From Synechococcus sp. PCC 7336 (GTDB lineage Bacteria; Cyanobacteriota; Cyanobacteriia; Thermostichales; PCC-7336), in NCBI RefSeq assembly GCF_000332275.1, contig NZ_CM001776.1:3351737-3415736 (forward strand): a stretch of 64,000 bases of DNA, given 5' to 3'. The position numbers and the translations under genes are program-made. Of the stretch, positions 1 through 64,000 are shown piece after piece. The notes beneath the pieces were generated by a model that was not told where the DNA came from, did no database searches, and saw nothing but the letters and a program-made list of their open reading frames with translations. Each line of letters begins with the position of its first letter. Positions within the stretch are counted from its first letter, which is position 1.

Positions 1-156
1 GGGGGCAGCGCTCTGCACTTCGACCCGATAGATCGACTCAGCTCGGGCGACGGTTTGGATGGCGGCGTTGCCAAAGCTACTCAGGGCGATCGCCAGACTT
101 GTCAGAGAAACCCAAGCCATCGATCGCCGTCCGTGTCGGCCATATTCGAACTTCAT
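1..156 (-). CDS. Exported protein, N-terminal part only
   Basis: Only the first 52 codons lie in the window; the gene runs off the left edge. The ATG at 156 follows a strong ribosome-binding site, GGGAGGAG, five bases upstream. The N-terminus has a basic stretch (RHGRR), a hydrophobic core and an ARA-type cleavage site near residue 39, so it reads as a Sec signal peptide. The mature start, ESIYRVEVQSAAP, gives no firm family. The gene diverges from ftsH across about 280 bp that hold both promoters. Confidence 0.6.
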   Translation of the reverse strand, partial: MKFEYGRHGRRSMAWVSLTSLAIALSSFGNAAIQTVARAESIYRVEVQSAAP

Positions 157-438
157 CGCATTCTCCTCCCAAGCGTCCACTTGCTTTGAGGTTACCTCAA
201 CATCTAGTGAAAGGCTTGCTCTCAAATGCATTTAGACTACTACTGGTAGTGCATAGAGGGCACGATCCCCAAACGACGAGCAGCGAGTGTCCAGAGGTCT
301 GCAGCAGTTTGGCCTCCGAAACTGTGTCAGGCTAGATAAAAAGGGAAGGCGGCTAATTTTCCTATTCGCCTCTCCGAACTTCTACAGATCGCCCTCAATC
401 GCTTTGCTGAGAGGTTTTCGCGTAAGGAATGAATTGTT

Positions 439-2340
439 ATGGGGATTAATGACAAACCTCGGATGTCGCGCAATCGCATCATTGGCAACGTGCTATTTGC
501 GATCGCGGCTGCCATCTTACTGTTCAATTTCATCGGGCCGTTAGTCTTTGGCCCGAACATCCCACAAGTGCCCTACAGCTTCTTTATCGACAAAGTCGAA
601 GATGGGGCTGTGAGTCGAGTGCAGGTGGGTCAAGAAAAAATTCTCTTTCAGGTGCAGGAGCAAAGGGATGGCAATGCAGCCTCAGTCTACTCCACCACTC
701 CTATTTTCGATCTAGAACTGCCCAAGCGCTTAGAAGAGAAGGGCATTGAATTTGCGGCAGCTCCCCCAGCCAAAAACGGCTGGTTTTCCAATATTCTCAG
801 TTGGGTCATTCCTCCCCTCATCTTTGTGGGGGTATGGCAATTTTTCTTGGGACGCGGCATGGGGGGTGGCGGTCCTCAGGGGGCGCTCTCGATTAGCAAG
901 AGCAAAGCCAAGGTGTATGTGGAAGGGGAAGCTGCCCGCGTGACGTTTGCCGATGTGGCGGGGGTGGAGGAGGCCAAAACCGAGTTGATGGAAATTGTGG
1001 AATTTCTCAAGAGTCCGCAACGGTATCTCGACATCGGCGCTCGCATTCCCAAAGGCGTCTTGCTGGTTGGCCCTCCCGGTACGGGCAAAACCCTCTTAGC
1101 CAAGGCAGTGGCGGGGGAAGCGAAAGTGACTTTCTTCAGCATCTCCGGCTCGGAGTTTGTCGAATTATTTGTCGGTGCCGGTGCGGCGCGGGTGCGCGAC
1201 CTGTTCGAACAAGCGAAAAAGCAGGCCCCTTGCATTGTCTTCATTGATGAACTGGATGCGATTGGCAAGTCGCGAGCGTCGGGAAATTTTGTCGGGGGCA
1301 ACGACGAGCGCGAACAAACCCTGAACCAGCTATTGACTGAAATGGATGGATTTTCAGCAGATGGTGCCACTGTTATCGTGCTAGCTGCCACCAACCGTCC
1401 CGAAACCCTCGATCCCGCGCTACTGCGCCCCGGTCGGTTCGATCGCCAAGTGCTGGTCGATCGCCCCGATCTCTCCGGTCGGCTTAAAATCCTGCAAATC
1501 TACGCTCGCAAGGTCAAACTCGGCGAGGATGTGGAACTCAAGGCGATCGCCACTCGCACCCCCGGTTTTGCTGGGGCAGATTTAGCCAATTTGGTCAACG
1601 AAGCTGCCCTCTTGGCAGCCCGCGAAGGACGTACCCAAGTAGCACAGGAGGACTTTGCCGAGGCGATCGAGCGCGTGGTGGCGGGCTTGGAGAAGAAGAG
1701 CCGCGTGTTGAACGATCGCGAGAAAGAGATTGTGGCCTATCACGAGGTGGGTCACGCGCTGGTGGGGGCATCCGTTCCCGGCGGCAGCGAGGTGGCCAAG
1801 ATCTCGATTGTGCCGAGGGGGATGGCGGCGTTGGGATACACGTTACAGTTGCCGACTGAGGATCGCTTCTTGAATGACGAAAAAGAGTTGCGCGGTCAGA
1901 TTGCGACGCTGTTGGGGGGTCGGTCTGCTGAAGAGATTGTGTTTGGCAGCGTGACGACGGGGGCTTCAAACGACCTGCAACGGGCCACGGATATGGCAGA
2001 ACAGATGGTGACCAGTTACGGCATGAGCAAAGTGCTGGGACCGCTGGCTTACGATCGCGGACCGTCCAATTCGTTCTTGGGACAAGGCGGCGGCAACCCC
2101 CGTCGGATGGTGAGTGACGAGACCGCTCGGGCGATCGACGAGGAGGTGAAAGGGATTGTGGAGGAAGGTCACCAATTAGCTCTCGATATCCTGCAGCGCA
2201 ATCGCGATCTGCTGGAAGAGATTGCCCAGAAGATCCTGGAACAGGAGGTGATTGAGGGTAAGGAACTGAAACAGTACCTCGCTCGCGTGACTCCTTTAGA
2301 CCAGTCAGCAGTCGAAACTGGCGAGGCGGTCGTGGCTTAG
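439..2340 (+). CDS. ftsH: ATP-dependent zinc metalloprotease FtsH
   Basis: Membrane-anchored AAA+ protease that forms hexamers and degrades damaged or short-lived membrane proteins; in cyanobacteria FtsH complexes include those that turn over photosystem II D1. The 633 residues show two N-terminal membrane helices (about 14-37 and 114-137), Walker A GPPGTGKT at 211-218, Walker B with D270-E271, the second region of homology ending in RPGRFDRQ, the zinc site HEVGH at 435-439 and a further acidic ligand, probably D512. Length is normal. The ATG follows AAGGA by ten bases. A hairpin terminator lies 31 bp downstream, so it is probably monocistronic. Which of the usual four cyanobacterial FtsH paralogues it is was not settled. 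Confidence 0.97.
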
Positions 2341-2370
2341 CGATCGCGCTTCAATTCAGTTGTAGACAAG

Positions 2371-2393
2371 GCGGGCATCTAGCCCGCTTTTTT
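2371..2393 (+). terminator. Rho-independent terminator of ftsH
   Basis: A six-base-pair stem GCGGGC/GCCCGC with a five-base loop is followed directly by six T residues, 31 bp after the ftsH stop codon. The neighbouring gene converges from the other strand. Confidence 0.85.
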
Positions 2394-2475
2394 AGAGGCT
2401 ATTAGGGTTACTTTGGGCGAGTAGATCGAGCTGTGCTGGTTGAGGGGAGTTCCTGCTGGTTGAGCAAATGGGCCG

Positions 2476-3432
2476 TTACCGCTTGTTCAGCCCCCTCAAC
2501 CAAGCCGTTACATCACTCAGTTCCTCAAAATCGAGCAGCGCTTCCCCCAAATTGTCTAAGGCATCGAAATCCAACAACCGCACCCGCTCCTCAACTTCGG
2601 CAGACAGCTCGCCCACTCGGCACTTGAGCTGACGAAGTACTAGCCCTACCTCTCGCTCGCGAACCTGCTCGATGCCCTGCTCGATGCCCTGCTCGATGCC
2701 CCTTTCCATCCAACTAGTCGAGATCTGCATAATCCCCTCCCGTTCCTCCAGTTCTAAGCTATCAACTTCGGCTTGAAACAAGCGCTCCTCATCCGGACTC
2801 AATCGCAGATAGCAATCGATAAACCGCGATAAAAACTCCGTTCGACCGGGATCGAGCCGCAACGTCACCAGCATCCGCAAACATTCGTTTTTGACCCGAG
2901 GGCGATCCTCTGGCGCAATTTGCATCTTCGCCATTAAGGCAGACGCCACCGGATTGTACTGCTCCAAATAATCTCGCCAGCGCAGACGATTCAGTTGAAT
3001 CGACCGGTAATTGAACTGCAACACCTGAAAATCTGGGAATTCTACCCGCAGATCGCTCGTCGCCTCCACCAGCGGGCTATCGTAGGAAAAGATAACCACC
3101 GGATAGATCGGCAAGTCATATTTCTCGAACAATCTTGCGAAATAACAAAACATCCGCCGCTCGAAGCGAGCTCTTGCAGAAGACTGAGGCTCGATATGAA
3201 AGAGGAAGTAGCTGTCCTCGCCGCGAAACTTCACCCGAGCCAGCAAATCAATAATTCGCTTCTCCTCCGTCCCAATGCTGCTGTACACCTCCTGGTGCAA
3301 AAACGTCACAGTGCCTCGCTCGATATACTCCAGGGTCTCTGGTAAAAATAGCTCTAGGAACTCCCAGAAGAATGTCTGAATCAGTTCCTTAAACAAGCCA
3401 TCATGGTCAATGGCATCGCCCTCAGACTGCAC
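2476..3432 (-). CDS. Rpn-family PD-(D/E)XK nuclease/transposase-like protein
   Basis: 318 residues resembling the Rpn/DUF4351 group common in cyanobacteria. The N-terminal half carries the nuclease-like core, including LLARVKFRGEDSYFLFHIEPQ near residues 62-82, which fits the D...ExQ arrangement of this superfamily, followed by RMFCYFARLFEKYDLPIYPVVIFSY. The C-terminal part has a charged segment with GIEQ repeated three times, then a DUF4351-like helical end (VRLLDFDALDNLGEALLDFEEL). Rpn proteins are DNA nucleases proposed to promote recombination; the role here is unknown. It converges on ftsH. A decayed relative lies near 13.7-14.2 kb. Confidence 0.8.
   Translation of the reverse strand: MQSEGDAIDHDGLFKELIQTFFWEFLELFLPETLEYIERGTVTFLHQEVYSSIGTEEKRIIDLLARVKFRGEDSYFLFHIEPQSSARARFERRMFCYFARLFEKYDLPIYPVVIFSYDSPLVEATSDLRVEFPDFQVLQFNYRSIQLNRLRWRDYLEQYNPVASALMAKMQIAPEDRPRVKNECLRMLVTLRLDPGRTEFLSRFIDCYLRLSPDEERLFQAEVDSLELEEREGIMQISTSWMERGIEQGIEQGIEQVREREVGLVLRQLKCRVGELSAEVEERVRLLDFDALDNLGEALLDFEELSDVTAWLRGLNKR
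2665..2700. repeat. Three tandem 12-bp repeats inside the Rpn-type gene
   Basis: CTGCTCGATGCC occurs three times without interruption. Read on the minus strand it encodes the GIEQ repeats of the nuclease protein. The unit is a multiple of three, so copy-number change would keep the reading frame and alter only the length of a helical linker. Confidence 0.95.
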
Positions 3433-3519
3433 TTAGCTTTTCCCCATCTCAACTCCACCGATCGCTCCCTACAGACAACACTCTATCTAGCAGCCAAACC
3501 ATCCCTACCATAGAGCCAA

Positions 3520-3858
3520 TCAAAATCGAACAATATCGAAGCGGAAGCCGCGATCGCCAAATTGATTTTCAGTATTGCGCAGACCGGGCAGTAGGGGCTT
3601 GCGGAAATTTCTTTGCAGTTCGATGGTTTGGGTGTTGCGATTTTGGGCTTCGAGGCGGAGGGTAGGACGCTCGGCTGAAACTTGTTGCAGACTCTGGAGT
3701 GAGTTGCGATCGCCTCCAGGTGTATCCAGTTCCCGCACCGCCGACTCGGAGGCTAGGGCTGTTGAACTGGCAGGGATAGCAACTGCTGCAATCCCTAACG
3801 CGATTGCGATATAGAGCCGAGATAAATTCACTTTCATGTTGAATGACCAAACACCCAT
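3520..3858 (-). CDS. Small exported protein of unknown function
   Basis: 112 residues with an N-terminal signal peptide (VNLSRLYIAIALGIAAVAIP, cleavage near LASES) and a short polar mature region rich in Arg, Gln and Asn. No family is recognised. The chosen ATG has AAAGG eight bases upstream; a second ATG seven codons later, at 3837, gives a more usual signal-peptide N-terminus but has a weaker ribosome-binding site. The gene is divergent from the RnfD-like gene and may share its control region, but no function follows from that. Confidence 0.55.
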   Translation of the reverse strand: MGVWSFNMKVNLSRLYIAIALGIAAVAIPASSTALASESAVRELDTPGGDRNSLQSLQQVSAERPTLRLEAQNRNTQTIELQRNFRKPLLPGLRNTENQFGDRGFRFDIVRF

Positions 3859-4128
3859 TCGCTTTACCTTTAGTGAGCTCGCCCCACCTGAGACTGACCG
3901 GAAGCAATAGCCGACAAGTTGTTGAGATGTGGTTGAGAGAATGCTTATTTGAGAGAACGTCCTGCTCGAAGCTGCTGCTCAACCGATCTGCGATCGCACC
4001 CTCCTCCCCCTTCAGTGTCCTTCAATTAGCAGTCTCCGGCAGTATTTTGTTTCCAAAAGTGAAACTGGCGACATCTCGCAAACTGCTAACCAGATACTGG
4101 CAACAGAGTTTTTGTTTGGGGGCGCACT

Positions 4129-5055
4129 GTGTTTCTAGATGCCCGGTTTTATCAAATTGCCTTTTTATCGCTCTTCTTGTGGTTGGGAGTAGGGGCGCGG
4201 GATTGGACCCTGCGCCCCGATGTGATGGCAGCCGCTGTCTTCAGTTGCGCGATCGTGCAGGTGGCGTTGGTGTTTTTAGTGCCGCCACCCAAGCCAGCCG
4301 AGACAGACCCTCGCGATCGCAAAGCCCTCGCTCGGGAGATTCTGCCGCAGTGGAAATATGCTCTGCAGTCATTGCCCAGTGCAGCGATCACATCACTGTC
4401 CCTCTGTTTGCTCCTGCGGGCCAACCATCCCCTGGCAATGGCTTTCGCAGGGGGAATGGCGATCGCCAGCAAGTTTTGGTTGCGAGCGCCCCATCGCAAG
4501 CACTTTTTCAATCCGGCTAATTTCGGCATTGTGGTGGCGCTCTTGCTGACGGGCGATGTTTGGGTGTCGCCGGGACAGTGGGGCACCGATTGGTGGGCGG
4601 TGTTGGCATTTGCGGGGGCGGGGGGCATGGTGCTGCGCCGCGTCGGTCGCTGGGATACGTCGGCTGCCTTTTTAGGGGTCTACGCCGCCTTAGAGATCGC
4701 GCGCAATTTCTGGTTGGGCTGGAGTTGGGATGTCGTAGCCCACCATCTCACCAGTGGCTCGCTACTGCTGTTTGCTCTGTTCATGCTGACGGATCCGCGC
4801 TCGATTCCCAATGCCCGTCCGGCGCGGGTAGTGTGGGCGATCGCGATCGCTTTGCTCACCTTCGTTCTGCGATATACCGTCTACCTTCCGGCGGCGATGT
4901 TTTGGGCGCTGTTTATCCTCTCGCCGCTGACGTTGTGGCTAGACGAAGTCTGGCCCGCAGAACGATTTCAGTGGGGCCAAAAATCTCCAGCCGCCGCTGC
5001 GTCTCCTTCCTTGCAGCAGACTGATTTACCCCAACCTATTGCCTTCGATCGCTAA
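4129..5055 (+). CDS. RnfD/NqrB-like integral membrane protein
   Basis: 308 residues, mostly hydrophobic, with about eight or nine predicted membrane helices. Sequences such as ANHPLAMAFAGGMAIASKF, HFFNPANFGIV and FALFMLTDPRSIP match the RnfD/NqrB (NQR2) family, whose members carry flavin in sodium- or proton-translocating redox complexes. The usual covalent-FMN motif region is not obvious. No other Rnf or Nqr subunit is in the window. It starts at a GTG after a G-rich stretch. The exported DUF2330 gene begins 18 bp downstream, so the two are probably cotranscribed. Function as a redox-driven transporter or flavin-linked membrane subunit is inference. Confidence 0.75.
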   Translation: MFLDARFYQIAFLSLFLWLGVGARDWTLRPDVMAAAVFSCAIVQVALVFLVPPPKPAETDPRDRKALAREILPQWKYALQSLPSAAITSLSLCLLLRANHPLAMAFAGGMAIASKFWLRAPHRKHFFNPANFGIVVALLLTGDVWVSPGQWGTDWWAVLAFAGAGGMVLRRVGRWDTSAAFLGVYAALEIARNFWLGWSWDVVAHHLTSGSLLLFALFMLTDPRSIPNARPARVVWAIAIALLTFVLRYTVYLPAAMFWALFILSPLTLWLDEVWPAERFQWGQKSPAAAASPSLQQTDLPQPIAFDR

Positions 5056-5073
5056 TTTCCAGGATTTGTTTCG

Positions 5074-6408
5074 ATGAACTTTTCTCGACTGTTTTCTCGA
5101 CCCTTTGTGGCGATCGCCCTCGCGATCGGCCTGTGTCTCAGCTTCGGCACCGCTGCCCGTGCCTTCTGCGGATTCTATGTGGCGAAAGCCGATGCCGATT
5201 TATTCAACCAAGCCTCGCAGGTGATTTTGGCGCGGGACGGCGATCGCGCGGTCATCACGATGTCCAACGATTACGAGGGGGATTTAGATGAATTTGCGAT
5301 GGTTGTCCCCGTACCTGTTGTCTTGCAAGAAGAGCAAGTGCATGTGGGCGATCGGGACATCATCGATCGCCTCGACGCTTTCAGCGCCCCCCGCTTGGTG
5401 GAATATTTCGACCCCGATCCCTGCGCGCGCGAGTTTGAGCTGTGGCAAGGACGAGCCCTCAACGACGCAGCCGCCCCCAGTTTAGAGTCGTCTAACAGGC
5501 GACGAGAGCAAGTGTTGGGGGTCACTGTCGAAGCGGAATTTTCAGTCGGCGAATACGACATTCAAATTCTCAGCGCCACTGAGTCAGATGGCTTGGAAAC
5601 CTGGCTGCGGCAAAATGGCTATCGCATTCCCGACAACGCTCAACCGCTGTTGCGTCCTTACATCCGTCAGGGGATGAAATTTTTTGTGGCCAAGGTGAAT
5701 TTGGAGGAATTCGAGCGCTCTGAATTCCAATATCTGCGACCGCTGCAAATTGCTTACGAATCGCCCAAGTTTATGCTGCCGATTCGGTTGGGGATGGCCA
5801 ATGCCAGCGGCGATCAGGATCTGATTGTCTACGCCCTCTCCCCACAGGGTCAGGTGGAGCTGACCAATTACCGCACTGTGAAAGTGCCCTCCAACATGGA
5901 CATTCCGGTGTTTGTCAAATCCGAATTCGATGATTTCTACACCGATATGTTCGAGACTGCCTACGAGCGGGAAAATAAGAATGTCGCGTTTCTAGAATAT
6001 GCCTGGGATATTCGCAGTTGCGATCCCTGTTCGGCCACACCCCCTTCGGCTGAGGAGTTGCGCAAAGCGGGGGTGTTTTGGCTGCGTCCCGGCCAGTCGC
6101 CGAATGCGTTCGTCACGCGGTTGCACGTTCGCTACACGCGCGATCGCTTCCCCGAAGATCTGCAGTTCCAAGAAACCAGCAACCGTCAAAATTTTCAGGG
6201 ACGGTACGTGCTGCGCCATCCTTTTGGGGGGGCAGCCAACTGTCCCGCCGGTCGGCAATATCGTCGCGGTTTAGGCGATCGCTTCGAACGAGAAGCCCAA
6301 ACCCTGGCAAATCTGACCGGTTGGGCGATCGACGATATTCGCGCCAAGCTCCCCAACATTCCAGAAGCCGCACCCGTACGCTGGTGGGAAGAGCTGTGGG
6401 GGAATTAA
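5074..6408 (+). CDS. Exported DUF2330 protein
   Basis: 444 residues. A clear signal peptide (hydrophobic core FVAIALAIGLCLSFG, cleavage after AARA near residue 30) precedes FCGFYVAKADADLFNQASQV, the start typical of DUF2330. The segment SNDYEGDLDEFAMVVPVPVV and the later ARxYTRDRFPEDL-like region (HVRYTRDRFPEDLQF) also fit. The function of DUF2330 is not established; the protein should be periplasmic or at the outer surface. There is a CDPC pair near the C-terminal third and further isolated cysteines. It follows the RnfD-like gene by 18 bp, which suggests a membrane/exported pair acting together. It converges on the metallo-beta-lactamase gene, leaving 15 bp. Confidence 0.85.
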   Translation: MNFSRLFSRPFVAIALAIGLCLSFGTAARAFCGFYVAKADADLFNQASQVILARDGDRAVITMSNDYEGDLDEFAMVVPVPVVLQEEQVHVGDRDIIDRLDAFSAPRLVEYFDPDPCAREFELWQGRALNDAAAPSLESSNRRREQVLGVTVEAEFSVGEYDIQILSATESDGLETWLRQNGYRIPDNAQPLLRPYIRQGMKFFVAKVNLEEFERSEFQYLRPLQIAYESPKFMLPIRLGMANASGDQDLIVYALSPQGQVELTNYRTVKVPSNMDIPVFVKSEFDDFYTDMFETAYERENKNVAFLEYAWDIRSCDPCSATPPSAEELRKAGVFWLRPGQSPNAFVTRLHVRYTRDRFPEDLQFQETSNRQNFQGRYVLRHPFGGAANCPAGRQYRRGLGDRFEREAQTLANLTGWAIDDIRAKLPNIPEAAPVRWWEELWGN

Positions 6409-6423
6409 AGATTGGCCTCGCCT

Positions 6424-7299
6424 CTAAGCAGCAGATTTCATCCAGTCAATGCAATCTTGCAACGCTTTGCGCATCGTGTCGCGATCGCCGTGAAAACGCC
6501 TGCCGTGACCGGGCAAGACCCACTCGAAGGAATAGCGAGTCAGAGTTTCCATCGATTCAATTTGGCGGGGCCAAGAATACCAGCAGAAGTTACGGAAGCC
6601 GATGAGGTGAGCGAGGGAAGCGGAGTAGGCGAGGTGGTCCCCCGTAAAGAGAACGCTGTCGTTGTAGAGCAAAACGGTGTGGCCTCGGGTGTGGCCGGGG
6701 ACGGGAAGGATGAAGATATCGTCGGCAAGTCGGTAGGGCTCGCTACCCCTGAGTTGGATTTCGACAGCTTGGGTGTCAGTGGAGATGTCGTCAGTATGAA
6801 GAATGCGATCGCAACCGAAGCGATCGCGAAATTTGCGGTGGTCGGCCACATCGTCGCGGTGGGTGAGGTAAAGGTAGCGGATGCCTCCCAGGTCTTCCAG
6901 CCGTTTGACTAAAGGGGGAGCGAAGCGGGGAGAGTCGATGAGAATATTGCCTGCGGGACGGGTGATGAAATAACTGGTAGCGCCGTAGGAGCGTTCGGAG
7001 TGATAGCCGCAATGGTAGACATTCTCGGCGATCGCGATCGGGAAACTCTGCTGAACCGCCCGAATATCCTCAGGTTTTTCGACAGTGCCGATGGAAGCAG
7101 TGGGGCAGGCGAGCAGCGCTTGTAAGGCTTGCAGGCGATCGCCTTCGGTGTCGGGTTGGTGGTGGACTGCCGATTGACCGTCGAGGCGGCTGAAGGTGTG
7201 GGGGGCCATCCAGCGGCAAGTGTCGCAATCGATGCAACTACTGTCAACGTAAAAATTGCCGGTAACGTTTTGGGGGCGTCGTTTGGAGAGTGTTGCCAT
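6424..7299 (-). CDS. Ferredoxin-like plus metallo-beta-lactamase-fold hydrolase
   Basis: 291 residues in two parts. Residues 1 to about 75 hold CIDCDTC and ACPTASI, a ferredoxin-like segment with a cysteine set suited to an iron-sulfur cluster. From about 90 the metallo-beta-lactamase fold follows, with THRDDVADH in place of HxHxDH, PVPGHTRGH, FTGDHLAYS and a final VLPGHGRRFHGD. Such fusions are common in cyanobacteria and plants; substrate unknown, redox or hydrolase activity is inferred. The ATG follows GGAGGG by about six bases. Three perfect 16-bp repeats sit just upstream. Confidence 0.85.
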   Translation of the reverse strand: MATLSKRRPQNVTGNFYVDSSCIDCDTCRWMAPHTFSRLDGQSAVHHQPDTEGDRLQALQALLACPTASIGTVEKPEDIRAVQQSFPIAIAENVYHCGYHSERSYGATSYFITRPAGNILIDSPRFAPPLVKRLEDLGGIRYLYLTHRDDVADHRKFRDRFGCDRILHTDDISTDTQAVEIQLRGSEPYRLADDIFILPVPGHTRGHTVLLYNDSVLFTGDHLAYSASLAHLIGFRNFCWYSWPRQIESMETLTRYSFEWVLPGHGRRFHGDRDTMRKALQDCIDWMKSAA

Positions 7300-7312
7300 G
7301 GGTTTGCCCTCC

Positions 7313-7360
7313 GAATGGCAGTGTAAGGGAATGGCAGTGTAAGGGAATGGCAGTGTAAGG
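7313..7360. repeat. Three perfect 16-bp tandem repeats before the MBL gene
   Basis: GAATGGCAGTGTAAGG is repeated three times end to end. The array starts 14 bp upstream of the MBL-fold gene's ATG and abuts its ribosome-binding site, so it lies in the leader or core promoter of that gene. Confidence 0.95.
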
Positions 7361-7389
7361 CTGTGCCAACCAGCCCGCGTCTTCTATTG

Positions 7390-7776
7390 TTATTCTGGCT
7401 CTGCTGACGGGGATTGAACAGTGGAGGAGGACTCAGACTGCGACAGAGGCGGGAAGGTTTCTTGGATGAAGGTTTCGAGATAGTCCGGGGGGTAGAGTTC
7501 GAGCATGGCGTGGGCGTCTTGCAGCAGGCGATCGTAGTCTCGACGCAGGATGGTTCGATCGATGTCGCGATCGTGCAGTTGGACGATCGCCAAGGCGAAG
7601 GCTAAACCGTACAAGCTAATGCAGGCAACTGTAGGGAGCTCGGCATTCGCTGGGGAGGGATCGCGGCTCGAAGGGAATGGGCTGGGGTGACAGGTAATGC
7701 TCAGCAGCGATCGCCCGGAGCGATCGCGAATGGAGATCTGAGTATCGATGGGGCCTGACGGGGGAATTGCGCTCAT
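7390..7776 (-). CDS. Hypothetical protein
   Basis: 128 residues from the ATG at 7776; an in-frame TTG at 7803 is a weaker alternative. The N-terminal third is proline- and serine-rich, the middle (VACISLYGLAFALAIVQLHDRDIDRTILRRDYDRLLQDAHAML, read in two pieces) looks like a compact helical domain, and the tail is acidic and serine-rich. No family was recognised. It lies between the MBL-fold gene and the HTH gene, on the same strand as the former but separated from it by about 90 bp and the tandem repeats. Confidence 0.5.
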   Translation of the reverse strand: MSAIPPSGPIDTQISIRDRSGRSLLSITCHPSPFPSSRDPSPANAELPTVACISLYGLAFALAIVQLHDRDIDRTILRRDYDRLLQDAHAMLELYPPDYLETFIQETFPPLSQSESSSTVQSPSAEPE

Positions 7777-8038
7777 GGGTTGCTGAGGGGGTATGGCTGG
7801 CAATCTCGATGGCTGGGGACGGATTTCGGCTGAGGAAATGCAGGCGGTAACCGACAGGTGAGGGGCAATGCAGATAAAGTGAGTTGAAGGCCCCTCAACT
7901 GGCGCGATCTGCTACACGAGATCGCGGTTGGCTTATGAATGTCTAGCCTGACAGTCGAATGGGATTGTTTATCGGAGAGTAATTCTCATTAGCAATCGTA
8001 ACTCAAATTATTTTAGTCGTCTATAAGTTTACGTTAAA

Positions 8039-8326
8039 ATGGCATCGAAGCCCAGATCCCCACTCGCTATGCTCAGAAGAATTCGATTTTTAACTCAAGA
8101 GCAGTTGAGTAAAGCGCTCGGAGTGTCGGAGACGACGATTCGCAATTGGGAGAAGGGTCGAGCAGTTCCGCGACTGACAATTCGTCAGGTGAAGGAGTTG
8201 TGCCGGGTGCTCGATGTCAGCCTCGACCAGTTGCCCGACGACTTCGGTCCCCAGTTGCTGCAGCCGGGATTGAAGGCGGCAGAGCTTCCCCACGATTACA
8301 CGGCGAGCGATCGCGAGTTGGAATGA
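8039..8326 (+). CDS. XRE-type helix-turn-helix regulator
   Basis: 95 residues. An N-terminal XRE/Cro-like domain is clear: LTQEQLSKALGVSETTIRNW (about 18-37) has the Q..LA..LGVS...I..WE pattern. The C-terminal 35 residues are not recognised. No ribosome-binding site precedes the ATG; TATAAG lies 11 bp upstream, so a leaderless or very short-leader transcript is possible. It may act on itself or a neighbour, but no convincing operator was identified. It converges on tRNA-Phe. Confidence 0.8.
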   Translation: MASKPRSPLAMLRRIRFLTQEQLSKALGVSETTIRNWEKGRAVPRLTIRQVKELCRVLDVSLDQLPDDFGPQLLQPGLKAAELPHDYTASDRELE

Positions 8327-8498
8327 ATCTCAAACGGGCCGCCCGCTGGAGTCGGGTACACACAACACCCATTGTCAACACCCGTTGCCAAAACACCAAT
8401 TGACGGCGAAGCTGTCGATAGAGGAAACCCAGCAGTTGTAAAAATCGCTCGCAAAGGAATTAGGTCGAACCGAGTCTCATCACTTGAGTTTCGGGAGA

Positions 8499-8571
<73 letters not shown>

Positions 8572-8662
8572 GGGGGGGCTGCGCCAAACGCAACTAAGAG
8601 CATAACGAACTGCGTACTGAGGCGCAAGACTTTTCAAAACGCAACCCTCAGACACAGAGAAA

Positions 8663-8691
8663 TTGACATTGCAACAAACAACTTGTTACCA
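8663..8691 (+). promoter_or_regulatory. Possible str operon promoter
   Basis: A perfect -35 element TTGACA at 8663-8668 is followed after 17 bp by TTACCA, a weak -10. It lies about 90 bp before rpsL on its strand. The -35 match and spacing support it; the -10 is poor. Confidence 0.4.
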
Positions 8692-8783
8692 TTCATCTTC
8701 GGTGCGTTAGTCGGGCATCTGCGCGAAGTGGAGTGCTTGCAACCGCCTGCTCCCGATGAATTGTCAATCCAGAACTCGGTTTT

Positions 8784-9158
8784 ATGCCCACCATCCAGCA
8801 GCTCATTCGAGACGAAAGAAGCGTCGCAAAGCAGAAATCGAAATCCCCTGCGCTCAAGTCATGCCCGCAGCGTCGCGGCGTCTGTACCCGCGTTTACACA
8901 ACCACCCCCAAAAAGCCCAATTCTGCCCTGCGTAAAGTGGCTCGCGTTCGCCTGACCTCTGGTTTTGAAGTGACTGCCTACATTCCCGGCATCGGTCACA
9001 ATCTGCAAGAGCACTCGGTGGTGATGATTCGTGGCGGACGAGTCAAAGATTTGCCGGGGGTCCGCTACCATATCATTCGCGGCACCCTCGATACTGCAGG
9101 CGTTAAAGACCGCCGCCAAGGTCGGTCCAAATACGGCGCTAAGCGTCCTAAAGAATAA
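8784..9158 (+). CDS. rpsL: 30S ribosomal protein S12
   Basis: 124 residues, the normal bacterial length. It sits at the decoding centre of the small subunit. [17 protein letters not shown] and [17 protein letters not shown] are the invariant streptomycin-region loops, with lysine at both positions where resistance changes usually occur. First gene of the str operon, 75 bp before rpsG. Confidence 0.98.
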
Positions 9159-9233
9159 GCGCCCATCCTGCCTGCTCTGCTCGTCTTCGAAGCCCAGCCC
9201 GTTACACTCGATTAAAAGGATTCGTATCTCCCC

Positions 9234-9704
9234 ATGTCCCGTCGCAATCGTGCCACCCGTCGCGAAGTTAACCCCGACCCGAAATTTGGCAGCCGCCTAG
9301 TTTCTATGCTAATCCGCAAATTAATGGTGGATGGGAAAGCTTCGATCGCCTCCAGCATCGTCTACGACGCGATGGATCTGATGGCCGAACGAACTGGGGG
9401 AGAGCCTTTAGAACTGGTGGAAAACGCCATCCGCAACGCCACCCCTATGGTGGAGGTGAAGGCCCGCCGCGTCGGCGGTGCCACCTACCAAGTGCCGATG
9501 GAAGTTCGCGGCGATCGCGGCACCACTCTGGCGCTGCGCTGGCTGACGTCCTTCTCCCGCGCTCGTCCCGGCAAGAGCATGTCGAGCAAACTGGCCAACG
9601 AACTCATGGATGCCGCCAACGAAACGGGTAATACCATTCGCAAGCGGGAAGAAACCCATCGCATGGCTGAAGCTAACAAGGCATTTGCCCACTATCGCTA
9701 CTAA
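9234..9704 (+). CDS. rpsG: 30S ribosomal protein S7
   Basis: 156 residues, standard length. S7 nucleates assembly of the 30S head and contacts E-site tRNA. The start [20 protein letters not shown] and the internal [13 protein letters not shown] are diagnostic. It is followed after 132 bp by fusA; that longer spacer could hold an additional promoter. Confidence 0.98.
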
Positions 9705-9836
9705 GCCCAGAAGTCCCCGTTGCAGCGGAGCTCTGCCAGAGTCAACTTTAAATTCCATTCAGGCTCCCGGCGGTAAACGTTAGAATCGTTAAGGAAAATT
9801 TCGCCATCCAGATCTTGGCGAAGGTAGGAGGGAGTT

Positions 9837-11915
<2,079 letters not shown>

Positions 11916-11933
11916 ACAGAGGAACACAGACTA

Positions 11934-13148
11934 ATGGCACGCGAGAAATTCGAACGGAATAAGCCCCACGTCAACATCGGCACCATCGGCCACGTTGACC
12001 ACGGCAAGACCACGCTGACTGCCGCCATCACGATGGCGCTGGCAGAAAAGGGCGGTGCAAAGGCCCGCAATTATGAAGATATCGATGCGGCTCCCGAAGA
12101 GAAAGCTCGCGGTATCACCATCAATACTGCCCACGTCGAGTATCAGACTGAAGACCGTCACTACGCTCACGTGGATTGCCCCGGTCACGCTGACTATGTC
12201 AAGAACATGATCACGGGGGCGGCCCAGATGGATGGTGCCATTCTGGTGGTGTCTGCTGCTGATGGCCCCATGCCCCAGACCCGCGAGCATATCTTGCTGG
12301 CCCGTCAGGTGGGCGTGCCCAACTTGGTGGTGTTCCTGAACAAGGAGGACCAGGTTGACGACGAAGAACTGCTCGAATTGGTGGAATTGGAAGTCCGCGA
12401 GCTGCTCGACGAATACGAATTCCCCGGCGACGACATTCCGATCGTGATCGGCTCTGCCCTCAAGGCTGTTGAATCCCTGACTGCAGGCAAATCCGACGAG
12501 TGGGTCGAGAAAATCTACAAGCTGATGGACGAGGTGGATGCCTACGTTCCCACTCCCGAGCGCGATGTTGAAAAGCCCTTCTTGATGGCGGTCGAGGATG
12601 TTTTCTCGATTACCGGTCGCGGCACTGTGGCTACGGGCCGCATCGAGCGCGGCAAGGTGAAAGTGGGCGAAACGATTGAATTGGTGGGTCTAGCCGACAC
12701 CCGTTCCACCACCGTGACGGGTGTAGAGATGTTCCAGAAGACCCTAGAAGAAGGTCTCGCTGGCGACAATGTGGGCGTCCTGCTGCGCGGCATTCAGAAG
12801 GATGAAATCGAGCGCGGCATGGTTCTGGCAAAGCCCGGTTCCATTACCCCCCACACTAAGTTCAAATCTGAGGTCTACATCCTCAAGAAGGAAGAAGGCG
12901 GTCGTCACACTCCCTTTTTCCCCGGCTATCGTCCTCAGTTCTACGTACGCACCACTGATGTGACGGGCACCATCGATGCATTTACGGCTGACGATGGTTC
13001 CGATGCCGAAATGGTGATGCCTGGCGATCGCATCAAGATGGCGGTTTCGCTGATCACCCCGATCGCGATTGAGAAGGGGATGCGCTTCGCGATTCGCGAA
13101 GGGGGCCGTACTGTGGGTGCGGGCGTTGTGTCCGAAATTGTTGAATAA
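11934..13148 (+). CDS. tuf: Translation elongation factor Tu
   Basis: 404 residues. EF-Tu delivers aminoacyl-tRNA to the ribosomal A site. G1 GHVDHGKT is at 19-26, DCPGH at about 81-85 and NKED at 136-139, with effector residues [12 protein letters not shown]. Only one tuf is seen here. It starts 18 bp after fusA and is followed by a long hairpin before rpsJ. Confidence 0.98.
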
Positions 13149-13160
13149 GCTTTACTGAGG

Positions 13161-13207
13161 CTGGCGTAGGGACGCCTTCTGGCAAACTGTCAGGGCACCT
13201 ACGCCAG
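13161..13207 (+). other. Hairpin between tuf and rpsJ
   Basis: CTGGCGTAGG at 13161-13170 pairs perfectly with CCTACGCCAG at 13198-13207 across a 27-base loop that can itself form a small CTG/CAG stem. No T-run follows. It is positioned to limit readthrough, protect mRNA or control translation of rpsJ. Confidence 0.65.
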
Positions 13208-13239
13208 TCTTGTCTCTACCTGTCACTGGCAAATTTACG

Positions 13240-13560
13240 ATGACTTCTACTCTGGATAAGCAAAAAATTCGTATCCGCCTCAAGGCTTTCGACCACCGCC
13301 TGCTGGATACCTCCTGCGACAAGATTGTGGATACGGCGAACCGCACTCAGGCAGCAGCTGTAGGGCCGATTCCCTTGCCCACCCGCCGACGGATCTATTG
13401 CGTGCTGCGATCGCCTCACGTAGATAAAGATTCTCGCGAGCATTTCGAGACCCGTACCCATCGCCGCATTATCGATATCTATTCCCCTTCTTCTAAAACG
13501 ATTGATGCTTTGATGAAGCTCGATCTTCCGGCTGGTGTGGATATTGAAGTGAAGCTCTAG
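13240..13560 (+). CDS. rpsJ: 30S ribosomal protein S10
   Basis: The longest open frame starts at 13210, but the conserved S10 N-terminus begins at the ATG at 13240 ([19 protein letters not shown]), giving the usual 105-106 residues. [20 protein letters not shown] and the C-terminal [11 protein letters not shown] are family-invariant. S10 belongs to the 30S head and also serves in antitermination as NusE. In cyanobacteria it commonly closes the str operon, as here. The ribosome-binding site before 13240 is weak. Confidence 0.97.
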
Positions 13561-13609
13561 GCTTCGCTCTGGCTGAGTCAAATCCAGGTTTCTGGCAAGA
13601 AGCCTTGGG

Positions 13610-13642
13610 CCACGGTTGTAGAAGGAGTATTCTCAACCGTGG
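13610..13642 (+). terminator. Probable hairpin terminator of the str operon
   Basis: CCACGGTTG at 13610-13618 pairs with CAACCGTGG at 13634-13642, and inside it AGAA pairs with TTCT around a six-base loop after a one-base bulge. It lies 50 bp after rpsJ. A run of T residues is lacking, so it may be a processing or stability hairpin instead. Confidence 0.5.
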
Positions 13643-13674
13643 ATATTTCTACATCCTCTCCTTCAGCCACATGA

Positions 13675-14153
13675 GTCCGATTTGAAGCACGGATGTATAC
13701 CTATAACTATCGCTTGCGGGACAAATTTAATGTCCCAATTTGGCCATTTTGAGTGACGAGCGAGCCAGTTGGCGGCCCAATCGATTTGAGACGGGTCTGT
13801 GGGGTTGCGAGGTCAGCTTTCGGTTTCCCACGGTGAAGCTGCTAGACTACGAGCAACAATTTCGGACAGAGTTGGAGCAATGGGAGCGGGAGGGTCGTAT
13901 GCCTTATCTCAGTACGATTGAGCGCATGGCGCTTCAGAAAGGGCTGGAACAGGGACGCAAAGAAGGACGCGAACAGGGGGAACGAGCACTGATCTTGCGC
14001 TTGCTTACGCGGCGGTTCGGGGAGGTTTCTACACAGCGCCAAGCTCGTATAGCAGCACTAACACTGCCCCAATTGGAAGTGTTGGGGGAAGTACTATTGG
14101 ATTTTCAGACTGGGGCAGATCTGGATCTTTGGTTGGATGAATGCGATTCGTGA
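13675..14153 (+). pseudogene. Decayed Rpn/DUF4351-type protein
   Basis: Two frames together spell part of a second Rpn-type protein. From about 13675, RFEARMYTYNYRLRDKFN corresponds to RFERRMFCYFARLFEKYD in the gene at 2476-3432. The frame then stops at 13750-13752, and a frame starting at a TTG at 13740 continues with DERASWRPNRF, FRFPTVKLLDY, the GLEQGRKEGREQG charged segment and the DUF4351-like end. The nuclease core upstream is missing and an in-frame TGA precedes the first piece. The family normally runs to about 300 residues; the 137-residue downstream ORF should not be taken as an intact gene. Confidence 0.75.
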
Positions 14154-14311
14154 TGGCGATCGCCTCAGTGCCTTACGTCCAGATAGAGCTCAGCTCGAAC
14201 GAGCTATTTCTCAAGCATTGAGTTGCTCGACCGGGAGACGGTCGAGCTAAAATTCCCTGACCTTTGCCTCGGCATTGGGGGGTAGGGCCAGTCTTTTATT
14301 GAACTGATGTT

Positions 14312-15472
14312 ATGTCTACTGCCTCGATGCGCACGATCGCCGATATCAATGCAAAGATTGTGGCGGGCAGCGTGACGGTGCTGACGGTTTGCGAGCTGAA
14401 GGAATTGGTGGCCGAGGTGGGGGTGCGGGCGGCGTTCGAGCGGGTGGATGCGATCGCCACGGGCACCTTCGAGCCCATGGAGGCTTCGGGGGCGATTCTC
14501 AATATTGGGCATTCCGATCCGCCGATTAAAATCCATCGCGCTTGGCTCAATGAGGTTCCGGCTTATGCGGGGTTTGGGGCGGTCGATTTGTATGTGGGGG
14601 CGGCGCAGCCATCCGATAAGGCTGATGGGGCTTATGGTGGAGGGCACGCGATCGCCGATTTGATTGCGGGCAAGTCGGTTCACCTACATGCGGTCGGTCA
14701 GGTGACCGATTGCTATCCTCGGGCTGAAATCGATACGATGCTATCGAAGGAGCGACTGAATCAATTTTATTTATTCAACCCTCGCAATGCTTATCAGAAT
14801 TTTATTGTGGGGGTGAATGGGGGCGATCGCCCTCTATACACTTATCTCGGTCCGTTGCAGCCCCGCTTGGGCAATGCAGTTTATTCGAATCCTGGGGCGC
14901 TGTCGCCTTTGCTGAACGATCCCGAGTTGAAGGCGATCGGGATTGGAACGCGGATTTTTTTGGGGGGGGCGCAAGGGTATATCGCTTGGGAGGGAACGCA
15001 ACATTTTCCGGGGCAGAAGCGGTTGCCGAATCTGACGCCGATCGGTCCGTCGGCGACGCTGGCGCTGATTGGGGATGCCAAGCAGATGCAGTCGCAATGG
15101 GTGCGGGGTTGTTATTTCAAGGGGTATGGGCCGTCTTTGATGTTGGGGGTGGGGATTCCGATTCCGGTGTTGAATGAGGAAGTGGTGGAACGGGCCGCAG
15201 TGTCGGATGCAGAGTTGGTGGCTCCAGTGGTGGATTTTGCGATTCCTCGGCGGGTGCGGCCTACGTTTGGGTTGGTGAGTTACGCGCAATTGAAGTCCGG
15301 TCAGATTCAGTTAAACGGGCAGTTGGTACGGGTGGCTCCGCTGGCGAGCTTGCGTTTGTCTCTGGCGGTGGCAGAGGCTCTGAAGCTGCAAATTCAGTCG
15401 GGGGAGTTTTTGTTGAGCGAACCGGTGGCGGCTTTGCCGAGCGATCGCGAGTTTTTACCTTTGCAGGAGTGA
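14312..15472 (+). CDS. Homocysteine biosynthesis protein (HcyBio/DUF39 family)
   Basis: 386 residues. MRTIADINAKIVAGSVTVLTV, GHSDPPIKIHRAWLNEVPAY, GGHAIADLIAGKSVHL and GCYFKGYGPSLMLGVGIPIP (the last two in separate parts) fit the DUF39/HcyBio family. In methanogens, members are linked to homocysteine formation from aspartate semialdehyde and sulfide together with a ferredoxin-type partner; that partner is not adjacent here. Two starts are possible, the first ATG and one six codons later at MRTIAD; no strong ribosome-binding site separates them. After the stop codon the same frame stays open for 57 more codons. Confidence 0.85.
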   Translation: MSTASMRTIADINAKIVAGSVTVLTVCELKELVAEVGVRAAFERVDAIATGTFEPMEASGAILNIGHSDPPIKIHRAWLNEVPAYAGFGAVDLYVGAAQPSDKADGAYGGGHAIADLIAGKSVHLHAVGQVTDCYPRAEIDTMLSKERLNQFYLFNPRNAYQNFIVGVNGGDRPLYTYLGPLQPRLGNAVYSNPGALSPLLNDPELKAIGIGTRIFLGGAQGYIAWEGTQHFPGQKRLPNLTPIGPSATLALIGDAKQMQSQWVRGCYFKGYGPSLMLGVGIPIPVLNEEVVERAAVSDAELVAPVVDFAIPRRVRPTFGLVSYAQLKSGQIQLNGQLVRVAPLASLRLSLAVAEALKLQIQSGEFLLSEPVAALPSDREFLPLQE

Positions 15473-16112
15473 CCCAGCGAAGTGGTGGAGGGGCGATCGC
15501 TTGCAGATGATTTTATCAAACTGACGTGGGATGGCGATCGCTCCAAAAAATTGAAACCCTTCAAGGGGGCTCACTTTATCGGTCATACCGTATCGCTGTG
15601 GTTGTTGCGACGGTTGAACTCGCAAGCAGAGTCCAGTTATAGATGATTTTGTAGTTTTACGACTGACTTCACTTAAAGAGTTAGGCAGGAGAGGCAGTCG
15701 ATGAGGCCAGCGAGTTGCACTCTCATGCTAGGGTTTCTACCATCTAGACCGAGAGACAATATTCTCTGCGCATAGCTAGTGAGATGGAATTAAAGACATC
15801 TTTTTAAAGCTAAATAGTTTAGGCTAGAAGCAGTTTATCACTCATTTTTATTCTGCTTAAATCTGTATTTTATTCTGGAAAGATCTATCTCTATTGCGAT
15901 CGCTACATTCGAATATAACTGAAAGATCAATCTCTTTTTAAATCATTTTGTTGCTCTGTTACGGCGAAAAGATACTGGACGCAAGCTATACTGGATCGTA
16001 GATTGCGAGCTCTAAGATAGATAGGTTGATTTGGCGGTAACGCAGTTATGCGTTGTAAGATGTATTGCAAGACTTTCGATCCTCGCCTGGAAAATTTACT
16101 GAGATAGTGACG
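15473..16112. other. 640-bp intergenic region before the AAA_35-CHASE2 gene
   Basis: The first 174 bp continue the reading frame of the preceding gene beyond its stop (a possible short GTG-started ORF at 15482-15646, VVEGRSLADDFIKLTWDG...), with no recognised family. From about 15650 to 16112 the DNA is AT-rich compared with the surroundings and holds no ORF I can support; it probably contains the promoter of the AAA_35-CHASE2 gene. Confidence 0.6.
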
Positions 16113-18845
16113 ATGAGAACCTATCAGATTGGAGGCAGTCTCGACCCAGAACATCCATTCTACATAGAACGTCAAGCGGATTCCGATCTATATACCTCTC
16201 TCCTCTCGGGAGAGTTTTGTTTTGTATTTAATGCTCGACAGATGGGTAAGTCGAGCTTGATGGTGCGGGCAATGTCGCGGTTGCAGCAAGAGGGAATTCG
16301 ATCTGCTGCAATTGATATGTCTCGTATTGGGGGTGAGGGAGTTACTCCCGAGCAATGGTATAAGGGGGTGGCGATCGAGCTTTGGCGCAGCTTGGGATTG
16401 GTGGGGACGGTTGACTTACTGGCAGATTGGAGGGCATGGGGAGATCTGGCCCCAGTCCAAAAGTGGAATCTGTTTGTCGAAGGTCTATTGAACTCAATTC
16501 TCCCATCTACGAGCCGCAAAACTGGCACGCAACTGGTTGTGTTTGTGGATGAAATTGATAGTTTATTGAGCTTGTCGTTTCCGGTCGATGATTTTTTTGC
16601 CTCGCTGCGCTCCTATTACAACCAACGGAGTTTGAATGCAAACTTTCAGCAGCTCACCTTTGCACTGCTTGGGGCGGCAACCCCTGCCGAGCTGATTGGC
16701 GACGATCGCGCTACCCCCTTCAACATCGGTCGCTCGATCGCCCTGCACGGATTTCAGTGGCAGGAGGCTCAGCCTCTCGCCCGAGGTCTGGAGGGCAGCA
16801 CGCGCAATGCTGGAGAGGCGCTGAGAGAGATTTTGGTTTGGACGGCAGGGCAGCCCTTTTTAACTCAGAAACTCTGCCAGCTCGTGGCCGATCGCGATCG
16901 CACCCAAGACGACGCCACTCGGGACGATCTCGAAATGGTCGCAGGCATTGTGCGAGCACAGGTTGTTAAACACTGGGAATTGCAAGACGTTCCCGAACAT
17001 TTGCGCACGATTCGCGATCGCCTCATCCGAGAACCGCGCAGGGCAGGGCGTCTCTTAGGACTGTACCAACAGGTCTTGAAGTCCGAGCAAGTGGGCGAGC
17101 TCTTGCCGTTTGAGGGCGATCGCAAAGGTTGCGAGCTCTTGCTCTCGGGGATTGTCAGCAACCAGCAGGGGTATTTAAGGGTGAAAAACCCGATTTACCA
17201 CTTGGTTTTCGATCGAGCCTGGGTGGAGCGCCAACTGGCGGACCTGCGCCCCTATGCCCAGTTACTCAGCCAGTGGTTGGATTCCAATGGCGACGAGATT
17301 TACCTGTTGCAAGGGACCCACCTTCAAGACGCACTGGATTGGTCGGCAGATAGACGCTTGAGCGATGCTGACCATCGCTATTTGGCAGCCAGTCGAGATT
17401 TGGCCCAACGGCAGACGCAGGCTGCTCTCGACGCCCTCGAACGGGGCAGCCAACTGCTGGCAGAGTCGCGGCAGCAGGCCCGCCGAGAGGGCACTCAACC
17501 CGCTTGGGGGTGGAGTGGGGCGATCGCGTTGGGGATTGCTGTGCCCGTCCTGCTCTTGCGATTTGCGGGACTGCTGCAGGCATGGGAGTGGAGCACGCTC
17601 GATCTGCTATTTCGCTGGCAACCGGCAGAGCCCCCCGATCGCCGCATTTTAGTGGTGACCGTTGACGAACGGGATATTGACTCGATTGGGCAATGGCCCT
17701 TAACTGATGGCGTGTTGGCACGGGCCATTACGAGGCTCGATCGCTACGAACCCAGGGCGATCGGGCTCGATTTTTATCGCAACTTGCCGGTTGAACCAGG
17801 GCACGAGCAATTGATGGAGGTGTTTAGAACGACGCCCCATCTAGTGGGGATTGAAAAGGTGGTGGGCGATCGGTTGGCCCCAGCCGACGAGCTCTCTCGC
17901 CTGGGGCAGGTGGGCTTTGCCGATGTGATGTTAGATAGCGATGGCAAGGTGCGCAGGGCATTGCTGTCAGTGCAATTGGCGGAGGAGGATATCCGTCAAA
18001 GTTTTGCCACGCGGCTAGCGCTGAGCTATTTGATGGCGGAGGACACTTCCGCCACTGCTCTAGAGGGCTCGCGCAAGCGATTGCGCTTGGGCCGCAGGAT
18101 CTTCGAGCGGTTCGAGCGCAACGACGGCGGTTACGTCCGTGCCGAAGCAGGCGGATTTCAAATCCTGCTCAATTTTCGCGGCAATGCGGCAGACTTCGAT
18201 ACCTTGCCCCTGCGGCAGGTTTTGGAGGACCGTCACGATATTCCAGACTCTCTCGTGCGCGATCGCGTCGTGCTGATTGGCTTAACCGCCCAAAGCGCCA
18301 GCGATTGGTTTCTGACTCCCTATAGCGATCGCCTGTCCGGCTTTCCCGAGCACATGCCTGGAATTGTCATCCACGCGAATATCTTAAGCCAGATTCTCAG
18401 CTCTGCTCTGGACGGACGAGTGCTGCTGCGGGTGTGGTCCGATCCGTGGGAGGGGCTGTGGATCTTGTTCTGGGCTGCCATTGGCAGTGGCATTGCTTGG
18501 CAACTGCGATCGCTGGGAACGGTTGCTCTGGCGCTGATGGCGATCGCCTCGGGATTGGTGGCTGGGTGCTTTCTGGCTTTTCTCTGGGGCTGGTGGCTCC
18601 CCCTCGTTCCCGCTCTATTGGCCTGTGGGGCTGCTGCGGGGGTGGCCGCAATTCTGGCCGAGCGCCAGCGAGAATGGCTGCTATTTCACAGCACGTTGAC
18701 CCGGTTGAGCGAGGCTCAGGAAGAAGATCCCGTGGCGGGGCGCATTGCGCTGGAATATTTGCGACAGTCCGAAAATCCTGCCGCACAAGCGATCGTCGAG
18801 CAGCACTTGCAAGCCGCTACAGACTCAATTGCCCGCCCGAATTGA
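16113..18845 (+). CDS. AAA_35-type NTPase fused to CHASE2 sensor
   Basis: 910 residues from the ATG at 16113; an in-frame TTG at 16065 is less likely. The N-terminal 430 residues are an AAA_35-like STAND NTPase: YQIGGSLDPEHPFYIERQAD start, Walker A in ARQMGKSSLM and Walker B in LVVFVDEIDSLL. A membrane helix follows (near WSGAIALGIAVPVLLLRFAG), then a CHASE2 extracytoplasmic sensor (RRILVVTVDERDIDSIGQWP) and three C-terminal membrane helices. CHASE2 usually feeds an output domain; here the NTPase on the cytoplasmic side would be the output or switch. Its 3' end overlaps the convergent DUF928 gene by 21 bp. Confidence 0.88.
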   Translation: MRTYQIGGSLDPEHPFYIERQADSDLYTSLLSGEFCFVFNARQMGKSSLMVRAMSRLQQEGIRSAAIDMSRIGGEGVTPEQWYKGVAIELWRSLGLVGTVDLLADWRAWGDLAPVQKWNLFVEGLLNSILPSTSRKTGTQLVVFVDEIDSLLSLSFPVDDFFASLRSYYNQRSLNANFQQLTFALLGAATPAELIGDDRATPFNIGRSIALHGFQWQEAQPLARGLEGSTRNAGEALREILVWTAGQPFLTQKLCQLVADRDRTQDDATRDDLEMVAGIVRAQVVKHWELQDVPEHLRTIRDRLIREPRRAGRLLGLYQQVLKSEQVGELLPFEGDRKGCELLLSGIVSNQQGYLRVKNPIYHLVFDRAWVERQLADLRPYAQLLSQWLDSNGDEIYLLQGTHLQDALDWSADRRLSDADHRYLAASRDLAQRQTQAALDALERGSQLLAESRQQARREGTQPAWGWSGAIALGIAVPVLLLRFAGLLQAWEWSTLDLLFRWQPAEPPDRRILVVTVDERDIDSIGQWPLTDGVLARAITRLDRYEPRAIGLDFYRNLPVEPGHEQLMEVFRTTPHLVGIEKVVGDRLAPADELSRLGQVGFADVMLDSDGKVRRALLSVQLAEEDIRQSFATRLALSYLMAEDTSATALEGSRKRLRLGRRIFERFERNDGGYVRAEAGGFQILLNFRGNAADFDTLPLRQVLEDRHDIPDSLVRDRVVLIGLTAQSASDWFLTPYSDRLSGFPEHMPGIVIHANILSQILSSALDGRVLLRVWSDPWEGLWILFWAAIGSGIAWQLRSLGTVALALMAIASGLVAGCFLAFLWGWWLPLVPALLACGAAAGVAAILAERQREWLLFHSTLTRLSEAQEEDPVAGRIALEYLRQSENPAAQAIVEQHLQAATDSIARPN

Positions 18846-19715
18846 GGGAGCGAAGGGGTCGCGGGCGATCGAGCTGAGGCCAGCGTAGTCGAGCAGATCG
18901 CTCCAGGTGTCTGCCAGCAGTTCCTGCTCTGGGGGGGATTGCTGGGCCTGCATCAAAGTCGTCACCAAGTCGTACCAGAGTCCCTGCTGGCCGTATTGTT
19001 GCAACAGCGCGAGAGGGGTTGCTTCAATTGTGCTGCTGGAGGGCTGAGGCACGACCAGACGCACCCAAGCGGAGAGGCTGGGGTCTTTGGGGCCGGGGCG
19101 ATCGCCGCAGATCGCCAAAACTGACCATTCGTAGGCAATTTCGGGTTTTAAAGGCGGGCCTTCTGGTGCGATTTGCAGGCCCAGCCAGGTCCGATCGGGG
19201 GTGACTTCAATCGTGGTTTGGGAGTGAAACAGCAGGCTCTCTGCTTCTCGTACGCTCAAGAGAATCTGGCGAATGGAGGGAATCGCTTGGTACAGCCACA
19301 GCGTTGGTCGCCCCGATGCGGTGAGTCCCATTTGGGAGGGGGGCACGAGGGCGGCTAATTGAGGGCGATCGCCCTCGACAGTGGCGCTATCGACGGTATT
19401 GAAACACTGACGGTTGCGCGCCCCTCCATCCGCAGATTGGACAGGTATGGGCTCTCCTGGCGGCGGAATAAAGACGATCCCCGAGCCCAACGGCACCTGA
19501 TTGGTTAGAGGCGGTTCGGTAAGGGCTGACTCAAGGGAGGGGGATTCGGACGAAGTTGACGAACTTGGCTTGACGGGTTCCGAGCGATCGCCTTCCAGAT
19601 GGTGAGTGTCGGCTCGAACGAAGGTTGCCATTCCGCCAACGGCGATCGCGACAAGTCCCAGTCTCAGTAATAGGTGAGGCGATCGATACAGGCAGAGAGA
19701 GTCGGGATGGGCCAC
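18825..19715 (-). CDS. DUF928 exported protein
   Basis: 296 residues with a signal peptide (LLLRLGLVAIAVGGMATFV, cleavage near VRA). The rest fits DUF928: LTASGRPTLWLYQ, then SLLFHSQTTIEV, GLQIAPEGPPLKPEIAYEWSVLAICGDRPGPKDPSLSAWV in pieces, and a helical end with LWYDLVTTLMQAQQSPP. Function unknown; DUF928 genes are repeatedly found beside CHAT-TPR and AAA_35-CHASE2 genes in cyanobacteria. It starts 33 bp after the CHAT gene on the same strand, so an operon is likely. Confidence 0.85.
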   Translation of the reverse strand: MAHPDSLCLYRSPHLLLRLGLVAIAVGGMATFVRADTHHLEGDRSEPVKPSSSTSSESPSLESALTEPPLTNQVPLGSGIVFIPPPGEPIPVQSADGGARNRQCFNTVDSATVEGDRPQLAALVPPSQMGLTASGRPTLWLYQAIPSIRQILLSVREAESLLFHSQTTIEVTPDRTWLGLQIAPEGPPLKPEIAYEWSVLAICGDRPGPKDPSLSAWVRLVVPQPSSSTIEATPLALLQQYGQQGLWYDLVTTLMQAQQSPPEQELLADTWSDLLDYAGLSSIARDPFAPSIRAGN

Positions 19716-19748
19716 TGAAATTCACGTGCGGCGAGTGCCTTATTCATA

Positions 19749-22528
19749 TCACAACCAATTGCCCACCAATACAAATGGTGCCCAATAGAAAGGGTGATTG
19801 TACTGAGGCGAGTGTAGTAATTCCAACTGTGCTTGCTGCAAGGCTTTCGCTTTGCTTCGATCTCCCTGCCGCAGGGCTGCATAAAATTCGGCGATCGCAT
19901 CCACGGTCGAGGCATCCTGAACGGACCACAAGGTGGCAACGGTGCTGCGCGCCCCCGAACGGACGGCCACCCCTGCCAAGCCGAGGGCGGCGCGCTTGTC
20001 TCCCACTGCCGTCTGGCAGGCACTCAAGACCAAGAGTTCGATCGGGCGATCGCGGCGATTGCGCAGTAAGGCATCGAGGTCTTTGACGTTGATGCGATCG
20101 TCCCAGGTGAGCAGGAAGGTGTCTTCCGAACGCGAGGACAATTGGGCGTGGGTGGCCAAGTGAATCAGGGGGTACGAAGTCTCAATGACGCGCTCCTGTA
20201 GGTTATCGCGGGTAAACTCTCCATCCAGCATGACCTCTGTCGGAGTGAGGGCTACAATTCTCGCCATTTCCTCCGCTACCCCTGGCAGAGGCGCAAACCC
20301 CTGACGCGATGCGGCAACTCCGGCCGCCAGGACGTTTTGGCGATCGAGGGAGAGCGATCGCGCATCCAACAGGCGCAGCCCCGGCGTTAGGGCTACGGCA
20401 TAGTGTTCGATTAAGTAGTCTTGGCCATCGTGCAAGGCGGCTACCGGCACGCCTCGCAAGAGCCCGTCCAGAACGAAAACCAGCGTCTCGGTACCGCTGT
20501 CTGCGAGTGTCTCTTCGGCAGGCCGCACCAACCAATCGTAAAACTGCTGGTGGGGCCGCAGGGGATCGGGGCTGAAAAAGGCTGGATTGAGGCGGGCAAA
20601 TAGATCGTCGAAGCTTTGCTCCACCTGCGATAAGCCTTCTGTGTCCCCGGCAAACTCGGTGGCGTAGAACTGCAGCGGTCGATTTGGGACTGACAGGATA
20701 ACGGCTAAGCGGTGGGGCAACAGGATGGAATAAATCACCGCTGCTTTTGGATCGATGGCATCGATGGATTGCTCTGGGTAGGTTTCGCAGGCTTCGCGGA
20801 AAAAGTCATTCAGTTCTGCTAATTGCAAGGCTTCGATCGCCTCTCGGGCCTGCAGCAACTCCTCTTGGCTGGGGCTCTCGGACTGCAGTAACAGATCGAC
20901 AAATTCGCGGTAAACGGGTTCCACACTATCGCGGAAATTAAACTGAACTTCTGGGGAAACGGCAACCAATTCGGAACGCAGGGAATCTAGGGTGTGGACG
21001 GCTAGGTTGTAAGCGGCCATTGCCTGGGGGCGATCGCCTTTTTGCCGGTAGAGGCGACCTAATTGCCATTGCCAGAGATAGGCGGTACTGGGGACATCGA
21101 AGGCCGAGATTTGTTGCAGGGCGCGTAGCGTGAGCTGTTCTGCTGTGGCGGTATCGTCGGTTTGCAGGGCAATGGCTCCCAGATAGCCCAAGGCATAGGA
21201 TTCAGCAATGCGATCGCCCAGTTGATGGGCGCGATCGCGGGCGGTTGCCGCCAAGGTTTCGATCTCGCTCCAGTTCAAGGTCCGATCGGGCGCAGTGTCT
21301 GTCGGGGGACTTGAGAAGCTGGGGCACTGTTGCAGGAGGGGAGATTGAGCGATCGCATTCCCGCTCCCTTGCAGGCAGAGGGCCGTTTGGGCGAGGTTGA
21401 GGCGGGCATTGACCGAGGCGCTGCTGTCGGGCAGGCGATCGAGGTCCTGCTGCAATTGGGGCAGTTGAGCTAGGAGTGCAGGGGTGGGGTTCGTGCCGGC
21501 GGCGAGGGCCAATTGGTTTAGGCGGGCTTGAATCGAGGTGAGGGGGGAAGGGGAATTGGAGGCTTGCTGGTAGCAATGCTTGGCTTGGCGATAGAGGGTT
21601 TCTGGGGAGGGGCGATCGAGGGTAGCCCCGCAGATGGGTGAGGGCTGGGAGACGAGCTGCGGTTGATAGAAGCTTGAGGCGGTTTCTGTCGTTTGGCGGA
21701 GGCCCAATGCCTGGGCGGTGTTGCCGAGGGCGATCGCCAGCTCTGCTTGCAGATCTGGGTCTCCTAAGTCTTGGGCTAGGGGCCAACTGGCGGTCAAGAC
21801 TTCGTAAGCGGGTTGCAGTTGTCCGGTGACGCGCAAGATCGTGCCCAAACTGCTCAGTGCCCGAAGTCTGAGGGGCAGGGGGAGATCGGTGGAGTCGGGG
21901 GAGGTTAGGGCTGGGCTCTCGGTCAGTTCGCAGCGATCGCCGTTTTTGCCCAAGACCTGTAGCAGGGTGGTGCAGGCACGGGAGTAGAGGCCGAGTTCTT
22001 GTTGGGCTCGGGCTTGGTTGATGTGGCTGGCGGCGACTCGCTGGGTGTCGTTGAGGCGATCGTAGGATTGGGCGGCTCTTGCCATAGGTCGAGGGCTACT
22101 GTGGGGCGACCGGTGGCGAATTGCAGTTGGGCGTAGCTGTCTAGGCTGGCGGCTAGGAGGCGTTGCTGGGTTGGGTTGGAGTTTTGACGGCGCAGGATCT
22201 CTAAGCTTTGACGGGTGGCGGTTTCTGCTGCGGTCCACTGGCCGAGGTGTTGGGCGCTGAGGGAGAGGTTATTGAGGGCCATGGCCTGGTTGAGGCGATC
22301 GCCTTTGGCCACAAAGGCTTCGGCGGCTTGTTGCCAGACGGATAGGGCTTTTTGGTATTGGCCGGAGTGGTAGAGTTGTCGGCCTGATTCGGCTAGCTGG
22401 ATGGCGTTCGATTGGGCGGCGGCGGGGAGGGTTCTCAGATGTCCGACGGTTACTGCGCCGAAGAGGAAGGCCAAGATGGCGGCGATCGCCACTAGAGTTC
22501 GCTGCCATCGCTGCTTATTTTTCCTCAC
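19749..22528 (-). pseudogene. Exported TPR-CHAT caspase-like protein, frameshifted
   Basis: Two frames make one protein. From the ATG at 22528 comes a signal peptide (RTLVAIAAILAFLFGAVTVG) and TPR units (SGQYQKALSVWQQAAEAF, QAMALNNLSLSAQHLGQW), ending at ALDLWQE. The next frame continues AAQSYDRLNDTQRVAASHIN, more TPR repeats and a C-terminal CHAT protease domain with His in HLATHA (codon 20150-20148) and Cys in LSACQTA (codon 20018-20016). Restoring one G near 22071-22080 would give LWQEAAQSYDRLN and a product of about 925 residues. CHAT domains are caspase-like; an exported, TPR-linked form is typical of cyanobacteria. It could be a pseudogene, a sequencing error or, less likely, programmed frameshifting. 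Confidence 0.85.
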
Positions 22529-22864
22529 TTGCCCGATCTCCTAGGAATGTCGCTGTTCTTATCCCAACTCAATGAGCTACACCAAACTGCTCCAATGCAA
22601 GGATTGAAAAGATGCCATCGATGCCATCGATAGTTTAGAGGTGAATCTGGCACTATCGAAGTCTGTCGTTTTAAGTTAGTTTTATCTCCAGCAGCCTCGG
22701 AGATATGCATCCAACATTTCCTGCTATGTCTCCGAACAAGTACTGCTGTACGAGAGTAGGCGTTGGGAGGCGATCGCTTTCAATTCCCACTCCACCTCTT
22801 CACGGACGGAAGAGCATGTTAGATTGAACTGGTGAGTCGGACGCTTTTGTCCGAAAATAGTTTA
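22529..22864. other. 336-bp divergent region between the CHAT and hicA genes
   Basis: No gene was recognised. It must hold the promoter of the CHAT-DUF928 pair and that of hicAB. A nine-base direct repeat, GCCATCGAT, appears twice near 22615-22635. No convincing operator for HicB was identified. Confidence 0.6.
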
Positions 22865-23077
22865 ATGACGGGAAAAGAACTCATTCAGCGACTCAGAAAA
22901 CTCGCCAAGCAGCGTGCCTTAGATATGCACCTAGAGAACAAGCGAGGCAAAGGCAGCCACATCACAATTTATTTGAGTGAGAGATATGCAGTAATCCCCG
23001 ATCTCAAAAAGGAGCTCAAGACTGGCACCCTAACTGCAATCTTGAAACAGCTTGGCATAAGCAAAGAGGACCTATGA
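22865..23077 (+). CDS. hicA: HicA-family mRNA interferase toxin
   Basis: 70 residues from the ATG at 22865; a GTG 33 bp upstream (22832) is an alternative but adds sequence unlike the family. MTGKELIQRLRKLA is the usual HicA start, and GKGSHITIYL contains the glycine-serine-histidine core with the catalytic histidine. HicA is a double-stranded-RNA-binding-fold ribonuclease that blocks translation when free of HicB. Its stop overlaps the hicB start by four bases (ATGA), which couples the two. Confidence 0.88.
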   Translation: MTGKELIQRLRKLAKQRALDMHLENKRGKGSHITIYLSERYAVIPDLKKELKTGTLTAILKQLGISKEDL

Positions 23078-23508
23078 ATCGATTTTCCTATCCCATATCC
23101 TTGTTACCAGAGAAAGAAGGCGGCTTTGTCGTCCACTTTCGAGACCTAGCTGAGGCAATCACTCAAGGTGACACCGTGGAAGAGTGCTTAGCTGAGGCCA
23201 GCGATTGTCTAGAAGAAGCGATCGCCGCCCGAATTGACGATCGCCTGAATATTCCTGAACCCTCAGAACTGCAAGACTCAGAATATCTAGTAGCCGTGCC
23301 ACTGCAGATGGCCCTCAAAGCAGCCCTATATATAGAGATCCAGGCATCGGGCCTGTCCAATACTCGGCTGGGAGAACTTCTAGGCAAAGACGAAAAAGAG
23401 ATTCGGCGCATCCTCGATCCCCATCACGGCACAAAACTGCAAACCTTAGAGACTGCCCTCTTAGCCTTAGGCAAACGTCCAGAGCTGCACTTGCAGGAGC
23501 TGAGATAG
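23074..23508 (+). CDS. hicB: HicB-family antitoxin
   Basis: 144 residues. The N-terminal half has the partially degraded RNase H-like HicB fold (FSYPISLLPEKEGGFVVHF, then AITQGDTVEECLAEASDCLE), and the C-terminal half has a helix-turn-helix (GLSNTRLGELLGKDEKEIRR), probably DNA-binding for autoregulation. It neutralises HicA. The pair lies between the CHAT operon and the tpsB remnant, suggesting it entered or stabilises this island. Its end is 18 bp from the convergent tpsB gene. Confidence 0.9.
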   Translation: MNRFSYPISLLPEKEGGFVVHFRDLAEAITQGDTVEECLAEASDCLEEAIAARIDDRLNIPEPSELQDSEYLVAVPLQMALKAALYIEIQASGLSNTRLGELLGKDEKEIRRILDPHHGTKLQTLETALLALGKRPELHLQELR

Positions 23509-23526
23509 CTTGTAAAAAGCTAGTCA

Positions 23527-24932
23527 TCAGAAAGCCGATAGATTAACTGAAAAATATAACCCCTGCTCCTGAAGGGTCCGATCGCGATTCGGCCTCTCCA
23601 ACAACGGCACCCCCCAATCCAACCGCGCACTAAAGCGATCGCCCATCCGCAACTGCGCCCCCACCCCCACCCCCAACAACTCCGGCTCATCCGGGTCGAG
23701 GCGATCGCCCACATTCCACCCCACCCCATAATCAATAAACGGAATCAACTGCAACACCCCATCCACCGCCCCCAGCCGCAACACCGGCAACACCGTCTCC
23801 GCCGAAATCGACCAGCCCGCATCCGTCAACAACACATCCTGCCGATACCCCCTCACACTATTCAGCCCCCCCAAGCCAAACTGCTCCTGCACCAACAACG
23901 GTCGATCCGCCAACTGCAAATTCGATCGCACCACCAACAACGTCTCGGGAGCCAACCGCCGCACATACTGCGCCTGCCCCCGCCAAGCCAAAAACTCACT
24001 ATCCGGCGCAGCCGCGTTATCCGTCGCCCCAAACCCATTCACCCCCACACTCAACTGCGAAAACGCCGCAAACACATCCCGCGCACTCCGCTGCGTCCAC
24101 TTCTGAGACAAGCGCAAAGCCGCCACCCGCGTCCGCCCATCCTCCTCCGCCCCCTCCGACAGCGGAAACTCCACCCCCAAAATTTGCGTCTTGCTAGTCT
24201 GACTCGACAGCGCCAGCCCAACCGCCAACTCCCGCGTCGGACTTTCGCCTCCTCAATCCGCACTGATAAAACACTCGACTCCGGGCGAGTTCCCGCCGAC
24301 AACTCAGCAGACACAGACTCAATTAGCGGATCTAACTGCAACAGTTGTAAAGCTTCCAGAACTCGATCTTGATTGAGCGCCCCCGCCGTCCCCAGCTCCA
24401 AGCGACTGCGAATGTATCCCGTCCGAAGCCGCCGATTCCCCGTCACCTCGATCGCCTCTAACTCCCCCTCCACAATGCGTACCGCCACCACCGCATTCGT
24501 CGGCGACAGCGTTTGATTGGCAACAATCACCGCCCCAGAATTCAGATAACCTGCCCGCGCATAGACCCGTTCGATCAGCTTTTCAGCTTCGAGCAACTCC
24601 ACAAACGACAGCGATCGCCCCAACAGATCCGCCAATATCTCTGAGAGCTCGCGATCGCTAAAAGCCGTATTGCCCTCAAATTCAAACCGCTCGACCGTAA
24701 TACTGACCGGACCGAGCAAGTCACTCGCAGAGACAAAAGCTGGAGACTCCGCCTGCAGATCTGGAGCGGGAGATTGAGCCTGAAGGCAGGCCGAGATCGA
24801 GTCTCTACAGTCACTGACCGTCTCAGCCCACAGCGCCCTAGGACAGATGCAATCAACTCCGGCAGCCAAGGCTAGAAAAAGAGAGCAAAGGGTTTGCAAG
24901 CCAAACTTATTATCGGCATTTTGCTCTAGCAC
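23527..24932 (-). pseudogene. TpsB outer-membrane transporter (ShlB/FhaC/HecB), internally deleted
   Basis: From 24932 the frame gives a signal-like N-terminus, a POTRA region (SITVERFEFEGNTAFSDREL) and a second POTRA-like region ending SVLSVRIEEAK. At about 24241-24246 the frame is lost and a second frame goes straight to ESPTRELAVGLALSSQTSKT, then the barrel: LRLSQKWTQRS, FGLGGLNSVRGYRQD and a C-terminal FSVNLSAF ending in an aromatic residue. Family members are near 550-580 residues; joining the pieces gives about 463, so roughly 100 residues (the first barrel strands) are missing as well as the frame. A working pore is unlikely. TpsB normally exports one large TpsA protein; none is seen in the window. 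Confidence 0.85.
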
Positions 24933-25098
24933 TGTATTGTTTGTGTCTTTTAGGTTTTAATAAAGCAATCATCAACTGAAATTTAGGGTTATGTCTGTAC
25001 ACAGAATACTGAAACAAGGGCCAACTAAGGCGTAAAGTGATCGTTTAGTCACCTTTCTTAAATTTAAAGATTAATTTATACAAATTATACTGAGCCGG

Positions 25099-26514
25099 TC
25101 AAGCGCTGCCTTCGCGATTCAACCACTGAGATTCAAAATATATCTTGTATAAATTGCAGCTACATACGGGTTTGCCGGCATCAACGGCGATCAAGCCCAT
25201 ACTGCTTAAACGATGGAAAATTTGAGGCTCTAAGTGGGGAGGGTCGGTCGCCATCAGAATTGAACGGAGGGCATGCGTTAACTCCGGCTGCTCGTTCAAC
25301 GCGACCCAATGGCGCTGCAAATGATAGTGATAGATGCCATGATTGGTCGCAGCAGTCTTGAGTAATTCCGGCAAGCTGAGTTCTCCACGACTGAGATGAT
25401 AAATCGCCGCATGTACTAAGGCAGGTTGCCCCCCTAGCATCTCAATTAAACTGCTGGACTCTGCCAAACTTAAATCGAGCTCGTAGAGTTGAGCCAACTG
25501 CTGGAGTTCGTCGAGGTTAAAACAGGGTAGTTGAATGGGCAGCCCAACATTGAAAGGGGATTGATGGTAATTCAGCGGAATGTATACCTCTGTGGAGTGA
25601 ATCATCACTATCTTCAATGTTTTCCAAATTTGAATCCGCTTAGATTCTTCATACCACGATCGAATCAGAGGCAAAAAATCCTTGGCCACTTCGGGATACT
25701 CGAAAATCTGGCTGACGCGATCGAGCACTAAAATCGTAGGGGATTCAATTCGTTCTAAGATCTGCTCTTGAAGATAGAGGGTGCTGCTCAGCTTACTCCC
25801 CATCTCTTCATTCCAGTAGGTGTCGAGACTCGAATCGAGCTGAAGCTGGCGAGTGATATTGACGCACAGCCAGCGTAAAAGCCGGTCCAGATTGCTCAGG
25901 ATGCTGCTGTCTGCCTGTTCGAAGTTTAAGTAGACAGAGAGATAGCCTTGCCGACTTAAAGAAGCTAAAACCCTCAGTACCAACGAGGTTTTTCCCATTT
26001 CCTGAGGGGCTTTAATCCGAACTAAAGCCCCTGGCTGACCGAGCTCTTCCTTAATTTTGGCTTCAATCGGAGTACGCTCCACATAAAACTTCGAGTCGAT
26101 CGCCACCGCACCACTGGGATAACTCGGCAAACTCGCCAAATCGCAATCTGAAATTGCTACAAGCGGCTGTTTGACTGGCGCTCGAACCGTCTGAGAGAGC
26201 GGTGTCGCGATCGCCATAGCATCCCCCCGCGCAGTTTCCTCCCTTTCCCAGCAACGCTTCAAGGCTTCTTTAAAGTTACTCTTGCGAACCCGTTCTCCCA
26301 GCGCATCGGATAATAACTTCCACAGTTTTGGTGCGACATCCTGACTGATATAGCGTGTAGAATACTGTGCCTTGGCTGCTATTTGGTCGTAGTCTTCCCG
26401 GTTCCAAGCCCCTTTGAATATCGCTGTCTCGATATCGGTTAAATGCCGATTGTTCGCTCTAAACACCACCTGATTGGCAACAGAGAGTGCGGTCTCTAAA
26501 TTAAAAGCAGTCAT
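25099..26514 (-). CDS. AAA_35-like NTPase with vWA-MoxR-type N-terminal HTH domain
   Basis: 471 residues from the ATG at 26514; an earlier ATG at 26538 adds eight residues including a HIP1 site. Residues 1-90 (FNLETALSVANQVVF, HLTDIETAIFKGAW, RYISQDVAPKLWKLLS) fit the small helical/HTH domain found at the N-terminus of cyanobacterial vWA-MoxR-associated and NACHT-type signalling proteins. An AAA_35-like STAND NTPase follows with Walker A APQEMGKTSL and Walker B-like ILVLDRVSQIF. The usual acidic Walker B pair is DR here. No effector domain is fused. It belongs to the same accessory island and is on the strand of tpsB. Confidence 0.8.
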   Translation of the reverse strand: MTAFNLETALSVANQVVFRANNRHLTDIETAIFKGAWNREDYDQIAAKAQYSTRYISQDVAPKLWKLLSDALGERVRKSNFKEALKRCWEREETARGDAMAIATPLSQTVRAPVKQPLVAISDCDLASLPSYPSGAVAIDSKFYVERTPIEAKIKEELGQPGALVRIKAPQEMGKTSLVLRVLASLSRQGYLSVYLNFEQADSSILSNLDRLLRWLCVNITRQLQLDSSLDTYWNEEMGSKLSSTLYLQEQILERIESPTILVLDRVSQIFEYPEVAKDFLPLIRSWYEESKRIQIWKTLKIVMIHSTEVYIPLNYHQSPFNVGLPIQLPCFNLDELQQLAQLYELDLSLAESSSLIEMLGGQPALVHAAIYHLSRGELSLPELLKTAATNHGIYHYHLQRHWVALNEQPELTHALRSILMATDPPHLEPQIFHRLSSMGLIAVDAGKPVCSCNLYKIYFESQWLNREGSA

Positions 26515-26628
26515 TGGCTCGGGATGCGCGATCGCCATTAGCCTACCACTCGGAATACCTGAAATAATCCTGCGCAGAAAAAGTCAGAGACGAGAGAGAG
26601 GTAATGTCTGAACTGCTTGATATACCTT

Positions 26629-26690
26629 GCACTCAGCCCCCTAAATCCCCCAGGATGGGGGACTTGTGCGAGAGCCTCTGCTTCGTTTCA
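26629..26690. repeat. Copy of the CCCCCTAAATCCCCC hairpin repeat
   Basis: Holds CCCCCTAAATCCCCC, a short spacer and TGGGGGACTTG, and then a stretch ending CTTCG that also resembles the arm of the element at 41544-41714. It is one arm only. It lies about 70 bp before the cysteine desulfurase start and extends that gene's open frame upstream artificially. Confidence 0.85.
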
Positions 26691-26760
26691 GGACTTCAAG
26701 TCGGCGATCGCAAACACTACCATAGAGGTACCTACCACAGAACAAAATCTCCCCACTGCT

Positions 26761-27966
26761 ATGGGACACGCCTCGCAGCCCATCTACTGCGACCACCAGG
26801 CCACGACACCCCTCGCCCCCGAAGTCTTGGAAGCCATGCTGCCTTACTTTGGGGAGCAGTTTGGCAACCCCTCCAGTCAAACGCACGTTTATGGCTGGAC
26901 GGCGGCGGCAGCAGTCGAGACTGCCCGAGAAGCGATCGCCACAGCCATTAACGCTGAACCCACAGAATTGGTGTTTACCAGTGGAGCCACTGAGGCCAAC
27001 AATCTCGCCATCAAGGGAGTGGCTGAAGCCTATTTGCAGCAGGGTCGCCACCTCGTAACCGTGGCCAGCGAGCATCGAGCCGCGCTCGATCCCGTGCAAT
27101 ATTTGGGGCAATTGGGGTTTGAAGTGACGATCCTGCCCGTGCAGCCCAATGGGTTGCTGAACTTAGAAACGCTGGCAGAGAGCTTGCGCTCGGATACGAT
27201 TTTGGTATCTGTGATGGCGGCCAATAACGAAATTGGCGTCTTGCAACCGATCGCCGACATCGGCCAGCTTCTGCGCGACAAGGCGTCAGCAATAGGACAC
27301 AAGCCCCTCTTCCATACCGATGCAGCCCAAGCCCTGGGCAAAATCCCGCTGGATGTGGAAGCCCTCGGCGTCGACCTCATGTCTATTACCGCCCACAAGA
27401 TTTACGGCCCCAAAGGGGTGGGGGCACTCTACGTCCGTCGCCGCGATCCTCGCGTCAAGCTCGCCCCCCAACTGCACGGCGGCGGCCAAGAACGCGATCG
27501 CCGTTCCGGCACCCTCAATCCCCCCCTGATTGTCGGCTTTGCCAAAGCGGTGGAGTTAGCGCTGGCGCAGATGGCAGCGGAACAGGAGCGCCTGCGGCAG
27601 CTGCGCGATCGCCTCTGGGAAATACTCTCGACCCTAGATAACATCACCCTCAACGGCGCTCTAGAGCCCAGACTGGCAGACAATCTGAATGCGAGCTTTG
27701 CAGGCGTGAATAGTTCGGCGCTGCTGTTGGGGGTGCGAGAGGTGGTGGCGCTCTCCTCTGGATCGGCCTGCAGTTCGGCTCGTTCCGCCCCTTCTCACGT
27801 CTTAACCGCTTTGGGGCGATCGCCCGAACTAGCTCGCGCATCGCTGCGCTTCGGGCTCGGTCGCGGCACTACGCCAGCGGAGATCGAACAGATCGGCAAT
27901 TGTGTTGTAGATACCGTGCGATCGCTGCGTCAGGCCAACCCGACGGCACTCTCCAGCAAGGCATGA
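26761..27966 (+). CDS. Cysteine desulfurase (NifS/IscS-like)
   Basis: 401 residues from the ATG at 26761. The frame is open back to 26617 but that part translates a repeat, so the later ATG is preferred. PLP enzyme of aminotransferase class V that takes sulfur from cysteine to make a persulfide for iron-sulfur cluster and cofactor synthesis. The start IYCDHQATTPLAPEVLEAML, the pyridoxal lysine K213 in ITAHKIYGPKG and the catalytic C337 in SSGSACSSARSAPSHVL are all present. The RSAPSHVL loop suggests class I (IscS/NifS). No iscU or suf gene is adjacent. Confidence 0.93.
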   Translation: MGHASQPIYCDHQATTPLAPEVLEAMLPYFGEQFGNPSSQTHVYGWTAAAAVETAREAIATAINAEPTELVFTSGATEANNLAIKGVAEAYLQQGRHLVTVASEHRAALDPVQYLGQLGFEVTILPVQPNGLLNLETLAESLRSDTILVSVMAANNEIGVLQPIADIGQLLRDKASAIGHKPLFHTDAAQALGKIPLDVEALGVDLMSITAHKIYGPKGVGALYVRRRDPRVKLAPQLHGGGQERDRRSGTLNPPLIVGFAKAVELALAQMAAEQERLRQLRDRLWEILSTLDNITLNGALEPRLADNLNASFAGVNSSALLLGVREVVALSSGSACSSARSAPSHVLTALGRSPELARASLRFGLGRGTTPAEIEQIGNCVVDTVRSLRQANPTALSSKA

Positions 27967-28136
27967 ATCGATCCCTCAATGATTTGGGAGAGGTATTTAA
28001 ACTCTGCCCTAAACCACAGAAATGGTTCGAGACTGGGTGTATCTACGAAATTGTTTTGTAAAAAATCACGAGAGAAGCCTTTCTACCAACATCTAAGGGG
28101 TAAGGTTAGCCAAATGAGGTCGCTCATCCACCAACG

Positions 28137-29735
28137 ATGCGTCGTTCGTTCAGCGTCAAACTAAGGACTGCTATTTCGCTACTAACCGTTGGGCTGACGA
28201 GCGTCAGTGTATTTTACGTTTATTTCAATACCCGAGCCCTGATCCTCAAGCAAATTAACGATCGGCTCAAAGACATGGCCCATATCGGGACATTTTTGAT
28301 TGATGAAGAGCTGCGGGAGAGCCTTGTCGATCTCAAAGCCCGAATCGATCGCGACTCGCAAGTCACCGCCGCAGACATTGCCAAAATTCCCCCCGGCGGA
28401 TTTCTCAATAGCTTGTCTCCCGAAGACATCGAAACCTATCACCAAACCCCTGAATTTCAGCGCCTCACCCAAGTGCTCAGAGTTATCAACCGCGCTAGCC
28501 GCGATCGCATCGAGCCTCTCCAAGACAATTACCCCCAAGAATTTCTCGACTACCCCAGCGCCGTCCTACCCTATCTCGCCATCACCACCCCCGAATCTCC
28601 CGATCGCAGCACGATCAAATTCATCGCCTCTTTTGCCCCAGAGCCAGAAGGGGAGGACTGGCCGGGAAATCCCATTGGCAACTTGTATCGACCCACATCC
28701 CCTATATTTGCGGATGCCTTTGAAGGGGAAAGTCAGGTGTCGCGGTCGTTTTACTCCGATAGCTTCTATACGTCCACCACCGCCGCTGTCCCGATTAAAG
28801 ACTCCACTGGAAGCACCATCGCTGTATTGGGTCTGGACCTGCCGATCGCCAGCGAATACAACGCTTTAGTGCGCCTGCGCTTCATCTGCATCGTCATCAT
28901 AGCTCTGAGTTTCGTCCTCTCAATTTTGCTGGCAGCGGCGATCTCTCGCGGGATGAGCCAGCCCCTACAACTGCTGGCAGCAGGGGTCCAACAGGTGCGA
29001 GAGCGCGACTACAGCGGCACGATCTCCCTCAATACGGGGGACGAACTGGAGGACTTAGCTAATGTATTTAACAGAATGGTGCAGGATATCCGCACCTATG
29101 CCACCACTCTAGAATCCAAAAACCGGCAACTCGCCCACTATTCCCGCACTCTAGAAGCAGAGGTAACGGCTCGCACTATGGAGCTACGCACTGCTAACGA
29201 ACAACTGCAGTTACTGGCTACCTCAGATGGCCTCACCCATTTGGCCAATCGCTATTTCTTCGACCGCGGCATGGACGAAGCTTGGCAGGAGGCCAGCCAT
29301 CGCAAAACTCCCATCACGCTGATTTTATCGGATGTGGATTATTTCAAGCGCTATAACGACACCTACGGGCATCAGGCGGGGGATGACTGTTTGCGGTTGG
29401 TCGCCGGACTCATTCAGGAGGCGGTACCGGAGGGGTTGGGGGTGGTGGCTCGTTACGGTGGGGAAGAGTTTGCTATTTTGCTGCCCTCTGCTGGACCGAA
29501 GGAAGGCTTGCGAATTGCCAAGGGTATTCAAAAGTCGATCTCCCAAGCGAAGATTCGCCACGAAACCTCTTTAGTCGGGCCGTTTCTCTCCATCAGTCAG
29601 GGGGTAGGGACCGTCATTCCCGTCAGGAGCGACACTCCGACGACTTTGATCGAGATGGCCGATCGGGCACTGTATCGGGCAAAGGCTGAGGGGCGAGACG
29701 GCATTGTTGCAGTTCAAAACTATGAGGTGGTGTGA
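28137..29735 (+). CDS. Membrane diguanylate cyclase (HAMP-GGDEF)
   Basis: 532 residues. Makes cyclic di-GMP from two GTP. A first membrane helix (about 10-28) is followed by a periplasmic sensor of about 215 residues, a second helix (FICIVIIALSFVLSILLAAA), a HAMP region, a short coiled coil and a GGDEF domain with signature GGEEF at 441-445. The autoinhibitory RxxD site expected just before VARYGGEEF is absent, so product inhibition through that site is unlikely. No EAL domain. Signal unknown. Confidence 0.93.
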   Translation: MRRSFSVKLRTAISLLTVGLTSVSVFYVYFNTRALILKQINDRLKDMAHIGTFLIDEELRESLVDLKARIDRDSQVTAADIAKIPPGGFLNSLSPEDIETYHQTPEFQRLTQVLRVINRASRDRIEPLQDNYPQEFLDYPSAVLPYLAITTPESPDRSTIKFIASFAPEPEGEDWPGNPIGNLYRPTSPIFADAFEGESQVSRSFYSDSFYTSTTAAVPIKDSTGSTIAVLGLDLPIASEYNALVRLRFICIVIIALSFVLSILLAAAISRGMSQPLQLLAAGVQQVRERDYSGTISLNTGDELEDLANVFNRMVQDIRTYATTLESKNRQLAHYSRTLEAEVTARTMELRTANEQLQLLATSDGLTHLANRYFFDRGMDEAWQEASHRKTPITLILSDVDYFKRYNDTYGHQAGDDCLRLVAGLIQEAVPEGLGVVARYGGEEFAILLPSAGPKEGLRIAKGIQKSISQAKIRHETSLVGPFLSISQGVGTVIPVRSDTPTTLIEMADRALYRAKAEGRDGIVAVQNYEVV

Positions 29736-29768
29736 ATCGAGGTGGTGTGAATCGAGGTGGTGCGATCG
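29724..29768. repeat. 15-bp direct repeats across the end of the diguanylate cyclase gene
   Basis: GAGGTGGTGTGAATC occurs twice in direct tandem and a third copy differs at three or four positions. The first copy includes the stop codon of the GGDEF gene, so copy number affects only the 3' untranslated part. Confidence 0.9.
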
Positions 29769-29784
29769 GGAAGTTCAAAAACTA

Positions 29785-29812
29785 AGCCGCCTCAGCAAGC
29801 GCTGAGGCGGCT
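29785..29812. terminator. Strong 12-bp hairpin after the GGDEF gene
   Basis: AGCCGCCTCAGC pairs perfectly with GCTGAGGCGGCT around the loop AAGC, 50 bp after the stop codon. On the plus strand it is followed by AAAAG; on the minus strand by TTAGTTTTTG. It looks like a bidirectional transcription end, with the better U-rich tail on the minus side. Confidence 0.65.
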
Positions 29813-30114
29813 AAAAGAAGATATACAAGCCAGTTGTTTTATGGAATGAAGTCAACCGGCGGCATTGAATTAGAATCAAACTTTATGTCAATTAGAGTAA
29901 AGGAAAATCCCGGCCAGATAAAGCTATTTAACGATTCTTTACGATGGTGTCGCAGAGTACTGAAATTAGTCTCTCTCAATGGAGTGAAGCGATCGAGCGG
30001 AGCGGAGGCGGCTTGCTGACAACAGCCGCTCGGGCATTCTGAGGGAGGTGGTTTTGCGCAGATAGCGAGGAGAACCTCGTGACACACTGAGGCAAGCAGG
30101 AGGCTAGTGAAGCG
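29813..30114. other. 302-bp region before mltG
   Basis: No gene recognised. A short open frame near 29834-30019 has no family resemblance. A small hairpin, CGAGG/CCTCG, lies near 30068-30080, and the mltG ribosome-binding site GGAGG is near its right end. Confidence 0.55.
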
Positions 30115-31170
30115 ATGGGCTGGAAACGTTGGCTATTGGCAGCAGGTGTAACGACAGGCTTGGCGATCGGGGGGAGCGGACTCGCTGGTTGGTTGGGCTG
30201 GCGCTATCTCTCTGCCCCAGTGGCGGATGAATCAGCACCGGCAGAATGGGTTCGGGTCGAGGTCACTTCAGGCAGTAGCGTGCGTCAGATCGGTCGCCAG
30301 TTGGCAGCAGCAGGGGTGATTCGATCGCCTCGGGCCTGGGAACTGTGGATGCGCTGGCAAGATCTAGAACCGAAGGCGGGCACCTACGATCTCGATCCCC
30401 GTTGGACATTACCCGACATTGCAGCGGCGATCGACAGCGGTCGCGGCGTAGAAGAGCAATTTACGATCCCGGAAGGATGGCGCATTGCCCAGATGGCCGA
30501 CTATTTCGAACAACTGGGCTGGTTTGAGGCCGAAGCGTTTGTGGCCGAGACCCAAAACACCCAGCGACCCGACTTGGCTTGGTTGCCCGCCGAATTGCCC
30601 AGCCTAGAGGGCTGGTTGTTCCCCAATACCTACCAAATCCCCCTCGATCGCCGTACTCCTGCCATGGCGGTCGACATCATGTTGCGGCAGTTCGAAAGCG
30701 TTGCCTTGCCCTTGTACGAAGACTACGCTGCCCGACAGCCCGAGGGCGATCGCCTTTCGCTCTCCGAATGGGTGACTTTTGCCAGCATCGTGGAAAAAGA
30801 AGCCGTCTTGCCCTCAGAGCGCCCCGAAATCGCCGGGGTATTTGCCAATCGACTCGAACGCGGCATTCCCCTCGCCGCCGATCCCACTGTCGAATACGCC
30901 TTTAACATTCGCCAAACCCCCGATCGCCGTTTAACCTTTGCCGAAGTCAGACAGCCTTCCCCCTACAACACCTATATCAACGCGGGCCTGCCGCCGACGG
31001 CGATCGCCAGCCCCGGTCTGGCCAGCCTGGAGGCCAGCCTCAACCCCGCCGCCACTCGCAACCTCTATTTCGTCGCGCGCTATGACGGCAGCCACGTCTT
31101 CAGCGAGACCTTAGCGGATCATTTGAAGGCACAGCGACAGATTCTTGAGGGACGGCGGGGGGAAAGTTAA
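30115..31170 (+). CDS. mltG: Endolytic murein transglycosylase MltG
   Basis: 351 residues. Inner-membrane enzyme that cleaves nascent peptidoglycan strands and so sets glycan length. One membrane helix near the N-terminus (about 6-30), a LysM-like segment (VEVTSGSSVRQIGRQLAAAG) and the YceG/MltG catalytic domain with E227 in FASIVEKEA, then GVFANRLERGIPLAADPTVEYA and the final SPYNTYINAGLPPTAIASPG (as two motifs). Typical length. It precedes a YqeG-type phosphatase gene by 29 bp, a pairing common in cyanobacteria. Confidence 0.95.
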   Translation: MGWKRWLLAAGVTTGLAIGGSGLAGWLGWRYLSAPVADESAPAEWVRVEVTSGSSVRQIGRQLAAAGVIRSPRAWELWMRWQDLEPKAGTYDLDPRWTLPDIAAAIDSGRGVEEQFTIPEGWRIAQMADYFEQLGWFEAEAFVAETQNTQRPDLAWLPAELPSLEGWLFPNTYQIPLDRRTPAMAVDIMLRQFESVALPLYEDYAARQPEGDRLSLSEWVTFASIVEKEAVLPSERPEIAGVFANRLERGIPLAADPTVEYAFNIRQTPDRRLTFAEVRQPSPYNTYINAGLPPTAIASPGLASLEASLNPAATRNLYFVARYDGSHVFSETLADHLKAQRQILEGRRGES

Positions 31171-31199
31171 GTTCGAGCGCGCAGGCACCCTACAATCAA

Positions 31200-31745
31200 T
31201 TGGCAAGGAACCGCTTTCAAGCAATTGTGAACTCGATTGAGCGACTGATTCAGCTTCTCCAACCGGACATTGTGGTGGGGGGTCCCGCCACCCAGTTGCC
31301 TGCAGAAGTGCTGATTCGGCGGGGGATTCGCGGCGTCATTCTCGACATCGACAACACGATCGTGTCGGCTGCAGAGCCCGATGCCAGTCCCGAAGTGAAG
31401 GCATGGCTGGTGCAGATGGGAAACCATTTCCCCATCTGGCTAGTGAGCAACAACTGGAATACCCGCCGCATCCGTCGCATTGCCGCAGATACCGATCTCC
31501 CCTACATCAATCGCGCCATCAAACCCTCCCGCCGCGCGCTGCGTCGGGCGATCGCCGCGATGGATCTGCCCCCAGAAGGGGTCGCGATTGTGGGCGATCG
31601 CATCTTCACCGATGTGGTTGGGGGCAATCGCCTCGGCCTCCTAACCGTGTTTGTCGACCCCCTGTGCTCTCGACGCCGACCGCGCTGCTCGTTCGAACGG
31701 ACCTTCTCGTTACTTTGGGGGATAAATCTAAAGAAAACATTATGA
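31200..31745 (+). CDS. YqeG-family HAD (IIIA-type) phosphatase
   Basis: 181 residues. HAD motif I is VILDIDNTIV, motif II lies in PIWLVSNNW and motif III/IV in AIVGDRIFTDVVGGNRLGL. These proteins resemble phosphatidylglycerophosphate phosphatases, but members vary and the substrate here is not known. The TTG at 31200 is used; a GTG at 31227 is possible and neither has a clear ribosome-binding site. Follows mltG closely. Confidence 0.88.
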   Translation: MARNRFQAIVNSIERLIQLLQPDIVVGGPATQLPAEVLIRRGIRGVILDIDNTIVSAAEPDASPEVKAWLVQMGNHFPIWLVSNNWNTRRIRRIAADTDLPYINRAIKPSRRALRRAIAAMDLPPEGVAIVGDRIFTDVVGGNRLGLLTVFVDPLCSRRRPRCSFERTFSLLWGINLKKTL

Positions 31746-32122
31746 AGTATTTGCTCTCCCTTATTTTTCTGAGAAATTATTTGTGGTTTAAACGGAGCCG
31801 CCCCTCGATAAAGGCTCTGAAGTTTCAATCCCTGCCCGATATATACCCTCGCAAAGTAACTCCCTCTGATGGCAGAGGGAGTTGCTGTTTAAGCAGGATC
31901 GCAGCTCGACTTCGGCGGATCGGCTGGCGACATTCCAAAAAACTAGATAGCAGTTCTGCAGCTGTCAGACTAGATTCCGGCAGTTTCACAGGAGGCGCGG
32001 GGGCAAGCGATCGGCGGTACTATTGCGGTGGATGGGCCTGTCTGCACTAGACGCTCCTGCCTGCGCATATCTCGATCGCTCCCCCTTCCAGTCGAGCGCG
32101 CCCCTCATACCCTTGCAAATTC
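31746..32122. other. 377-bp region between the YqeG-type gene and dnaG
   Basis: No gene supported. An ORF passing through it from inside the YqeG-type gene includes the hairpin at 31858-31883 and has no family resemblance. The right half should hold the dnaG promoter. Confidence 0.6.
31858..31890 (+). terminator. Hairpin after the mltG-yqeG operon
   Basis: AACTCCCTCTG pairs perfectly with CAGAGGGAGTT around ATGG, followed by GCTGTTT. Eleven base pairs with a tetraloop, 113 bp after the stop codon. The U-tract is short. Confidence 0.6.
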
Positions 32123-34039
32123 ATGCACGCTCCGAACCTGCACCCGAAAACGGTTGAAGAGGTGCGGCAAAAGGCCGACATTGTCGAGGTCATTGCCGAA
32201 AAGGTCGTGCTGCGCAAGCAGGGCAAAAATTATCTGGGGCTCTGCCCCTTCCATCAGGATCGCAAGCCCAGCTTTAACGTCAGCCCCAGCAAGCAAATCT
32301 ATAAGTGCTTCTCCTGCGGCGAAGGGGGAGATGTCCTGCGCTTTGTCATGAAGCAAGAGGGTCTCTCCTTTAGCGATACAGTGCTGCAACTGGGTCGCCG
32401 TTACGGAGTGAACATTCAGACCCAGTCCCCCGAGAAAAAACGCGAGTACGAACAGTTTGTTTCCCGACAAGACAAGCTGTTCGAGATTTTGTATCTTGCC
32501 ACAGATTTTTACCAGCACGTCCTGCGATCGCCGCAGGGGGAGGCCGCCCGCCGCTACCTCGACAAGCGCCATATTTCGGCAGAGACTCAACAGACCTTCC
32601 AAATTGGCTTTGCCCCTCCGGGCTGGCAACCCCTCTACGAGTATTTAGTCAACCAAAAGCGGTTGCCGGTCAAGCTGCTGGAGGATGTGGGCTTGGTAAC
32701 GCCGCGATCGAACGGTCGGGGCTATTACGATCGCTTCCGCCATCGAATTATCCTGCCAATCTTCGATGCTCGCGGTCGAGTGATTGGCTTTGGCGGTCGC
32801 GCCATGGGGGACGAACAACCCAAATACCTCAATTCGCCCGAGACTGAACTGTTTGACAAGAGCCAAGTGCTCTACGGCCTCAACTTTGCCCGCGATGCGA
32901 TTTCCAAGCAAGATCGAGCGGTGGTGGTGGAGGGCTATTTCGATGTCATTTCCCTCCATCAAGCGGGGATCGAGACGGCGGTGGCGGCCTTGGGGACGGC
33001 CTTGGGACCGCAGCAGGTAAAGCAACTCCTGCGCTACAGCGAATCGAAGCAGACGATTCTCAATTTCGACGCGGATGCAGCAGGGGTGAAGGCTGCCGAA
33101 CGGGCGATCGCCTCCCTCAAAGATCTGGCTCGACGGGGGGAAATTCAGTTGCGGATCTTGACGATCCCGGCTGGCAAAGATGCAGACGAGTTTCTGCAGG
33201 AAAACAGCCGCGAGGCTTACGAGCAATTGATTCGGGACGCCCCCCTGTGGGTGGACTGGCAAATTCAGCAAGCACTCGCCGATAAGAAACTGTCCAATCC
33301 CGTCCACTTCCAGCAGGCCAGTCAGGAGGTGGTGCGCATTCTGTCAGACTTGACCGATACCATGATGCGATCGCATTACCTGCATCGGTCGGCAGAGCTG
33401 CTCAGCCGGGGCGACGGACGCTTGGCGCTGCGGCTGGAAGAAGAGTTGCGTCGCAACGTGCGCACCTATCGCTGGCGGGGCAAAGATAAACCGGTTTCAG
33501 AGCGAGCGGGCCGGTTGCAGACTTCGGAGGGGCAACTGCTGCAGATCTATCTCCACTTTGCCGAGCACCGCTGCACCATCCGCGCCGAGATGGCCGAGCG
33601 GGAGTTGCAGTTTAATTTGGCCCACCACCGCATTCTCTGGCAGAAGATTCTAGAGTTAATCGTTCACCAAGCGGCAATCGAGCAGCAGGAAGAAAGGTTG
33701 CTCAATTCGTTGCGGGCCAGTTGTGCCCACGACGAGCAATTGAATCAGCGGCTCAGCCACCTACTCTGGCTGGACGAGAATACCCGCGTGGCTCTCATGC
33801 GCCCCAAAATGGTGGTGCGGGCGGCGATCGCCAATATGGAACTGGAAATTTGCCAAAAGCGCTATCGCTACTGGACGCAGTTGTGGGATAAGGCTTATAC
33901 CGATGGCGATACCGACCTCGCCCGCATGTACCAAGGTCAAATTCAAGCGGAACACCAAAAGATTCAGACTCTGCAGAAAGCTGCTCAGCTCACCTTTGAA
34001 GAACTGGTGCAAACGCCGCTGCTGGACGGCCAGCTCTAG
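32123..34039 (+). CDS. dnaG: DNA primase DnaG
   Basis: 638 residues. Synthesises RNA primers at the replication fork and binds DnaB helicase through its C-terminus. The zinc-binding domain has C41-x2-H44 and C62-x2-C65 (CPFHQDRKPSF, KCFSCGEGGD). The TOPRIM core has VVVEGYFDVI with the catalytic glutamate E270 and NFDADAAGVKAAERAI. The C-terminal 150 residues are helical as expected for the helicase-binding part. Length is normal. It is followed after 80 bp by a secreted protein gene. Confidence 0.97.
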   Translation: MHAPNLHPKTVEEVRQKADIVEVIAEKVVLRKQGKNYLGLCPFHQDRKPSFNVSPSKQIYKCFSCGEGGDVLRFVMKQEGLSFSDTVLQLGRRYGVNIQTQSPEKKREYEQFVSRQDKLFEILYLATDFYQHVLRSPQGEAARRYLDKRHISAETQQTFQIGFAPPGWQPLYEYLVNQKRLPVKLLEDVGLVTPRSNGRGYYDRFRHRIILPIFDARGRVIGFGGRAMGDEQPKYLNSPETELFDKSQVLYGLNFARDAISKQDRAVVVEGYFDVISLHQAGIETAVAALGTALGPQQVKQLLRYSESKQTILNFDADAAGVKAAERAIASLKDLARRGEIQLRILTIPAGKDADEFLQENSREAYEQLIRDAPLWVDWQIQQALADKKLSNPVHFQQASQEVVRILSDLTDTMMRSHYLHRSAELLSRGDGRLALRLEEELRRNVRTYRWRGKDKPVSERAGRLQTSEGQLLQIYLHFAEHRCTIRAEMAERELQFNLAHHRILWQKILELIVHQAAIEQQEERLLNSLRASCAHDEQLNQRLSHLLWLDENTRVALMRPKMVVRAAIANMELEICQKRYRYWTQLWDKAYTDGDTDLARMYQGQIQAEHQKIQTLQKAAQLTFEELVQTPLLDGQL

Positions 34040-34119
34040 AACTTTAAGAACTGGGATGACTTGTCGGCTTTCGCTCCGTCACTTGCTAGGCTGATGGCTG
34101 CTGGTTTGTAGGGATAGCG

Positions 34120-35013
34120 ATGTTGAAGTTCGAGCGGGTACTGGGGTTTGGCGCGGCTGCACTCTTAGCGGCGGTGGGCTCGGCGGCTTACCCACAAGTG
34201 GAAGTGTCAGAAGTGTCGCAAGTGTCGGAACCGGAAGGGATTGCAGCGATCGCCCAAAACACCGATCGCTACACCCCCAAGATCTCTATTCTGTCTCCGC
34301 AAGCGGACGCAACCTATCCCAGCACGAGCGTGCCTCTGGAGATTCGAGTGCAGCGATTCCCGCTGGGCCTCGATGCCGACTTGGGCATCGGCATGCATCT
34401 CAAGGCGATCGTGGACAACCGAGAACCCATCGATATCTACGATTTGTCCGAACCCCTCCTGCTCGACCTCGGTCCCGGCACCCACACCATTCGAGTCGTC
34501 GCGGCCTCCCCCTGGAACGCCAGTTACCGCACCCTCGCCTCTTTCCAACACATCACTTTCCATGTCGAGGAAGCAGATAGCCAAAATTCCCCGCTGTTCC
34601 AACAGGGCACCGCACTACTGACCCTCGTCTCCCCCAGCGGCTCCTACGGCGCCGAACCCATTCTGTTGGATTACCTCGTCGATGGGGTCAATCTGGGAGC
34701 TGCCCGAGTGCGCTACACCCTCAATGGCGTCAGTACTGTCACCACTGACCGCCAACCGGTGTATCTGGAAGGCTGGCAGCCAGGGGAAAACAAACTGGTT
34801 GTCGAGCTAGTGAAGTGGGATGACCATACGGTGTTTGACAATAACGGTACCGGCTACAACCGCGTCGAGCGTACCATTATCTACAATCCAGACGGCTCCG
34901 ATACACTCTCGCAATTGGTGCGAGGGGAGTTAGCGCCGATCGATGTCAAAAGTATTCTCGGCCCCGACCCGATCGTCTATGACGAAAACGGCAACCCTCA
35001 ATTGTTGAGGTGA
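34120..35013 (+). CDS. Exported protein with beta-sandwich repeats, unknown function
   Basis: 297 residues. A signal-like N-terminus (VLGFGAAALLAAVGSAAYP) is followed by two regions with immunoglobulin-like spacing: ISILSPQADATYPSTSVPLE to HITFHVEEA, and LLTLVSPSGSYGAEPILLDY to RVERTIIYNPDG. The first has LGPGTHTIRVVAASPW, typical of Ig-like folds that bind surfaces. No enzyme motif is seen. It carries a VSEVSQVSE microrepeat just after the signal peptide. Likely a conserved cyanobacterial envelope protein, but that is inferred. Confidence 0.7.
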   Translation: MLKFERVLGFGAAALLAAVGSAAYPQVEVSEVSQVSEPEGIAAIAQNTDRYTPKISILSPQADATYPSTSVPLEIRVQRFPLGLDADLGIGMHLKAIVDNREPIDIYDLSEPLLLDLGPGTHTIRVVAASPWNASYRTLASFQHITFHVEEADSQNSPLFQQGTALLTLVSPSGSYGAEPILLDYLVDGVNLGAARVRYTLNGVSTVTTDRQPVYLEGWQPGENKLVVELVKWDDHTVFDNNGTGYNRVERTIIYNPDGSDTLSQLVRGELAPIDVKSILGPDPIVYDENGNPQLLR

Positions 35014-35555
35014 TTGCCGGTTGACGCTCGCGAACTGAAATCGCACCGGCAGAACTGTCTTCCGAGCCCTGGTAGGAACTGAGGCGAATGGCATGAAAGT
35101 GCTATCGCGCCTCCCAATGGAGACTTAGCCGGTGGATGGAACAGTCCCGCAGAGGAAGCTCCCTATTTAAGTGCCATCGCTAAGGCCGGGAGAAATTGCT
35201 CCTGAAGGGGGTACAGGCATTTAGCCAACATCCGTAAGATCGTTGAGACGTAAAGAAATCTGTCACAAATACTACTCAAGCACCGAGACTCTATAAGATC
35301 GAATATAAAGACGGCCTTAAGCATAACCGCTTTACTTCTATGCCCGTATCGAATACACCTTGTCCTATCGCTCGCAAGTTCTGGCCTTTTATCGGAAAGG
35401 CCCGCTAGCCTGCGATTGAAGTTTGACGATACCCAGCCTGTGACAATGCTGCAACCATAGTTCAGCTTCGTGACTTGGCTCATCATGCTTAATAACTGAG
35501 TATTATCCGAGCCTCGTCTGCTTTGGATAGAACTCCAACTAGCGAATTCAGTTCC
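35014..35555. other. 542-bp intergenic region with several hairpins
   Basis: No protein gene is supported; a minus-strand ORF crossing the kinase start looks spurious. Several stems are visible: TGCCGGT/ACCGGCA at 35015-35051, GAGGCG/CGCCTC at 35081-35113 with an inner GGC/GCT-type helix and GAAAG loop, and CTCCC/GGGAG near 35158-35193. Taken together this could be a structured RNA or an intron fragment. The rest up to 35555 is ordinary and should contain the kinase promoter. Confidence 0.45.
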
Positions 35556-37667
35556 ATGAATCAGCATTCTTTTCTTCCCATAGCTGTTGGTCTGTGCGTT
35601 TCAGCCGTTGCTTTGACGCAGTGGCAAATCCTTAGGGAGCGTAGGAGCAAGCATATCGAGAGCGAAATTGAGCTGGTGCTTGCCAGCATAAACGTCGAGC
35701 TAGTCGAGCACCTCGAGAAGAGAACCCTCGCTCTAGAACAGATCGCTGAACATTGGCAACTGCTCGGTCAACCTACACTGCAGAATTGGAAAGCTGAAGC
35801 AGAACAACTTGTTGAAGGCTTTGGAGAATACCAAGCCATTGCTTGGGTGGCTCCTGTTGCTGTTAACACGCAACCCCAACAAGTTCGAGAATTCATGCTT
35901 CGAGAAGAGGTGCAGACTATTTTCCCCGGGACCGATGCGAGTACACCTGATTTACTGACTTCCATCCCAACCGCCTTGGAACAGTCTTCTGAAGAGTTTA
36001 TTTTCAGATCGTTCGATCGTCAGGAATTCTTCTCGGACGTAACCGATCGAGTATTGCGCAATTTCTTCGACCAATTTTCTGTGGCTATATATAGAGAAGA
36101 TACCGAACTCTACCAACATGGAGACCAGTCGCTCCTAAAACGCTGGATCGCTGAGGAGCTTTTTGAATTTGAGGGACTCACGTGGCGCATCCAGGTGTGG
36201 CCAAAGGCGCAGTATTTTGCCGAACGCCATTCAATCTTACCTGAAGCCTTGCTGGGTCTCGAACTATTGCTGGCAATGATGCTGGCCTGGATCGTTCATC
36301 GAGATCGAGCCGCTCGGCACTTGAATGCAAACCTCGAAAAAGCAGTTCGAGACCGCACTGCTCGACTCCAGCAAGCCCTGAACTTTGAATCCGCCCTCAA
36401 AGGCATTACCGAGCGAGTACGAGACAGTTTGGACGAAGAACATATTATCCTTACAGTCCTGCAGGAATTGACGGCTACCCTCCAGGCAAACTCGTGCAAT
36501 ATTGTGTTTTACGATGAGGCCCAGACTCAAATTAGGGCTGTCTACCAATATCCCGAACAAAGTCTTTCTATTGTCCGCCCGCTCAAAGAAAGTATCTCCA
36601 AGCCCTCGCAGGAGTTTCAACCACTACCGACCAGCCAATCGATGCAATTTTGTCAGTTGGAGAGTCCCTCGCGCCAACAGCGCAGCACCATTCTTGCCTG
36701 TCCAGTGTTCGGTGAACGGCAGATTTTACTGGGGGATATCTATCTGCGCTGCCCGCTGGAGAAATCTTTTACTCAGACAGAAGTTCGTTTGGCGGAGCAG
36801 GTGGCCAGCCAATGTGCGATTGCGATTCATCAAGCCCGTTGCTATCGTTCTGCCCAACAGAAAGTAGAGTGGCTCGAGCATATCAATCATCTTAAAGACA
36901 ACTTTCTCAACACAGTATCTCACGAGCTTCGCTCTCCTCTCACTAACCTTCGAGTGGCATTGTACATGATGTCGAATGCTCCTTCTGAAGATAAAAGACA
37001 GAAATATTTTCAACTGGCATTAAAGCAATGCGAGCGGGAAGTCGAGCTGGTCAATGACCTTCTCGACCTTCAACGGATCGAAACAAGCCATTACGAACCC
37101 GAGTCAGAAGTGATTGATGCAGGTGCTTTTTTGCACGATATAGCTGAGGCTGCTGAAATTAGGGCGTTTGAGGATGGCCACGAGTTTTTAATTGATGTAT
37201 CGGAAACCTTGGGTTCTTTGCAAACTGACCCCAAGTATTTAGCAAGTGTCGTTAGAGAACTTCTCTCTAATGCCAGCAAATACACTGCTCCGGGCGGAAA
37301 GATTGAACTGCGAGCGAAGTGGATGGAAGAAGAGCTCGAGATCTGTGTGGCGAATACAGCAGAGATTCCAACTGAGGCTTTGCCCCATTTGTTTGAGAAG
37401 TTCTATCGCGTTCCTAGAATGGATCGCTGGAATAAGGGTGGGACTGGTTTGGGACTCTCTTTAGTAAAGGAGATGGTAGAACAACTAGAGGGTAAGATCG
37501 CGGTTGCACGCCAGAAAGATGTAACTGCTTTTATCGTTTGTTTGCCCCAGCTGAATACAAGTAGGAATGCGGCCTTTTCTCGCAAACCTTTAGTAAGACA
37601 GTCTAGCGACCCGAATATTTTTGAGGCTGGCGAGCTTTTGGCCTTAGGATGTCAAACCAGTGGTTAA
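35556..37667 (+). CDS. Membrane sensor histidine kinase with GAF domain
   Basis: 703 residues from the ATG at 35556; the frame is open 33 bp further. One N-terminal membrane helix (about 4-22), an extracytoplasmic sensor of about 210 residues resembling a CHASE-type domain, a second helix (LLGLELLLAMMLAWIV), a coiled linker, a GAF domain (about 280-435), then HisKA with H456 in NTVSHELRSPL and an HATPase domain with LLSNASKYT and GGTGLGLSLVKEM. No response regulator is adjacent, so it is an orphan. Signal unknown. Confidence 0.92.
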   Translation: MNQHSFLPIAVGLCVSAVALTQWQILRERRSKHIESEIELVLASINVELVEHLEKRTLALEQIAEHWQLLGQPTLQNWKAEAEQLVEGFGEYQAIAWVAPVAVNTQPQQVREFMLREEVQTIFPGTDASTPDLLTSIPTALEQSSEEFIFRSFDRQEFFSDVTDRVLRNFFDQFSVAIYREDTELYQHGDQSLLKRWIAEELFEFEGLTWRIQVWPKAQYFAERHSILPEALLGLELLLAMMLAWIVHRDRAARHLNANLEKAVRDRTARLQQALNFESALKGITERVRDSLDEEHIILTVLQELTATLQANSCNIVFYDEAQTQIRAVYQYPEQSLSIVRPLKESISKPSQEFQPLPTSQSMQFCQLESPSRQQRSTILACPVFGERQILLGDIYLRCPLEKSFTQTEVRLAEQVASQCAIAIHQARCYRSAQQKVEWLEHINHLKDNFLNTVSHELRSPLTNLRVALYMMSNAPSEDKRQKYFQLALKQCEREVELVNDLLDLQRIETSHYEPESEVIDAGAFLHDIAEAAEIRAFEDGHEFLIDVSETLGSLQTDPKYLASVVRELLSNASKYTAPGGKIELRAKWMEEELEICVANTAEIPTEALPHLFEKFYRVPRMDRWNKGGTGLGLSLVKEMVEQLEGKIAVARQKDVTAFIVCLPQLNTSRNAAFSRKPLVRQSSDPNIFEAGELLALGCQTSG

Positions 37668-37799
37668 TCCGCAGCAAAAATACCGAAATTTCCCGTAGAT
37701 CCGAGCGGGTGCTGGGGGCTAAGTTAACCCTGAAAGCAGGTTCGCTGAGAACCGTGCCAGCCCCATCATTTCAACATCGCTCGATCGCTTATCCAATTA

Positions 37800-38576
37800 T
37801 TGAGCCTGCCTGTGACCTTCCAGCTCGAATCCTACTCGGCCAATCCAGCGGCAACTGCAGCGCACCCCCCGGATTGGAGCCGGTGGCGATCGCATTTCGA
37901 ACAGAATCGGTATCGTCCCTTCCCCGAGGTTGAAACAAGCGTCGGAGTGCCTCTCCCTTGGCGCGCACCATTGGCCTGCGCTCTGGCAAAATTTCAGCTA
38001 GGCGAAGCGGGGGAAGGACGCATCGCTCGCGAGATCGACCGGGTCTGTATTGACACCATCGACCGCGACTATCGGGTTGCCCTCAAGTTATTTGTGGCGG
38101 AAGAGGGGAGACACGGGCGCATTTTGGCGGAGTTGGTGCAGCAGTTAGACGGTCAACTGCTCGATCGCAGTTGGATCGAAAGCGGGTTTGTGGCGGTACG
38201 GCGACTGGTGGGAATTCGCTTGAAGTTGATGGTATTACTGGCCGCTGAAGTGGTGGGCATTGCCTTCTATCGGCTCGTGGCAGCGCCCCTAGAGGAGGGT
38301 CCCGCGCGCTCGGCGCTGGAGGAGATTGTGGCAGACGAACAACACCATCTGGATTTCCATTGCGACTTTTTCCGCACCCAAATACAGCATTGGTGGGGAC
38401 GGGCGGCGTTTCGAGTCAGTTGGTCGCTGGTGGTTCTGCTGGCTTCGATGGCAGCGATCGCCGAATTTCATCGACCCCTGCAGCAAATGGAACAATCGCC
38501 TTTGAGGCTGGCCTCCCATTGCTTGCAGCTCGCGCGGCAGGTCTCTCGGGCGATTGACGGCAACGGGGAGATGTAA
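37800..38576 (+). CDS. Ferritin-like di-iron protein
   Basis: 258 residues. Two metal-binding pairs of the ferritin-like fold are visible: AEEGRHGRIL near residue 100 and ADEQHHLDFH near 180, in a mostly helical protein. A hydrophobic helix (WSLVVLLASMAAIAEF) lies near the C-terminus. Could be an oxidase, a hydroxylase or an iron-handling protein; no specific function is assigned. Starts are uncertain: TTG at 37800 or GTG at 37812, neither with a strong ribosome-binding site. Next gene is an iron-type alcohol dehydrogenase 81 bp downstream. Confidence 0.7.
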   Translation: MSLPVTFQLESYSANPAATAAHPPDWSRWRSHFEQNRYRPFPEVETSVGVPLPWRAPLACALAKFQLGEAGEGRIAREIDRVCIDTIDRDYRVALKLFVAEEGRHGRILAELVQQLDGQLLDRSWIESGFVAVRRLVGIRLKLMVLLAAEVVGIAFYRLVAAPLEEGPARSALEEIVADEQHHLDFHCDFFRTQIQHWWGRAAFRVSWSLVVLLASMAAIAEFHRPLQQMEQSPLRLASHCLQLARQVSRAIDGNGEM

Positions 38577-38657
38577 CTGATTCCGGTCTCGATCGGCTAT
38601 TGATGGTGGGGGCAAAAATTGTCATCATGGAGACTTACTTGCACCTGCAACTTCTCT

Positions 38658-39845
38658 ATGGTCGCGCCTTCCCCATCGGCATCTGTGCTCGTGCCCGCCC
38701 CCGCCGCAGTCTATCGCGGTTGGGATATCACCATCGATCGCGCCGCTGACATTGCCCGACTGGCGGTACGGAGATCTGGAACAGAACCCACAATCGCTAG
38801 AATTTTCTCGATTGGCGGCCAACACAGTCTCGACCTCGTGTGCCCCTCTCTCGAACGGGGATTCGAGCAATGCAATATCGCAGTGGAACATTGCTGGAGC
38901 GATCGCGGCTCTGACTGCAGCGAGTCAGAGCTGGCCCGACTGCGATCGCAAGCCAGCGACTTTGGGGCAACGGCGATTGTGGGCATTGGCGGAGGCAAGG
39001 CGATCGACACCGCCAAGCTCGTCGCCCATCAACTACAGCTCCCCATCGCCACCATTCCCACCGCCGCCGCCACCTGTGCAGCCTGGACAGCCCTGTCAAA
39101 CGTTTATTCCAATAGCGGCGCCTTTCAATACGATGTCCCCCTCGATCGCGCCCCCGATCTACTCCTGCTCGACTACGCCTGGATTCAGACCGCGCCGCCC
39201 TCTACCCTCAAAGCCGGTATCGGCGATGCCCTAGCCAAATGGTACGAAGCCTCAGTCAGCAGCAGCAGTTCTGAAGATGCCCTGACCATCGCCGCCGTTC
39301 AACAAGCGCGCGTCTTGCGGGATTTGCTCTTGCAAAAGTCAGTTGAGGCGATCGCCTGTCCCGGCAGTACTGCTTGGGTGCAAGTGGTGGATGCCTGCGT
39401 TTGTTTGGCTGGAGTGATGGGGGGCTTGGGGGGAGCGAAGTGCCGCACGGTGGCTGCCCATGCCGTTCACAACGGGCTGACCCATCTGGTGGGTCACAAG
39501 CGGCAATTACACGGAGCCAAAGTGGCCTTTGGCATTTTGGTGCAGTTGCGTCTCGAAGAAATTTTACAAGGGCGAGCCTTGGCAGCTACTGCTCGCCAGC
39601 AGCTCATCAGCTTCTACAAGCAAATCGGCCTGCCCGCCACGCTAGAAGCCCTGCAGGTGGAAGCGTTACAGGAGGGGGACGATCGCTCGACCCACTTGGC
39701 AAGCGTGGCCCAAATTGCCTGTGCCCCCAGCTCGGACATTCACCACCTTCCCTTCGCCGTTACGCCTGAAGCTCTCGTGGTGGCCATGACCACCACCCAT
39801 CTTGCCGTGTCCGCCTGCGAGCGACCGATGTTGTCCACCCCCTAA
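38658..39845 (+). CDS. Iron-containing alcohol dehydrogenase/glycerol dehydrogenase-like protein
   Basis: 395 residues from the ATG at 38658. The nucleotide site GIGGGKAIDTAKLVAHQ is that of the group III alcohol dehydrogenase/glycerol dehydrogenase fold. Metal ligands fit AGIGDALAKWYE, AAHAVHNGLTHL and HGAKVAFGILVQL. TIPTAAATCAAWTALSNVY is the typical second half of the nucleotide domain. It is a conserved cyanobacterial type whose substrate is not known to me. It ends 27 bp before the aminotransferase gene, so the two are likely cotranscribed. Confidence 0.88.
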   Translation: MVAPSPSASVLVPAPAAVYRGWDITIDRAADIARLAVRRSGTEPTIARIFSIGGQHSLDLVCPSLERGFEQCNIAVEHCWSDRGSDCSESELARLRSQASDFGATAIVGIGGGKAIDTAKLVAHQLQLPIATIPTAAATCAAWTALSNVYSNSGAFQYDVPLDRAPDLLLLDYAWIQTAPPSTLKAGIGDALAKWYEASVSSSSSEDALTIAAVQQARVLRDLLLQKSVEAIACPGSTAWVQVVDACVCLAGVMGGLGGAKCRTVAAHAVHNGLTHLVGHKRQLHGAKVAFGILVQLRLEEILQGRALAATARQQLISFYKQIGLPATLEALQVEALQEGDDRSTHLASVAQIACAPSSDIHHLPFAVTPEALVVAMTTTHLAVSACERPMLSTP

Positions 39846-39872
39846 GCGGATCTCTTCCGATACGCGATCGCC

Positions 39873-41090
39873 ATGACCGATTTGTTTACTCCGGCTCAGC
39901 GTCTCAACAAGCTGCCCCCCTACGTGTTTGCCCGTCTCGACGAACTCAAAGCCCGCACCCGCGAGCGGGGGCTAGACCTGATTGACTTGGGCATGGGCAA
40001 TCCCGATGGCCCCACCCCCGCTGCAGTGGTGGAGGCAGCCCAGGAGGCGATCGCCGATGCCAGCAACCACGGCTACCCCCCGTTTGAGGGCACGAGTAAT
40101 TTCCGAGAGGCGATCGCCAATTGGTACTACCGTCGCTACAGCGTTCAACTGGACCCCAACGGCGAAGCTCTGCCCCTACTGGGCTCGAAGGAAGGGCTCA
40201 CCCACTTGGCTTTGGCCTATGTCGATCCCGGCGACATCGTGCTGGTGCCCAGCCCAGCCTACCCAGCTCACTTTCGCGGTCCTTTGATTGCTGGCGGCAA
40301 CGTCTACCCGATGGTAATGCGTCCCGAAAATGACTGGCTGATCGATCTGAGTGAAATTCCGCCCGAAGTGGCATGCAAAGCCAAAGTCCTCTATTTCAAC
40401 TACCCCAACAACCCCACCTCTGCGATCGCCCCCCGCTCTTTCTTTGAAGAGATTGTTGACTTTGCCCGCACCTACAACATTCTGCTCGTTCACGATCTGT
40501 GTTACGCAGAACTGGCCTTCGATGGCTACGAGCCCACCAGCTTGTTAGAAATCTCTGGCGCGCGCGAGCTGGGTGTCGAGTTTCATACTCTGTCTAAGAC
40601 CTATAACATGGCCGGTTGGCGGGTGGGATTTGTGGTGGGCAACCGCCAAATTATTCAAAGCTTGCGCACCCTCAAAACCAACCTGGACTACGGCATTTTT
40701 GCGGCCATCCAAACCGCTGCCCAAACCGCCCTCAATTTGCCGGATTCCCATCTCAAAACGGTGCAGCAGCGGTACAGCCAGCGACGGGATTTTCTGATTG
40801 CAGAATTGGCAGAATTGGGCTGGGATGTGCCGCCTTCGCGCGCCACAATGTATTTGTGGATTCCCACGCCTCGCACGGCTGAGGGTCAGGCTGAGGATTC
40901 CACGGATTTTGCGCTGCGGGTGTTGGAGACTACGGGTGTGGTGGTGACGCCGGGTAGTGCGTTTGGTGGCGGAGGCGAAGGTTACGTGCGCGTTAGTCTG
41001 ATTGCCGATTGCGATCGCCTGGGGGATGCTATGCAGCGTTGGGCCAAGGCGGGCATTCGCTACTCGCGATCGCGAGCTATCTGTGAGTGA
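39873..41090 (+). CDS. Class I/II aminotransferase, LL-diaminopimelate or aspartate type
   Basis: 405 residues. PLP-dependent, fold type I: DLGMGNPDGPTP near the N-terminus, YPNNPTSAIA, and the pyridoxal lysine K242 in TLSKTYNMAGWRVGF. Proteins of this type in cyanobacteria are called LL-diaminopimelate aminotransferase-like or aspartate aminotransferase; the real DapL role (tetrahydrodipicolinate to LL-diaminopimelate in lysine and cell-wall synthesis) cannot be separated from a general one by sequence reading alone. Cotranscription with the preceding dehydrogenase gene is likely. Confidence 0.88.
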   Translation: MTDLFTPAQRLNKLPPYVFARLDELKARTRERGLDLIDLGMGNPDGPTPAAVVEAAQEAIADASNHGYPPFEGTSNFREAIANWYYRRYSVQLDPNGEALPLLGSKEGLTHLALAYVDPGDIVLVPSPAYPAHFRGPLIAGGNVYPMVMRPENDWLIDLSEIPPEVACKAKVLYFNYPNNPTSAIAPRSFFEEIVDFARTYNILLVHDLCYAELAFDGYEPTSLLEISGARELGVEFHTLSKTYNMAGWRVGFVVGNRQIIQSLRTLKTNLDYGIFAAIQTAAQTALNLPDSHLKTVQQRYSQRRDFLIAELAELGWDVPPSRATMYLWIPTPRTAEGQAEDSTDFALRVLETTGVVVTPGSAFGGGGEGYVRVSLIADCDRLGDAMQRWAKAGIRYSRSRAICE

Positions 41091-42000
41091 GCAGTCGGTG
41101 AAATTGCATGTCGGGCAGGTTGAAGGCATCGCGCGTGGAGCGGCCAAAAGTCCTGCTGAACTAATGGCGGGGATTAGTCATCCCGCCCTAGCTCGAATTG
41201 TTGGGATTTCAACGCTTCTAAAGGGCATAATCTGACCTTATGTCCCCTGGTTCTAGAACACCACAGATGGCAGATTAAAATTTGGATAGCTACTACCTAC
41301 AGTGTCGCAGCGAATAATAGACACCATATGTATTCAGAAATCAAGTTCTCAAGCACTATATATGGAAAATCATCGAACCGTACGTTATGTGTCGAGCTTT
41401 TCCACCATCAAATATGGGCCCACTTCGTAGTAAAAGTATTACCCACAAAAAGCCAGTTTTGAACTTTTTCCCGAACCGCTACCTACAAGAACATATAGCA
41501 ATATAAACCTCATCCATGTTGAGACCTGGAGTTTTCAGACATTGCACTCGGCCCCCTAAATCCCCCACCAGTGGGGGACTTGTGAGAGTCTGTTGGCTTC
41601 GCTCTATACCTTTAATGACCGTGATTTGCCGGTTCGTCTTCCCCGTCTCAAAACCCCAGCTAGCACTGTCGCCAAGTCCCCCAGAATGGGGGATTTAGGG
41701 GGCGAATGCAGTGCTTAACAGCGTTAGTGAGGGAGACTAAAAGGTGCCTCATTAAAACTACAGGTTTCTGACTAGACTTGGTTTATGATTCATAATTAGT
41801 TACTTTGGGAAAAATAATGAAGAACTCGTGGTAGCTCGACAGCTTCAGGAAAGCCAAAACGTATGTTTCTAGGTCGTTCCTATTGATTGTTGTCTGTAAA
41901 AAGGGCCAAATCAGGTAGCTAAGCAGTTGAAAGCGATGGAATTTTGGGCGAGAGCTGACATGAATGTTTATGTCCTTAATGTTTCTCTCAGGAAAGAAAG
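41091..42000. other. 910-bp intergenic region containing a miniature element
   Basis: Gene-poor and less GC-rich than its surroundings. Apart from the inverted-repeat element at 41544-41714 nothing is recognised. The right end has AGGAAAG, the ribosome-binding site of the small gene at 42001. Confidence 0.65.
41544..41714. mobile_element. 171-bp miniature inverted-repeat element
   Basis: The left end (41544-41582) and right end (41673-41714) are inverted copies of about 40 bp: each has a GCACT-type tip, CCCCCTAAATCCCCC, a three- or four-base spacer and TGGGGGACTTG. Each arm can also fold on itself. The 90-bp interior has no coding potential. Single arms of the same repeat occur at 26629 and 49775. 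This fits a non-autonomous (MITE-like) element; the transposase family is not known. Confidence 0.8.
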
Positions 42001-42246
42001 ATGTTGACTCGAGATACGGACAAAGTATTGAGCTTACTGCTCATGCGTTTTGACTTGTACCCCAATTCGGCAATTCCTGTAGCGGAAGCTTGGCTAGCCA
42101 AACGTTCCGACCGCTCTTGGGACGATCTAGCACAGTTTATTATCGAGGACAGGGTTGTTTATGAAGGGGGAGTGCTGATTGACCAGCCCTTGCAGCAGCA
42201 ACAGAAAAAGAATTTTCAAAGAATTTACCGAGGTCGTTTACTTTGA
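42001..42246 (+). CDS. Small hypothetical protein
   Basis: 81 residues with a good ribosome-binding site, AGGAAAG, five bases before the ATG. The sequence (LTRDTDKVLSLLLMRFDLYP, WLAKRSDRSWDDLAQFIIED) looks like a soluble helical protein with a basic, glutamine-rich tail. No family recognised. Confidence 0.6.
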   Translation: MLTRDTDKVLSLLLMRFDLYPNSAIPVAEAWLAKRSDRSWDDLAQFIIEDRVVYEGGVLIDQPLQQQQKKNFQRIYRGRLL

Positions 42247-42474
42247 ATGATGAATGACTTTTCTGCCAAAATATGACACGACCTATCTCAGGTGGCAAGA
42301 GGGGACAGATAGTGCCTTGGGGCAAGCGGGATAGCCAAAATTATAGCGAGAAACGCGATTTCAGACTCAGGTTCTACAGTTTCTGGGTTTTTGAGGCATC
42401 GCCAAAAGCTCGGAAGAGCCAAGTCTTGGCCCCCTTGCAATTAGTCTATTTTGCGTTGCTTTACAAGCGGCTTC

Positions 42475-45400
42475 TCAGAGGTGATTGGTTCCACTGGAGC
42501 GATCGAGCGGAGGCAAGATGACCCGAAAACAGGTCTGGTTGGAACCACTTTCTACGGTGATGGTGCCGTTGAGCCGAGTGACGAACTTTTTCACCAGGTT
42601 CAGCCCCAATCCAGTGCCCCGCTTACTCCAGCGATCGCCCTTCACTGCCCGATAAAAGGGTTCGAACAACTGGGCTTGCTCCTCAGGGGCGATCTCGGCC
42701 CCCGTGTTGCAAATCCGAAACTGAATCTGTCTGTCTGCGACGGGGGATGAGTCAGCAGTATCGATACCGGAGGCGACGGATAGTATCTGGTTGACCTCGA
42801 GATGAATCTGCTCGCCAGCAGGTGTGTATTTACAGGCATTGTTCAGTAGTTCGGATAGGATTCTGCGCAACACTGAAGCATCTGTCACGAACGGCGGCAC
42901 ATCGGGCGCAATCTCCACCTCGAAGGTTTGCTGTTGCTGGCGTGCCCGTTCCTCCAGCCCATAGGTGACTTCAGCCAGCCAATCCTGCAGTCTGATTTCA
43001 GTTAAATCCAGGGCATAGGCATTTGCATTGAGCTGTTGCAGGTCTAAAAGGTCATCGATCAGATCCCCCTCCTCTTTGCACTGAGCTTGCAAAATATTGA
43101 GATAGCGCTCCACCCGCTCGGTCTCGGGAGTGTTGCTAGCCGCGATAACTTGCTGCTGTTCCAGAGTGATGCGTAACATGCGGCTTGCCATGTCGATGCT
43201 GGTTAGGGGGGTTCGCAGTTCGTGGGAGACCGTACTCAAAAAATCATCCTTGATCGCGTTCAGCCGCTGTAATTCTTCCATGTTGTGGCGCATGTCGAGT
43301 TCGACTTGCTTGCGATCGCTAATATCGGCGATCTGAAGCAGGTTCATCACCGTATCGGCAACGCGAATTTGTTTGGCAGATAACCTGCCCCAAAATGGCT
43401 TGCCCTTGAAGGTGACATACTTGATTTCCTGGCTCCAGACCCCGTCCCGATCGAGGGCGGCGCGCATGGCGGCCATCTCATCCGGCAGCAAGGGGTATTT
43501 GTGCGAGTGGTCTGCCTGGGTGCCGATCGTCTCTGCTTTGCTGCTGGCTTCGAACAGTTCAACCGCCCGCTGGTTGCAATCCATCACCTGCCAAGTGGAG
43601 GCATCGACATTGAACAGGGCATCGGTGGATTCTTCAAAGATCGCCTCTCGCAGAGCGCGGTTGCGAGAGAGTTCTAGATCCATCGCCCGTTTGCGCTCGG
43701 TAATGTCTTCAATGATAGAAATACCAAACTGAAAACGACCTTCGGCATCGCGAATGATGGAGGTGAACAGATTGCCCCACACGATCCGTCCGTCTTTGCA
43801 GACAAAACGCTTTTCCAGTTGAAAGGCATCGCGATCGCCCCTGAAGCACTCATCGAGCAGGCGCTGTTCTGCAGGCAGGTCTTCAGCGAGGGTAATGTCG
43901 GTGTAATCGAGCTGTGCCAGTTCGCCAGCAGTGTATCCCAAGAGGGCTTGCAGGGCAGGGTTGGCGAGGGTGAGTTTGTAGTCGCGCAGGAATGCGATCG
44001 CAATCCCAATTGCCGCATTCTCATAGATGGCCCGAAAGCGGGCTTCACTGATGCGCAGAGCGTCTTCTGCCTGCTTCCGGTGGGTGATATCTTGAAATGT
44101 GCCTACCAGGCCAACAACGTTGCCTGCCCAGTCTCGCAGGGGGATTTTGTTGGTTTCTAACCATCTCTGTTGGCCATTGGGCAAGTTCGCCGTTTCTTCG
44201 ATCCCCAGTTGGGCTTCGCCAGATTCCATCACCCGCCAATCGTCGGCACGGAAAGCAATTGCATTAGCTGCCATCAATGGCAAATTAAAATCAGTTTTAC
44301 CAACAATCTCGGTTGTAGACTGCAAGCCAAGTTTTTTGGCAAGCTGCTGGTTGCATCCTAAATAGACAGCTTCGCGATCCTTCCAAAATACGCAGAGTGG
44401 GAACGTATCGAGCACCGTTTGAATAAACTGCTGAGATTCTCGCAGAGCTTCCTCAGCTTGTTTGCGATCGCTGATGTCTGAGACCGCCGTTGCCCAAACT
44501 ACATCGCCATTTGCCAGTCGTTTCGGCCTACCGACACCCCGCACCCACTTCTGGCGCTGACTCAAGTGGGTTGTAATTCGCCATTCCCAGATCCAGGGGG
44601 TCAGCGCCCGAGCTGATTCCACTATCGACGCCCGCAAACCGGACACATCCTCGGGATGAACTGCATCCCAAAGAATTTGTGAATTTTGCTCGGCAACGCG
44701 AGCGCTAACTTCCCAGAGCTCAAAGCATCCCGAACTCATGTAGCTGACTCGATCGGAGCCGTCAGGATGCAAGACGTAGCGAATAATTGCTCCCGGTACG
44801 CTGGTGGTGATGTCGCGCAGATAGGCTTCGCTTTCGCACAGGGCTTCTTCGGCTTGTTTGCGATCGCTAATATCGGTAATGGTGCCCACATAACCGATCG
44901 CATCCCCATCGGCATCCCGTTCCGCGACAGACTGTCCGTATACCCAGGTCACCTTGCCATCGGGACGTTGAAAGCGATATTCGAGCTGAAAGGGCCGATT
45001 GTCTCGGGCCGATCGATACCATTCGGCGGCAACCCGGTCGCGATCGTCGGGGTGTAGCCCTTGTCTCCATCCCTCCCCCGCCGCTGCTTTGGGGCTAAGT
45101 CCGGCCATCTGGCACCAGCACTCGTTGACATAGATGCAGTGTCCCAAAGCGTCGGTGCGAAAAATGCCCACTGGTGCTGCCGCCGCCAGAGTAGCATCTA
45201 GTTCTAGCTGCAATTTTTCCCGCTCAGCTTTAGCCCGCAGAGCAGCAGTTCGGGCTTCTACCGGTCGTTCCAACTGGAGGGGACGACTTTGCAGCCGTGT
45301 GCCCTTCTCGGCCTCTAGGCGCTTCACCTTTGCCGCCAACGCCTCCGCGAACTGGTAGAGCTCCAGAGGGCTGATGGCTTGTAGCAAGCTGGTCTGGGTA

Positions 45401-46230
45401 ACGATGCCCAATAGCTTCCCTTGCTCTCCCGTCACCGCCAGTTGATGGATGCAGTGTCGATCCATGCACTCTTGCGCAGTCGAGAGAGATTCTTCCGGCT
45501 CGACTGTAGGGATCGGCGCCGCCATCATCGATCGAGCCGTGTAACTTTCTAAGCTCGAACCTAATGCCAGAAACTGCACCAGATCCCGTTCGGTCAGAAT
45601 GCCGACTGGAATTTGTTGGGGGTCAGTGGGGCTGCCGCCAGGTTCCACGATCGCCACAAAACTAACCCTGCTTTCTGCCATCTGCCGAGCGATGGTCAGC
45701 ATCGAACTGTCTGGGGCTGCACAAATCACCTCGCGATCTATCACCTCCACCACTTGACGCAACCGCAACAGATCGAGCGATCGCAAGACTGGTCGCAGGC
45801 TTTCGCGAGCTACCAATCCTATCGGGCGATCCGCTTCATCCAGAATGGGTAAATGACGAATGTGGTGCTGTTGGAACAGGGAAATTGCCAAAAATAAATC
45901 GTTGAAGGCAGACTCGCGCAGGCTGACAGCGGGATGCGACATGACCTGCCGCACGATCGAGCGATCGAGGGGCTGCTGCTGGGCAATCAGATGCACCACA
46001 TCCCGCTCGGTCAGAATGCCGATCGCCTGCCCATCTTCCACCACCAGCACGCAACTCGACCGCGCCTCTCGGTGGAGGCCATCCAGTCGATCGGCCGCTG
46101 TTTTGGTGGTGCTGTGGAGCGCTCGCACGCCGTTCATTTGGGCGATCGCCTCCATCACCGTCGTATCGGGCGAGACCGCCAAGGGCTCCCGAACGATGGC
46201 TGACTTCAGTTCTAATTGTGGAAGAAACAT
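42475..46230 (-). CDS. Large cytosolic sensor kinase: four CBS motifs, five PAS domains, HisKA-HATPase
   Basis: 1251 residues, no membrane helix. Two CBS pairs lie at about 1-150 and 160-290 (ILTERDVVHLI, ILTERDLVQFL motifs), followed by a coiled linker and five PAS/PAC units between about 345 and 975; three are closed by DISDRKQ and two by DITHRKQ or DITERKR. HisKA has H1003 in STVSHELRTPL, and the ATPase domain has LLNNACKYTPAG and GTGLGLNLVKKF. CBS pairs bind adenosyl compounds, so energy or cAMP-type signals may be combined with PAS inputs; that is inference. No response regulator is adjacent. Confidence 0.93.
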   Translation of the reverse strand: MFLPQLELKSAIVREPLAVSPDTTVMEAIAQMNGVRALHSTTKTAADRLDGLHREARSSCVLVVEDGQAIGILTERDVVHLIAQQQPLDRSIVRQVMSHPAVSLRESAFNDLFLAISLFQQHHIRHLPILDEADRPIGLVARESLRPVLRSLDLLRLRQVVEVIDREVICAAPDSSMLTIARQMAESRVSFVAIVEPGGSPTDPQQIPVGILTERDLVQFLALGSSLESYTARSMMAAPIPTVEPEESLSTAQECMDRHCIHQLAVTGEQGKLLGIVTQTSLLQAISPLELYQFAEALAAKVKRLEAEKGTRLQSRPLQLERPVEARTAALRAKAEREKLQLELDATLAAAAPVGIFRTDALGHCIYVNECWCQMAGLSPKAAAGEGWRQGLHPDDRDRVAAEWYRSARDNRPFQLEYRFQRPDGKVTWVYGQSVAERDADGDAIGYVGTITDISDRKQAEEALCESEAYLRDITTSVPGAIIRYVLHPDGSDRVSYMSSGCFELWEVSARVAEQNSQILWDAVHPEDVSGLRASIVESARALTPWIWEWRITTHLSQRQKWVRGVGRPKRLANGDVVWATAVSDISDRKQAEEALRESQQFIQTVLDTFPLCVFWKDREAVYLGCNQQLAKKLGLQSTTEIVGKTDFNLPLMAANAIAFRADDWRVMESGEAQLGIEETANLPNGQQRWLETNKIPLRDWAGNVVGLVGTFQDITHRKQAEDALRISEARFRAIYENAAIGIAIAFLRDYKLTLANPALQALLGYTAGELAQLDYTDITLAEDLPAEQRLLDECFRGDRDAFQLEKRFVCKDGRIVWGNLFTSIIRDAEGRFQFGISIIEDITERKRAMDLELSRNRALREAIFEESTDALFNVDASTWQVMDCNQRAVELFEASSKAETIGTQADHSHKYPLLPDEMAAMRAALDRDGVWSQEIKYVTFKGKPFWGRLSAKQIRVADTVMNLLQIADISDRKQVELDMRHNMEELQRLNAIKDDFLSTVSHELRTPLTSIDMASRMLRITLEQQQVIAASNTPETERVERYLNILQAQCKEEGDLIDDLLDLQQLNANAYALDLTEIRLQDWLAEVTYGLEERARQQQQTFEVEIAPDVPPFVTDASVLRRILSELLNNACKYTPAGEQIHLEVNQILSVASGIDTADSSPVADRQIQFRICNTGAEIAPEEQAQLFEPFYRAVKGDRWSKRGTGLGLNLVKKFVTRLNGTITVESGSNQTCFRVILPPLDRSSGTNHL

Positions 46231-46617
46231 AGTGCGAGTGAAGATGGGCTTGTTGAAGCTTTATCTTTAAAATTCCTCTCCAGCAACCGGCGCAGAACTT
46301 ACGCAATGCTATTAAATACGGCTCTATCCCGTAGATGTTTTTTATTGAGTAGCGAAGAAATTTTTTAATGTTCGGCAGATCGCATTAGAATACCTCACTT
46401 CTGACGTCTGAAAGAGCACTGATGCATGCAGCTAGATGAGGTTGTGGGTAATCTTTGAGTCGGTGCTGTCTTGCAAAGGCGCAAATGCAGGCCGGGAACT
46501 GTTTTTGGATGGATGTACTCGTAACTTTAACCTAAATATATTTAAATCTAAATATATATTATGCTGCCCCAATTTGGCCTGGAGTGTTGTCTAGAGACTA
46601 TTGGCAAAGGTAAGTTT
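46231..46617. other. 387-bp region upstream of the CBS/PAS kinase
   Basis: No gene seen. Near 46530-46560 is an AT-rich stretch with two copies of CTAAATATAT. The region lies between the end of cobN and the kinase start, both on the minus strand, so it should hold the kinase promoter on its left side. Confidence 0.6.
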
Positions 46618-49600
46618 CTAGTCTCGTTGTTCGATCTCCCCCTCCGCCTCCAACATTTCCAGCTCGATCGCCTCCAACATCTCCTTCGAAGCCCCAGACC
46701 ACAACCCCCGTTGATGCGCCTCTAAAAGACGTTCGGACATATCCCGCAGTGCCCAAGGATTTACCCCCCGCACAAACTTTCCAACAGCCTCGTCGAGGAC
46801 ATAACTGCGGGCAATGCCCTCGTAGATAAAATCCGGTACGCACCGAGCGGTCGCATCGTAGGCAAAGACGTAATCCAGCGTCGCTGCCAGCTCGAACGCC
46901 CCCTTATACCCATGCCGCATCGCCCCCGCAATCCACTTGGGATTCACCACCCGCGATCGATACACCCGCCGAATTTCCTGCTCTAGCGATCGCACTTTCG
47001 GCAGCGTCGGGCGAGAATGGTCGCCAAAATAAGCCTTGGGATTCTGGCCCGTCAAACTGCGCGCCGCCGCCACCATGCCCCCCTGAAACTGGTAATAATC
47101 ATCCGAATCGAGCAAGTCGTGCTCGCGATTATCCTGGTTGTGCAAGACAATTTGAAGCTGCTGCAACCGCTGTTCGAACGCCTCTGGCGCAGCATGTCCC
47201 ACCGCCTGCCCCGTATAGGCATACCCACTCCAATTCAGATAAGCCCGCGCCAAATCCGCATCGCTCGACCAGTTTTGTGCCTCGATCAGTCCCTGCAATC
47301 CCGCTCCATAGGCCCCCGGCTTGGAACCAAAAATGCGATAGCTCGCCCGCTCTTGGGCTCGATCTGCCGATAACCCCTGCTGCTGCCAATAGCGAGTATC
47401 CGTTTGAATGCGATCGCGAATCGGATTCTCTTCGCTCGACTCCGGTACCCTGGCCACCGCCTGCACCGCCGCATCGAACAATGAAATCAAATTGGGAAAG
47501 GCATCTCGAAAGAAGCCCGAAATCCGCAAGGTCACATCCACGCGCGGACGCCCCAACGCCGCCACCGGCAAAATCTCGAAATCCACCACCCGCCGCGACA
47601 GCCCATCCCACACCGGACGCACCCCCATCAGGGCCAGCGCCTCTGCCCAATCATCCCCCCCCGTCCGCATGGTGGAAGTGCCCCACACCGACAACCCCAA
47701 TGTCTTGGGATACTCCCCTTCCTCCTGTACGTACCGCTCCACCGCCGCATCCGCCGCCTTTTGCCCCACCGCCCAAGCCGTCTCTGTCGGGATTGCCCGA
47801 ATATCCACCGAATAAAAATTCCGCCCCGTGGGCAACACATCCGATCGCCCTCGTGTGGGCGCTCCTGACGGCCCGCTGGGCACATATCGGCCTGCTAACC
47901 CCAACAGGAGCATCTCGATTTCCCGAGGAGTCTGTTGCAGTTTCGGCCACAAAGTTTCCCGCAACCACTCCAAACAGGTCTTCGCGCTCGGTCCCGGCTG
48001 TGGCGAGAACAGCTTGCCTGCGATCGGTTGTGCGACCCAAGTGCTCGCCAGGAGCTCGATCGCCTCAATCGCATCTCCAACCACGCGGCATTCCCGTCCG
48101 AGCAGAAGTTGTAAATCTTCTGGTAAATACCTGAGCGCCTGACCGGGATCGGCGGTTAACGGATCGAAATCGAGATTGCAGTCTCGGGCGATCGCCTGCG
48201 TCAAGCCCACTTGTCCCGCCCCCGGAAACCGAGCTAGAGCCACCAGCAAATCGATCCCCTGACGCCCCGCTGGATACTGGCCCAGAATATGCAAGCCATC
48301 GCGAATTTGGGCTTCTTTGAGTTCGCATAAATAGCCATCCAGTCGATTGAGCACTTCGGCCACGTCGCGATCGCCAGAAACCTCGATATCCGCCAACACA
48401 TTTTCCTGTTCCAGTAACTTGAGAATCTGCGGCTGAATCATTGGCAAGCGGCGCGGGTCCAAGCTCTGGGCCTCGTAATACTCATCAATCAGCCGTTCCA
48501 GCTCCAGCAGGGGACCGTACAGCTCTGCCCGAGTTAAGGGAGGCGTTAAATGATCGACGATCGCCGCCTGTGCCCGCCGCTTCGCCTGCGCTCCCTCCCC
48601 CGGATCGTTGACGATAAAGGGATAGAGATGGGGTAACGGTCCAAACGCCACTTCGGGGAAGCAATTTTCGGACAGCGCAATGCCTTTGCCGGGAAGCCAT
48701 TCCAGATTGCCGTGTTTGCCAATATGGACGATCGCCCGAGTGTCAAACTGCGATCGCAACCAGGCATAAAAGGCTAAGTACCGGTGGGGGGGCACCAAAT
48801 CTGGCGAGTGATAGTTGAGGCTCGGATCGATATCGAAACCGCGCGAAGGTTGAATGCCTACAAAGATTTTCCCGAACTGAACTCCAGCAATCGGAATATC
48901 TCGATCGTCGGGTTCTCCCCATTGCTGGAGGATCTTTTCGCGGGCTTCAGCAGGCAGGCGATCGAACCAGTCTCGATAGGCTACCGCCGACAGCACCTGC
49001 CGCACCGGCCGCAACTGCAACCCTTCCGGGTCGTTGGTGGCAGAGCTTGTCAGCAGTTTCATCAAAGCTGCAGAATCCGTTGGAATCTCCGGCAGGTCGT
49101 ACCCTGCTTGCTGCATCGCCTGTAAAATTCGTACGCAGCTTTCTGGCGTATCTAACCCCACCCCATTCGCCAGCCGCCCGTCGCGATTGGGATAGTTGGC
49201 CAACAGCAGGGCAACGCGGCGATCGCCCACCGCTGTCCGTCGCAACCGCGCCCAATTCGCTGCCAAGTCCGCCACAAACTCCACTCGATCGCCCTGCGGT
49301 CGATAGCGCACCACCTCCGTTTGCAGGCGCTCGTGCTTCTGTTCCATCGCCTTAAACGAAATCGCCCGAGAAATGAGTCTTCCGTCCACCTCCGGCAAGG
49401 CCACATTCATGGCAATATCGCGGGGCGATAGTCCTTGCGGTGACTCTTGCCATTGCTCGACCGTTACGCCACTCAAAATCGCCTGCAATACGGGAACATC
49501 CAAGGCTTGCCAAACCGCGACTGCCGGATCGCCACTGTCCAACTTCGCCAGCGAGAAACTCGTGGTGTCGATTAAGACGTCGATCGAGGCGCGATCGCGA

Positions 49601-50415
49601 AACTGCTCTAACATTTGTGCGGGCAATTCGGGATCTTTGAGGGAGTAGGTGTAGAGACAAGTCACCTGCAATCCCCGAGCCTGTAATGCTTCGCACAACG
49701 CATCAATGGGTGCGGTGTTGGCACTCAGGACGTGGGCGCGATAGAGCAGGATGCCAACGTTGGCGATTGGCTTTGCACTCGGCCCCCTCAATCCCCCAGA
49801 ATGGGGGACTTGACTAAAGCTTGGGTTAGGCGTTGGGAGACGATCGGGTTGGAGGGCACTAGGCGGTGGCGTGTAAAGGCCGATATTGGCTAGCGATCGC
49901 GGTGGGCGACAGTCATAATTTGTCTGGCAAGCGAGATTGGCGATCGCCTTCAAGCCTTCGCAAATATTCTCCACTCCCCCTGCAACGAAATATCTCCAGA
50001 GGCGATCGACTTGACTCAACCCTAAGGTTGAGTGACTCATCAGGTCGAGATCGGGACGATCGTCTCCGGGCAACACCAGCAATTGCGCCCCCGTTTTCGC
50101 CACCACCTCTTTGACTACTTCCAATCCATAGGACCAATAGGCTTGGCCCCCCAGCAGGCGAAGGGCGATCGCCTCGGCACCGATCAATACATCGTCGGCA
50201 TAAGTATCGATGGTCAGTTGCTGTTGCAAGTTCAGTAGGTTGACTGCCCGCACTGCCGGAAAGGTCTCGGGCAACTGCTCCAGTGCTGCTGCCAAGGTCT
50301 GAATCTCGGTATCGGCGGCCGTGAGGACGACAATGGGAGCGGGGTCTTGCTCGACAACAATCACTCCCTCCTGACCCGGTTGCCAACCACCGGGTGTTGC
50401 TGCGATTCGATGCAT
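46618..50415 (-). CDS. cobN: Cobaltochelatase subunit CobN
   Basis: 1265 residues. The N-terminus MHRIAATPGGWQPGQEGVIV and the central GIQPSRGFDIDPSLNYHSPD and HIGKHGNLEWLPGKG are CobN-type; the C-terminal third contains TYRxW-like ASYRIFGSKPGAYGAGL and MRHGYKGAFELAATLDY, shared with ChlH. CobN is the large subunit that inserts cobalt in the aerobic cobalamin route; its N-terminus argues against ChlH. In some cyanobacteria only CobN is dedicated and the other subunits are shared with Mg-chelatase; no cobS or cobT is here. Near 49775-49812 a dispersed hairpin repeat lies in frame. The upstream hydrolase gene ends 43 bp before the start. Confidence 0.93.
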   Translation of the reverse strand: MHRIAATPGGWQPGQEGVIVVEQDPAPIVVLTAADTEIQTLAAALEQLPETFPAVRAVNLLNLQQQLTIDTYADDVLIGAEAIALRLLGGQAYWSYGLEVVKEVVAKTGAQLLVLPGDDRPDLDLMSHSTLGLSQVDRLWRYFVAGGVENICEGLKAIANLACQTNYDCRPPRSLANIGLYTPPPSALQPDRLPTPNPSFSQVPHSGGLRGPSAKPIANVGILLYRAHVLSANTAPIDALCEALQARGLQVTCLYTYSLKDPELPAQMLEQFRDRASIDVLIDTTSFSLAKLDSGDPAVAVWQALDVPVLQAILSGVTVEQWQESPQGLSPRDIAMNVALPEVDGRLISRAISFKAMEQKHERLQTEVVRYRPQGDRVEFVADLAANWARLRRTAVGDRRVALLLANYPNRDGRLANGVGLDTPESCVRILQAMQQAGYDLPEIPTDSAALMKLLTSSATNDPEGLQLRPVRQVLSAVAYRDWFDRLPAEAREKILQQWGEPDDRDIPIAGVQFGKIFVGIQPSRGFDIDPSLNYHSPDLVPPHRYLAFYAWLRSQFDTRAIVHIGKHGNLEWLPGKGIALSENCFPEVAFGPLPHLYPFIVNDPGEGAQAKRRAQAAIVDHLTPPLTRAELYGPLLELERLIDEYYEAQSLDPRRLPMIQPQILKLLEQENVLADIEVSGDRDVAEVLNRLDGYLCELKEAQIRDGLHILGQYPAGRQGIDLLVALARFPGAGQVGLTQAIARDCNLDFDPLTADPGQALRYLPEDLQLLLGRECRVVGDAIEAIELLASTWVAQPIAGKLFSPQPGPSAKTCLEWLRETLWPKLQQTPREIEMLLLGLAGRYVPSGPSGAPTRGRSDVLPTGRNFYSVDIRAIPTETAWAVGQKAADAAVERYVQEEGEYPKTLGLSVWGTSTMRTGGDDWAEALALMGVRPVWDGLSRRVVDFEILPVAALGRPRVDVTLRISGFFRDAFPNLISLFDAAVQAVARVPESSEENPIRDRIQTDTRYWQQQGLSADRAQERASYRIFGSKPGAYGAGLQGLIEAQNWSSDADLARAYLNWSGYAYTGQAVGHAAPEAFEQRLQQLQIVLHNQDNREHDLLDSDDYYQFQGGMVAAARSLTGQNPKAYFGDHSRPTLPKVRSLEQEIRRVYRSRVVNPKWIAGAMRHGYKGAFELAATLDYVFAYDATARCVPDFIYEGIARSYVLDEAVGKFVRGVNPWALRDMSERLLEAHQRGLWSGASKEMLEAIELEMLEAEGEIEQRD
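49775..49812. repeat. Dispersed hairpin repeat inside cobN
   Basis: One arm of the repeat seen at 41544 and 26629 (CCCCCTCAATCCCCC, spacer, TGGGGGACTTG). Here it is translated in frame on the minus strand as SQVPHSGGLRGPSAK, in a low-complexity segment between LYTPPPSALQP and IANVGILLYR of CobN. Confidence 0.9.
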
Positions 50416-50458
50416 GAGGAATTTGCCTTGGAAGCGTACGACGACTATCCCACATGAT

Positions 50459-51241
50459 TCACGGTAGATGCTCTAAAAGGGGAGAAAGGACTGCTAAAAA
50501 CTCTTGCAGTGTCGCAACGTACTGGGTTGGAGCCGCATCGAGCAAGTGGACGTGACCCGCATGGGGAACTTCTAAAAAGAACTTGGGTTCCTGCGCTGCT
50601 GCAAATAATGCTTTGCCATGCCAAAAGGGCACCGTATTATCTAAGCGACCGTGAGCTACCATCAGCGGGCAATCGATGCGAGTGACACGGCCTAGATTGT
50701 CGAATTTCTCAAACGGCACGAGGGGCACTCGCGTGACCACCCGAAATACTGTCGTGAAGGTGCCCTCCACAATGACCCCCGCAATCTTCTCTCGGCTAGC
50801 TAAATAAATCGAAGGACCGCCCCCCAAAGAAAGGCCGTAGGCAATGATGCGATCGCTGGGCACCCCCACATCTTCAGTCAAGTAACGATAGGCTGCATTC
50901 ACATCTTCATAGACATTGCGCTCGGAGGGGTTGCCGTCGCTGGTGCCGTAGCCGCGATAGTCGTAGGCTAAAATCGAAAACCCCAAGTTATACCACTGCT
51001 CCATCAAATGACGCAGTTGGCCGATGTCGCTGCCATTGCCGTGGCTGAGCAACAGGGTATAGGTAGCGTTGGGATTGTGCAGGTGAATGGCTGAAAGGCG
51101 ATCGCCATTGCCCACATCCAACTTCAAAATGTCGTCGCCATCGCTGTAGCTGGCGGGGGGCGGGATGAAAATTTGTCGTTCGCTGAGCAAGAGACCGTAG
51201 AAGCATAAGCTGCCGTAGGCGATCGCCAATAGCGTCAACAT
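50459..51241 (-). CDS. Membrane-anchored alpha/beta hydrolase
   Basis: 260 residues from the ATG at 51241, which has GGAG seven bases upstream; longer starts at 51283 (ATG) and 51301 (TTG) are possible. An N-terminal membrane helix (LTLLAIAYGSLCFYGLLL) anchors an ABHD17/BEM46-type hydrolase. Nucleophile serine lies in GLSLGGGPSIY, aspartate in AHGRLDNTVPF and histidine in PHAGHVHLLD. GNGSDIGQL forms the oxyanion side. Substrate unknown, possibly an acyl ester. It precedes cobN by 43 bp on the same strand; cotranscription is likely but a functional link is not evident. Confidence 0.88.
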   Translation of the reverse strand: MLTLLAIAYGSLCFYGLLLSERQIFIPPPASYSDGDDILKLDVGNGDRLSAIHLHNPNATYTLLLSHGNGSDIGQLRHLMEQWYNLGFSILAYDYRGYGTSDGNPSERNVYEDVNAAYRYLTEDVGVPSDRIIAYGLSLGGGPSIYLASREKIAGVIVEGTFTTVFRVVTRVPLVPFEKFDNLGRVTRIDCPLMVAHGRLDNTVPFWHGKALFAAAQEPKFFLEVPHAGHVHLLDAAPTQYVATLQEFLAVLSPLLEHLP

Positions 51242-51393
51242 GCGAGCACTCCATTTTTTCCACATATTTTTTCGGCATAACATTTTGATTCGATGGCTCA
51301 ATCGGTGTTTCTGGAAGGTGGCTGCCGTTCCGCGATGCGCTATGATGCTGCCGTCTATTGCCCGATCGCCCCGATCGAAAGCCTAACGGAGAT

Positions 51394-51702
51394 ATGCCGA
51401 TGGGAGCCCTTTCCGGTCTAGACAGTCATACCGTCACGGGAAACGTTTCAGTTGCCGTCATTGCAGGCGTGGGAGCATCGCTAGCCATTAAAGATTTGAC
51501 AACAGACGCCGCAGCCTCAGAATTGCAGGTGTTGCTGACCATCGATGGAGATCTCTCCAAACGCAGCCTCGATCTGGGCACCCTGTCCGCCTCTAGCGGC
51601 ACCTTCCAGCTCTCTTTGCCCGACAGTGCCAACATCAGCGTCTACAACACCGTTGTACTGAGATCGGCAGACACTGCCATCGGTAGCGGCACGATCCCGT
51701 AG
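51394..51702 (+). CDS. DM13-domain-like small protein
   Basis: 102 residues from the ATG at 51394, which has GGAG four bases upstream; the open frame runs back to 51358. GLDSHTVTGNVSVAVIAGVG, SELQVLLTIDGDLSKRSLDLG and the ending SGTFQLSLPDSANISVYNTV resemble a DM13 domain, a small beta-sandwich usually on secreted proteins and thought to take part in redox or electron transfer. There is no signal peptide and the usual C-terminal cysteine-containing motif is missing, so identity is tentative. Confidence 0.55.
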   Translation: MPMGALSGLDSHTVTGNVSVAVIAGVGASLAIKDLTTDAAASELQVLLTIDGDLSKRSLDLGTLSASSGTFQLSLPDSANISVYNTVVLRSADTAIGSGTIP

Positions 51703-51823
51703 AAGCGCTCTTTCCAGTAGAAGCAATTTTTTCAGTCAAAGTAAGCTTTAAAAATTCCTCAGAGAACACTCCCCCAGACGTTAGAATTATCGATGCACTG
51801 TTTTTTCTCGACGGGAGACTATC

Positions 51824-52123
51824 TTGACGGAATTCGCGCTCAAAGCGGTGTGGCTGGACGATAATTTGGCGATCGCGGTAGACCAAATTGTCGGACAAGG
51901 CCGCAGCCCTCTGACCAAATACTACTTTTGGCCCCGCGAAAACGCGTGGGAGCTGATTCAAACCGAGCTGGAAAGCAAAGGCTGGATCACCGAAATCCAG
52001 CGGGTGGAATTGCTCAACAAAGCCACCGAGGTGATCAATTACTGGCAGGAAGACGGTCGCAAGAAGCCCATGACGAAGGCAGCTGAAAAGTTTCCCGAAG
52101 TCTTGTTTGCAGGCAATTCATAG
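51824..52123 (+). CDS. Ribosomal protein PSRP-3/Ycf65
   Basis: 99 residues. [39 protein letters not shown] and [15 protein letters not shown] match the plastid-specific ribosomal protein 3 family, present in cyanobacteria and chloroplasts as part of the 30S subunit. It starts at a TTG with GGGAG about seven bases upstream. It precedes rbgA by 12 bp, so the two are cotranscribed and both act on ribosomes. Confidence 0.9.
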
Positions 52124-52135
52124 GGATCTCCCCCT

Positions 52136-52984
52136 ATGACCACCCCAGCCATTCAGTGGTATCCCGGCCACATTGCCAAGGCCCAAAGGCAACTGCAGCA
52201 GCAGTTGCAGAAGGTGGATGCGATTTTGGAGGTGCTGGATGCGCGCATTCCCCTCGCCAGCCGCCATCCCGATCTCGATCGCTGGACCCGCGACAAGCCT
52301 CGCGTACTGATTTTGAACAAAGCCGATTGTATTTCCACTGCTCAACTGCAGAGCTGGCAACAGTGGTTCGAGCGACAGGGCTTAACTGCTCTGCCCACCA
52401 ATGCTCGCGAAGGTAAAGGAATCTCCCGAGTGCGACAGGCGGCTCAGCAAGCAGGGGCGGCGGCAAACGAGCGGCGGCGCAAGCGGGGGATGCAACCTCG
52501 TCCCATCCGGGCTGCTGTCATCGGGTTCCCGAATGTGGGCAAGTCTGCGCTGCTCAATCGACTGATGGGCAAGCGGGTGGTGGAGAGTGCTCGCCGTCCG
52601 GGGGTGACTCGACAGTTACGCTGGGTGCGGTTGGGCCAAGATTTAGATCTGTTGGACGCCCCCGGAATTTTGCCTCCCAAGCTGGAAGACCAGCAGGCAG
52701 CATTGAAGTTAGCGATTTGTGACGATATTGGGGAGGCAGGCTATGTGAGCGAGCATGTGGCAGGGGCTTTGTTGGACCTATTGCCGCAGGTGGACAATCG
52801 CTTAGAGGCCGTATTGTGCGATCGTTATGGGTTCGAGGCTCTCGATAAACCTGGCAGTCTTTTAGTGCATCAGTTTGCGCGCGATCGCCATACCGGGAAT
52901 GTGGAGCGGGCAGCCAAGCAAATTTTGACTGACTTTCGGAAAGGGGTGTTGGGTGCTGTGGCCCTGGAACAACCGCCAGAATAG
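52136..52984 (+). CDS. rbgA: Ribosome biogenesis GTPase RbgA/YlqF
   Basis: 282 residues. Circularly permuted GTPase that helps late 50S assembly: the order is G4 NKAD at 61-64, then G1 GFPNVGKS at 130-137 and G3 DAPG (LLDAPGILPPK). IQWYPGHIAKAQRQL is the family start and the C-terminal helical domain is present. It follows PSRP-3 by 12 bp. Confidence 0.95.
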   Translation: MTTPAIQWYPGHIAKAQRQLQQQLQKVDAILEVLDARIPLASRHPDLDRWTRDKPRVLILNKADCISTAQLQSWQQWFERQGLTALPTNAREGKGISRVRQAAQQAGAAANERRRKRGMQPRPIRAAVIGFPNVGKSALLNRLMGKRVVESARRPGVTRQLRWVRLGQDLDLLDAPGILPPKLEDQQAALKLAICDDIGEAGYVSEHVAGALLDLLPQVDNRLEAVLCDRYGFEALDKPGSLLVHQFARDRHTGNVERAAKQILTDFRKGVLGAVALEQPPE

Positions 52985-53018
52985 AGGATATCCAGGATAT
53001 CCGTCGGGCAACTGAGGA

Positions 53019-53186
53019 TTAGTGAAAGGGGTGGCAGAGCTTTTGCAGCCAGATGGGGGAGCCGAGTCTATCCTCCAAGAGATCTAAAACGCTAGGCTGC
53101 GAAGTTTTAGACATCCAAGCCTTGACATAGGTTAGTTGAGGCTTGTTGCTGCGAAGTGTGACGGAGGGGGTTGGAGGCACATTCAT
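53019..53186 (-). CDS. Small protein of 55 residues
   Basis: Too short for usual ORF cut-offs. The ATG at 53186 has AGGAG eight bases upstream. The product, MNVPPTPSVTLRSNKPQLTY followed by VKAWMSKTSQPSVLDLLEDR and LGSPIWLQKLCHPFH, has an amphipathic helical middle and no low complexity. No family recognised. It lies between rbgA and the glycosyltransferase gene, convergent with rbgA. The ribosome-binding site and natural composition support it; homology is untested. Confidence 0.5.
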   Translation of the reverse strand: MNVPPTPSVTLRSNKPQLTYVKAWMSKTSQPSVLDLLEDRLGSPIWLQKLCHPFH

Positions 53187-53375
53187 GAGTCTTGCTCCTA
53201 GTCGCTGTTAACCGGTTTAAGGCGTTCAGCGCTTGTTTCTTGCCCCTTCATACCTACCTGTGTCGATGCATTATGCAGTTCTCAACGGCAGTGATAGTGC
53301 GCTTTTGCGCAGTTCTACCGAGGGGGAAATGAAGGGACTTGAGAATTCAGTGTTTTCCCTTAGAAATCTGTCAGT

Positions 53376-54446
53376 TCAATCCGCCAGTGCATCGGCCAGA
53401 GCCTGCGCGATCGCCACATTTCCCCCCATGTCCAATCCTCCTGCTTGGCTGGGCTCCACCCAAGCATCTTCCAGCCAATCCCAAGCTCGATCGAACACCT
53501 GCGCGGGGGTGAGGATTTGGTGGCGGCTATAGTTTTGAAGCCCATTGAGTAGGAGCTGGGCTTCGGCAAAGCCCGAGCGGGTGATGCAGCGGACGGGCAC
53601 GCCGACGCGCATCGCTTCCGAGAAGGTGCCATAGCCTGGTTTGACCGCCACTTGGTCGCAGGCGGGCATGAGATCTACCGGTCGCCACTGCTCGCCATTG
53701 AGCCTTAGCAAGTTGGGGCGATCGGGGGCATTGCGATCGAGCGTGATAAATTGCCAGTCGGGATAGGCATCCACATTGTCATAGGGAATGCCGCGCAGGC
53801 CGAGACCGCCGAAGGTGAGCAACACGGTGGGGCGATCGCGCTCCAATTGCAGGCGATCGCGAATTTCTGCCGGACTCAGGATGGGCTCGCCGCCTGTCAA
53901 GCCCGTGTCTTCGATCTGGGGAAAGGCTGACATGGGGGCATGAAAGGGGAGGCGAAACAGGCGATCGCAGTTTCCATACAGTTCTGCTACCCAGTCGGCA
54001 ATGGTTTGGAACGCGGGACCGTAGTCGCGGTAAATGAAATCCCAGCCGAAGTTGCCTGCCATCCAACAGGGCAGTCGAGCGGCACGAGCGATCGCGCAAG
54101 CGAGGGGAGGCATGTCGGCAAACACCATGCGGACGCGATTGAGTTTGATGAAGTCCACTTCCGAGCGGACAATGACATCTGCTTTGGCTTGTAACGCCTT
54201 GAGCTTGGCAAGGGTGGCATCGAGATCGGTGGCGAGGCTGTCTGCTTGCACGACTCCGACATCGAGGGCACGGGGGCGATAGAGAAATCGGCCCGAGACA
54301 TATTTTTCAATCAGCCAGCGAGGGGCTGAGGTTACGAAGATGGGCAGGATGTCGGGGTTGAGTTTCTGGAGACGATCGATGAGGGCGGCGGTGCGGGTGA
54401 CGTGGCCGAAACCGTGGGCTGAAATGGCAACATACAAAATACTCAT
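53376..54446 (-). CDS. GT-B-type glycosyltransferase-like protein
   Basis: 356 residues. ILYVAISAHGFGHVTRTAALIDRL is the N-terminal Rossmann start of UDP-glycosyltransferase-like (GT28/GT1) folds; PTVLLTFGGLGLRGIPYD and CDQVAVKPGYGTFSEAMRVGVPVR are the second half with the nucleotide-sugar-binding pattern. Such proteins in bacteria glycosylate lipids or small molecules, but the acceptor is unknown. No membrane helix or signal. Monocistronic by position; on the opposite strand to bioF. Confidence 0.8.
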   Translation of the reverse strand: MSILYVAISAHGFGHVTRTAALIDRLQKLNPDILPIFVTSAPRWLIEKYVSGRFLYRPRALDVGVVQADSLATDLDATLAKLKALQAKADVIVRSEVDFIKLNRVRMVFADMPPLACAIARAARLPCWMAGNFGWDFIYRDYGPAFQTIADWVAELYGNCDRLFRLPFHAPMSAFPQIEDTGLTGGEPILSPAEIRDRLQLERDRPTVLLTFGGLGLRGIPYDNVDAYPDWQFITLDRNAPDRPNLLRLNGEQWRPVDLMPACDQVAVKPGYGTFSEAMRVGVPVRCITRSGFAEAQLLLNGLQNYSRHQILTPAQVFDRAWDWLEDAWVEPSQAGGLDMGGNVAIAQALADALAD

Positions 54447-54540
54447 GCGTTAGACTCGTGCGTTCGAATTCCGGTGCCCCAGTGCTAAGCTCCAGTCCAT
54501 CATGACCTCCGGGGTACTCCCGCCAGAACGCAGAGCATTT

Positions 54541-54690
54541 GGCGGTGAGGAGGATAGGATAGTTAAACGCAGGGCGGTTGGACTACCGCTCTCTGGCTGT
54601 GGAGGCTTATCCGCTGGGATGCCTGTGAAACAGCAACTCTCACTCGTGAGTCTGAGAAGCTCCCGCTAGACCCGTAGGGTTAGCGGTGAG
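54541..54690 (+). mobile_element. Probable IS200/IS605-type (TnpB) right-end remnant
   Basis: A frame open from at least 54541 to a TAG at 54667 reads LPLSGCGGLSAGMPVKQQ, then ends LRSSR, resembling the variable tail of cyanobacterial TnpB (OrfB) proteins. It merges with a hairpin at 54663-54686: CCGCTA and ACCC pair with GGGT and TAGCGG around a GTA loop with a bulged G, then an outer CTC/GAG helix. This layout fits the TnpB gene end overlapping the element's right-end RNA structure. No transposase catalytic part is present. Confidence 0.45.
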
Positions 54691-54712
54691 AGTAGTCACA
54701 CCATAAGCTGCT

Positions 54713-55885
54713 ATGACTGTCCTCGATCGCATCCGAGACCGCATTGCCCAAGTGCAACGCTTGGGTCTGTATCGCCAATTGCACCACCACTCTGCCTGCG
54801 ATGGGGTACGAGTCAAGTGGGGCGATCGCTGGCTGATTAATTTTTCCAGCAATGACTATTTGGGCTTGGCCCGAGAGCCGCAGTTAGTGGAAGCGGCGAT
54901 CGCTGCAGCTCGACAATACGGTACGGGCAGTGGAGCCTCGCGGCTGGTGACTGGGAGTTTCGATTTTCACCAGCAGTTGGAGTGCCAAATTGCGACCTGG
55001 AAAAGGACGGAAGCGGCACTGGCATTCAATTCCGGCTATCAAGCCAATCAAGGGGTGTTAGTGGGACTGACCAAGGGGGGCGATCGGATTTTTGTCGATG
55101 CCCTGGCCCACGCTAGCCTCAGAGACGGTACGGTCTTGAGTCGCGCCCGCAGTCACGAGTTTCGCCACAATGACCTCGAACATTTAGAGCATCTCTTGAA
55201 CAGCCACCCCAGCTCGGGCATTCGGCTGATTGTGACCGAGAGCGTGTTCTCGATGGATGGGGATGTGGCCCCCTTGTCTGAATTATTGCAATTGGCCAAA
55301 ACCTACGACACCGTCCTAGTGGTGGACGAAGCCCATAGTGTGGGGGTATTCGGGCCTGCGGGATCTGGGCTGTGCGCGCATTTGGGCTTGAAGGGCGATC
55401 GCCTGATTCAAGTGGGCACCTGCGGCAAGGCGTTAGCGAGTTTTGGCGCTTATGTCGCCAGTTGCGAGGCGATCGCCGAGCTTTTGCGCAATCGGGCCAG
55501 GAGTTTTATCTACACCACCGCATTACCCCCCAGCGTCATTGCTGCCACCCGTGCCGCGATCGCTTATCTGCAAGCCCATCCCGAACGCCTGCAACGCCTC
55601 CACCGCAATCGCCAACACCTAGCCTCTCGTCTCGGCAGAGTCCTCGACAGCCAGATTTGTCCCATTGTGCTCGGCGAGCCCGAAATAGCTCTGGCGGCCT
55701 CGCAACACCTGCGCGATCGCGGCTTTTGGGTCCAAGCGATCCGCCCCCCCACGGTGCCCAACGGTACTGCCCGCTTGCGCATTTCCCTCTCGGCTAGCCA
55801 CTCTGCCGAGCAACTGGATAGCCTATGCGATGCTTTGCAACCCTGGCTTTCTGCTCAATCGCTACCCCATCAAATGATTCGTTAG
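54713..55885 (+). CDS. bioF: 8-amino-7-oxononanoate synthase
   Basis: 390 residues. PLP enzyme that joins pimeloyl thioester and alanine in the first committed biotin step. NFSSNDYLGLA, GTGSGASRLVTGSFDFHQQLE in part, VVDEAHSVGVFGPAGSG and the pyridoxal lysine K239 in GTCGKALASFGAYV are all characteristic. Other members of the fold, such as KBL or 5-aminolevulinate synthase, are less likely by length and motif. It begins about 25 bp after a TnpB-type hairpin, so its promoter may have been changed by an insertion. A phosphopantetheinyl transferase gene follows about 78 bp later. Confidence 0.9.
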   Translation: MTVLDRIRDRIAQVQRLGLYRQLHHHSACDGVRVKWGDRWLINFSSNDYLGLAREPQLVEAAIAAARQYGTGSGASRLVTGSFDFHQQLECQIATWKRTEAALAFNSGYQANQGVLVGLTKGGDRIFVDALAHASLRDGTVLSRARSHEFRHNDLEHLEHLLNSHPSSGIRLIVTESVFSMDGDVAPLSELLQLAKTYDTVLVVDEAHSVGVFGPAGSGLCAHLGLKGDRLIQVGTCGKALASFGAYVASCEAIAELLRNRARSFIYTTALPPSVIAATRAAIAYLQAHPERLQRLHRNRQHLASRLGRVLDSQICPIVLGEPEIALAASQHLRDRGFWVQAIRPPTVPNGTARLRISLSASHSAEQLDSLCDALQPWLSAQSLPHQMIR

Positions 55886-55963
55886 TTGTAGAATGCTTTC
55901 GATTAGCTAAGCTGCAAGCGGCGATCGCCCATCTCTGAAAATGAATCGCCGGAGAATTAAACT

Positions 55964-56737
55964 ATACTTTGGCTTCAACCCCCTTCTCCCCTCCTCCAAC
56001 CCGTTCGCCACGAAGTACATGTATGGCGAGGGAATCTGCCCTGCTATGCCGGAAATGTTGCTAGCCTTCATTTATTTCTCAATTTTCTCAATAGCGGGGA
56101 ACGGCAGCGGGCCGATCGATTCCGATTCGAGCGAGATCGCGATCGATACATTATTTGTCGCGGTCTTCTACGCTTGCTTCTCGGTCGCTACCTCAGCCAA
56201 TCTCCAGCCTCTTTAGAGTTTGAATACGGACCGTACGGAAAACCAGCCCTTGCCAAGCATCACTCGAGTGTATTGTCATTTAATCTTTCCCATTCAAAAG
56301 ATATGCTCCTACTGGCCTTTAGCTGCGATCGCGACATTGGCATTGATGTCGAGCATACCCGTACTATCTGTGACGAGCAGGTTATCGCCAAGCAATTTTT
56401 TGCCCCTAGAGAAAAAGCTGTTCTGCAGGGACTGCTTCCTCAGCAGCGACAGCGCGCCTTTTTTCATTGCTGGACTCGCAAAGAAGCCTATATCAAAGCA
56501 TTAGGGGGGGGGTTGAGTATTGCTCTCGATAGCTTTGAAGTGACCCTATTGCCCAACGAGCCTGCTCAATTGTTAAAGGTTGCAGGTCATACTGTAAAAG
56601 CGAGCGACTGGAGCATGGCAGACCTCGATATTCATCCAGATTATGTTGCAGCACTCGCCGTGAAGAGTCCTCAACCGCAGATCTATTCCTGGACTGCTCC
56701 GATAGAAACTGAGATCGTTAATCATTCAAATGACTGA
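55964..56737 (+). CDS. Sfp-type 4'-phosphopantetheinyl transferase with apparent ATA start
   Basis: Transfers phosphopantetheine from CoA to carrier proteins. The core is clear: RFRFERDRDRYIICRGLL, FEYGPYGKPAL, LSFNLSHS, IGIDVEHTR and the WTRKEAYIKALGGGL loop. The conserved frame is open from 55961 and reads LWLQPPSPLLQPVRHEVHVW, a normal family N-terminus, but holds no ATG, GTG or TTG until a TTG at 56174 that would remove about 70 conserved residues. An ATA at 55964 lies eight bases after GGAGA. Either the original ATG became ATA, or a non-standard start is used, or the sequence has an error. From 55964 the product has 257 residues, the usual size. Confidence 0.8.
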   Translation: MLWLQPPSPLLQPVRHEVHVWRGNLPCYAGNVASLHLFLNFLNSGERQRADRFRFERDRDRYIICRGLLRLLLGRYLSQSPASLEFEYGPYGKPALAKHHSSVLSFNLSHSKDMLLLAFSCDRDIGIDVEHTRTICDEQVIAKQFFAPREKAVLQGLLPQQRQRAFFHCWTRKEAYIKALGGGLSIALDSFEVTLLPNEPAQLLKVAGHTVKASDWSMADLDIHPDYVAALAVKSPQPQIYSWTAPIETEIVNHSND

Positions 56738-56835
56738 TCTTTATCTCGGGCGACTCAATCATCGATCGCGCCTCCTTCGATGGCGAGTAGGGGGTTGTAG
56801 ATTCTAGACAACCTGAGTTCGATGGCTCTGAATGG

Positions 56836-58602
56836 CCCTCATCCCCCGACCCCTCTCCCAACTTTGATCCTGCTGGCGAATTCAACAAAGCGTAATACTA
56901 CTGCAGATACTGGCCAGTGTTAGCTGCCGTGAGTCAAAGGGAAGGAGGCCCAAGGATGGTAAGTCTGCTCGAATAGCGGGCTGTCAGAATAGACATACTC
57001 TGCGGAACTAGGCGGCAGGAATAAACTGGAAGGCCGACGGTACAAAGGTACAGGCAATCTTTGTCTCCAAAGTAGAAATCCCTTATCCACTCGGCATTTC
57101 AGACTATTTCTCTGTTTAAAACCGATTGAGGTGCAGGGGCGTATTGATTGGAAATATGCCTTGAGTCTGGAGTTAGACGATCCCGGCATTGATGCTTCAG
57201 TGCTGAGCGAATTTCGCCAACGATTAGTGCGTGGCGGTGTGGAACAACAACTGCTCGATAAGTTGCTGGCTCGCGCTCAGGAACGTGGCTGGATTGAAGC
57301 AGGAGGAGCCCAACGAACTGACTCAACCCACGTTGAGGCTGCCCTTCGGAGGCTGCATCGGCTAGAGCTGATTGGCGAGACGTTACGAGCCGCCCTCAAT
57401 AGTTTGGCGGTGTTAGTCCCAGAGTGGTTGAGTGTGCTGCTCAGCCCAGATTGGTTCGAGCGCTATAGTTGCCGGGTGGAAGATTACCGATTCCCTCAAG
57501 ACAAGCAGGAACGTCATCAGATGATGCTGAGGTTCGGAACAGATGGGCATCGACTTCTCAGTGCCATCTATGCTGACCCAACAGGGCCGGATTGGCTCGG
57601 CCAAGTCCCGGCAGTGGAGGGGTCACCACAGGTGTGGATTCAACAGTTTTATCTCGATGCCGAGCAGCGCTTGCATCTGCGCGAACAAGCTCAAGGGCAA
57701 CCACCTAGCGGAGGGCGGATTGGCTCTCCCTATGAGCTGGAGGCTCGTTTCAGTCGCAAACGCCAGACCGAATGGGTGGGCTACAAAGTCCATCTCACCG
57801 AAATCTGCGAGGCCCATCAGCCCCACTTGATTACCCATGTAGAAACCACCAGGGCAACCACAGCTGATAGCAAGCTCACCCAATCGATTCATCAAGCCCT
57901 ACAGGACAAAGAACTCTGTCCGCAGGAGCATCTCGTCGATACCGCCTACATAGATGCCCCCCTGTCGATCGACACTCAACAGGTGTACAACATTGAGCTG
58001 CTGGGGCCGGTCTTGCCGGACAGTAGCTGGCAAGCTCGCACTCCCCAAGGACTCGATATCACTCACTTTGAAATTGATTGGACCCAGCAGCAAGCTCGCT
58101 GTCCACCCGGCCATCTCAGTTCAACTTGGGAACTTGAGCGCGACCAACGGGGGCAGCAGAGGGTGAAAATTCGCTTTCCCGCTCAAGTCTGTCAGGCTTG
58201 TCCCCTCAAAGCTCAATGCACCCGTTCTCAAAAAAATGGACGCTCTCTCTCTGTGCGGCCCCAAGCCCAACACCTTGCCTTACAACAAGCCCGAGACACA
58301 CAACAATCCGAGGAGTTTAAGCAGCGCTATGCAGCTCGCGCTGGGATTGAAGGCACTCTCTCTCAAGCGGTCTCATTTGGACTGCGACGCTGTCGTTATA
58401 AGGGCATCGCCAAAACCCACTTGCAACACGTCATAACTGCCACCGCTATAAATGTCGTACGCTTAATCAATTGGTTACACGAACAGCCCTTTGCTCAGAC
58501 TCGAACCTCTCACTTTGCACAATTGGCCAATACTCCATAGGAATGTTACGGAATAATTCGCCAGCAGCATCAGAATTGGGGGAAGGGGTTAGGGGATGGG
58601 GG
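56836..58602 (+). mobile_element. IS1182-type element with about 47-bp inverted ends
   Basis: The left end (from 56836) and the inverted right end (to 58602) align over about 47 bp: CCCTCATCCCCCGACCCC versus CCCCCATCCCCTAACCCC, and both run into CTGCTGGCGAATT. Between them is a transposase with the C-terminal two thirds of IS1182 proteins. The outer CCCTCATCCCC part resembles dispersed repeats common in cyanobacteria, so the true IS tip may be the inner CTGCTGGCGAATT at 56870 and 58567. Confidence 0.75.
57131..58540 (+). CDS. IS1182-family transposase, N-terminus missing
   Basis: 469 residues from a GTG. It opens directly at QGRIDWKYALSLELDDPG, which in full-length family members lies near residue 85, so the N-terminal domain (QxFLExLSDRQAAD region) is absent. 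The DDE catalytic part (QRTDSTHVEAALRRL, then VDTAYIDAPLSI, and the C-terminal Y/E region RYAARAGIEGTLSQAVSFGLRR in two motifs) and a CPLKAQCTRS zinc-ribbon-like segment are present. The 250 bp upstream within the element do not encode the missing part in any plus-strand frame. It is probably inactive. Confidence 0.8.
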   Translation: MQGRIDWKYALSLELDDPGIDASVLSEFRQRLVRGGVEQQLLDKLLARAQERGWIEAGGAQRTDSTHVEAALRRLHRLELIGETLRAALNSLAVLVPEWLSVLLSPDWFERYSCRVEDYRFPQDKQERHQMMLRFGTDGHRLLSAIYADPTGPDWLGQVPAVEGSPQVWIQQFYLDAEQRLHLREQAQGQPPSGGRIGSPYELEARFSRKRQTEWVGYKVHLTEICEAHQPHLITHVETTRATTADSKLTQSIHQALQDKELCPQEHLVDTAYIDAPLSIDTQQVYNIELLGPVLPDSSWQARTPQGLDITHFEIDWTQQQARCPPGHLSSTWELERDQRGQQRVKIRFPAQVCQACPLKAQCTRSQKNGRSLSVRPQAQHLALQQARDTQQSEEFKQRYAARAGIEGTLSQAVSFGLRRCRYKGIAKTHLQHVITATAINVVRLINWLHEQPFAQTRTSHFAQLANTP

Positions 58603-58697
58603 CCAGTCCCTTGTCGAACTCACGTCACTTTGGGGGCTTGCGTCCAACGAGAACACCTTGCGATCCCTGCCACTGCCAGGTCGTATGACTGAAAGGG

Positions 58698-59417
58698 TTA
58701 CTCTTCAGGTAAGTCTCCAAACTGTTGGCGATAGCGATCGAGCAGTGCTTCCGTTTCCGCTCGCTGCTGAAGTTCTTGTTCTAGTGCTTGCTGAGTGGCT
58801 TCCAGTTGCTGCTGTGTTTCTACCTTTGCAGCAGTGGCTTCTTGCAGGGCCAAAACCAGCTCGTCGGAGACGAGTAGTTTTTCGCCGGTATCTTCCCGAT
58901 AGAAGCTGAGGCGATCGCCTTCAACTTCTAGGCGCAATTGCAAGCGTTCACTGCGCTTGTCAGTAATGGGGGCATAATCATCCCCAACCAATTGGTAGCC
59001 GAGCAATTGCCCTTCAATCCAATCCCCTTTCGGATCGAAGAGCCAATACTCTTGCACCTCCAAACTTTCGTAGAGATGCTTTTTGCTCTCAAAGTCTTGC
59101 TTGCTCGTACTGGCAGAGGTGATTTCAAAGATAACGGTAGGTGCCTTACTCTCTTCCCATACCTTATAGCAGTCTCTCCCTCCCGGCTCCACATCGAAGA
59201 TAACCATCACATCGGGAGCCACCCGTAATTTGGGAAAGCCTTGGGCGTAGTACAAAAACTGGTTGGCCAAAACTGTGGCCCGACGTCCGCTCACGTGCTG
59301 CCGCAGGGCTTCGAGGATCGTCAGAATGGCATAAAGGTGGGCGTAGCTTTCGGCCAAGGGCTCGTCATCCCTGACTGGATAAACAGGCTCGGTATGGGGT
59401 CGAGCAATGGCAATCAT
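58698..59417 (-). CDS. Uma2-family (DUF820) PD-(D/E)XK nuclease-like protein
   Basis: 239 residues. Residues 20-170 have the restriction-endonuclease-like core: APDVMVIFDVEPGGR, PTVIFEITSASTSKQDFESK and EYWLFDPKGDWIEGQLLGY. The C-terminal 45 residues form a glutamine-rich coiled coil (TQQQLEATQQALEQELQQ). Uma2 proteins are very numerous in cyanobacteria and their role is not established. Divergent from the hydrolase gene at 59558. Confidence 0.88.
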   Translation of the reverse strand: MIAIARPHTEPVYPVRDDEPLAESYAHLYAILTILEALRQHVSGRRATVLANQFLYYAQGFPKLRVAPDVMVIFDVEPGGRDCYKVWEESKAPTVIFEITSASTSKQDFESKKHLYESLEVQEYWLFDPKGDWIEGQLLGYQLVGDDYAPITDKRSERLQLRLEVEGDRLSFYREDTGEKLLVSDELVLALQEATAAKVETQQQLEATQQALEQELQQRAETEALLDRYRQQFGDLPEE

Positions 59418-59557
59418 AGTCTCGATACAGCAGCAGCTCGTCTCTCTTAGATTAACCTCAACCCATTGCGAGCGATCGCCCCTCCGATCGACATTTGCTA
59501 CACTCCCCCTTTAGTCACAATGGAGCAAATCCCGTTAGCTAACTCGGAAGCTTCGCA

Positions 59558-60337
59558 ATGGTCGAGATCGCCCTCAAAAACAAACCCTTTTTACTCAACG
59601 GAACCACCGATCGCGCCTGTCTGCTCCTGCACGGTCTAGGTGGTGGAGTCTACGAAATACAGCTACTGGGAGAGGTCTTGCACCGACAAGGGTGGACTGT
59701 GCGGGGAATTGCCTATCCCGGCCACGATCGCCCCGCCCCCAAAATGCCGCGCTCGACCTGGCAGCAATGGTTTGAAAGCATCCTCACCGCCTATCTATCT
59801 CTTGCCAATACCCACGATTCCGTCTCGGTTGTTGGATTCTCTACAGGCTGTCCGCTGGCCTTATATCTAGCCGCTTCCCATCCCGTCGATCGCCTCGTGC
59901 TGCTTTCCCCCTACCTCAAAATTCGTTACGAGTGGTATTTCGGCTTGCCGTTGGAGGTTTACGTTCGCACCCTCGGATATGTCATCGAAGATATTCCTCG
60001 CTTTCGCCTGCCCATTCGCGATCGCCACATGGAAGCCGCTGCCCGCAGTGTCGCGTTTTTTCAAACCTTCAACATGGCTGCAGTGCGCAGTGCCATCCAG
60101 TTAATTGAAGACTATGCCAAACCTGTTATTCCGAAGATTTCTAACCCCATTGCGATCGTGCAATCCAAGCGGGATTCAGTCGTGGCCCCTGCTGGAGCTG
60201 ACTATATTTACCGGAATGTTGCATCCGCCGATAAAGAGCTGACTTGGCTGACGGAATCGGACCATATCATTACGCTCGATCTAGAACGCCAGCAGGTGTT
60301 CGATAAAGTGGGAACGTTTTTAGCACAAGGGCACTAG
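59558..60337 (+). CDS. Alpha/beta hydrolase, carboxylesterase/monoacylglycerol lipase-like
   Basis: 259 residues. LLLHGLGGGVYEIQLLGEVL is the oxyanion region, the nucleophile serine is in VVGFSTGCPLALYL, the aspartate is in QSKRDSVVAP and the histidine in ESDHIITLD, as in thermophilic carboxylesterases and monoacylglycerol lipases. Cytosolic, with no signal peptide. The substrate is not known. Confidence 0.88.
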   Translation: MVEIALKNKPFLLNGTTDRACLLLHGLGGGVYEIQLLGEVLHRQGWTVRGIAYPGHDRPAPKMPRSTWQQWFESILTAYLSLANTHDSVSVVGFSTGCPLALYLAASHPVDRLVLLSPYLKIRYEWYFGLPLEVYVRTLGYVIEDIPRFRLPIRDRHMEAAARSVAFFQTFNMAAVRSAIQLIEDYAKPVIPKISNPIAIVQSKRDSVVAPAGADYIYRNVASADKELTWLTESDHIITLDLERQQVFDKVGTFLAQGH

Positions 60338-60907
60338 GCTGAAGGCGATCGCCTCTGTTCGCAGGCCCGATTGTCCTATCCAACCTTCAGGCAGATTGTA
60401 AAATCCTCGATAATGCATCCCATCAGGGGTTTACAGAGAATCTTCTGAACATATGTGCTCGCTCTGAACCTAACGGTCGCGTCTTTCAGGCATCTTGCAA
60501 CGCTTTGGGCAGCGGCGATGTCGTCACAACGGTCTTGGACTTGGCCACCGGCCTGCAACGGGGGGCGATCGACGCAGACGACCCCGCCTTTCCCACCCTG
60601 CTCTCGGTGGATGGCGAAGTCTATGGCTTTGGGAGCGAGCGAACTAATCTCTGGTTTCCCAAAAGAGTCGATTTGCTCAACTCAATTGGAAACTCAATCG
60701 AAAAATTTTTAATTCAATTTTTGCCAGTCTATTTTTCTCGACGCAGAGTCATCAATCGCAGTCCTGGCAAGTCATTTCGGAGTCACAAACTAGAAAAACA
60801 CTTACTTGTAACAAATAGAGTTGTTCTATCGAATATTGATATCTTTTCTGTCTCATCTCATTCACATAAAAGGACAGTATCTTCGTGCTGAAGGCACGGA
60901 GAGATTG
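60338..60907. other. 570-bp region with a possible gene remnant
   Basis: A plus-strand frame open from about 60382 to 60891 has a protein-like stretch (SGDVVTTVLDLATGLQRGAI, DADDPAFPTLLSVDGEVYGF, GSERTNLWFPKR) but no good start or known family; only a TTG at 60505 could begin it. From 60700 the DNA becomes AT-rich and ends with the ribosome-binding site of the PhnD gene. No Pho box was identified. Confidence 0.4.
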
Positions 60908-61909
60908 ATGTTTAAGCTATCTTTTTCCTCAACGGTTGCACTGGCTGCAGTAGCGATCGGGGGCTTAGTCGCTTGCGGTTCTCTATCGACCACCAGCCAG
61001 AATGAAATTGTCGAATTGGACTTTGGCATTCTGTCTACCGAGACTCAAGCTAGCCAAAAGCCTCTGTGGGAACCCTTTGTGGAGGCGATCGGGCAGTGTG
61101 TCGGTTTGCCCGTCAATGCTGTCTACGCCACCCAATACTCCGGCCTAATTGAGGCTATGCGGTTTGGCGATCTCGAGCTGGCTTGGTATGGGGGCAAATC
61201 CTATATTGAAGCAGCGAGGATCGCAGGGGCCGAGGCATTTGCCCAAACAGTCTCGGCGGATGGCTCGCGCGGTTATTACGGCCACCTGATTACCTATAAA
61301 GACCACCCCATGCTTGAGGAGATCGACCTAGAGGCTCAAAATGGCGATGAATATGTGATTGCCAACGCCTCCGAGCTCGCGTTTGCCTTTATCGATCCCA
61401 ATTCCACCTCCGGTTTTTTGGTGCCCAGCTACTATGTCTTCGGGCAGAATGGCGTGAACCCCAACACCGCTTTCGAAAACCTGATTTTTGCAGGCAATCA
61501 CGAGGCTGCCACCCTATCGGTAGCGAATGCCCATTTGGACGTTGCCGCCACCAATAGCGAGGCTCTGCAGCGGATTGCCCTAGCGAATCCAGAAATCCTA
61601 GAGAAAATTCAAATTATTTGGACTTCCCCGATCATTCCCGGCGAACCGATCGCCTACCGCCAAGATCTGCCAGAGGATCTCAAAGCCACCATTCGGACGT
61701 GCTTTCACAATTTTGATGACCCATCAATTCTCAACCCGTTGCAGTGGTCGGCCTTAGAACCTGCAGACGACAGTCGTTGGGACACCATTCGCGAGTTGGA
61801 TCTCGCCAAACAGATTCTCGAAGTGGAAAACAGCGCTACCCGCGAGGAGGTCAAAGCCCGCCAGTTGGCCGAACTCAATGCCGAATTGGAGGCACTGGGA
61901 CAAAAGTAA
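60908..61909 (+). CDS. phnD: PhnD-family phosphonate/phosphite/phosphate-binding lipoprotein
   Basis: 333 residues from the ATG at 60908, which follows GGAGAG; the frame extends back to 60821 without an N-terminus typical of the family. The signal peptide ends in a lipobox, LVAC at about 15-18, so it is membrane-anchored. LDFGILSTETQASQKPLWEP, AMRFGDLELAWYGGKSYIEA and IDPNSTSGFLVPSYY are diagnostic of PhnD-type binding proteins. No phnC or phnE lies in the window: downstream is a 65-codon ORF and gatA. It may serve a transporter elsewhere. Confidence 0.88.
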   Translation: MFKLSFSSTVALAAVAIGGLVACGSLSTTSQNEIVELDFGILSTETQASQKPLWEPFVEAIGQCVGLPVNAVYATQYSGLIEAMRFGDLELAWYGGKSYIEAARIAGAEAFAQTVSADGSRGYYGHLITYKDHPMLEEIDLEAQNGDEYVIANASELAFAFIDPNSTSGFLVPSYYVFGQNGVNPNTAFENLIFAGNHEAATLSVANAHLDVAATNSEALQRIALANPEILEKIQIIWTSPIIPGEPIAYRQDLPEDLKATIRTCFHNFDDPSILNPLQWSALEPADDSRWDTIRELDLAKQILEVENSATREEVKARQLAELNAELEALGQK

Positions 61910-61990
61910 TGGGCCGAGAATTTTTCGCAGGTCTCCCCTTGGTAGGGGGCCTGACTTTATGCCAGACGTCAGTTCGACACAAGTGTCTAG

Positions 61991-62011
61991 CCCCCATCCC
62001 CTACCCCCCAA
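61991..62011. repeat. Partial copy of the CCCCCATCCCCTA repeat
   Basis: CCCCCATCCCCTACCCCCCAA matches the outer part of the inverted ends of the IS element at 56836-58602. Only about 21 bp are shared. Confidence 0.6.
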
Positions 62012-62059
62012 TGCAGAGCCATTGAACTGAGGTATGCCCGAGAACTCGGCCCCATTTGA

Positions 62060-62257
62060 CTAGCTCATTGCCGCATGGCTGCAGTTGTAGTCACTGCTGA
62101 AGGTGGAAGGCATTTCCCCTTGAATGTGGTTGAGATAGTGGGTGCTGCCCGGTAAACCAATGGCTTTATTGGCACGCATTAACAGCGATTGTTCCCGATT
62201 TCTAGCTCTGGCTCGGTGAGACAGATTGAGACGGCGCAAGTCTTTTCGCAGTGTCAT
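62060..62257 (-). CDS. Small basic protein of 65 residues
   Basis: The ATG at 62257 has GGAGG eight bases upstream and gives MTLRKDLRRLNLSHRARARN, then REQSLLMRANKAIGLPGSTH and YLNHIQGEMPSTFSSDYNC. An ATG 15 bp further upstream is open but less well placed. Highly basic N-terminal half, suggesting nucleic-acid or ribosome binding; no family recognised. Confidence 0.5.
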   Translation of the reverse strand: MTLRKDLRRLNLSHRARARNREQSLLMRANKAIGLPGSTHYLNHIQGEMPSTFSSDYNCSHAAMS

Positions 62258-62382
62258 CCTCTCGTCCTCCAATCCTACTCATCCCCCGCCTCTATCATAC
62301 AATGACTCCATAAAACGTATCAATAGATACAATTTATTAATTTCTTAATGCCACTTGCCTGCAATACGATCGTCCTATGACC

Positions 62383-63834
62383 CTATGCGATCGCGATCGG
62401 CGGTCGCTGCTTGTGCCAGTCAGTAGCTTGCTCGTAAGCATAGGCCGCCTGAAATAACTGCATCTCGCCCAGCGCCTTGCCAATTAACTGCAGGCCAACG
62501 GGGAGCCCCTGTGAAAAGCCACAAGGCAGGCTCAGTCCCGGCAAGCCCGCTAAGTTGACCGGAATCGTCATTAAATCGGACAGGTACATACTCAGTGGGT
62601 CACCCACCTTAGCTCCCGCCTTAAAAGCCACCGAGGGAGAAGTGGGGCTCAACAAGACATCTGCTTTTGCAAAGGCTGCCTCAAAATCCCGCTTAATCAG
62701 CGTCCGTACCTTTTGTGCCTTGAGGTAGTAGGCATCGTAATATCCTGCTGATAGCGCGTAGGTACCGATCGCGATGCGGCGCTTCACTTCTGCCCCAAAA
62801 CCGCGCTCGCGAGTCTTGGCATACATACCGATCAGCGAATCCGCCTCTTCTCTAAGGCCATACTTGACCCCGTCATAGCGAGCTAAATTAGCTGACGCCT
62901 CGGAGGGAGCAATGATGTAGTAGGTCGATAGACCGTACTTAAAGGTGGGACATTCCACTTCTACGATCTCGGCACCGAGTTCCTCGTAGGTGGCGATCGC
63001 CCTCTGCACTAGCTCCTTCACATCCTCTTCGCAGCCCTCCCCCATCAAATCTTTAATCACCCCAATCCGCAGCCCTGCAATCTCGGGCTTTAGCGCCGCT
63101 GCATAATCGGGAATTTCCACATCGAGACTGGTGGCATCCATCGGGTCGCGACCGGCGATCGCCTGTAATAACAGCGCCGCATCCTCCACTGTGCGGGCAA
63201 ACGGGCCAATTTGGTCGAGGGAGGAGGCAAATGCCACCAAGCCGTAGCGAGACACCAAGCCATAGGTGGGCTTCATGCCGACTACGCCGCAGAACGAGGC
63301 CGGTTGCCGAATCGACCCCCCCGTATCGGAGCCCAAGGAAATAACAGCTTGATCCGCCGAGACTGCTGCTGCCGAGCCCCCAGAAGAGCCTCCCGGCACG
63401 CAGTCCAAATCCCACGGATTCGCCGTTAACTGCATTGCTGAGTTTTCTGTCGAGCTGCCCATCGCAAACTCGTCCAAATTGGTTTTGCCCACCATCACCG
63501 CCCCCGCCGCGTTTAGCTTCTGGGTCACAGTTGATTCGTAGGGGGGGATAAATCCGGCCAAAATGTGGGAGGCACAGGTGGTGGCGATGCCTTTGGTACA
63601 CATATTGTCTTTGATGGCGATGGGGATGCCTGCCAGAGGACTTAGCTCTTCACCGGCTTGGAGGCGATCGTCCACGGCGGCAGCCTGCTCTAGGGCTTTT
63701 TCCTCAGTCAGGGTAAGAAAGCTTTTGAGTTTGGATTCTAGCTGTTGGGTCCGCTCCAGATACTCCCGCGCAATGTCGACAGCAGTGCGATCGCCCTGCT
63801 GTAATTGGGTCTGAAGGGTGCGAATGACGGACAT
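62383..63834 (-). CDS. gatA: Glutamyl-tRNA(Gln) amidotransferase subunit A
   Basis: 483 residues. Amidase-signature subunit of GatCAB, which converts Glu-tRNA(Gln) to Gln-tRNA(Gln); cyanobacteria lack GlnRS and need it. The Ser-cisSer-Lys triad is K75 ([10 protein letters not shown]), S150 (PGGSSGGS) and the nucleophile S174 ([11 protein letters not shown]). [13 protein letters not shown]-type motif ([20 protein letters not shown]) is also present. Length is normal. gatB and gatC are not adjacent. Confidence 0.97.
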
Positions 63835-64000
63835 AAACAGTCAACCTTACTGTTCGAACTGCGCGCTTGGGGCCTGTACGAGCAGACCGCGACAAACACA
63901 TAGTCTAGCGTACTGCCTGCAGTGCTTTGGGAGGGATTCTTGCCAACCTGAAAAAACACGAACTACTATGCCTCTAATGGCTTTCGCCCTGCCGTCGAGC

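Follow-up and report, generated by a model that had tools for sequence, protein, structure and literature searches.

The gene for a 4'-phosphopantetheinyl transferase (PPTase) in Synechococcus sp. PCC 7336 raises the question of where its translation begins, as the frame contains no standard start codon ahead of a large part of its conserved sequence. The window considered here is the whole 64,000-nucleotide stretch of DNA that was analyzed, and positions without a contig prefix are counted from its first letter. A preliminary description of the locus had left three explanations side by side: use of a rare start, a recent inactivating mutation, or an error in the sequence. A rare start, the ATA at 55964, is favored below because the frame is intact, encodes the sole Sfp-type PPTase found in the genome and has plausible clients, because of the position of the ATA, and because AUA starts have a precedent in S. 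aureus; the other two explanations keep a smaller share of the probability.

An Sfp-type PPTase and its surroundings

The open frame extends from 55961 to 56737 on the forward strand, ends in its own TGA (56735–56737) and begins with the codons ACT, ATA (55964), CTT, TGG, CTT, CAA, CCC and CCT (Table 1). Two Pfam families match the predicted protein above their cut-offs, PF01648 with 69.6 bits (cut-off 25) and PF22624, the N-terminal PPTase lobe, with 44.6 bits (cut-off 27). The NCBIfam HetI model (NF042922, an equivalog) also matches (2e-61, 207.3 bits) but stays below its cut-off of 370 bits, so that the protein is, by sequence, a relative of HetI that is not filed as HetI itself. B. subtilis Sfp (PDB) matches by sequence over query residues 37–201 (1.2e-20). 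The AlphaFold model of the 257 residues reaches a pLDDT of 93.2 and a pTM of 0.90, with residues 1–10 averaging 89, and a strand (residues 17–24) and a helix (56–77) span the part before TTG 56174. In an alignment of the protein with 34 relatives, drawn from 99 of suitable length, 26 columns are invariant, among them E46, L69 and R70, and all of these residues are present in the PPTase; G126, D128, E130, W170, K173, E174 and A175 are identical in all 35 sequences and make up the motifs GxDxE and W..KEA. With two lobes and about 230 residues as the criterion for the Sfp-type (group II) fold, and Sfp compared with the PPTase by sequence only, the protein is by its domains and motifs an Sfp-type PPTase, predicted to activate carrier proteins by transferring phosphopantetheine to them.

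Table 1. Features of the PPTase locus, in window coordinates.
Feature	Position	Strand	Basis or remark
bioF-like gene	54713-55885	+	TIGR00858, 454 bits, over cut-off; ends 78 nt before the ATA
91-codon ORF opened by an ATG, out of frame with the PPTase and overlapping its start	55941-56216	+	codon model makes no distinction from the PPTase frame here
GGAGA, Shine-Dalgarno-like	55951-55955	+	eight bases (55956-55963), then the ATA
In-frame TAA closing the PPTase frame upstream	55958-55960	+	sequence
ATA, probable non-canonical start codon	55964-55966	+	sole near-cognate codon before residue 25; homology onset
Sfp/HetI-type PPTase	55964-56737	+	257 codons plus stop; Pfam, NCBIfam, PDB, AlphaFold
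TTG, first canonical in-frame start, 70 codons after the ATA	56174-56176	+	rejected as functional start

A tblastn search with the protein of the upstream bioF-like gene against the loci of the PPTase relatives (flanks of about 1.5–3 kb) gave no match at 1e-5, and scans for promoters and terminators found sites no more numerous than in shuffled sequences. Downstream, 112 bases past the PPTase stop, an IS-like element begins (56850–58587), bounded by 33-nt inverted repeats (56850–56882 and 58555–58587, 85% complementary) and carrying a transposase ORF (57131–58540; PF13751, PF05598). As the match covers the PF05598 profile only from position 34 of 74 onward, the transposase may be truncated at its N-terminus or have a disrupted frame.

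The start region and the starts of relatives

The elements on which the preliminary description was built are confirmed in the sequence: from the stop at 55958 to TTG 56174 the frame holds no ATG, GTG or TTG, and the GGAGA is separated from ATA 55964 by exactly eight bases. When the in-frame codons of 55961–56176 were scanned for ATG, GTG, TTG, ATA, ATT, ATC, CTG, ACG, AAG and AGG, only ATA 55964, CTG 56036, ATT 56150, ATT 56153 and TTG 56174 were found, the ATA being the sole near-cognate codon ahead of the conserved HVW motif. Among the best 80 of 541 loci from named genomes, which share 41–49% identity with the PPTase, homology sets in at residue 1–3 in 49 and by residue 9 in 68, which places the beginning of the conserved coding region at the ATA or a few codons off and bears out the claim that some 70 conserved codons precede the first usable start. 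One relative (L036) carries an identical LWLQPP downstream of its own ATG leader.

Nearly all examined relatives have a standard start where this gene has none. Of 115 matched loci 106 were examined, leaving out nine in which the match begins after residue 20, and 104 of them contain a standard start ahead of HVW, under a lenient definition that accepts any ATG, GTG or TTG from the upstream stop to six codons before HVW; the two exceptions, L039 and L051, are metagenome bins. The start chosen by script in the 104 relatives is ATG in 73, TTG in 17 and GTG in 14. Measured against the ATA position, the nearest start lies three to five codons further upstream in 43 of 95 relatives and within one codon in 13, a choice that itself biases toward short distances, while L044 and L106 are among the relatives with an ATG immediately before the conserved W. 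To say that the ATA occupies exactly the place at which one expects an ATG is thus slightly generous with regard to the relatives; with the TAA only two codons upstream of the ATA, the leader of this PPTase is shorter than that of most of them. The closest relative among the loci returned shares at most 49% identity, too little for a base-level alignment of the start regions; in the other eight genomes of the order (nine searched) the PPTase finds matches at 34–39% only.

Two of the bins deserve a description of their own. In the Acidobacteriaceae bin L051 (match 3001–3705) the upstream stop is followed by no ATG, GTG or TTG before the GTG within the HIW motif, and an in-frame ATA lies five codons before the conserved W, at about the ATG position of many relatives, without a convincing Shine-Dalgarno sequence. 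In the Anaerolineales bin L071 an AGGAG lies just upstream of the in-frame stop of the PPTase frame, and the first standard start is a TTG nine codons inside the homologous region, by which alone this locus passes the lenient test.

The Shine-Dalgarno match is suggestive only and may lend the ATA modest support as a start: across 464 kb of this genome, GGAG, GAGG or AGGA at a spacing of 5–10 precedes 476 of 8619 ATA triplets (5.5%) as compared with nine of 42 genes that have only one possible start, and for GGAGA at a spacing of 6–10 the corresponding counts in sampled DNA of the same genome are 47 of 8619 and two of 42. A predicted fold of the leader pairs four of the five GGAGA bases and is no stronger than folds of shuffled sequences (z -1.07), so that a leader hairpin acting as regulator was rejected. 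Over 55964–56173 a fourth-order codon-phase model scores the PPTase frame at -3.7 and that of ATG 55941 at -1.5. Codon statistics therefore count, weakly, against the PPTase frame in its first 70 codons, weakly because homology decides the frame; the overlapping ORF is probably a chance frame.

To look for further genes lacking a start codon, codon models were also applied to 464 kb of the genome; the first, with its threshold set at 5, flagged two of 318 genes. Among the 304 genes called by the second, 62 have at least 20 open codons upstream; three of these scored 5.2–6.0 and the PPTase ranked eighth with 0.5. These models are too weak to yield a base rate of genes lacking a start. The genome's own infC (L119, G000:C1:2395738-2396238) lacks an ATG ahead of its conserved part and was considered as a case of a rare AUA or AUU start. 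This was rejected, as a TTG, a standard though unusual start, lies at codon -20 before INERI. The same TTG is common to seven of eight order mates, from which it seems that an unusual infC start is kept in the order, and the eighth, L180, has a TTG at -18; three of the 20 infC loci (L173, L178 and L183) did not show the motif searched for.

Clients in the genome and the competing explanations

The genome assembly, the only one of its family among the genomes searched, consists of one contig of 5,066,637 bases, in which the PPTase protein finds a single match. A second member of PF01648 matches AcpS above that model's cut-off (G000:C1:967034-967405), and by these searches the PPTase of the window is the only one of the Sfp type found in the genome. 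AcpS passes the cut-off in 17 of 59 genomes, this one included, in all seven other genomes with the best PPTase matches as compared with nine of the remaining 51 (a post hoc count), and in none of the eight order mates, one of which gives a weak match that overlaps its own Sfp-type gene. Carrier-protein domains number 15 in the genome. Fourteen of them lie in stop-free frames of 701–3330 codons, which indicates that clients of the PPTase exist, and one in a frame of 96 codons; 12 are clustered within about 55 kb (G000:C1:4845234-4900138) in frames of 1182–3330 codons, probably a large PKS/NRPS cluster, judging from frame length and carrier domains alone. A report on cyanobacterial PPTases states that AcpS-type enzymes serve fatty-acid carriers only, that the AcpS of E. 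coli has limited activity on PKS/NRPS carriers, and that attempts to knock out the PPTase of Synechocystis failed (PMC5605751). In the present genome, AcpS could thus suffice for fatty acid synthesis, the PPTase of the window being needed for the PKS/NRPS-like enzymes. With AcpS present, the loss of this PPTase need not be lethal, and a damaging mutation could be survived.

Since AUA initiation is known in bacteria, the simplest reading is that the PPTase is complete and made from the AUA at low yield, and we infer that it is probably translated in this way, with a fair margin of doubt. The GGAGA eight bases upstream would position the ribosome on AUA 55964, where the initiator tRNA would read the codon as formylmethionine with a mismatch at the third position, giving a fraction of the efficiency of AUG. 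So low a yield could be afforded, since the enzyme would act catalytically and each carrier protein needs to be modified only once. A more far-reaching version, in which the AUA is fixed in a deep-branching cyanobacterial family and throttles a secondary-metabolism PPTase, making the activation of the PKS/NRPS-like carrier domains dependent on IF3 or on the nutrient state, appears improbable; if true, it would give AUA a regulatory role as the start of a cyanobacterial gene other than infC.

The intact PPTase frame together with the long intact frames of its clients points either to a functional gene or to damage of very recent date. In the scenario of a recent start-codon mutation, the PPTase has been silenced or its synthesis strongly reduced, for instance after long culture; AcpS serves the fatty-acid carrier protein, and the PKS/NRPS-like pathway has been lost or weakened. 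The presence of AcpS as a second PPTase, which no order mate has over the cut-off, is in keeping with it, as are the start codon being the sole visible defect of the gene and the description of the S. aureus citZ AUA for one laboratory lineage. On the other hand, no further damage is visible in the frame, its motifs or the very long frames of the clients, and S. aureus reporters with AUA or AUU retain about 10–30% of AUG expression, meaning that a near-cognate start is not necessarily a knock-out. On balance this scenario is unlikely, though it deserves to be kept in mind. An assembly or sequencing error could conceal a standard start at the ATA codon itself, or a length error could have separated the frame from ATG 55941, which lies in another frame 20 nt before the open frame and would give a leader similar in length to that of many relatives; the standard starts of 104 of the 106 examined relatives would be accounted for as well. 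Such an error would, however, have had to strike the start codon in a one-contig genome whose carrier-domain frames run for up to 3330 codons free of stops, and a random hit on any of the roughly 15,000 bases that make up start codons should be rare a priori, for which reason we rate it low, as a rather small chance.

Two further routes would leave the sequence as it is and dispense with the AUA. Translation from TTG 56174, which had been named as an alternative, would use the earliest standard start of this frame and yield a shorter enzyme in which the PF01648 match is complete. It is contradicted by conservation and by the structure model: 70 residues would be lost with three of the 26 invariant positions and the PF22624 match, the predicted 22-residue helix 56–77 would be cut and deprived of its first 15 residues, and the alignment with Sfp itself already sets in at query residue 37. 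On these sequence and model grounds TTG 56174 does not appear to be a credible start, and its use is very improbable. Ribosomes might also start at ATG 55941, whose overlapping ORF spans the region, and shift past the TAA into the PPTase frame. Such a programmed frameshift was rejected and is hardly conceivable, as no Shine-Dalgarno sequence precedes this ATG and inspection by eye found no recognizable slippery heptamer at the required site.

If the AUA is indeed used, gene finders that accept only ATG, GTG and TTG would start the PPTase wrongly at 56174 and drop its N-terminal part, and the gene would be one more on the short list of bacterial genes started by AUA. For natural product research, the question bears on whether the large PKS/NRPS-like cluster of this genome can be activated. 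If a mutation or an error proves responsible instead, a caution for annotation is all that follows.

Comparison with known non-standard starts

A small number of genes with AUA starts have been described from other bacteria, and a narrow literature search found no description of one in a cyanobacterium or for a PPTase. With the cyanobacterial Sfp-type PPTases (PMC5605751), the PPTase of the window shares its family, a length about twice that of AcpS and the expected carrier-protein clients; compared by description, without alignment, it differs from them in its start codon. The AUU of E. coli infC, the subject of work cited in PMC9845219, is a near-cognate AUN start, as the ATA would be, and limits the expression of its gene. 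IF3, the protein encoded there, regulates its own synthesis, whereas nothing suggests autoregulation for the PPTase.

The closest parallels come from S. aureus, for which one study reports AUA starts in infC, ccpN and citZ (PMC13009471). In poor medium, reporters for the AUA of ccpN and citZ and the AUU of cvfC1 are described there as reaching about 10% of AUG; in rich medium the ccpN AUA reporter attained up to 30%. The S. aureus cases rest on ribosome profiling, supplemented by reporters for ccpN and citZ, whereas the start of the PPTase is predicted from its sequence; extended Shine-Dalgarno motifs are reported for infC and ccpN (PMC13009471), that of the PPTase being short. All three genes have the AUA start that is probable for the PPTase, and citZ also provides an example of one bound to a lineage, since its AUA is reported to be conserved among strains of the laboratory lineage NCTC 8325 (PMC13009471). 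With such a case at hand, a rare start and a recent mutation become overlapping categories, and a substitution like that at 55964 may be tolerated, adaptive or damaging.
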